Positions 1 through 35,486 of a stretch of DNA of 35,486 nucleotides are shown piece by piece (positions within the stretch are counted from its first letter, which is position 1; every line of letters starts with the position of its first letter). The position numbers were made by a program, and so were the translations under genes. A model generated the notes under the pieces. That model saw nothing but the letters and a program-made list of their open reading frames with translations. It did no database searches and was not told where the DNA came from. The stretch comes from Bacillota bacterium (lineage in GTDB: Bacteria; Bacillota; Dethiobacteria; DTU022; UBA8154): the NCBI GenBank assembly GCA_029778075.1, contig JAKORA010000171.1, positions 1-35,486 of the forward strand. Direction: 5' to 3'.

Positions 1-305
1 ACAGCAAAGCGCTGCTTCCATAAAACGGTAACAGAGGGCTAAGCGAGAAAACTAATAAGCAACGACGGTAGACGTGTTTGCCGGGCCATCTTTAGCCCTC
101 GCTTCGCTGAACCTGCATGCTCAAGCTGCACATTCCGCTCGCCCCAACCTTGCGCCACCCTGTGGGACATGAAACCGGTTCTAAACGGAACTCTATTTTA
201 CTCCGTTTTTGTGACGGCAGGGTCGCCTTCGGCCTTTGCTTCACCGTGAACTTTTCGACTTCGCTGCATAAGTCGCTCCGCCAACAGCAAATTTTACCGC
301 TGCTT
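1..305 (+). repeat. Copy (with part of an adjacent copy) of a short noncoding repeat family also present at 15589-15971
   Basis: 216-291 (ggcagggtcgccttcggcctttgcttcaccgtgaacttttcgacttcgct...agtcgct...acagcaaat) closely matches 15886-15963. Bases 1-19 (acagcaaagcgctgcttcc) match the right terminus at 15954-15971 of the other copy. Confidence 0.7.
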
Positions 306-307
306 TG

Positions 308-345
308 AATAATTCCAGAATATGTCTGGAATTATTTTATTATAG
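308..345 (+). terminator. Hairpin, probable rho-independent terminator of an upstream gene
   Basis: Perfect 12-bp stem AATAATTCCAGA (308-319) / TCTGGAATTATT (325-336), 5-nt loop, then a T-rich tail ttattata. Confidence 0.55.
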
Positions 346-536
346 GGGCCAAAAGTATATTAAAGTATATTATTGCTCTGCTGTATACGGTTTTTAATTT
401 CGGGCAGCAGTAAGCTCCGCTCCCGTGTTATCCAAAGATGGCAAGAATTGGCTATATTGCTTCTTCCATATCTGAAGCAGTCATGTTATGATTATAAAAT
501 GAGTCTATTTTAAATCTAAATCAGGAGGGAAAGCTA

Positions 537-1496
537 TTGTTTAATGCAGATGAAGGGACAAAAATAACCGGCGAAGAGGAAATAGCAACCGGAGAAAAGA
601 AGGACAGAAGAAAGAGGTTAAAAATCGCTTATGATATTGCGATCATAGTGGCCCTTGCCGTACTGGTAACCATTATTTCACTGCGCTATGTAAAGCCGGA
701 CAGTGAGGTGGTAGCTACCGTAAACGGTGAAAATATTACCAAGGATGAACTTTACCAGGCTATGCTGACCGAAGGCGGGAGACAGGTTTTAGACCGTTTA
801 ATAACCAATCTGCTGATCCTGCAGGAAGGGAAAAGGCGGGGCATTACAGTAACCGATGAAGAAATTGATGCCAGGATCGAGAATCTTATCAACGCCAATT
901 TCTATGGTATGGCTGACTCTTTTTATCAAGCTCTGGAACAGTACGGTCTCACGGAGGAAAGCTTAAGGAAAGACATAAAAACAGAGTTGATTCTTCGAAA
1001 GATTGCCGGCGAACAAATTAATATCACTGATGAGGAAGTCCGGGAGTATTTTAAAACCAACCGGCAAAATTACAATATCCCTGAACAGGTTGAGGCACGC
1101 CATATCCTGGTTGACACCAGGGAAGAAGCTGAAGAAATACTCGAACTTTTAAAGAGCGGTAGGGATTTTGCCGAACTGGCCGGCGAATATTCCAAAGATA
1201 AGCTGTCTGCCGAACAGGGGGGTAATTTGGGCTTTTTCCAGAGGGGGGAAATGGTGACAGAATTTGAGGAGGCCGCTTTCAGTCTACCTTTAAATCAAGT
1301 GAGCGACCCGATAGAAACAATTTACGGGTTTCATATTATAGAAGTGCTCGACCGTAAGGCAGCAAAAGAGGTTGCTTTTGAAGAGGTTGAGGAAAAAGTA
1401 AGGGAAGCGCTGCTCGAAGAACAGACTATGGAGCAGATGAATAAACAGGCCAATTTGCTCAGAGAGCAGGCCAGCATTGAATATAAGCTGGATTAA
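537..1496 (+). CDS. Membrane-anchored parvulin-type peptidyl-prolyl cis-trans isomerase (PrsA/SurA-like)
   Basis: N-terminal TM segment; SurA_N-like region; parvulin motifs ARHILVDTREEAEEILELLKSGRDFAELAGEYSKD...GGNLGFFQRGEMVTEFEEAAFSL...PIETIYGFHIIEV. SD aggaggg upstream of a TTG start. Confidence 0.93.
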   Translation: MFNADEGTKITGEEEIATGEKKDRRKRLKIAYDIAIIVALAVLVTIISLRYVKPDSEVVATVNGENITKDELYQAMLTEGGRQVLDRLITNLLILQEGKRRGITVTDEEIDARIENLINANFYGMADSFYQALEQYGLTEESLRKDIKTELILRKIAGEQINITDEEVREYFKTNRQNYNIPEQVEARHILVDTREEAEEILELLKSGRDFAELAGEYSKDKLSAEQGGNLGFFQRGEMVTEFEEAAFSLPLNQVSDPIETIYGFHIIEVLDRKAAKEVAFEEVEEKVREALLEEQTMEQMNKQANLLREQASIEYKLD

Positions 1497-1580
1497 AATC
1501 GCCGGGGCACTGGGTACTATTCAAGATACCAAAGTTATACTATAATAGAAAAGGGAGGTTTTTTATAAGGAGGCTGGAGC

Positions 1581-1832
1581 ATGGTGCGTATAAGCGATTT
1601 GCGCGATCGGGATGTCATCAACGTTAATGACGGGAAAAGACTGGGCATTATCAACGATATTGATCTTGATATAGAGAACGGAAAGATTAAAGCTATCGTC
1701 CTGCCGGGACCGGGAGGCTTTATGGGCGTACTTGGCAGGAAAAATGATCTTATTATTCCCTGGGAAAAAATAAGAAAGATTGGGGTGGATACCATACTGG
1801 TGGATTATCCGGTGGAGTCCAATCTGGCCTAA
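1581..1832 (+). CDS. YlmC/YmxH family PRC-barrel (sporulation-associated) protein
   Basis: MVRISDLRDRDVINVNDGKRLGIINDIDLDIENGKIKAIVLPG... typical of YlmC/YmxH; SD aaggagg. Confidence 0.88.
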   Translation: MVRISDLRDRDVINVNDGKRLGIINDIDLDIENGKIKAIVLPGPGGFMGVLGRKNDLIIPWEKIRKIGVDTILVDYPVESNLA

Positions 1833-1886
1833 AGGTGAAGTGGCGGAAACGAAGAATTTTTTTCCGGGGGCAGAAAGGGTGGTTCT

Positions 1887-3728
1887 TTGGCGACCGATTT
1901 TTTCCCTTTTGAGGAAATCAGGAAAAGGGATGGGAGGGTTGTACCCTTCGATGCTGAAAAGATCACCCAGGCCATTTTTAAAGCCGCCAGGGCTGTAGGA
2001 GGGGAGAATTATTCCCTGGCCCGCGAGCTGACCACAGAGGTAATCGTTTACCTCAGCGAACAGAAGCTGTCCGGATTAATTCCTACGGTTGAAGAAATTC
2101 AGGATGCCGTAGAGAAAGTACTGATTGAAAAAGGACATGCCCGCACGGCGAAGGCCTATATTTTGTACCGGGCGAAAAGGACCCGTATCAGAGAAGCCAA
2201 GTCGGAGCTTATGGATGCGGTTAAAGAAATTTTACTGGAGGGGAATCGCAAGGAAGAGGAAGCCAGCTTTTCACCTGCCGAGAAGATGAACCGGATAGCG
2301 CTGGCCGCCAGCCAAAAATATTACCTTGACAATTTGCTCCCGCCGGAGATAGCTGCTGCTCATCAGGAGGGGAGTTTTTATATACATGGTCTGGGTTACT
2401 ACAGCAAAGCACTTGATTCGCTGCAAATCGATTTACAGCCTCTGCTTAGAAATGAGTTTGCTTCGGAGGAATTTCCTCCCGGAGATCTGCTGGCCGCTCT
2501 CCTCAGGATTTCTGCCATTTTACAGAAAAACAAAGACGATCTTTACGGTGAACAGGCTTTGCCTTATTTTGACCGTGTTGTTGGCCAGCTAATCCGAAGT
2601 ATTAAAAATAAACCGTCCAGGAAAGAGCTTTACAGGAACTTAAAAGAGATATTGGCGTATTGGGGGAAACTTTTCTGCACTTCAGCAGGAAATACTCCGC
2701 ATTGCAGCCTGCAACTGGGGCTTGATACTACTGAAGAGGGCAGGGAAATAGCAAGGGTTTTACTGGAGGAAAGTATAAAACGGCAGTGCCCCAAATTAGT
2801 GTTCATAATTAAAGAAGGAGTCAACCTGCGGGAAGGGGATCCCAATTACGATTTATACCAAACTGCACTGCGGGCAGCACTGCGCAGTGGGAATCCTTTT
2901 TTTGCTTTTCTGGATACCGACTATAACATCCCTTTTGGCGAAGAAGTTTGCTATTTCAGCAATGGGATGAGGATAGCCGGAAACAGGCATGGTCTCCCGG
3001 GAGGGATGAGACGAGGTAACATTGCTTCTTTGACCCTGAACCTGCCGCGCCTGGCACTGATTTCCCTGGAGCAGGAACTGTTTTTTGTAGAACTCGATCG
3101 CCTGTTGAGACTGGGAGTACGTCAACTCCTGCATCGTTTTGAAGTTCTTTCTTCTCTCAAATGCAAAGATCTCCCCTTTTTGATGGGCGAGAGACTTTAC
3201 CTGGGGAGTGAAAACCTGTCGTCGGAGGACAGCATTAAGGAATCCCTTAAAAACGGCATAATTTCCATAGGTTTTACCGGTTTGTCCGAAGCAGCCCGGG
3301 TTTTAACCGAAAGAAATCAGGAAAAGGAACTGGAATACGGGCTGGCTGTAAAAATAGCTGAACACATGTCCAGGCGTATTAAGTCCTTTGCCGACGAATA
3401 TGACCTTAATATTGTCCTTTGCGGTTCATCAGGCAGCGGCAGGTTGCAAGATCTCGTCGCTAAAGACCGGCAGGATTTTGGTTTGGTCAGAGGAGTAACG
3501 GATAAAGATTATTATTACAGTTCTTGTTTCGTTCTTTTTCAGGAAGACGAAGGCCTGGAAAAAAAGATTGCTCTGGAAGGAGAAATACATAGATGCTGCT
3601 CTGCCGGGTATGCTTCCAGGATGGTCTTGCTTCCGGGAATGGATGTGGAGGTGGCGGAGGAGATGGCCGCCAAGTTAATCGCGGCGGGGGTCGGTTTTAT
3701 TACTATAGCACCTTTAACGAAGGAGTAA
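1887..3728 (+). CDS. ATP-cone plus NrdD-like protein (anaerobic ribonucleotide reductase homologue, apparently lacking the glycyl-radical domain)
   Basis: N-terminal ATP-cone (IRKRDGRVVPFDAEKITQAIFKAARAVGG...VEEIQDAVEKVLIEKGHARTAKAYILYRAKR); NrdD-like RGNIASLTLNLPRLAL, IGFTGLSEAARVLT, VTDKDYYYSSCF, CSAGYASRMVLL. The protein ends at GVGFITIAPLTKE. Confidence 0.85.
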   Translation: MATDFFPFEEIRKRDGRVVPFDAEKITQAIFKAARAVGGENYSLARELTTEVIVYLSEQKLSGLIPTVEEIQDAVEKVLIEKGHARTAKAYILYRAKRTRIREAKSELMDAVKEILLEGNRKEEEASFSPAEKMNRIALAASQKYYLDNLLPPEIAAAHQEGSFYIHGLGYYSKALDSLQIDLQPLLRNEFASEEFPPGDLLAALLRISAILQKNKDDLYGEQALPYFDRVVGQLIRSIKNKPSRKELYRNLKEILAYWGKLFCTSAGNTPHCSLQLGLDTTEEGREIARVLLEESIKRQCPKLVFIIKEGVNLREGDPNYDLYQTALRAALRSGNPFFAFLDTDYNIPFGEEVCYFSNGMRIAGNRHGLPGGMRRGNIASLTLNLPRLALISLEQELFFVELDRLLRLGVRQLLHRFEVLSSLKCKDLPFLMGERLYLGSENLSSEDSIKESLKNGIISIGFTGLSEAARVLTERNQEKELEYGLAVKIAEHMSRRIKSFADEYDLNIVLCGSSGSGRLQDLVAKDRQDFGLVRGVTDKDYYYSSCFVLFQEDEGLEKKIALEGEIHRCCSAGYASRMVLLPGMDVEVAEEMAAKLIAAGVGFITIAPLTKE

Positions 3729-3732
3729 ACAG

Positions 3733-4548
3733 ATGAAGGAAAGCCCGGCTTTAATCGAAAAAGACGGAATAACCTTTTTTTTATATCCACGGTGGGAGAA
3801 GGAGGGCCTGGTGGGGCATGGTTTCTCCACCCGTCTCGGCGGACTGAGCCGGGGGGTATTTGCTTCCCTTAACCTGGGGTTGAAAGGAGGGGACAGCCCT
3901 GAAACTGTCGGTAAAAACCGGCAGAGATTTCTGGGAATCTGGGGAAAAGAAGAGAAGGATCTTTATTATGGAGAGCAGGTTCACGGTAAAGAAGTCTTTC
4001 TGGTAGACAGATTATTTTTAAGCAAAGGCACTAGAGAAATTCCGGGAACGGACGCCCTGATTACATCTGAACCGCAGGTTTTGCTGGGGGCTTTTTCTGC
4101 GGACTGTCTGCTGGCTTTTTTCCTGGATCCCGGAACGCCGGCCATCGGTGTGGCGCATGCAGGGTGGCGGGGCACATTTTCCGGTATCCTGTCCGGTGTG
4201 GTGGAGGCGATGAACAAATCATTCGGCAGTGAGCCGGGTTCCCTGGAGGTTTTAATGTCCCCTTCCATTGGACCCTGTTGTTACGAGGTTGGAGAGGATG
4301 TCATGGATATTGCTGCTGCTTCCCGCTGGGGCCGTGAAGCAGTTTTTTATCCGGGGAGAAGACCGGGACACCGTTTCCTGGATTTGCAAAAAACCAACAG
4401 TAATATCCTTTGTAAAGTGGGAGTCTGCCCTTTTAATATCATTACAAACGAATTTTGCACATGTTGCCGCCCCGATCTTTTTTACTCCTACCGGGGCGCT
4501 AAAAGAGGGGCAACTGGAAGTCATATGGGTATAATTTTTCTAAGGTGA
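3733..4548 (+). CDS. pgeF: PgeF/YfiH-type laccase-domain protein (purine nucleoside phosphorylase / peptidoglycan editing factor family)
   Basis: GFSTRLGGLSRG, ADCLLAFFLDPGTPAIGVAHAGWRGT, SPSIGPCCYEVGEDV, CTCCRPDLFYSYR. Confidence 0.93.
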   Translation: MKESPALIEKDGITFFLYPRWEKEGLVGHGFSTRLGGLSRGVFASLNLGLKGGDSPETVGKNRQRFLGIWGKEEKDLYYGEQVHGKEVFLVDRLFLSKGTREIPGTDALITSEPQVLLGAFSADCLLAFFLDPGTPAIGVAHAGWRGTFSGILSGVVEAMNKSFGSEPGSLEVLMSPSIGPCCYEVGEDVMDIAAASRWGREAVFYPGRRPGHRFLDLQKTNSNILCKVGVCPFNIITNEFCTCCRPDLFYSYRGAKRGATGSHMGIIFLR

Positions 4549-5669
4549 ATATTATGGAGCAAAAAAGGGCAAAACGAGAGCATTTAAAGGTCCTTGAGGG
4601 TATGGGCACGGCTGTCCAGCGCACCGCAGGGGCCGGGAAAAAAAACATCTACTTTCTACTGTTGTTTCTGTCCCTTTTTTTGCTGGTTCAGATCTTATGC
4701 GGCTGGATTTGGGGGGGCGCTGGTCAGGACACCATTAATACGGTGCTGGCCAGTGAAGGCACAACCGATGTTTCCTTTCCTGCAGGAGGAATAATTACCT
4801 TCTCAGAGAAAGTAGTTCTCGCTCCATGTTCCGGTTTTGTGTATTATAAAGTTACAGGGGGCGAAAGGGTTCCTGTCGGTAAAGAGTTGGCCAGTATTAC
4901 AGATTTTCCTCTGAAAAAGGCAGAAAGTGAGGGGGACGAGAGCCCGGATTCGGAATATTTCCTGCGCGTTAAGGATTGGTTGCTGGGAGAAACAGATGAA
5001 GAGCCAACCGATTTCTTTCCGGTGAATAATAAAGAGATGAAAATAATAGCACCGCTGCCCGGGCTGGTTCACTTAAAGATGGACGGCTTTGAAATATTCG
5101 GCCCGAATTCACGTTTCCCATACCTGACATCGGAGGAATTTGCGGAAAAGGGAACGGAAGAAAGGCTTTTAAGTTCAGGAGAAAGGGTTTTGCGCTCTAC
5201 GCCTCTGTTAAAGCTAATCGATAATTATTACTGGTATTACAGTGCTGTTTTACCGCCGGAACTCGGACGATTATTGCCGGAAAGCCAGCAGGAGAACAAA
5301 TTATTTTTTTCCTTTGCTCCTGATATACCTGTACAGGGCCGGAAGGTGGAAGCCAGGGAAAGGGATGACGGGACACTGGAGATTACTTGGTGTATTGATC
5401 GTGAATTGCCGGGTCTTTACGAGCAGCGCTGGAACAACGTTGAGATTGTATATAAAAAATTAGAGGGTGCTCTTATTCCCAAAAGCGCCCTTGTGCAAAA
5501 AGAGGATAAAAAGGGTGTTTACGTTGTAGAGGAAGGGGTCATAAATTTTCGGGAAGTAATAGTCCTGACAGAGAGAGAAAATGATTATCTGGTCAAGAAT
5601 CTGGAGATTTATGAAAGAGTGGTTGCGAAGCCGGAAAACGTTAGGGAGGGACAGAGTTTCTTCTGGTGA
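4545..5669 (+). CDS. HlyD-like / membrane-fusion-type protein with one TM segment
   Basis: N-terminal TM (IYFLLLFLSLFLLVQILCGWIWGG); two lipoyl-like half motifs (VVLAPCSGFVYYKVTGGERVPVGKELASI and IIAPLPGLVHLKMDGFE); C-terminal IPKSALVQKEDKKGVYVVEEGVINFREVIVL typical of adaptor proteins. 4-nt overlap with pgeF. Confidence 0.65.
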   Translation: MNIMEQKRAKREHLKVLEGMGTAVQRTAGAGKKNIYFLLLFLSLFLLVQILCGWIWGGAGQDTINTVLASEGTTDVSFPAGGIITFSEKVVLAPCSGFVYYKVTGGERVPVGKELASITDFPLKKAESEGDESPDSEYFLRVKDWLLGETDEEPTDFFPVNNKEMKIIAPLPGLVHLKMDGFEIFGPNSRFPYLTSEEFAEKGTEERLLSSGERVLRSTPLLKLIDNYYWYYSAVLPPELGRLLPESQQENKLFFSFAPDIPVQGRKVEARERDDGTLEITWCIDRELPGLYEQRWNNVEIVYKKLEGALIPKSALVQKEDKKGVYVVEEGVINFREVIVLTERENDYLVKNLEIYERVVAKPENVREGQSFFW

Positions 5670-5685
5670 CAGGAGGTAAATCGGG

Positions 5686-6381
5686 ATGACTGACGTTTCC
5701 ATGCTTAAGGAAAACCTGAATAAGATAAATGAACGTCTACGCAGAGCCGCAGCTAAAAGAGGGGTTTCTCCGGAAGAAATCACGCTGGTGGCTGTTACCA
5801 AAACTGTGCCAACAGAGACAATCAACGCGGCACATCAGCTGGGAATCAACAATTTCGGAGAAAACCGGGTCCAGGAGGCTTTAAGCAAAATTGATTTTTT
5901 ACCGGGCGGCATTCGCCTGCATTTTATCGGTCACCTGCAGAGCAATAAAGTAAGGCATGTAGTGCCTGTCTTTGATCTTATTCATTCCCTGGATAGTATT
6001 AAACTGGCCGGTGTTATCCAGAAGGAAGGGGAAAAAAGAGATAAAAAAGTCAATGTTCTCCTGCAGGTAAATATCGGTGATGAGAAGAGCAAATTTGGCT
6101 TTAAGCGGGAAGAGGTGGAAGACGCCCTGGTAGAGCTGGCTACCTACCGCAACCTGAAGGTGCTGGGTTTAATGACGGTGGCTCCCTTTTTACCCGATCC
6201 GGAAGAAGTGAGGCCATATTTCCGCCTGCTCTACCAGCTGTTTAAAAGCATAAAGATTCCGGGGATAGAAATGAAGTATCTTTCCATGGGGATGAGCAAC
6301 GATTTTGAAGTGGCCGTGGAGGAGGGCGCCAATATGGTTCGTTTGGGAACTGCCCTTTTCGGCGATAGACTGAAAAAATGA
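5686..6381 (+). CDS. yggS: YggS/YlmE family PLP homeostasis protein
   Basis: TLVAVTKTVPTETINAAHQLGINNFGENRVQEAL, LHFIGHLQSNKVRHV, LSMGMSNDFEVAVEEGANMVRLGTALFG. Confidence 0.96.
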   Translation: MTDVSMLKENLNKINERLRRAAAKRGVSPEEITLVAVTKTVPTETINAAHQLGINNFGENRVQEALSKIDFLPGGIRLHFIGHLQSNKVRHVVPVFDLIHSLDSIKLAGVIQKEGEKRDKKVNVLLQVNIGDEKSKFGFKREEVEDALVELATYRNLKVLGLMTVAPFLPDPEEVRPYFRLLYQLFKSIKIPGIEMKYLSMGMSNDFEVAVEEGANMVRLGTALFGDRLKK

Positions 6382-6394
6382 AAGGGATGATAGG

Positions 6395-6829
6395 GTGAAC
6401 TTCTGGGAAAAGCTGTTACATTCTCTTGGTTTGCTGGAAGAGGAGGAGGATGAGCCGCAAGGACGTAGTTTTACACGGAAATCCTTCAAAAAGGGGAAAG
6501 TATTGGAATTTCCAGCTCAAGAAACAGGTTACCGTCTTATTTTAAGTAATCCGGCAGGTTTTTCCGAGGTTGAGGAGATTGGCAGCCATTTAAAGAACAA
6601 AAGGCCTGTTGTTGTCAATCTCGAGGAGGTGGAAACGAGTGAGGCAAAAAGGATTATTGATTTCCTAAGCGGGGTAATATTTGCTTTGAATGGCAGCTCT
6701 CAAAAAATTAACAACAGTATTTTTGTTTTTGTGCCCCATGGAGTGACTCTGAATTCGCTCCAGCATAAGGAATTTACTGAACGGGATCTTCTCATTTTGC
6801 GGGGGACGGAAAGGAACTTTGAGGAGTAG
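6395..6829 (+). CDS. sepF: Cell division protein SepF
   Basis: Position downstream of yggS/ylmE; RPVVVNLEEVETSEAKRIIDFLSGVIFALNGSSQKINNSIFVFVPHGVTL. Confidence 0.95.
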   Translation: MNFWEKLLHSLGLLEEEEDEPQGRSFTRKSFKKGKVLEFPAQETGYRLILSNPAGFSEVEEIGSHLKNKRPVVVNLEEVETSEAKRIIDFLSGVIFALNGSSQKINNSIFVFVPHGVTLNSLQHKEFTERDLLILRGTERNFEE

Positions 6830-6967
6830 ACCGGCTTTAACGCTCTACAATTTTTCAATAGCCGCAGCTACAGGGGTTGACCTTAAAGGGAAGAATGTAT
6901 AAACTAAAAGAAACTGCCCGGAAAACGGGTTCCATCCTTTTCGGTTGCCAAACAAGAGGTATCAATT

Positions 6968-7249
6968 ATGCTATTTCTTAGAAATATCGTCAATGCTTTC
7001 TTCGATATCCTTTATTTCTTAATTTTGGTGCGCATTATTTTTAGTTTTTTACCTGTTAGCCCGTACGGCAGCCCGCTAATCTACAATATTGTGCAGTTTA
7101 TCCGCCAGCTTACAGAACCTTTCCTGGCGCCTTTCCGCAGGCTGGTGCCTCCGTTGGGAATTGGCGGTGGGGGTTACATAGATCTTTCGCCAATTCTGGC
7201 TATTGTCATTTTGAATTTATTACGCCGTCTTATACTGGCGCTGTTATGA
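6968..7249 (+). CDS. YggT family integral membrane protein
   Basis: Short hydrophobic protein with LTEPFLAPFRRLVPPLGIGGGGYIDLSPILAIVIL between sepF and ylmH. Confidence 0.93.
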   Translation: MLFLRNIVNAFFDILYFLILVRIIFSFLPVSPYGSPLIYNIVQFIRQLTEPFLAPFRRLVPPLGIGGGGYIDLSPILAIVILNLLRRLILALL

Positions 7250-7256
7250 TTTCGAT

Positions 7257-8069
7257 TTGCAGTGGGTGTGGCAGATGTTAAAAGAGAGACAATCCTTTAA
7301 TTATCCTTTGCCTACCGAAAAAAAATGGGCCGCCCGCTTCCAGTCTCTGCTGGAAAAAGTTGAGGAGCTAAAGGCTGAACAGTGGACACCTTTTGTTGAT
7401 CCCAGGCAGCAGCAGATTGCCAGGGATTTACTGCACCACTTCCCCGGTATCAAGTGTTCCTTTTTCGGAGGGTACCCTGAAGCAGAGAGAGTAAGGATCG
7501 GCCTCCGTCCCCTTTCCCTGCCCGGAGGGCTTGAGGGGGAAGCAGTCGGCTGCCTTTCTGTAAGAGGCAACTATCCCGAGGGAGTGTTAACGCACAGGGA
7601 TTTTTTGGGGGCACTGATGGGGCTGGGTATTAAACGGGAAATGGTCGGGGATATCATCTACCGGGGAGGAGAAAAGGCCTTTATCTTCCTGGTAAAGGAT
7701 CTGCTCCCTTTTGTAAAAGCAAATTTACAGAGGGCGGGGCGTTATGCCCTGGAAGTCGAAGAAATTGAGCCGGAGGCGTTGACGTCGGAGTTCGCGCCCA
7801 GGCGTGTTAAAGAGATAAGAGGGACGGTTGCCTCCATGAGGCTTGATGCTGTTGCCGGCTTGGGCTTTGGAATATCACGTTCCAAAATTGCTCCCCTGAT
7901 TAAAGGTGAACAGGTCAAGGTGAACTACCAGATAGTAAAGCAGCCTTCCCGGATGGTTAAAGAAGGAGATGTCATTTCCATGGCAGGAAGGGGAAGGATT
8001 GAGGTGGTTGAAAAAAAGGGTGAAAGCCGTAAAGGGAGGACACATTTGCTGCTGTTTAGAATAATTTAA
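7257..8069 (+). CDS. YlmH-type RNA-binding protein with C-terminal S4 domain
   Basis: S4-like RLDAVAGLGFGISRSKIAPLIKGEQVKVNYQIVKQPSRMVKEGDVISMAGRGRIEV; conserved ylmH position. Confidence 0.93.
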   Translation: MQWVWQMLKERQSFNYPLPTEKKWAARFQSLLEKVEELKAEQWTPFVDPRQQQIARDLLHHFPGIKCSFFGGYPEAERVRIGLRPLSLPGGLEGEAVGCLSVRGNYPEGVLTHRDFLGALMGLGIKREMVGDIIYRGGEKAFIFLVKDLLPFVKANLQRAGRYALEVEEIEPEALTSEFAPRRVKEIRGTVASMRLDAVAGLGFGISRSKIAPLIKGEQVKVNYQIVKQPSRMVKEGDVISMAGRGRIEVVEKKGESRKGRTHLLLFRII

Positions 8070-8160
8070 TGTTACCTTATTTATAAAGATAGCAGGAAAA
8101 TAAAGATAATTGTCGAAAATTTCAAGGAACCGGAAAACACTTGCAGGAAGGAGGGGGACC

Positions 8161-8652
8161 GTGAGCCTAACACCCATGGATATTCAGAATAAGGAATTTG
8201 AAAGAGCGTTTCGGGGTTACAAACAGGAAGATGTCGATGAATTTCTGGAGAGCGTAGCCAAGGACTATGAACTGGTAGTAAAAGAAAAAATGAGCCTGGA
8301 AGAAAAGATACAGATACTCGAAGAAAAGCTGGAGCAGTATCAAAAGCTGGAAAACACCTTACATAATTCCATTATTGTAGCCCAGGAAGCAGCGGAGGAT
8401 GTCAAGCGCAACGCCAACAAGGAAGCAGAGTTAATCCGCAAGGAGGCGGAGAAAGAAGCGCAACGAATAGTCGAAGAAGCCCGTTACAAAGCCAGCCGCA
8501 TACTGGCCGAACATGAAGAGGTCTATAAGCAGGCTCAAATCTTTAAGCTCCGTTTTCGTGCCTTTATAGAAGCACAGCTGGCTTCGCTGGAACTGGAAGA
8601 CTGGCTCCAGGTGGACAACGAGGAAGAGCATGAAGCCAGGGATATAGGTTAG
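8161..8652 (+). CDS. divIVA: DivIVA domain protein
   Basis: MSLTPMDIQNKEFERAFRGYKQEDVDEFLESVAKDYE plus coiled coil. GTG start at 8161 with SD aggaggggg preferred over the ORF-track start at 8110. Confidence 0.95.
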   Translation: MSLTPMDIQNKEFERAFRGYKQEDVDEFLESVAKDYELVVKEKMSLEEKIQILEEKLEQYQKLENTLHNSIIVAQEAAEDVKRNANKEAELIRKEAEKEAQRIVEEARYKASRILAEHEEVYKQAQIFKLRFRAFIEAQLASLELEDWLQVDNEEEHEARDIG

Positions 8653-8787
8653 GACCCTAATCATGGTTCTGCCTGGCACTTCTCCGGTCATGTTTACATA
8701 AAGTGGAACTGTTTCTGTAGTTGTATCTTTCAGGAGAATATGGATAAAATATATTTTATAACTTCAGCGTATATACCAAAAAGGCTA

Positions 8788-9047
8788 TGAACGGGAGAGT
8801 AGACAAGGTTTGCGAGCCTTTGCAAGCGAGCCGGGCAAGGTGAGAGACCGGCAAGGCGTCCTGTTCGAAGATCACCCGGGAGCCCTTTCTTCCAAAGTTG
8901 CAGCGTATGAGCTGCAATCAGTAGAGGGAAGCGTTGTATGGCTGCGTTAAAGCCAAAAGGGGTTACAGTTCGCACGGTGAGCTGGAACAACTAGGGTGGT
9001 ACCGCGGGAAAATCTCGTCCCTGAAAAAGACGGGATTTTTATTTTTT
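8788..9047 (+). promoter_or_regulatory. T-box leader (tRNA-Ile type) upstream of ileS
   Basis: T-box core gaacaactagggtggtaccgcgg at 8984-9008; GA-motif gggagagtag near 8794; candidate specifier ATC at 8871-8873 followed by A and CCCG, which pairs with CGGG at the base of stem I; terminator hairpin follows. Confidence 0.93.
9011..9047 (+). terminator. T-box attenuator terminator
   Basis: aatctcgtc (9011-9019) / gacgggatt (9029-9037) stem with one G-U pair, followed by tttttattttttatg. Confidence 0.85.
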
Positions 9048-9102
9048 ATGTTATTATAGTATAGTGAGAGTATAGCAAGCTAAGGAGGTTAGAGTCTGTT
9101 CT

Positions 9103-11886
9103 ATGGATTACAGTACTACTTTAAATTTACCCAGAACCGATTTTCCCATGAAAGCAGGGTTGCCGAAGAAGGAACCGCAGGTTTACGAGTACTGGGAAAA
9201 GACAGAGGTTTATCGGAAAATGAGGGAAAAAAGAAAAGGAGCCCCGCGCTTTATTTTGCATGACGGCCCTCCTTATGCTAACGGCAGCATTCATATGGGT
9301 ACAGCGCTAAATAAAGTATTAAAGGATATTATCAACAAGTACAAATATATGCGGGGTTACGATATACCCTATGTTCCCGGCTGGGATACGCATGGTCTTC
9401 CCATTGAACACCAGGTGATCAAGAGCAAGAAAATTAAAAGGGAAGAGGTCACAGATCTGGAGTTCAGGAGAATGTGCCGTGATTATGCTCTGGAATACCT
9501 TGATGTCCAGAGGGAACAGTTTAAGAGGCTGGGCGTGCTGGGCGATTGGGAAAACCCTTATATTACACTAGATCCTGCTTATGAAGCCGTCCAGGTGGGA
9601 ATTTTCGGCCGTATGGCGGAAAGGGGTTTTATCTATAAAGGGCTGAAACCGGTCTACTGGTGTCCGCAGTGTACTACAGCGCTGGCGGAGGCGGAGATTG
9701 AATATGCCGAGCGGAGTTCCCCCTCCATATATGTAAAGTTCCCGGTCATCAATAACCTCGGAAAATGGACAGAGAAGTATGAGCCTGCCTTTATTCTTAT
9801 CTGGACAACCACTCCCTGGACCATTCCGGCCAACCTGGCGATTGCCGTGCACCCGGATTATATCTATTGCCTGGTAAAAACGGGCGAAGAGTATTATCTG
9901 CTGGCCGAAGAGCTTGTAAAAGATGCTTTTGCTGTCATCGGCCTGGAGCAGGGAGAGATTTGTGAACGGTTTGAAGGCCGTGAACTGGAAGGAATGCTCT
10001 GCCGCCATCCTCTCTTTCAGCGGGAATCCAGAGTAGTCCTGGCCGACTATGTTACACTTGAGCAGGGAACCGGCTGTGTCCATATTGCCCCCGGGCACGG
10101 GCTGGAGGACTACGAAACAGGGTTGCAGTACAACCTGCCCATTTATGCTCCCATGGACGGACGCGGAATCTTTACCGCCGAAGCGGGAGAATTTGCCGGT
10201 CTGCGTTACGATGAGGGGAACAAGGCTGTTACTAAGGCGCTGGAAAGGGAAAAAGCCCTTCTTAACCTTACTTTTATAACTCACCAGTATCCCCATTGCT
10301 GGCGCTGTAAAAAGGAGGTAATTTTCAGGGCCACTGAACAGTGGTTTGCCTCCATTCAACGCTTTCGGGAAGATGCGCTAAGGGCTGTAAAAGAAGTTAA
10401 ATGGATTCCTGCTTGGGGCGAGGGGCGTATGACAAATATGATTACCGACCGCCGCGATTGGTGCATCTCGCGCCAGCGGATTTGGGGTGTGCCCATACCG
10501 GTGTTTTACTGCCTGGATTGCGGTGAGCCTCTTTTAACGCCACAAAGCATCGCCGCTGTCCAGGAACTGTTCCGTAAAGAGGGATCCGATGCCTGGTTTA
10601 AATACGAGGCCGGAGAGATTTTACCGCCCGGTACGGCTTGCCCCTCCTGCGGAAAAGGGAGCTTCCGCAAGGAACAGGATATTATGGACGTCTGGTTTGA
10701 CTCCGGTTCTAGTCATGAAGCTGTACTGAACAACAGGGAGGGGCTTGAATGGCCGGCAGATCTTTACCTTGAGGGGAGCGACCAGTTTCGCGGCTGGTTC
10801 CAGTCCTCGCTGCTGACTGCTGTAGCCACGAAGGGGAAACCTCCCTACCGCAGCGTCTTAAGCCACGGGTGGGTTGTTGACGGCGAGGGGCGTAAAATGT
10901 CCAAATCCTTGGGTAACGTTATTGCCCCTGAGGATATCATAAAGAATTACGGCGCCGACATTTTGCGTCTATGGGTCTCCAGCGCTGATTTTACCAGTGA
11001 TGTCCACCTTTCCAATAATATCCTGAAGCAGCTTTCAGAGATTTACCGCAAGATACGCAACACCTGCCGGTTCCTCCTGGGAAACTGCTATGATTTTAAT
11101 CCGGAGCGTGACGGCATTGAGTACAATCGTCTGGAAGAGATAGACCGCTGGGCGCTGCACCGTTTATACAAACTGGTAAATAAAACGACTCTGGCTTATG
11201 AAAACTATGAATTCCACCAGGTTTTTCATGCCGTTCATAACTTTGCTGTAATCGATATGAGCAATTTTTACCTGGATATTATCAAAGATCGTCTTTATGT
11301 GTTGCCCCAAAATTCCCCTTCGCGCAGGGCAGCCCAGACAGTCCTGGCGGAGATCCTCCGGACGCTTACCCTGTTGATAGCACCGGTCATCTCCTTTACA
11401 GCGGAGGAAATATGGTCTTATATACCCTTTAAAAAGGAAGAAAGCGCCATGCTGGCCGCATGGCCCGAATTGCCCGCTTTTTATGAGGATGAAGAACTGG
11501 CGGCCCGCTGGGAGATTTTGCTCCAGTTGAAAGAAGAAGTTAACCGTATTCTGGAAACAGCAAGGCGGGATAAAGTTATCGGTTCTTCCTTGCAGGCAGC
11601 TGTAGACCTTTATCCGGATGAAGATCTCTATAAAAAATTGGTTGACTATGCTGATTTTCTCCCCGTGCTGCTTATTGTATCTTCCTGCCACCTGCATGAA
11701 CCCGGTGCCGTGGCTGGCGGTGATTCCGTAGAGGCGCAGGAGCTTAAATTGCGCATTAAGGTTAGCAAAGCAGCAGGTGAAAAATGCCAGAGATGCTGGA
11801 TGTATTCTACAACAGTGGGCGAAAATAAAGAATATGAAGATGTATGCTCCCGTTGCGGCGAAATCCTTCAAAAAGCTCGCGGGTAA
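9103..11886 (+). CDS. ileS: Isoleucyl-tRNA synthetase
   Basis: HDGPPYANGSIHMGTALNK (HIGH-like), DWCISRQRIWGVPIPVFYC, GRKMSKSLGNVIAP (KMSKS), C-terminal zinc motif CQRCWMYS...CSRCGEIL. Confidence 0.99.
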   Translation: MDYSTTLNLPRTDFPMKAGLPKKEPQVYEYWEKTEVYRKMREKRKGAPRFILHDGPPYANGSIHMGTALNKVLKDIINKYKYMRGYDIPYVPGWDTHGLPIEHQVIKSKKIKREEVTDLEFRRMCRDYALEYLDVQREQFKRLGVLGDWENPYITLDPAYEAVQVGIFGRMAERGFIYKGLKPVYWCPQCTTALAEAEIEYAERSSPSIYVKFPVINNLGKWTEKYEPAFILIWTTTPWTIPANLAIAVHPDYIYCLVKTGEEYYLLAEELVKDAFAVIGLEQGEICERFEGRELEGMLCRHPLFQRESRVVLADYVTLEQGTGCVHIAPGHGLEDYETGLQYNLPIYAPMDGRGIFTAEAGEFAGLRYDEGNKAVTKALEREKALLNLTFITHQYPHCWRCKKEVIFRATEQWFASIQRFREDALRAVKEVKWIPAWGEGRMTNMITDRRDWCISRQRIWGVPIPVFYCLDCGEPLLTPQSIAAVQELFRKEGSDAWFKYEAGEILPPGTACPSCGKGSFRKEQDIMDVWFDSGSSHEAVLNNREGLEWPADLYLEGSDQFRGWFQSSLLTAVATKGKPPYRSVLSHGWVVDGEGRKMSKSLGNVIAPEDIIKNYGADILRLWVSSADFTSDVHLSNNILKQLSEIYRKIRNTCRFLLGNCYDFNPERDGIEYNRLEEIDRWALHRLYKLVNKTTLAYENYEFHQVFHAVHNFAVIDMSNFYLDIIKDRLYVLPQNSPSRRAAQTVLAEILRTLTLLIAPVISFTAEEIWSYIPFKKEESAMLAAWPELPAFYEDEELAARWEILLQLKEEVNRILETARRDKVIGSSLQAAVDLYPDEDLYKKLVDYADFLPVLLIVSSCHLHEPGAVAGGDSVEAQELKLRIKVSKAAGEKCQRCWMYSTTVGENKEYEDVCSRCGEILQKARG

Positions 11887-11981
11887 AGTAATATTGCACA
11901 CCGCAAGCTTACAGCGCTTTTTCCGACCAATTCCCATCCAGGTCCGGTTAATAAGTCTGTGTTTGGGGATAATAAGAGGAA

Positions 11982-12290
11982 ATGGATGAAAGGGCTAGAA
12001 AGGATCCCCAAGAGGAAGGACAGCACAAGCTTTTGGATAAAATTGCGGAGCTATCCCAGCAGCTGGAGAAATTTAACATTGCCGAATACCTGGAACAGCT
12101 AAATAATCCGCGCCGTTACCTGATGGTTAATTTTATGGGGGGGCTTTTCAGGGGATTCGGTATAGCGCTGGGGATGACCATCCTCGGCGCCTTTGTTCTT
12201 TTTATCCTGCAGCGGCTGGTCGTCTTAAACCTGCCTTTAATCGGCGACTTTATCGCTGAGCTTGTGCGCATCGTGCTGACCTATCTGTAA
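11982..12290 (+). CDS. DUF5665-type small membrane protein
   Basis: LEKFNIAEYLEQLNNPRRYLMVNFMGGLFRGFGIALGMTILGAFVLFILQRLVVLNLPLIGDFIAELVRIV. Confidence 0.8.
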   Translation: MDERARKDPQEEGQHKLLDKIAELSQQLEKFNIAEYLEQLNNPRRYLMVNFMGGLFRGFGIALGMTILGAFVLFILQRLVVLNLPLIGDFIAELVRIVLTYL

Positions 12291-12307
12291 TCTATAAGGA
12301 AACGAGG

Positions 12308-12958
12308 TTGAATATGCCGGATCTGGACTTAAATTATTTTAACAGCTTGCTGCAGCAAGAAAAAGAAGAGTTGCTAAAGTTCACGGCTCAAGAAGGTATG
12401 GGAAAACACGCTTCCCTGAAAGACAGCACGGAAGAGCTTTCCCTGATCGATAACCATCCTGCCGATATAGGTTCCGAGCTTTTTGAACGTTCTAAGGACC
12501 TGTCCCTTCATGAACAGCGTCTTAGAACATTAGAGGACATTAATTCAGCCCTGGAGAGAATTGCCGACGGCACTTTTGGCCGGTGCCAAGGTTGCGGTCG
12601 TCAAATTGAAAAAGAGCGCCTGGAAGCCCTTCCTTATACTTTGTACTGCCTGAATTGTAAAAAGCTAAGAGAAGAACAGAGTAAAAAAGAGGGAGGCGAA
12701 CGTCCTGTGGAAGAACGCCTCCTCTACCCTCCTTTTAAGCGTTCCTTTATGGACGCAAGGGATTACACCGGCTATGACGGTGAAGATGCCTGGCAAGAGG
12801 TGGCCCGCTATGGAACGGCCGACTCACCGCAGGATGTGCCCGGAGATCCGGACAATCCTGCCCTTGTGGATTCTCAAGAAGAAGATCTCGGTGTAGTGGA
12901 TAGAATGGACAAATTTCCCTCAACCAGAAAAAATTGGCGAGAGAAAGAAAAGCATTAG
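12308..12958 (+). CDS. TraR/DksA-type C4 zinc finger protein (YteA-like)
   Basis: TLEDINSALERIADGTFGRCQGCGRQIEKERLEALPYTLYCLNCKKLRE. Confidence 0.93.
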   Translation: MNMPDLDLNYFNSLLQQEKEELLKFTAQEGMGKHASLKDSTEELSLIDNHPADIGSELFERSKDLSLHEQRLRTLEDINSALERIADGTFGRCQGCGRQIEKERLEALPYTLYCLNCKKLREEQSKKEGGERPVEERLLYPPFKRSFMDARDYTGYDGEDAWQEVARYGTADSPQDVPGDPDNPALVDSQEEDLGVVDRMDKFPSTRKNWREKEKH

Positions 12959-13135
12959 TATGACTAAGATTATTACAGAGGGTAAACTTAAATATGCTGT
13001 AATATTGTGAACGCGAGATATTCGAAGAGAATTAAAAATAATAGAGGGAGGAAGATTATACTGGGGGAAGAAAAAGAAAAGGAGCCCAGAAAGAAAGCCC
13101 TTTGTTTTCCATGTTCCATTGTTATGGGAGGCCGG

Positions 13136-13624
13136 TTGAAAAGACTGCGCTTTACCGGCACTGCTTTTTTCATTGTTACCGTGCTGGTCTTTATTGCAGA
13201 CCAGCTTAGCAAGCTGTGGGTTATCCGGAAACTGGATCCCGGGGAAACCCTGGCCCTGGTTCCTGATATATTCCACCTGACCTACGTCCGTAATCCCGGC
13301 GCTGCTTTTGGTATCTTGCCCTATAAAACTTCCTTTTTTATCGTTGTTTCACTTCTGATGATCCTGTTTATTGCTTTTAGCGGCCGCTTTATAGATACCC
13401 GCTACGCGTTAATGCGTCTGGCGCTGTCACTGCAGTTGGGCGGATTACTTGGCAATTTTGTTGACCGCCTGCGGACAGGTTATGTTGTGGATTTTCTGGA
13501 TTTTCGCTTCTGGCCTGTGTTTAACCTGGCCGATACGGCCCTTTTTCTAGGTGTCGCGCTGTTGTTTCTAAATCTTCTGTGCGGAACCGCTTTTTCCCCC
13601 CGGGGTAACAAAGGTGAAGGATAG
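13136..13624 (+). CDS. lspA: Lipoprotein signal peptidase (signal peptidase II)
   Basis: IADQLSKLWVIRKL, YVRNPGAAFGIL, QLGGLLGNFVDRLRTGYVVDFLDFRFWPVFNLADTALFLG. TTG at 13136 with gggagg upstream preferred; the longer ORF from 13007 has no clear SD. Confidence 0.95.
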   Translation: MKRLRFTGTAFFIVTVLVFIADQLSKLWVIRKLDPGETLALVPDIFHLTYVRNPGAAFGILPYKTSFFIVVSLLMILFIAFSGRFIDTRYALMRLALSLQLGGLLGNFVDRLRTGYVVDFLDFRFWPVFNLADTALFLGVALLFLNLLCGTAFSPRGNKGEG

Positions 13625-13630
13625 AAGTGT

Positions 13631-15107
<1,477 letters not shown>

Positions 15108-15207
15108 GCTTCGCTTCGAGTGTAGGGACAGATGTTCATGACTAAGCTAAGAGGATGTTTTCTATTCGTCCAGGATGAGGCCAGAAATTATCTTTCCTTG
15201 AAAGCAA

Positions 15208-15233
15208 AAACAAAAACCGTCCCCTGAGACGGT
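15208..15233 (-). terminator. Rho-independent terminator of the small minus-strand gene
   Basis: Minus strand reads ACCGTC TCAGGG GACGGT TTTTGTTTTTG. Confidence 0.65.
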
Positions 15234-15285
15234 GACATGATGGCAGAGGACGGTGGACAATCCTGAGCAACTTTATTTTAAAAGG

Positions 15286-15477
15286 TTACTCGGCTACTTT
15301 TGCATCTAAAGATGCTTTAGCATCTGCAGCTGAACTAATGGTATCTCTAATTCTGTCAAATTCTACATCACCGCAAAGTATAACAACAATACTATCTCTA
15401 ATCTCTAGACTGCATTCACATTCCCTTTCTCTGTACCTATCCTTATCTTTTCCTTTTTCCCACCTATCGTCGTACAT
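15286..15477 (-). CDS. Small uncharacterised 63-aa protein with charged N-terminus
   Basis: MYDDRWEKGKDKDRYRERECECSLEIRDSIVVILCGDVEFDRIRDTISSAADAKASLDAKVAE; strong SD on the minus strand (gaaaggaggaaatttaATG); terminator downstream and promoter-like sequence upstream. Confidence 0.65.
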   Translation of the reverse strand: MYDDRWEKGKDKDRYRERECECSLEIRDSIVVILCGDVEFDRIRDTISSAADAKASLDAKVAE

Positions 15478-15525
15478 TAAATTTCCTCCTTTCTTTTAGG
15501 TTCCCCTGAAACCTTTCTTCATTTA

Positions 15526-15555
15526 TATACTATGCTGCATAAATAAATCTGTTAA
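15526..15555 (-). promoter_or_regulatory. Promoter-like sequence for the small minus-strand gene
   Basis: Minus strand TTAACA-17 nt-TAGTAT (sigmaA-like). The same stretch also reads AC-16 nt-CATAGTATA, resembling a SigK consensus (AC-N16/17-CATANNNTA). Confidence 0.45.
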
Positions 15556-15588
15556 AGTAAGGCATAAAAAAAAAGCATCCCGCTCTAT

Positions 15589-15971
15589 GGAAGCAGCGTT
15601 TTGCTGGAGGCGGAGCTTAAGGGGTTTTGGCTGGTAAAGTTTTTCGGCTTGCTTGAGTCTTTGGCAGCATACCCGGCCAATTTCCACTAGTAGGGGTGGC
15701 GAAGGTTGGGGCTCGCTTTAGGGTTCGCTTGAGGCAGGTTTTGCAGCTCGACTTAAATGGGGCAGCGATTGCTGTGGTCGGAGCTTCGAGTTTCGCTCGT
15801 AAAGTTCTACGGCTTGCTCAGGCCTCCGACGACCTACCCGGCCAATTCCCATCCATGGTCAGAGGCCGGCTGCCGACATCCATGTCGGCAGGGTCGTCTT
15901 CGGCCTTCGCTTCGCCGTGAATTTTTCGACTTCGCTCCACAGTCGCTCACGCCCACAGCAAATCGCTGCTC
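15589..15971 (+). repeat. MITE-like noncoding element with imperfect terminal inverted repeats
   Basis: Left end ggaagcagcgttttgctg (15589-15606); right end cagcaaatcgctgctcc (15955-15971), whose reverse complement is ggagcagcgatttgctg. The 3' part matches the repeat at 216-305. Confidence 0.65.
15870..15891 (+). repeat. Palindrome / hairpin inside the repeat element
   Basis: CTGCCGACAT cc ATGTCGGCAG: perfect 10-bp arms with a 2-nt centre. Confidence 0.75.
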
Positions 15972-15981
15972 CATTTTCATC

Positions 15982-17745
15982 TTAAGCTTTGTGTTGAGCC
16001 AGCAGTGGCCTAAGGTTTTGCTCATCGGGGGTAACATAAAGCGTCTTGTAATTGGTGTATGTTACCATGCCCGGTTTCCCTCCGGGAAGGCGGCGGACGT
16101 TTTTAACCTGGGTATAGTCAACGGGAACCTTTGAGGAATGTGCCCCGCGACTGAAATATGCCGCCAGAAGGGCGGCTTCATGAATAGTCTTTTCATGCGG
16201 AACTCCCGGCCTTACAATAACATGCGCCCCGGGCAGGTCTTTGACATGGAACCAAAGCTCCGTCCCGTTGGCAAAACGCTGGACCAGGTATTCGTTTTGG
16301 CGGTTATTACGCCCTACAAATATTTCTTCACCCCGGGAAGAAATGAACTTAAGAGGGTTAAAAACGGCTGTTTGTTTAGGGTAACGGGATTTTTGGGGTA
16401 CAGGAAGATAGCCAGTTTCCTCCAGTTCCTCCTTTATTTCTCTTAAGGTCTGCAAATCAGCTTTTTGCAGGGAAAAGAGAACGCTTTCCAGGTAGGAAAT
16501 TTCCCGGCGTGTCTGTTCCAGGTTCTCCGATATTTTCTTCTCTCCCTGGCGCGCCTTGCGATATTTTCTAAAATAGCGCTGCGCGTTTAACGGGGGAGAT
16601 AACCGGGGATCCAGGCTGATTTTGAGCCTTCCTCCCTGTTCTGAGAAGATGTTTTCCAGTTCGACTTCGCGGGATCCGGCGGGAATGTTCTTTAAATTCG
16701 CGAGGATCAGTTCTCCGCACTGGCGATAATAATCCGCTTTCCCCGCCGCTTTGAGCTCCAGGAGTTGAGCAGCTTCTTTTTTCCGGGTTTTTTTGACGGC
16801 TTGTTCAACGTTGCGGGTAAGCATGGCAAAGAGATTCTGCCGCTCCTCTTCTTTTTCCTTGTACTCGTAAAGCTCATCTAAAATGCTGCTGATGGAGTTA
16901 AAGGAGCGGCAGCGGCCCTCAGTAGCTTGCCTAGGTCTGACAACTGAACAATCGAGGGGTTTTCCCTTTTTATCGTACAGGAGCGTGGGCTCCCATTTTT
17001 TTTCTTCGTAGATTTGTAAAATTTCCTGGAGCTTTTGCCACAGGATACCGGCTGCTCCGGGAGAAATAATGGGGGTTTTGGCCCTGGCGGCTATCTCTTC
17101 CGCCAGGAAAGGACTAAATCCCCGGAAATGTTCCAGGAGTGCTTTGGGCGCAGGCTGCCCTTCAAGCCTGTTCATCTCCTGCTGAAAATGCTCGTAGTCC
17201 AGTGCGTATGGGTGCAGCTTTTCCTGCACAGGAGGGGGAGAGTAAGTATAATGAGGCAGGAGCGTCCTAACGCGGTTTATGGAAGGAGGTACAGGTTTTA
17301 AAACACCGAGGATGACACGCTCTTTATTTTCTGCGGGCTTGTCCAGCAGTACAACGTTGCTGTGGCGGCCCATGATCTCCACTACCAGTGTTTTCTCCAC
17401 TTTTTTTCCGCTTTCATTGAGGGCCAGAAAATTTAAATAGAGATATCTTTCCAGGGGCGGTTGCTCGACGGACACAAGGACACCGTTGCCCAGGTGCTTG
17501 CGCGACAGCATGCAGAAAGGCGGGGGGGAAGGCGGGTGGCTGTAGTGTCGATCAGTGAAGTGGATTCTTCCCCTCATGGTGTGGATGGAAATGAAAAGCG
17601 GCGGTACTTCGTCTTCTCCTTTAAAGTAGAGGAGTAAATCGGTAGGGTTAAGCTGGTAAATCCGGTTTAAACGGGCACCTGTTTTGATGATTTTTTCTTC
17701 TATCTCTTGGGCAACTGCACTCAGGACAAAAGCATCAAAAGCCAT
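15982..17745 (-). CDS. rqcH: NFACT family protein, RqcH/Rqc2 homologue (FbpA-like)
   Basis: MAFDAFVLSAVAQEIEEKIIKTGARLNRIYQLNPTDLLLYFKG...; NFACT-R region FNPLKFISSRGEEIFVGRNNRQNEYLVQRFANGTELWFHVKDLPGAHVIVRPG. Start at 17745 with SD ggagg preferred over the longer ORF. Confidence 0.95.
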   Translation of the reverse strand: MAFDAFVLSAVAQEIEEKIIKTGARLNRIYQLNPTDLLLYFKGEDEVPPLFISIHTMRGRIHFTDRHYSHPPSPPPFCMLSRKHLGNGVLVSVEQPPLERYLYLNFLALNESGKKVEKTLVVEIMGRHSNVVLLDKPAENKERVILGVLKPVPPSINRVRTLLPHYTYSPPPVQEKLHPYALDYEHFQQEMNRLEGQPAPKALLEHFRGFSPFLAEEIAARAKTPIISPGAAGILWQKLQEILQIYEEKKWEPTLLYDKKGKPLDCSVVRPRQATEGRCRSFNSISSILDELYEYKEKEEERQNLFAMLTRNVEQAVKKTRKKEAAQLLELKAAGKADYYRQCGELILANLKNIPAGSREVELENIFSEQGGRLKISLDPRLSPPLNAQRYFRKYRKARQGEKKISENLEQTRREISYLESVLFSLQKADLQTLREIKEELEETGYLPVPQKSRYPKQTAVFNPLKFISSRGEEIFVGRNNRQNEYLVQRFANGTELWFHVKDLPGAHVIVRPGVPHEKTIHEAALLAAYFSRGAHSSKVPVDYTQVKNVRRLPGGKPGMVTYTNYKTLYVTPDEQNLRPLLAQHKA

Positions 17746-17783
17746 CTTTTCGGCCTCCATATATTTCACAAATAGCATTAAAT

Positions 17784-17812
17784 AGTATAGCTTTCTTCCC
17801 GGGAAAAAGCAA
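17784..17812 (-). promoter_or_regulatory. sigmaA-like promoter for rqcH
   Basis: Minus strand TTGCTT-17 nt-TATACT, about 40 nt upstream of the rqcH start. Confidence 0.55.
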
Positions 17813-17989
17813 ACATCTTTAACTTTTGACGCCCCTGCAAAACAAACTGATAACGGCCGATTCGTAGCCGGTTCCTGCTTCGTGAGGAATGGCAGGTTCT
17901 TTTTTTTTGCACGCCGGAATATGAATATTGAATATGACAGGCTTTTTATTCTTTGGATGCAGGAGTTTTTGTAAACACGGGAGGAGAAA

Positions 17990-20728
17990 ATGAAGAAATC
18001 CAGCTTATGGGCTATCTCTTCGATGGAGGAAGTTATCAGACATTTCCAGGTACAACCTGACCAGGGTCTATCAGAGTATGAAGCACACCGGCGATTGGCG
18101 CAATGGGGTGCCAATTCCATTCGTGAAAAAAAGCAGAAAGGCCTGCCGGAAATTTTTCTGGACCAGTTCAGGGACTTTATGGTACTGGTACTTCTGGGAG
18201 CCACCTTGATCTCAGGTCTTCTCCGCGAATACAGCGATGCCCTGACGATTATTGTTATTGTTATATTGAACGCCGTCCTGGGTTTTATTCAGGAATATAA
18301 AGCGGAGCGTTCTTTTGCCGCGCTGAAGCGGATTTCTGCGCCCAGAGGCAGGGTTATAAGAGAGGGAGTATTAAAGGATGTACCGGCGGAAGAGGTGGTG
18401 CCCGGAGATATTGTCTCTCTTGAGAGTGGTGACCGTGTCTGCGCGGATCTCAGGCTAATCAACGCCGATAGTTTGATGATAGACGAATCTCCACTGACAG
18501 GCGAGTCCATCGCTGTAGAAAAAGAGGCGGCAATCCTGGAGTTCGTTCCCTCTTCTCCGGGGGATGCCAGGAATATGGTTTTCAGCGGGACGCTGGTTTT
18601 AAACGGAACGGGACGGGGTATTGTCGTGGCCACAGGGATGGATACGGAAATAGGCCGTATCGCTTCGCTAATCCAGGAGGTGGACATTAACAAAACTCCG
18701 CTGCAAATGCGCCTGGCCAGACTGGGCAAGTTCCTTGTCTTGGCCTGCCTTCTGCTCTGTTTGTTCGTAGTACTTCTCGGGTTATGGCGGGGGGAGGAAG
18801 TATACCGGATGTTTATGGCCGGAATATCGCTGGCTGTTGCCGCCATACCGGAGGGCCTTCCGGCTATTGTTACCATTTCCCTGGCCCTGGGTGTCCAGCG
18901 TATGGTGAGGCGTAGAGCTATCGTGCGGCGGCTCCCGGCGGTGGAAACACTGGGATGTGCTACGGTGATCTGTTCGGATAAAACCGGCACTATTACACAG
19001 AACAAGATGACTGTTAAGAGCATTTATACCAACGGCCGTTTTTTTGATGTGGAGGGAGAGGGACGCTCCATCGAAGGAGGGTTCTATCTGGGGAGCAAAA
19101 AAGTCAATGCCCGCGAGGAGCCCCATTTATACAAAATGCTGGTTATCGCCTCCCTGTGCAACAATGCTCACCTCCGGAAAGAGGCGAAAAGAAATTTCAG
19201 GAGGTCCTCTTACACCGAAATACAGGGAAACTCTACGGAAAGCGCTCTTTTAATCTGCGCGGCTAAAGCCGGCCTCTGGAAGGAAAAGCTAGAGCAGAGT
19301 TATACGAAGCTCAAGGAATACCCTTTCAGTTCCGCAAGAAAAAGGATGTCTGTGGTCTTTCGCCAAGACGGGGAGCTCTCTCTTTTTGTGAAGGGGGCGC
19401 CGGAGCGGCTGCTGGAGCTCTCCTCTTTTATCCTGGAGAACGGGGCTGTTAAACCGCTAAGCGAAAGCCACCGCCGGAAGATCCTCGCCCAGGTGGGGGT
19501 CATGGCCTCCGGAGCGCTAAGAACACTTGCCGTTGCTTACAGGTTTCTGCCGGAGTACGATACCTCCTGGGAGCCAAAGGATGTGGAGAAGGAACTAATT
19601 TTCGTCGGCTTTTTCGGAATGCTTGATCCTCCGCGGCCTGCAGCCCTGAAAGCGATTCAGAAGTGTAAGGAGGCCGGGATACGTACTGTGATGATTACCG
19701 GAGATCACCGCAACACGGCTGTAGCCATAGCCCGCCAGACAGGTATTCTCAAGCCCGGTGGGGAAGTTGTTACCGGCGAGGAGCTGGACAAGATGGATGA
19801 CGGAGCGCTTTACAGGCGTATAGAAAATATTTATGTTTTTGCCCGGGTCAGCCCTGAACACAAACTGCGCATTGTCCGCTGCTTGAAAGCCCGGGGGCAT
19901 ATTGTCGCTATGACCGGTGATGGCGTGAACGACGCTCCGGCTGTAAAAGAGGCGGATATAGGTATAGCCATGGGGCTGTCAGGAACGGAAGTTACCAGGG
20001 AGGCTGCCTCTCTTGTCCTGGCTGATGACAATTTTGGCACCATTGTGGCGGCAGTGGAGGAAGGGCGCAATATTTATGACAATATCCGCAAGTTTATCAG
20101 GTTCTTGCTGGGCTGCAATCTCGGGGAGATATTAACAATGCTGCTGGCAATGCTCTGCGGGTTGCCCCTGCCTTTACGCCCCATTCAAATACTCTGGGTC
20201 AATCTGGTTACAGACGGTCTGCCGGCCATGGCCCTGGGGGTGGATTCCCCGGAGAAAGATGTTATGTCCAGACCCCCGCGTTCGCCGCAGGAGGGCGTAT
20301 TCAGCCGGGGGTTGTGGCTTAGGATCATGATGCGGGGGACTGTTATCGGGGTCACCTCCCTGGTTATTTTCGCCCTGGCCTATCATGGCTCTGGGCTGCT
20401 TGTTTATGCCCAGACCATGGCTCTCTCCACGCTGGTTGTGACCCAGCTTTTACATGTTTTTGAATGCCGGTCCGAGTACCTGCCGGCATTTGACACTGGC
20501 CGGGAAAGCAACATGATGCTGGTGATATCTGTCGCCGTTTCCTTTTTGCTGCTGCTTGCCATTATTTATCAGCCCTTCCTGCAGGGGGTATTTCAAACTT
20601 ATCCCCTGCGGGCTGAAGATTGGTTTATAATCTTCGCCTCCTCTCTTCTTCCTTATGCTTTTCAGCTTTTTGTCGGAAAAGGAAAAAAGAAAACCGCCTT
20701 GTATAATGCCAACACTAAAACTAGATAA
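17990..20728 (+). CDS. Calcium-translocating P-type ATPase (SERCA/PMCA type)
   Basis: PEGLPAIVTISLALGVQRMVRRRAIVRRLPAVETLGCATVICSDKTGTITQNKM, TGDGVNDAPAVKEADIGIAMG, LLGCNLGEILTMLLAMLCGLPLPLRPIQILWVNLVTDGLPAMALGVD. Confidence 0.96.
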   Translation: MKKSSLWAISSMEEVIRHFQVQPDQGLSEYEAHRRLAQWGANSIREKKQKGLPEIFLDQFRDFMVLVLLGATLISGLLREYSDALTIIVIVILNAVLGFIQEYKAERSFAALKRISAPRGRVIREGVLKDVPAEEVVPGDIVSLESGDRVCADLRLINADSLMIDESPLTGESIAVEKEAAILEFVPSSPGDARNMVFSGTLVLNGTGRGIVVATGMDTEIGRIASLIQEVDINKTPLQMRLARLGKFLVLACLLLCLFVVLLGLWRGEEVYRMFMAGISLAVAAIPEGLPAIVTISLALGVQRMVRRRAIVRRLPAVETLGCATVICSDKTGTITQNKMTVKSIYTNGRFFDVEGEGRSIEGGFYLGSKKVNAREEPHLYKMLVIASLCNNAHLRKEAKRNFRRSSYTEIQGNSTESALLICAAKAGLWKEKLEQSYTKLKEYPFSSARKRMSVVFRQDGELSLFVKGAPERLLELSSFILENGAVKPLSESHRRKILAQVGVMASGALRTLAVAYRFLPEYDTSWEPKDVEKELIFVGFFGMLDPPRPAALKAIQKCKEAGIRTVMITGDHRNTAVAIARQTGILKPGGEVVTGEELDKMDDGALYRRIENIYVFARVSPEHKLRIVRCLKARGHIVAMTGDGVNDAPAVKEADIGIAMGLSGTEVTREAASLVLADDNFGTIVAAVEEGRNIYDNIRKFIRFLLGCNLGEILTMLLAMLCGLPLPLRPIQILWVNLVTDGLPAMALGVDSPEKDVMSRPPRSPQEGVFSRGLWLRIMMRGTVIGVTSLVIFALAYHGSGLLVYAQTMALSTLVVTQLLHVFECRSEYLPAFDTGRESNMMLVISVAVSFLLLLAIIYQPFLQGVFQTYPLRAEDWFIIFASSLLPYAFQLFVGKGKKKTALYNANTKTR

Positions 20729-20842
20729 GGGTTTTTCATGATTCTACCGGCCTGAGTACTTTTTATTTGAGTGTTAACTATGCTATGATTCCATTTGAAA
20801 AAGCCCTTTTTCCTTTAATTTCATACTGTACTGCTTTTATGC

Positions 20843-20870
20843 TTGATAATGCATATTTTTATGATAAAAT
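20843..20870 (+). promoter_or_regulatory. sigmaA-like promoter upstream of yicC
   Basis: TTGATA-16 nt-TAAAAT in an AT-rich intergenic region. Confidence 0.45.
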
Positions 20871-20927
20871 ATGGGTAAAAAGAAATAGAGCATATTTATT
20901 GCCGGAAATGCAGAAGGTGAATGGTCT

Positions 20928-21809
20928 TTGGTAAAAAGTATGACAGGATACGGAAGAGGAGAGGCGGTTACAGACGGTTTTCGTTTTATTGTGGAAATGA
21001 AAGCTGTAAATCATCGTCACTTTGATCTGGTTATAAGGGCCTCCCGGGATTTGCTGCCCCTGGAGGATAAAATAAGGCGGATGTTGCTGGAGAAAATATC
21101 AAGGGGGAGGATCGAAGTCTTTATTACGCTGGAGACAACGCAGGGAAAAGGCAAACTCGTGAATCTGGATGAAGAACTTGCTTTATCCTATTTTCAGTGT
21201 TTACAGAAGCTGAGTACATCTTTTAACTTGCTGCAGAAAGAGCTAACTGCCGCAGAGTTGGCCCTTTTCCCGGATGTTTTATATTTAGAAAAAAATGCTC
21301 CGGACCTGGAATTGCTGGCGCCGGTCCTGGAAGAAGCGGTTTCCCGTGCATTATCTGCCCTGATTCGCCAGAGAACAGAAGAGGGGAACAGGCTAAGGGC
21401 GGATATTCTCGAGAGGGTTAAAGAACTGGAAAGAATCACCGACAGGATTCAGGAAAGAGGCCCGCATGTGCTGGAAGAGTACCGGAACAAGTTAAGCGCC
21501 AGGTTGAACGAGTTGCATGCCGGCAGGGAATATGATGAGCAGCGTTTTTTTATGGAAATTGCCCTTTTTGCTGAGAGATGCAACATTGATGAAGAAATAG
21601 TCCGCATGAAGAGCCATTTGGAGATTTTCAGCCAGGAGATACAGACCGATGAAGTGATAGGGCGGAAGCTTGATTTTCTTTTACAGGAGATGAACAGGGA
21701 AGTCAATACCATAGCCTCCAAAAGCAGTGATCTGGAAATATCATATCTTGTGGTGGAAGCAAAAAGCGAGATAGAAAAAATAAGGGAACAGGTACAAAAT
21801 ATTGAGTAA
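20928..21809 (+). CDS. YicC family protein (putative endoribonuclease)
   Basis: MVKSMTGYGRGEAVTDGFRFIVEMKAVNHRHFDLVIR ... KLDFLLQEMNREVNTIASKSSDLEISYLVVEAKSEIEKIREQVQNIE. Confidence 0.96.
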   Translation: MVKSMTGYGRGEAVTDGFRFIVEMKAVNHRHFDLVIRASRDLLPLEDKIRRMLLEKISRGRIEVFITLETTQGKGKLVNLDEELALSYFQCLQKLSTSFNLLQKELTAAELALFPDVLYLEKNAPDLELLAPVLEEAVSRALSALIRQRTEEGNRLRADILERVKELERITDRIQERGPHVLEEYRNKLSARLNELHAGREYDEQRFFMEIALFAERCNIDEEIVRMKSHLEIFSQEIQTDEVIGRKLDFLLQEMNREVNTIASKSSDLEISYLVVEAKSEIEKIREQVQNIE

Positions 21810-21829
21810 CGTTTCAGGCAGGGGGAATT

Positions 21830-21865
21830 CATACTGCCGGTAGTATGAGTATATACAGGCAGTAT
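21830..21865 (+). promoter_or_regulatory. Inverted-repeat cluster in the remA leader
   Basis: catact-gccggt-agtatg (21830-21847); alternatively atactgcc (21831-21838) pairs with ggcagtat (21858-21865). Confidence 0.45.
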
Positions 21866-21966
21866 ATTAAAATATATTTTAAAAAGAGAAATAATAAGGA
21901 GGTGCAAGGCCTGATTCTATTTTCATACTTCAGGGTAGGTTTCATTATCCCGAGGATCAGGTAAAG

Positions 21967-22242
21967 ATGAGTATAAAATTAATTAATATCGGTTTTGGGA
22001 ATATTGTCTCTGCAAATCGTATTATTGCCATTGTCAGCCCGGAATCTGCTCCCATCAAGCGGATTATTGGTGAAGCCCGGGACAGGGGAATGCTGGTTGA
22101 CGCTACCTATGGCCGGAGAACGCGTGCCGTTATTATTGCCGATAGTGGACACGTCATCCTTTCTGCAGTGCAGCCGGAGACTGTAAAGCACCGTTTGCAG
22201 AGTAAGGATACAGTTGGTGAAGAAAACAGCCCAAAAGAATAA
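21967..22242 (+). CDS. remA: RemA/DUF370 family regulator
   Basis: [72 protein letters not shown]. Confidence 0.96.
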
Positions 22243-22265
22243 GAAGGAAAAATTTGGAGGAATAT

Positions 22266-22898
22266 ATGACCAAGGGGGTTTTAATAGTATTATCAGGCCC
22301 TTCTGGTACCGGTAAGGGAACCGTCTGCCGGGATCTTTGTAAGCAAAACCCGAACCTGTATTGTTCTGTTTCTGTTACGACCCGCTCTCCCCGGCCAGGG
22401 GAAAGAGAGGGGGAGAGCTATTACTTTTCCTCTGAAGAACGCTTCCGGGAACTTATTGAGCAAGATGCTTTTTTGGAATGGGCCTGCGTTTACGGTAACT
22501 ACTACGGCACTCTTCGGCAGCAGGTAGAGGAAAAGCTCAGCAAGGGTATTGATGTTATTCTGGAGATAGATACCCAGGGGGCGAAGCATATTCGCCGGGA
22601 GGCCAAAGACGCGGTATTTATTTTTTTGTTGCCCCCATCGATGAATGAGCTGTGGCAGCGCATCCACGGGAGAGGAACCGACGATTCTGAGTCAATAAAA
22701 CAAAGATTTGCCGCTGCCTATCAGGAGCTCAAAGAAATCTGGGAGTATGATTACGTAGTTATTAATGAAAATGTGACTGACGCGGTTAAAAATATCCAGG
22801 CTATTATTTTAGCGGAAAAATGCCGTATCAAAAAAGACAAAGATTATTTATCCAGGTTTTTTGAGGAAGGTGAGACTTTTGATCTATCCCTCTATTGA
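22266..22898 (+). CDS. gmk: Guanylate kinase
   Basis: GVLIVLSGPSGTGKGTVCRDL, SVSVTTRSPRPGEREGESYYF, VILEIDTQGAKHIRR. ATG 22266 with SD ggagg. Confidence 0.98.
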   Translation: MTKGVLIVLSGPSGTGKGTVCRDLCKQNPNLYCSVSVTTRSPRPGEREGESYYFSSEERFRELIEQDAFLEWACVYGNYYGTLRQQVEEKLSKGIDVILEIDTQGAKHIRREAKDAVFIFLLPPSMNELWQRIHGRGTDDSESIKQRFAAAYQELKEIWEYDYVVINENVTDAVKNIQAIILAEKCRIKKDKDYLSRFFEEGETFDLSLY

Positions 22899-23085
22899 TG
22901 AAATGCTTAAAAATGTTGACAGCAGGTACTCGCTGGTAATCTTGGCGGCCAAAAGAGCCCGCCAACTGCGTGAAGGCCAGGTGGCAGGCGATAGCACCAG
23001 TGTTTTCAAGGAGGTAACTTCTGCGCTGGAAGATATCGCTGCGGGGAAGATAACCTTTGAGAGAACTAAGAACGGCATTAAATGA
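22879..23085 (+). CDS. rpoZ: RNA polymerase omega subunit
   Basis: YPSIDEMLKNVDSRYSLVILAAKRARQLREG...KEVTSALEDIAAGKITF; overlaps the gmk 3' end by 20 nt. Confidence 0.94.
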   Translation: MIYPSIDEMLKNVDSRYSLVILAAKRARQLREGQVAGDSTSVFKEVTSALEDIAAGKITFERTKNGIK

Positions 23086-23172
23086 TCTTTGCCCTCCCAA
23101 AGTAAAAGTCATCTCTAAAAAGCTTTGAATCAGGTAGCAAGGGCTTGACTCAGCCCTGAAAAATAAAAAACT

Positions 23173-24393
23173 ATGCGGTGTAAGAACATGCTGGAAGGTA
23201 AGATAATTCTCCTGGGCATCACCGGAGGCATAGCCGCCTATAAAAGCGCTGAGCTGGCCAGGCTGCTTATTAAAGAAGGGGCAGCCGTGCAGGTAGTAAT
23301 GACCTCCAATGCTGAAAAATTTATTACGCCTCTTACCATGAGGACTCTTACCGGGCGTCCTGTTTACAGTTCGCTTTTCAGTCCCTCCTATGGATCGGCG
23401 ACTGTGCATATAGATCTGGCGCGGGAACCGCACCTGGTTGTTGTGGCCCCGGCAACGGCCAATTTTTTGGGGAAGATTTCTGCCGGTATCGCCGACGACC
23501 TCCTTTCCACGGTTATTCTGGCCGTTAAACTGCAGGAATGTCCTGTTATCTTGGCACCGTCGATGAACACCGCTATGTTCCACAATCCTGCGGTAAGAGA
23601 CAATATCGCACTGCTGCGCCGGAGGGGTTACCTTTTTGCCGATCCCCTCTCGGGTTCACTGGCCTGTGGTGAAGTGGGCGAAGGCCGTATGGTAGAACCG
23701 GTACAGCTTGTGGAGTTGATTAAAAACAAGCTGGCCGAGCCGGCACGGGCGGATTACACAGGGTTAACCGTGATGGTTACCGCCGGTCCCACCAGGGAGC
23801 CCCTGGATCCTGTCCGCTTTATCAGCAATCGCTCCAGCGGGCGCATGGGATATGCGCTGGCCCGGGCTGCCGCAGAAAGAGGCGCCCGTGTCATCCTGAT
23901 CAGCGGCCCCACAGCCCTGGAGCCGCCGCCGGGAGTCGACTTTTTCCCTGTAGAGTCTGCCCGGGAGATGTATGCAGCCGTTATGGACAAGTTCTCTCTG
24001 GCTGATGTCATTATTAAAACAGCTGCTGTAGCCGATTACAGGCCGGAAGAGGTTTATGGACAAAAAATAAAAAAGGGAGATGCACTATCGCTTAAACTTG
24101 TCCGCAACCCCGATATTTTGCAAGAATTGGGCTCCCAAAAAGGAGATCGCTTTTTAGTTGGTTTTGCAGCGGAAACGGAAAATCTTCTGGAGAATGCACG
24201 GAAAAAAATGACGAATAAAAATCTGGACCTTATTGTGGCCAATGATGTGACGCAGGAAGGCGCAGGTTTCGCCAAGGAGACAAACAAAGTCTACCTTATT
24301 TTTAGAGATGGGCATATGGAAGAACTTCCGCTCATGCTGAAGTCTGAGCTCTCTCACCTCATCCTGGAGCGCGTCAGGGCAGCTATAGGCTAG
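23173..24393 (+). CDS. coaBC: Bifunctional phosphopantothenoylcysteine decarboxylase / phosphopantothenate-cysteine ligase
   Basis: ILLGITGGIAAYKSAELARLLIKEGAAVQVVMTSNA, APSMNTAMFHNPAV, VTAGPTREPLDPVRFISNRSSGRMGYALA. Confidence 0.97.
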   Translation: MRCKNMLEGKIILLGITGGIAAYKSAELARLLIKEGAAVQVVMTSNAEKFITPLTMRTLTGRPVYSSLFSPSYGSATVHIDLAREPHLVVVAPATANFLGKISAGIADDLLSTVILAVKLQECPVILAPSMNTAMFHNPAVRDNIALLRRRGYLFADPLSGSLACGEVGEGRMVEPVQLVELIKNKLAEPARADYTGLTVMVTAGPTREPLDPVRFISNRSSGRMGYALARAAAERGARVILISGPTALEPPPGVDFFPVESAREMYAAVMDKFSLADVIIKTAAVADYRPEEVYGQKIKKGDALSLKLVRNPDILQELGSQKGDRFLVGFAAETENLLENARKKMTNKNLDLIVANDVTQEGAGFAKETNKVYLIFRDGHMEELPLMLKSELSHLILERVRAAIG

Positions 24394-24587
24394 CCCGTAC
24401 GACGGGCTCCCCTCGATCCCTTCTGTATATAACTCTCGCAGAGTAATTTCCTCATTATTATATATGCATAAAAAAAATACCGCATTTATCCCCGGCAGCG
24501 GCTGTAAGCCTTTTTACAGCATCTACGGCTCGATGAGCATTACGGGCGGGCTCTCAAAGAGGCAACTTGAAGGAAATCTTGCGCTTA

Positions 24588-25211
24588 TCAGAGCGGGGTA
24601 GGGAGCGCCCATTTAAGCAGCAGGGGGGTTAGGGTGATCTCAACTATGGCGGCAATTAGAAACAGGCAGATTATTAGTGGAAGAACGGCAATAAATTCTC
24701 GCCAGATATATTTAAAGCTTTCACTTCTTTTTTTTTGCGGAAGGGGAAAGAGCAGATGGAAACCAAGCTTAAGGCCGAAGGCGGCACTTATGATAAATGC
24801 CGGCAGCTCGAAAATACCGTGCGGCAGCACTCCCAGCGACAAAAAAACAAGGGTGGAGGCCCCATGATACTCCAATCCGGCAATAATGCTGCCCAGCAGG
24901 GCTCCATTGGTAAAAAGACCTATCAGGGGAGTGATGCCCAAAAAAAATCCAAAGAGCATCATCTGCAGGGAGACCAAGAGGTTGTTTAAAAAGAGAATAG
25001 CTATTCCCTTCAGGGGAGGACCTGCAAAAATCATTTCTGCCATTTCTGCCAGGAGTTCCTGTTGGCTTTTTGTCAGCTCTGTAAGGAAAAATTTTTCATT
25101 TCCCAGGGCAAATGCTGCAAGAAAAATCCCCAATAAAAAGAAAAACAGGGCAATAATGATCCAGTTTAAATTTTGCCGTATGATTCGTATAACATTAGGA
25201 TTGATAAGCAT
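24588..25211 (-). CDS. SpoIIM-like (stage II sporulation protein M family / DUF95) integral membrane protein
   Basis: Multi-TM protein with NNLLVSLQMMLFGFFLGITPLIGLFTNGALLGSIIAGLEYHGASTLVFLSLGVLPHGIFELPAFIISAAFGLKLG; SD aaggag on the minus strand. Confidence 0.85.
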   Translation of the reverse strand: MLINPNVIRIIRQNLNWIIIALFFFLLGIFLAAFALGNEKFFLTELTKSQQELLAEMAEMIFAGPPLKGIAILFLNNLLVSLQMMLFGFFLGITPLIGLFTNGALLGSIIAGLEYHGASTLVFLSLGVLPHGIFELPAFIISAAFGLKLGFHLLFPLPQKKRSESFKYIWREFIAVLPLIICLFLIAAIVEITLTPLLLKWALPTPL

Positions 25212-25315
25212 GTAGACTCCTTTTTAATTTTCTTTTTATACTGTATTATTATAATATATTACTTTCCTTAAGGGAATGGTTTTCAGGTAAAGTTTTTTAT
25301 TAAGGGGATGGGTAA

Positions 25316-27562
25316 GTGGCAGCGGAGCTGTACGCCCGTGTTATTCTTGATATGGTCAGCAATGCCGTGGATAGGCCTTTTCAGTACGCCGTGCCTTCAC
25401 ATTTGGCAGGCAAAATCGAGGTGGGCTCACGTGTACTGGTGCCCTTCCGTTCGCGGCAAATGGTTGCTTATGTGGTGGCTCTCGATAGGGAGCCGCTAAT
25501 TAATAATACCCGTGACATTATTGATATACAGGACCCCTTTCCCGTTCTGCAGCCGGAATTTGTGGAGCTCAGTCACTGGTTGTCCAGGAGGTTTTTCAGC
25601 CGCTGGATAGAGTCCATACACCTCTGTCTACCTCCGGCGGGGGAGAAGGCCAAAGCCAGGCATGTAGAAAAAGTGTTGCCCCTCTTTCCTCCGGAAATAA
25701 TGCGGGAAGAAAGTGCCAGGCTAAAATCAAAAGCTTTCCGCCAGGCGTTGATTCTGGAGCATCTGGCCTTGGCAGAGGAAGGATTGCCCTGGAGGGTACT
25801 TAAAGCCAAAACAGGAGCCGGACGACAGAGCCTGGTTCCGCTGATAAAAAGAGGGTGGCTAAAGATCGAGACAGTGCCCTCTGAAAGCCCCTTGTGGGAC
25901 AAGCCACAGGTTGAGGGTACCATAAGTAAAAAACTGACTTTAACGAGCGAACAGGAAGCAGCCTGGAGGGAGATTAAAGAAGGATTTACAGGCCGGCAAA
26001 AACAGTTTTTAATTTTCGGTGTTACTGGAAGCGGGAAAACTGAGCTGTATTTGCGCGCTGCAGAAGAGGCTTTAAAACGGGGGCGGACTGTGCTGTTTCT
26101 GGTGCCGGAAATAGCGCTTACACCCCAGATTATCGAACAGTTGAAAACCCGTTTCCCCGATAGCTTTGCTCTGTTACATAGCAGCTTATCTCCGGGGGAA
26201 AGATATGAACAGTGGCTGCGTGTGAAAAGGGGGGAAGCCCGGGTGGTCCTGGGGGCTCGATCGGCTGTTTTTGCCCCCCTGAGCAATATCGGCCTGATTG
26301 TCATGGATGAGGAGCATGAGAATACCTACAAGCAATCCGAATCTCCCCGCTACCACACCAGAGATGTTGCCAGATGGAGAGCTGCTTATCACGATGCTGT
26401 TTTGCTGATGGGAAGTGCAACCCCCTCATTGGAAACTTTTCTGGATACGAGGAGGAAAAAGGCCAAATTGCTTACACTCACCCGGAGAGTTGAGGGGCAC
26501 CGGCTTCCTGATGTAGAGGTAGTGGACATGCGCCGGGAATTTGGTGCCGGAAACAGGGGCATTTTCAGCCGATCGCTCCGGAAGGCCATGGAAGAGACCC
26601 TTCACCGCCAAGAGCAGATTATGCTTTTTCTTAACCGCCGCGGCTTTGCGGGCTTTCAGCTCTGCCGGCAGTGCGGGCTGGTTCTTAAATGCCCTTCCTG
26701 CGATGTGTCTTTGACCTATCATTCCTCACCTGAACACCTGCAGTGTCATTATTGTGGTTACAGAAGGGCAGCTTTGCAATTTTGCCCCCAGTGCAAAAGC
26801 CGTTATCTGCGCAACTTTGGATTGGGAACCCAGAAAGTGGAAAGAGAGGTGCAAAATATCTTTCCCGGGGTTGAAGTTGTCAGGATGGACAGCGACACAA
26901 CTGCCGTGAGGGGCGCCTACGACAGGATCTGGAGTTCTTTTAAAGAAAAAAGGGCTTCTGTTTTAATTGGCACCCAGATGATCGCCAAGGGTTTTGATTT
27001 TCCGGGTGTTACTTTGGTTGGTATCGTAGCGGCCGATATTACCCTGCATCTGCCGGATTTTCGTGCCGGGGAGCGCACTTTTCAATTATTGTCCCAGGCT
27101 GCCGGACGGTCAGGCCGGGGAGCCCAGCGGGGCCGCGTTATTATTCAGACTTTCACACCCTGGCATTACAGCATTAAAGCTGCGGCAGAGCATAGCTACA
27201 AGGATTTTTTACAGGAAGAGCTTAAAAGGCGCAAGCTTCTTTTATATCCGCCATTTTCTGAAATAATCCTGATCAACTGCAGCTCGCTCCAGGAGCCGAA
27301 AGCCAGGCTTTTTGCCGAAAAATTAAAGGCCGCATTGGCAGAGAGCCTGTCTATTGTTGGGGAAAAAGAAACGGAACTGCTTGGTCCTTCACCGGCTCCG
27401 CTTTTTAAAATTAAGGATCGTTTCCGCTACCAGCTTATTTTCAAAGGAATCAATCTGCAGCAGTATGCCGGCATTATCAGGGACGTGGTTTGGAGGTTTT
27501 CCCAAGAAACGGGAGAAGAGATAAGGATAACAGTAGATTTTAATCCTATGATGATGTTATAA
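25316..27562 (+). CDS. priA: Primosomal protein N' (PriA helicase)
   Basis: LIFGVTGSGKTELYLRAAEEAL, VMDEEHENTYKQ, zinc-binding CRQCGLVLKCPSCDVSLTYH...CHYCGYRRAALQFCPQCKS, GTQMIAKGFDFPGVTLVGIVAAD. Confidence 0.98.
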   Translation: MAAELYARVILDMVSNAVDRPFQYAVPSHLAGKIEVGSRVLVPFRSRQMVAYVVALDREPLINNTRDIIDIQDPFPVLQPEFVELSHWLSRRFFSRWIESIHLCLPPAGEKAKARHVEKVLPLFPPEIMREESARLKSKAFRQALILEHLALAEEGLPWRVLKAKTGAGRQSLVPLIKRGWLKIETVPSESPLWDKPQVEGTISKKLTLTSEQEAAWREIKEGFTGRQKQFLIFGVTGSGKTELYLRAAEEALKRGRTVLFLVPEIALTPQIIEQLKTRFPDSFALLHSSLSPGERYEQWLRVKRGEARVVLGARSAVFAPLSNIGLIVMDEEHENTYKQSESPRYHTRDVARWRAAYHDAVLLMGSATPSLETFLDTRRKKAKLLTLTRRVEGHRLPDVEVVDMRREFGAGNRGIFSRSLRKAMEETLHRQEQIMLFLNRRGFAGFQLCRQCGLVLKCPSCDVSLTYHSSPEHLQCHYCGYRRAALQFCPQCKSRYLRNFGLGTQKVEREVQNIFPGVEVVRMDSDTTAVRGAYDRIWSSFKEKRASVLIGTQMIAKGFDFPGVTLVGIVAADITLHLPDFRAGERTFQLLSQAAGRSGRGAQRGRVIIQTFTPWHYSIKAAAEHSYKDFLQEELKRRKLLLYPPFSEIILINCSSLQEPKARLFAEKLKAALAESLSIVGEKETELLGPSPAPLFKIKDRFRYQLIFKGINLQQYAGIIRDVVWRFSQETGEEIRITVDFNPMMML

Positions 27563-27583
27563 TTGCCTTAAGGAGGAAAGCGG

Positions 27584-28072
27584 ATGGCTTTGAGAAATAT
27601 TCGCCGGCAGGGAGACCCGGTGCTGCGAAAAAAAGCTGTTCCTGTTACCAGGTTTAACGAACAGCTGCACCGCCTGCTTGATGATATGGTTGAGACGATG
27701 ATTAAAGCCCAAGGTGCTGGTTTGGCCGCTCCTCAGATCGGAATTTCCAAAAAAATTATTGTTCTGAGGGATGAGGATAAGATTTTGGAAATTATAAACC
27801 CGGAAATAACGGAGAGTGAGGGTGAAAGCATCGATATTGAAGGCTGCCTGAGCTTTCCGGGACTCTATGGCGAGGTTCCTCGCTCTGCCCGGGTGGCAGT
27901 TAGCGGGCAGGACAGGGGAGGCCGTGAAATAAGGGTTTCCGGTGAAGGTTTTTTAGCCAGAGTGTTGCAGCATGAAATTGACCATCTTCATGGCATACTG
28001 TTTGTTGACAGGGCAGTCAGGCTTTATACTCCGGAGGAGCTACAAAATCTTGCCAGAAAAGATAAAAGCTGA
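27584..28072 (+). CDS. def: Peptide deformylase
   Basis: GAGLAAPQIG, EGCLSFPG, QHEIDHLHGILFVDR. Confidence 0.98.
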   Translation: MALRNIRRQGDPVLRKKAVPVTRFNEQLHRLLDDMVETMIKAQGAGLAAPQIGISKKIIVLRDEDKILEIINPEITESEGESIDIEGCLSFPGLYGEVPRSARVAVSGQDRGGREIRVSGEGFLARVLQHEIDHLHGILFVDRAVRLYTPEELQNLARKDKS

Positions 28073-28097
28073 TTATAAAGAGCAAAGGGTGACAGAT

Positions 28098-29051
28098 GTG
28101 ACAGGCTTGAAAATACTTTTTTTAGGAACAAGTTCTTTTGCCGTTCCTTCGCTGAGGGTTCTGTCTGAAAATATTAAACAGCTAGCAGTAGTTACCAGGC
28201 CTGACCGCCCGGCAGGGAGGGGGAGGCGCCTTACGGCCACGCCGGTAAAGGAGGAAGCTCTAAAATATAACCTGGAGCTTTTCCAGCCTGATAATCATGA
28301 AGGTCTCTTGCAGGTACTCCAAACTGTAAATCCACAGGTGCTGGTTAATGTGGCCTTTGGAATGTTTTTAAAACCTGCTGTTCTAAATTTTCCTCCAATG
28401 GGATGCATTAACCTTCATCCTTCACTGCTTCCGGCTTACCGCGGCGCGGCTCCCATTCAGAGAGCCCTGATGGCGGGTGAAAAGAGCACCGGTGTTACGG
28501 TTTTATATATGACTTCACGGCTGGATGCCGGGGATATTATTATGCAGGAGAAAACGGAGATTGACCCTGAAGAAAATTTTGGTGAGCTTCATGACCGGCT
28601 GGCAGAGCTTGGTTCAAAGGTCTTGCTGAAGGCTCTCGAACTTGTGGCACAGGGGAAAGCTCCACGGCGTCCCCAGGAGGAGGACAAGGCCACATTTGCT
28701 CCGCCAATTACCAGGGAAGAAGAAGCCATTTCCTGGTCCAAACCGGCGGTTTCCATTCATAACCTGGTTCGCGCCCTTAGTCCTGTTCCCGGGGCTTATA
28801 CAGGTTACCGCGGCAAGCGCTTGAAAGTCTGGAGGACCTCGCTGACAGATAAGCCGCCGGAGAGCCCGGCTGTCGATTACCTCTCTCTGCCTCCCGGAAC
28901 TGTATGTTCAGTAGACAAGGGTTATGCCGAGGTTGTTACCGGTCAGAATACGCTTAAACTCCTGGAAGTGCAGTTGGAAGGAAAAAGAAGAATGAGCATG
29001 GGGGATTTTTTAAAGGGTTACAGTGTGAAGGTAGGCGAAAGATTTGAATGA
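28098..29051 (+). CDS. fmt: Methionyl-tRNA formyltransferase
   Basis: LKILFLGTSSFAVPSLRVL, NLHPSLLPAYRGAAPIQRALMAGEKSTGVTVLYMTSRLDAGDII. GTG 28098 preferred over the track start at 27972, which lies inside def. Confidence 0.97.
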   Translation: MTGLKILFLGTSSFAVPSLRVLSENIKQLAVVTRPDRPAGRGRRLTATPVKEEALKYNLELFQPDNHEGLLQVLQTVNPQVLVNVAFGMFLKPAVLNFPPMGCINLHPSLLPAYRGAAPIQRALMAGEKSTGVTVLYMTSRLDAGDIIMQEKTEIDPEENFGELHDRLAELGSKVLLKALELVAQGKAPRRPQEEDKATFAPPITREEEAISWSKPAVSIHNLVRALSPVPGAYTGYRGKRLKVWRTSLTDKPPESPAVDYLSLPPGTVCSVDKGYAEVVTGQNTLKLLEVQLEGKRRMSMGDFLKGYSVKVGERFE

Positions 29052-29820
29052 AATTGTCCCGGTCGGCACGAAAACCAAGAAGAGGACTTTTTTGGGCCTG
29101 TTGCTGGTAGCGCTGTTATTTTTGCTGTTTACAGCCCTGTACCTTTTACTTGCGGCCAGCGACCGCTATGCAGCCTTCTCGCGCAGTGTGTTTATGGGTC
29201 TGACCATATCGGCGCTGCTCTTCAACCTGCTTTTTTGCCTTGGTTTACTGGCCATAGTGTTAACAATACTGCAAAAGCGAACCTTTCCCTTACTGCGGTG
29301 GTCAATAGAAAAAACCCTGCTTTTGCTCTATCCTTTTGTTCTGCAAATGGGGCGCTTTATGCATATTACCCAGGAAAAGATCCAACGCTCTTTTATCGAA
29401 GTCAACAACCAGCTGGTTAAAGCCCGTCCCATGCAAATAAAGGCCAATGAGCTTTTAGTGCTCCTTCCCCATTGCCTGCAAAATGACAGGTGCACTTATA
29501 AAATTACACGTAACGTTACTAACTGCCGGCGCTGTGGAAACTGCCAGCTGCCGGAGATTCTTTCCCTTGCCTCCGGCAGGGGGTTCAGAGTCGAGGTGGT
29601 GACTGGCGGTACCCTGGCCCGTCGTGCCGTAGAAGAATACAGGCCGCAGGCTGTCGTAGCGGTGGCATGCGAGCGGGACCTCTCCAGCGGAGTTCTGGAC
29701 AGTTTTCCCCTGCCTGTTCTGGGTGTTTTAAATGAACGGCCCCAGGGACCCTGCTTTAATACCAGGGTTGATCTAGCGGCACTGCGAGAATCAATTGATT
29801 TTTTTCTGGGAAAACAATAA
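29044..29820 (+). CDS. DUF116 family membrane protein
   Basis: Two N-terminal TM segments, then LLPHCLQNDRCTYKITRNVTNCRRCGNCQLPEILSLA...GGTLARRAVEEYRPQAVVAVACERDLSSGV. Confidence 0.85.
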   Translation: MNEIVPVGTKTKKRTFLGLLLVALLFLLFTALYLLLAASDRYAAFSRSVFMGLTISALLFNLLFCLGLLAIVLTILQKRTFPLLRWSIEKTLLLLYPFVLQMGRFMHITQEKIQRSFIEVNNQLVKARPMQIKANELLVLLPHCLQNDRCTYKITRNVTNCRRCGNCQLPEILSLASGRGFRVEVVTGGTLARRAVEEYRPQAVVAVACERDLSSGVLDSFPLPVLGVLNERPQGPCFNTRVDLAALRESIDFFLGKQ

Positions 29821-29839
29821 CTGAAGGGGTGTATGTACA

Positions 29840-30529
29840 GTGTGGTTTTTTGATTCGGGATTTATCATTTTTGTAATTCCCGCCATGATCTTCGCCCTGT
29901 ACGCACAGAATAAAGTAAGAAGTGTTTACGACCATTACAGCAGAATATCTTCCGGGAAAAGGCTGAAAGGCGCGGAGGTGGCCCGCATGCTTCTTGACCA
30001 AAAGGGCTTGGAGAATATCAAGGTTCTCCAGACCGAGGGGAACCTGACGGATCATTATGATCCGCGAGCCGGCGTTGTCAGGCTTTCTCCGCAAGTGTAC
30101 AACGGCAACTCTCTGGCCGCTCTTGGCATTGCCGCCCATGAGGTCGGCCATGCCGTGCAGCATAGCAGCGGATATTTCCCTCTCGGGATCCGCAACTCGA
30201 TCGTTCCCCTGGCAAATTTTGGCTCACGCGCTGCTTTCCCTCTTTTTTTCATCGGGCTTATTTTTGGCGGGGAGATGGGCTCACTGCTAATGTCTGCGGG
30301 GATTGCGATATTTTTATTCGCCGTTTTATTCCAAACTATTACGATGCCGGTAGAGTTCAACGCCAGTAGAAGGGCGGTAGCTTTATTGGAAGACGGCGGC
30401 TATTTATCAGGAGAAGAGATCACCGGAGCAAAACAGGTTCTGCACGCGGCTGCTTTAACGTATGTCGCTGCCACGGCCGTTGCCCTGGCCCATCTGTTCC
30501 GTTTGCTCCTGTTAAGGGGGAGAGAATGA
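29840..30529 (+). CDS. YugP-family zinc metallopeptidase (membrane)
   Basis: DHYDPRAGVVRLSPQVYNGNSLAALGIAAHEVGHAVQH (HExxH), TM segments, VEFNASRRAVALLEDGGYL. Confidence 0.93.
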   Translation: MWFFDSGFIIFVIPAMIFALYAQNKVRSVYDHYSRISSGKRLKGAEVARMLLDQKGLENIKVLQTEGNLTDHYDPRAGVVRLSPQVYNGNSLAALGIAAHEVGHAVQHSSGYFPLGIRNSIVPLANFGSRAAFPLFFIGLIFGGEMGSLLMSAGIAIFLFAVLFQTITMPVEFNASRRAVALLEDGGYLSGEEITGAKQVLHAAALTYVAATAVALAHLFRLLLLRGRE

Positions 30530-30570
30530 TTCCGTTCTCCCCCCAAATGCTTTAATAAAAAGGGGTATTT

Positions 30571-31221
30571 ATGATGCTTACTCTTTTGCTGCTGCTTTTT
30601 TTCTGGCCTCTAGCTCTTTTTTTGATTGTAAACCTGCTGTTCTTACCTTTCCAGTTTGCCGTCTATTCTATTTTTAATATTTTTACCGTACCCTTCCAGC
30701 TTGTCAAAATAGCCCTGAACAAACAGTTGAGGGTTAACCATGCTCTGGAGCATGCCACCATCAATGTCATTGAGGAGCACCTGGGGTGCCTTAACATAGC
30801 CGGCCTGGGGCAGGACAACGGTTTCATCATCCAGGGGCCGGTTGATGCTTATATCGTGGAAGAGGCTGCCAGGGCAGGCCTGGCTCGCCTCCGTAGGGGA
30901 GAGAAAAATCTGGCGATCCACAGGCGCTGTGGCACTAGTATGCTGGCGGCAAATTTTATTTCGTCTGTTTTAATAATCTTTCTTTTATGGAGTTTTGGCT
31001 ATTTTGGCATCTTTTATATTGTAGCGGCACTGCTGGCGGCACAAATTTTGGGCCCTTACCTGGGTTGGGTTTTTCAAAAATATATTACAACATCCGCCGA
31101 TGTGGAGGGGATGGAAATAGTTGCTGTGGAGGGGAACCCTCTGCCGCAGAGCTTTTTTTGGGGCTTTGCCCCCCTGCCGAGGCGCTATTTTGTCCGTACT
31201 CGCAAACTGTATTATATCTGA
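30571..31221 (+). CDS. DUF6391-type membrane protein
   Basis: LRVNHALEHATINVIEEHLGCLNIAGLGQDNGFIIQG; N- and C-terminal TM segments. Confidence 0.75.
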   Translation: MMLTLLLLLFFWPLALFLIVNLLFLPFQFAVYSIFNIFTVPFQLVKIALNKQLRVNHALEHATINVIEEHLGCLNIAGLGQDNGFIIQGPVDAYIVEEAARAGLARLRRGEKNLAIHRRCGTSMLAANFISSVLIIFLLWSFGYFGIFYIVAALLAAQILGPYLGWVFQKYITTSADVEGMEIVAVEGNPLPQSFFWGFAPLPRRYFVRTRKLYYI

Positions 31222-31236
31222 GCAGGAGTTGAGTTC

Positions 31237-32619
31237 ATGGCGTCTTCAACAATTAGCAGAACATCACCTTTAACGGCATTTAAAGCCAGGGAGGCAGCGC
31301 TGGAGATATTAAAAGAGGTTGAGGAAAAAGGGGCATATTTAAACCTCGTTTTAAACAGGCTCCTTTCCAGGCACTCTTTTCCCAGTGCGGAGAGAACTCT
31401 TTTAACGGAACTCTCTTACGGTGTTATCCAGAGATTGAACACACTGGACTGGGTAATAACCCTTTACCTGACACATCCCCTGGAGAAATTAACTCCCTGG
31501 GTGCGGAACATATTAAGGCTCGGGGCTTACCAACTGCTTTACCTGGAGCGTGTTCCGGATTCCGCAGCCGTCGATGAATCGGTAAAGCTGGCACACCGGT
31601 ATGGCCACAAGGGCGTTGCCGGCCTTGTTAATGCCGTTCTGAGAAAAATAAGCGCCTCCAAAGAGACCCTTCCCTGGCCGGAGCGGGATAAGGATCCCGG
31701 GCTCTACCTTTCCCTGCGCTATTCCTACCCTCTCTGGATGGTACAGAGATGGCTGAAAAATATGGGTTTTGCTGAAACGGAAGCATTTTGTGCTGCCGGT
31801 AACCAGGTGCCTCCGCTGACTGTGCGCGTTAACACCCTGCGTCTTTCTAAAAATGAGCTGAAAAGGACGTTGGCGCGAGAAGGTGTTGAAGCGACGGACT
31901 GCCGTTATGCGGTAGACGGTCTGGAGTTAAAGCTTTCCGGGCGGCTGACGGATCTGGAGGGTTTCCGTGAAGGGCTTTTTCAGGTCCAGGGAGAAGCCTC
32001 GATGCTGGCAGCCCCTCTTTTAAACCCGCAGCCTGGAGAGACCGTCCTGGACCTGTGCAGCGCTCCCGGGGGTAAAACAGCCCACATGGCCGCCCTGATG
32101 CAAAATCAGGGAGAGATCGTAGCCGCTGACCTTTACCCTCACCGGCTCAAGCTGGTGGAGGAGACAGCCAAAAAGCAGATGATTAGTATTATTCGCACGG
32201 AAAAGCTGGATGGACGCTCTCTGCCGCCGGATAAAAAAGGGGCTTTCCAGCGCGTGCTGCTTGATGTCCCCTGTTCGGGCCACGGTGTAATCCGGCGCAA
32301 AGGAGATCTTAAATGGAGACGTAAGCCTGAGGACATCGCCTCTCTTTCCATGCTCCAGTTGCAGCTGCTAAAAGAGGCTTTTAAAGCGCTGAGCCCCGGA
32401 GGGGTCCTGTTATACAGTGCCTGCACTATTGAGCCCGAGGAGACGACAAATGTTATTGAGACCTTTTTGGCGCAGGAACCCTCGGCACAGCCGGCGATGC
32501 TTTCGCCACTTTTACCTGCTGAATTGCGGAGTGAAGAAAAAATTCAAGGGAGAATTTTTCTCTGGCCCCACAAGCATAATCTTGACGGGTTTTTTCTGGC
32601 CCGTATAAGGAAAAAATAG
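31237..32619 (+). CDS. rsmB: 16S rRNA (cytosine-5)-methyltransferase RsmB
   Basis: NusB-like N-terminus (AREAALEILKEVEEKGAYLNLVLNRLL), VLDLCSAPGGKTAHMAALMQNQGEIVAADLYPHRL, LLDVPCSGHGVIRRKGDLKWRR, LLYSACTIEPEE. Confidence 0.97.
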   Translation: MASSTISRTSPLTAFKAREAALEILKEVEEKGAYLNLVLNRLLSRHSFPSAERTLLTELSYGVIQRLNTLDWVITLYLTHPLEKLTPWVRNILRLGAYQLLYLERVPDSAAVDESVKLAHRYGHKGVAGLVNAVLRKISASKETLPWPERDKDPGLYLSLRYSYPLWMVQRWLKNMGFAETEAFCAAGNQVPPLTVRVNTLRLSKNELKRTLAREGVEATDCRYAVDGLELKLSGRLTDLEGFREGLFQVQGEASMLAAPLLNPQPGETVLDLCSAPGGKTAHMAALMQNQGEIVAADLYPHRLKLVEETAKKQMISIIRTEKLDGRSLPPDKKGAFQRVLLDVPCSGHGVIRRKGDLKWRRKPEDIASLSMLQLQLLKEAFKALSPGGVLLYSACTIEPEETTNVIETFLAQEPSAQPAMLSPLLPAELRSEEKIQGRIFLWPHKHNLDGFFLARIRKK

Positions 32620-32697
32620 GAAAAATTGACGTCCGTTGCTTTTCAGGGTTGTTTTTGTTATACTTACTTCAAAGGTGAGAATGATGAGGGGAAGAGG

Positions 32698-33435
32698 ATG
32701 TTAAAGTTTGTTGTCCGGTCTCATCCGGGGTGTGTCCGTCAAAAAAACGAAGATCGTTTTTACGTTCCTCCTGAAAGCGGGCTGCCCGTTTTTGCTGTAG
32801 CGGATGGTATGGGCGGTCATGTTGCCGGTGAAGTGGCCAGTTCCATGGCAATAGATACGCTGGAAAAGAACTTTTCCGCTTTAACCGAAAATTTCTCTCA
32901 TTACGATATGAACCAAATCAAAAAATATTTGGAAAATACTATTCACGAGGCTAATGAAAACATTATAAACATGCAGCTCCGGAAACCCGAATTAAAGGGT
33001 ATGGGTACCACGCTCACCGCAGCTGTTTTTTTAAACAATAATTTGTTAACCGGACATGTGGGCGACAGTCAGGCTCACCTTTTTAATAAATCGGGGCATG
33101 TGCAGATTACCGAAGACCATTCCGTAGTAATGGAGCTCCTAAAAAATGGAGAGATAAAACCCCACGAAGTATATAACCATCCGCAGCGGAATTTTCTTAC
33201 AAGGGCACTGGGGACAGCATCCTCATTAAAAATTGATTTTAATATCACTACTGTCAGCCCGGGGGATTATATACTGCTGTGTACGGATGGGCTGACTATT
33301 ATGCTTAGACCGGCTGAAATAAAGGAAATAATTATGCAATGCAAAGATCTTGAATCTGCGGCAAACGAGCTTGTCGGCAGGGCCAATGCCTTGGGGGGGC
33401 CGGATAATATCACTTTTGTGCTAATTAATTACTAG
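32698..33435 (+). CDS. PP2C-family serine/threonine phosphatase (PrpC/Stp type)
   Basis: VVRSHPGCVRQKNEDRF, AVADGMGGHVAGEVAS, TGHVGDSQAHLF, CTDGLTIMLRPAEI. ATG 32698 preferred. Confidence 0.97.
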   Translation: MLKFVVRSHPGCVRQKNEDRFYVPPESGLPVFAVADGMGGHVAGEVASSMAIDTLEKNFSALTENFSHYDMNQIKKYLENTIHEANENIINMQLRKPELKGMGTTLTAAVFLNNNLLTGHVGDSQAHLFNKSGHVQITEDHSVVMELLKNGEIKPHEVYNHPQRNFLTRALGTASSLKIDFNITTVSPGDYILLCTDGLTIMLRPAEIKEIIMQCKDLESAANELVGRANALGGPDNITFVLINY

Positions 33436-33440
33436 GAAAG

Positions 33441-35330
33441 GTGAAAAAGATAGTGAAAGAAATACGGGGCAGGCTCTTGGGGAATCGCTATAAAATAGTT
33501 GAAAATATCGGTGAAGGCGGAATGGCCAGGGTTTACCGGGGGATAGACACTAAATTAAACCGCCCGGTTGCCATTAAGGTCCTTTATGAGCAGTTTGCTG
33601 CTGACCCCGATTTTTTACGCCGCTTTAAACAGGAAGCAAAATCGGCCGCCAGACTTTCTCATCCCAATATCGTCAACATTTATGATGAAGGGGAAGAGAG
33701 CGGTCTTCACTATATTGTCATGGAGTATGTGAACGGATGTACTTTAAAAGATCTTATCCAGCGTGACGAAAGGCTCAATCCCGAGGAAGCGGTGCAGATT
33801 CTCATACAGATATGTGATGCTCTGGCGCATGCCCACAGTCAAAACGTTATTCACCGCGATATCAAGCCTCAAAATATAATGTTGACCGGCGAAGGAAGGG
33901 TTAAGGTCGCCGATTTTGGTATCGCCAGGGCTGCTGCTGACGCGACCATTACATATGGCCGGTCTCTTTTAGGTTCTGTTTATTATTCATCTCCGGAACA
34001 GGCCAGGGGAAGCTCTACTGATCCAAAATCTGATGTTTATTCACTGGGCGTTCTTTTCTACGAAATGCTGACGGGTGTTGTGCCTTTTTCCGGTGAAAGC
34101 CCTATTTCGATTGCTTTAAAGCACCTCCAGGAAGACGTTGTTCCACCGGGCAAATTGGTTCCGGAGTTGCCTGCCGCTTTGGAGGAAATTGTTCTTAAAG
34201 CCATGCATAAAGACCGGCAGTTACGTTATAACAGCGCCTCGGAGCTCAGAAGCGATCTGGAAGGCTGGCTGGTAAGCGGGGACAGGAGAAATTATGCCGG
34301 CAGCCTCCATTTCCAGAGGCCTTCTCTTTCTGAGCGGCCGGGAAAGCCGCTTAAGGAGTCTAACAAGGAGCAGGAAGGAAAGATGAAAAAAAAGCCCCGT
34401 TCTTTAAAAAAGGCTATGTTTTACGTAGCTGTGGTGGTGTTTCTTATTTTAGCCGCTTATTGGGGCTATGGTTTGCTTTACGATTTCCTTGTTGTTCCGG
34501 AGGTTAAAGTGCCGAAGCTAACCGGTTTGAGCCTGGAGGAGGCCGAAAAGGAGCTTGCCTCTTTGGGGCTTGGTTGTAATGTTATAAGAGAAGAGTATAA
34601 CGATAACGTACCGGCCAATCATGTTATTTTTCAGGAAACCCCGGCGCAGAGAAGTGTTCGTAAAGGAAGAGTAATCGATCTGGTTATCAGCCTGGGGCCG
34701 GAATATGTAGAAGTCCCTTATTTGGTCGGCAAAACAGAGCTGGAATCCAGGTTGATCTTGACCGATCTGGGATTAAATATGACGCTTGATTATGAGTACA
34801 GTGATGATATTAGCCCCGGTTATATTATCAGGCAGGATCCAGGTAAGGATTTTCATTTGAACAAGGGAGACACCGTGCATGTTGTGGTGAGTGAAGGGAA
34901 AAGGCCGTTTCCCCTGCGGAATTTCCGGGACTGGTCACTGGAAGATGCCCAGGAGTGGCTTAATATTTACGGATTGGTTCTGGACAGGGTGGACGAGGAA
35001 TACTCAGAAGAAGTTGCTGAGGGTTATGTAATATCACAGTTTCCGGCTGCGGGCGAGATGGTCCAGGCGGGGGATTCTGTGGTCCTTGTCGTCAGTAAGG
35101 GGAGAGAACCTGGAACATACAGCAGTTACAAGATTAATGTCACCCCGCAGGTTCCGCCGGGGCAGCGTATTAAAATTTATATTGAAGATGAAGAAGGAAC
35201 AAAAGTCGTTTTTGAGGGAATATACCAGGGCGGCACAATTCATGCCCGTGGAATAGGCTCAGGCAAACTTGTCGTGATGGAGCTGAGAGACGAGGAATAC
35301 CATATTATAGATATCAAAAATTTTCCTTGA
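33441..35330 (+). CDS. prkC: PASTA-domain Ser/Thr protein kinase (PrkC/StkP type)
   Basis: Kinase motifs IGEGGMARVYRG, VIHRDIKPQNIML, VADFGIARA; TM segment; three PASTA repeats (VKVPKLTGLSLEEAEKELASLGL..., VEVPYLVGKTELESRLILTDLGL..., FPLRNFRDWSLEDAQEWLNIYGL...). Confidence 0.97.
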   Translation: MKKIVKEIRGRLLGNRYKIVENIGEGGMARVYRGIDTKLNRPVAIKVLYEQFAADPDFLRRFKQEAKSAARLSHPNIVNIYDEGEESGLHYIVMEYVNGCTLKDLIQRDERLNPEEAVQILIQICDALAHAHSQNVIHRDIKPQNIMLTGEGRVKVADFGIARAAADATITYGRSLLGSVYYSSPEQARGSSTDPKSDVYSLGVLFYEMLTGVVPFSGESPISIALKHLQEDVVPPGKLVPELPAALEEIVLKAMHKDRQLRYNSASELRSDLEGWLVSGDRRNYAGSLHFQRPSLSERPGKPLKESNKEQEGKMKKKPRSLKKAMFYVAVVVFLILAAYWGYGLLYDFLVVPEVKVPKLTGLSLEEAEKELASLGLGCNVIREEYNDNVPANHVIFQETPAQRSVRKGRVIDLVISLGPEYVEVPYLVGKTELESRLILTDLGLNMTLDYEYSDDISPGYIIRQDPGKDFHLNKGDTVHVVVSEGKRPFPLRNFRDWSLEDAQEWLNIYGLVLDRVDEEYSEEVAEGYVISQFPAAGEMVQAGDSVVLVVSKGREPGTYSSYKINVTPQVPPGQRIKIYIEDEEGTKVVFEGIYQGGTIHARGIGSGKLVVMELRDEEYHIIDIKNFP

Positions 35331-35364
35331 TGCCGCAGAGACCATAAAACGAGGGGGAGTATTA

Positions 35365-35486
35365 CTGCAAGGACGTATTGTAAAAGCAAAAGGAGGGTTT
35401 TACTTTGTTTATGACCTCCAGGGGGAGAGCCTCTGCTGCCGGGCCAGGGGTCGGTTTAAAGAAGCAGGCATTGATCTGATGGTAGG
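35365..35486 (+). CDS. rsgA: 5' end of ribosome small-subunit GTPase RsgA (truncated by window end), probable CTG start
   Basis: Frame from 35365: (L)QGRIVKAKGGFYFVYDLQGESLCCRARGRFKEAGIDLMVG, matching the RsgA N-terminal OB fold; SD gagggggag 5 nt upstream; expected position after prkC. Confidence 0.8.
   Translation, partial: MQGRIVKAKGGFYFVYDLQGESLCCRARGRFKEAGIDLMV

Follow-up and report, generated by a model that had tools for sequence, protein, structure and literature searches.

The short nrdD homologue that lies between ylmC and pgeF in the window (the whole 35,486-nt stretch of DNA analysed here) is strongly supported by sequence comparison as a conserved pseudoenzyme of class III RNR, the oxygen-sensitive anaerobic ribonucleotide reductase that supplies precursors for DNA synthesis, because its catalytic parts are missing, the gene shows purifying selection, and intact nrdD, nrdG2 and nrdJ are encoded separately in the same family (f1). 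As to what the protein does, our judgement tilts slightly in favour of a pseudoenzyme, descended from the lineage's own class III RNR, that would sense ATP/dATP through its cone and regulate dNTP supply. The features on which the analysis turns are collected in Table 1.

Table 1. Coordinates of the short nrdD, its parts and its flanks in the window, with the comparable loci of family f62
Feature	Positions	Strand	Remarks
ylmC (PRC-barrel protein)	1581..1832	+	conserved upstream flank of the ancestral nrdR-nrdD-nrdG operon
54-nt gap	1833..1886	.	site of nrdR in G068 (same genus) and in sister families
Short NrdD homologue, predicted catalytically dead	1887..3728	+	613 aa; TTG start preceded by GGGTGGTTCT
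ATP-cone	1917..2183	+	residues 11-99; most constrained part of the short NrdD
NrdD-type alpha/beta barrel remnant	2265..3710	+	residues 127-608
Former HxHD substrate-triphosphate motif, now YIHG	2379..2390	+	
Ser178 at the position of the second catalytic Cys (PcNrdD Cys171, T4 Cys79)	2418..2420	+	
Former cysteine loop YMGCRTR, now CYFSNGMR	2949..2972	+	Asn359 (2961-2963) at the thiyl-Cys position
Stop codon TAA (3726-3728) and 4-nt spacer	3726..3732	+	place of the Zn/glycyl-radical domain and nrdG in sister families
pgeF (ylmD-type)	3733..4548	+	conserved downstream flank
Dead NrdD loci of family f62	L086:2942-4795, L087:2860-4698, L088:2104-3966, L089		

Domain content and predicted fold

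The preliminary description of this DNA, made from the sequence alone, had read the protein as an ATP-cone followed by NrdD-like segments, and Pfam bears this out with an ATP-cone (PF03477, residues 11-99, 87 bits) ahead of an NrdD domain (PF13597, residues 127-608, profile positions 6-505 of 562, 240 bits). The cone carries the conserved KRDGR...K residues. These were the only domains found in the window protein, with no sign of the Zn-ribbon DNA-binding domain of NrdR. Both curated NrdD models were failed, TIGR02487 with 233.8 bits against a cut-off of 326.35 and NF005497 with 433.5 against 764. Modelling of the fold, proposed earlier as a check, gave an AlphaFold2 structure (pLDDT 85) whose best Foldseek matches were the NrdDs of Prevotella copri, S. 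thermophilus and T4; 8p2c was the best by E-value, and 8p2s matched with a TM-score of 0.78 by target length and an rmsd of 3.6 Å. An NrdD-type barrel with an N-terminal ATP-cone is thus present in the window protein according to both Pfam and AlphaFold/Foldseek.

Loss of the catalytic parts

Residue roles were taken from the structure of P. copri NrdD (PcNrdD; PMC11226230), and 18 short forms were compared with 13 intact NrdDs. Around the cysteine loop the alignment with 50%-identical intact relatives is ungapped (YMGCRTRV against YFSNGMRI) and places Asn359 of the window protein at the position of the thiyl-radical Cys (PcNrdD Cys416, at the tip of the barrel loop), where no short form has a Cys. 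The preliminary description had suggested Met in place of this residue; its central point, the missing Cys, holds, but on this alignment we replaced Met with Asn359, since Met361, two positions downstream, is matched with the Thr of the intact relatives. The second catalytic Cys (PcNrdD Cys171, in the first strand) has become Ser178, with Ser in 18/18 short forms; the NxN flap is gone from the short forms, which have variable residues at 123-125 instead; the HxHD motif has lost its Asp in the short forms and reads YIHG in the window protein; and the TPAEG substrate-phosphate loop is lost, positions 514-518 being variable in the short forms. A lack of the Zn/glycyl-radical C-terminus had also been claimed, correctly for the window protein and equally for its relatives: the Zn cysteines and the RRITGYLS radical loop are absent from all short forms aligned, the missing domain measuring about 65-95 aa in sister families. 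With all catalytic elements missing or not conserved in every short form aligned (18-19 sequences), loss of catalysis appears firm, and the pseudoenzyme proposed in the preliminary description has gained strong support from these losses together with purifying selection.

A few positions of the former active site have changed and are now conserved as they stand. Every short form has Ser178, Gly360 and Gly373, and nearly all have Asp177; because these positions have been re-fixed, the pocket may not be wholly idle. Asn378, the equivalent of PcNrdD Asn435, is nearly always kept. The T4 Gln114 specificity-site residues are not conserved in this NrdD subfamily and are therefore not informative.

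Retention, selection and start codon

Family f1 was represented by 23 genomes, including 11 of high quality, and 22 of the 23 (10 genera, all 11 high-quality genomes among them) contained the short form, three of these 22 copies being fragments or lying at contig ends. Recurrence on this scale rules out an assembly frameshift or truncation, and with it the earlier concern that the truncation might be unique to this assembly. The 19 listed copies of about 610 codons are free of internal stops, and whole-gene dN/dS (NG86), another comparison that had been proposed at the outset, is mostly 0.06-0.15 among the short forms. The short NrdD is, as judged from this pattern, under purifying selection, and both an assembly error and a recent pseudogene are excluded. 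TTG stands at the homologous start in 19/19 short forms (L012-L030), mostly behind a GGTGA-like ribosome site; intact homologues begin with ATG, GTG or TTG, and the adjoining ylmC, where its start is readable, mostly with ATG. Low expression of the short NrdD is a possible reading of the TTG start.

Constraint on the cone and on the barrel

The median ratio of cone to core divergence was 0.38 for the short forms, compared with 0.93 for intact syntenic NrdDs and 1.25 for the other NrdD of family f1. Among residues invariant in the intact enzymes, the short forms keep 41 of 46 in the cone versus 64 of 182 (35%) in the core, a difference with a Fisher p of about 2e-11 that is to be taken as indicative, the sites not being independent of phylogeny. 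K13, R14, D15, G16, R17 and K25 are invariant in 18/18 short forms, as is R102; D15, R17 and R102 are the counterparts of PcNrdD Asp9, Arg11 and Arg91, which make cone-cone contacts (PMC11226230). Judged by these comparisons, constraint has moved to the ATP-cone.

Locus and descent

Sister families have the intact gene order ylmC-nrdR-nrdD-nrdG-pgeF, with a full-length NrdD of about 680-720 aa that is 48-54% identical to the short form, and family f1 has ylmC-(nrdR)-short nrdD-pgeF. In the tree, the short forms make up a single clade (100/99) that is clearly distinct from the other NrdD of family f1. On the basis of synteny and the tree, the short nrdD is evidently a descendant of the nrdD of this operon. 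The cell-division/sporulation neighbourhood seen by the preliminary description is therefore incidental, the gene occupying what is the nrdR-nrdD-nrdG site in sister families. Two of its other observations at the locus were accurate: the TAA does end 4 nt before the pgeF ATG (at 3733), and nrdG is not adjacent, being gone from the short-nrdD locus throughout family f1.

Other parts of the old operon have been lost more unevenly. No nrdR was found in the gap upstream of the short nrdD or elsewhere in the window's assembly, and it lies directly upstream of the short nrdD in G068, G058, G053, G049, G059 and G060. What is left of nrdR in G061 is a short fragment next to the dead NrdD that corresponds to the C-terminal portion of NrdR (L025:1176-1460). 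Most other family f1 genomes lack nrdR as well; it is absent from 6 of 11 high-quality family f1 genomes, compared with 1 of 47 among the other families of the class, and its loss at the locus takes at least 4-5 changes on the tree. Adjacency to pgeF has been lost about three times on the tree, with L016, L022 and L026 keeping a short nrdD that pgeF does not adjoin. The dead nrdD has outlived its neighbours.

Several intact sister-family nrdD frames reach about 1200 aa (e.g. L011:3565-7245) because some 500 aa are inserted in frame between the counterparts of residues 256 and 267; these inserts, absent from the short forms, are probably inteins. Frames of about 900-1100 aa for the other intact nrdD of family f1 in L063, L064, L058 and L061 likewise suggest inteins.

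Working reductases and NrdR boxes

A search for a separate full-length nrdDG had been proposed, and intact nrdD, nrdG2 and nrdJ proved to be encoded separately in family f1. Its genomes encode another NrdD, which passes TIGR02487, carries an ATP-cone of its own and, in the one member run against Pfam, a complete NRDD domain; NrdG2 scores above the cut-off in 20 of the 23 genomes, and class II NrdJ occurs in most. No ATP-cone was found in the N-termini of two NrdJ proteins scanned, nor by eye in the other sampled ones. The window's own assembly is 87% complete; a contig end truncates its intact NrdD, and NrdG2 was not found there above the cut-off. G067, a 97%-identical relative of the window genome, has NrdG2.

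NrdR boxes were sought with a consensus of our own as two sites 31-33 nt apart, at a strict and a relaxed setting. Under the strict setting, 11 of the 19 intact loci have paired boxes immediately ahead of nrdR, with 0 expected from shuffles, and the remaining 8 have pairs at the relaxed setting (the shuffles were run for the strict setting only). Strict pairs were found in none of the 19 short-form loci, the 4 dead loci of family f62, the 15 loci of family f1's other nrdD or the 15 nrdJ upstream regions of family f1; two active genes examined in family f62 carry boxes. The one relaxed match among the short-form loci (L020) is likely due to chance. NrdR boxes have apparently been lost from RNR promoters throughout family f1, even with nrdR still present (L012-L030, L046-L062, L103-L117).

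A second group of dead NrdDs

Four genomes of family f62, in the same phylum, have a dead NrdD of about 615 aa directly behind nrdR, one of the four being interrupted by masked bases. The cone is intact, the cysteine loop has changed to FLASG(C/T)R, the Zn ribbon is vestigial and the radical loop broken; the ratio of cone to core divergence is 0.17 (three sequences), and one genome of the family (G158) encodes a complete NrdD/NrdG pair elsewhere. These sequences, which form a long branch of biased composition, join the short forms of family f1 (99/93) in a tree that includes that family's intact NrdD, and fall between short and intact forms in a tree without that clade. A placement as sister to family f62's own active NrdD plus the Pelotomaculum NrdD was rejected (p-AU 0.0015). 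Given the length and composition of this branch, a clearly independent second origin is not established, and the sequences are compatible with either one origin and transfer or two origins. Among the matches listed for 399 sampled genomes of the phylum, no third case appeared.

Discussion

We consider an ATP/dATP-sensing regulator to be probably the role of the short NrdD, with nucleotide binding, the partner and the direction of effect being elements that we infer. In the ancestor of family f1, the NrdD/NrdG pair of the operon would have been replaced by a separate NrdD with NrdG2, plus class II NrdJ, and the old nrdD would have lost its radical machinery yet been retained. Its cone may bind ATP or dATP and thereby change association with itself or with a partner, as cones do in intact NrdD, the dead barrel acting as a scaffold for the dimer or partner. 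The target would be an active RNR, either the intact NrdD of the family or NrdJ with its apparently cone-free N-terminus, and dNTP supply would be tuned where the control of RNR genes by NrdR has broken down. Such a sensor step is mechanistically reasonable because ATP-cones control the oligomeric state of intact NrdD (PMC11226230) and because regulation of an RNR can come from an ATP-cone that is not on its catalytic subunit (PMC5794259). Cone conservation could also reflect folding or interaction without nucleotide binding, and an intact NrdD with its own cone does not obviously need one in trans, which counts against the sensor. A more far-reaching proposal, unlikely as a whole, is that a complete class III RNR was turned into a trans-acting ATP/dATP sensor for the remaining reductases, notably NrdJ, replacing NrdR, with a similar conversion, once with transfer or twice, in the second family.

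Two other accounts of why the gene was kept seem rather improbable to us, and to a similar degree. The dead NrdD might signal nucleotide state to NrdR through cone-cone contacts, its retention having begun in linkage with nrdR, as the adjoining nrdR in six family f1 genomes and in all four f62 genomes would suggest, and where nrdR adjoins in G068, G058, G053 and G049 a role with NrdR is equally compatible with the data; yet nrdR was lost repeatedly while the dead NrdD stayed, the window genome is itself without it, and the dead operons have no NrdR boxes. The re-fixed residues of the former active site, which are not a random set, would fit a remodelled pocket with a new non-radical function (ligand binding or other chemistry) regulated by the cone, but the barrel evolves faster than the cone, retains little over a third of the intact-invariant residues, and has no new conserved catalytic cluster that we recognised.

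Less probable again is a function tied to PgeF or to cell-envelope/division genes: the 4-nt spacing and the common ylmC-dead nrdD-pgeF order point that way, but the neighbourhood is that of the old operon, and three loci keep the gene apart from pgeF. That the gene is a slowly decaying, functionless remnant is very improbable; although the catalytic parts and nrdG are gone and linked genes are being lost, its frames are open and its dN/dS low, constraint on its cone is as strong as in active enzymes, and nearly every genome of the family keeps it. Glycyl-radical domains can act in trans in another enzyme family, as YfiD/GrcA does with pyruvate formate-lyase, and the short NrdD might by analogy be half of a split class III RNR. 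We rejected this scarcely credible option, since the protein also lacks the two catalytic cysteines and the substrate motifs, and since no separate gene for such a glycyl-radical domain, a possibility raised in the preliminary description, was found in the 23 genomes of family f1.

The dead NrdD represents a natural experiment that separates allosteric sensing from radical chemistry, and opens to direct testing both the abilities of an ATP-cone that has no catalytic core and the question of whether control of dNTPs can pass from NrdR to a dead enzyme. There is a practical side as well: dead NrdDs exceed the Pfam NRDD cut-off and could pass as working anaerobic RNRs in metagenome annotation. 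RNR pseudoenzymes have been described in betaherpesviruses (PMC5469499), and in the open-access literature we found no description of a class III or bacterial RNR pseudoenzyme or of a truncated NrdD.

Compared with class III NrdD of the ATP-cone form (P. copri, PDB 8p23), the short NrdD has the same cone, barrel fold and descent, and is about 50% identical to the intact NrdDs of sister families, but it is without the thiyl Cys, its partner Cys, the NxN flap, the conserved phosphate loop, the Zn site, the radical Gly and a linked NrdG. Similar to NrdR, it has an ATP-cone as nucleotide sensor and comes from the same ancestral operon, while lacking the Zn-ribbon DNA-binding domain. NrdB with its own ATP-cone (PMC5794259) is a precedent for an RNR-regulating cone that is not on the catalytic subunit, although there the cone sits on an active radical-generating subunit and here on a dead catalytic one. 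Like the inactive R1 homologues of betaherpesviruses (HCMV UL45, MCMV M45; PMC5469499), the short NrdD is a homologue of an RNR large subunit that has lost catalysis and is probably kept for another role; those proteins are class I, viral and act on host signalling, whereas the short NrdD is class III and bacterial, with a constrained ATP-cone.
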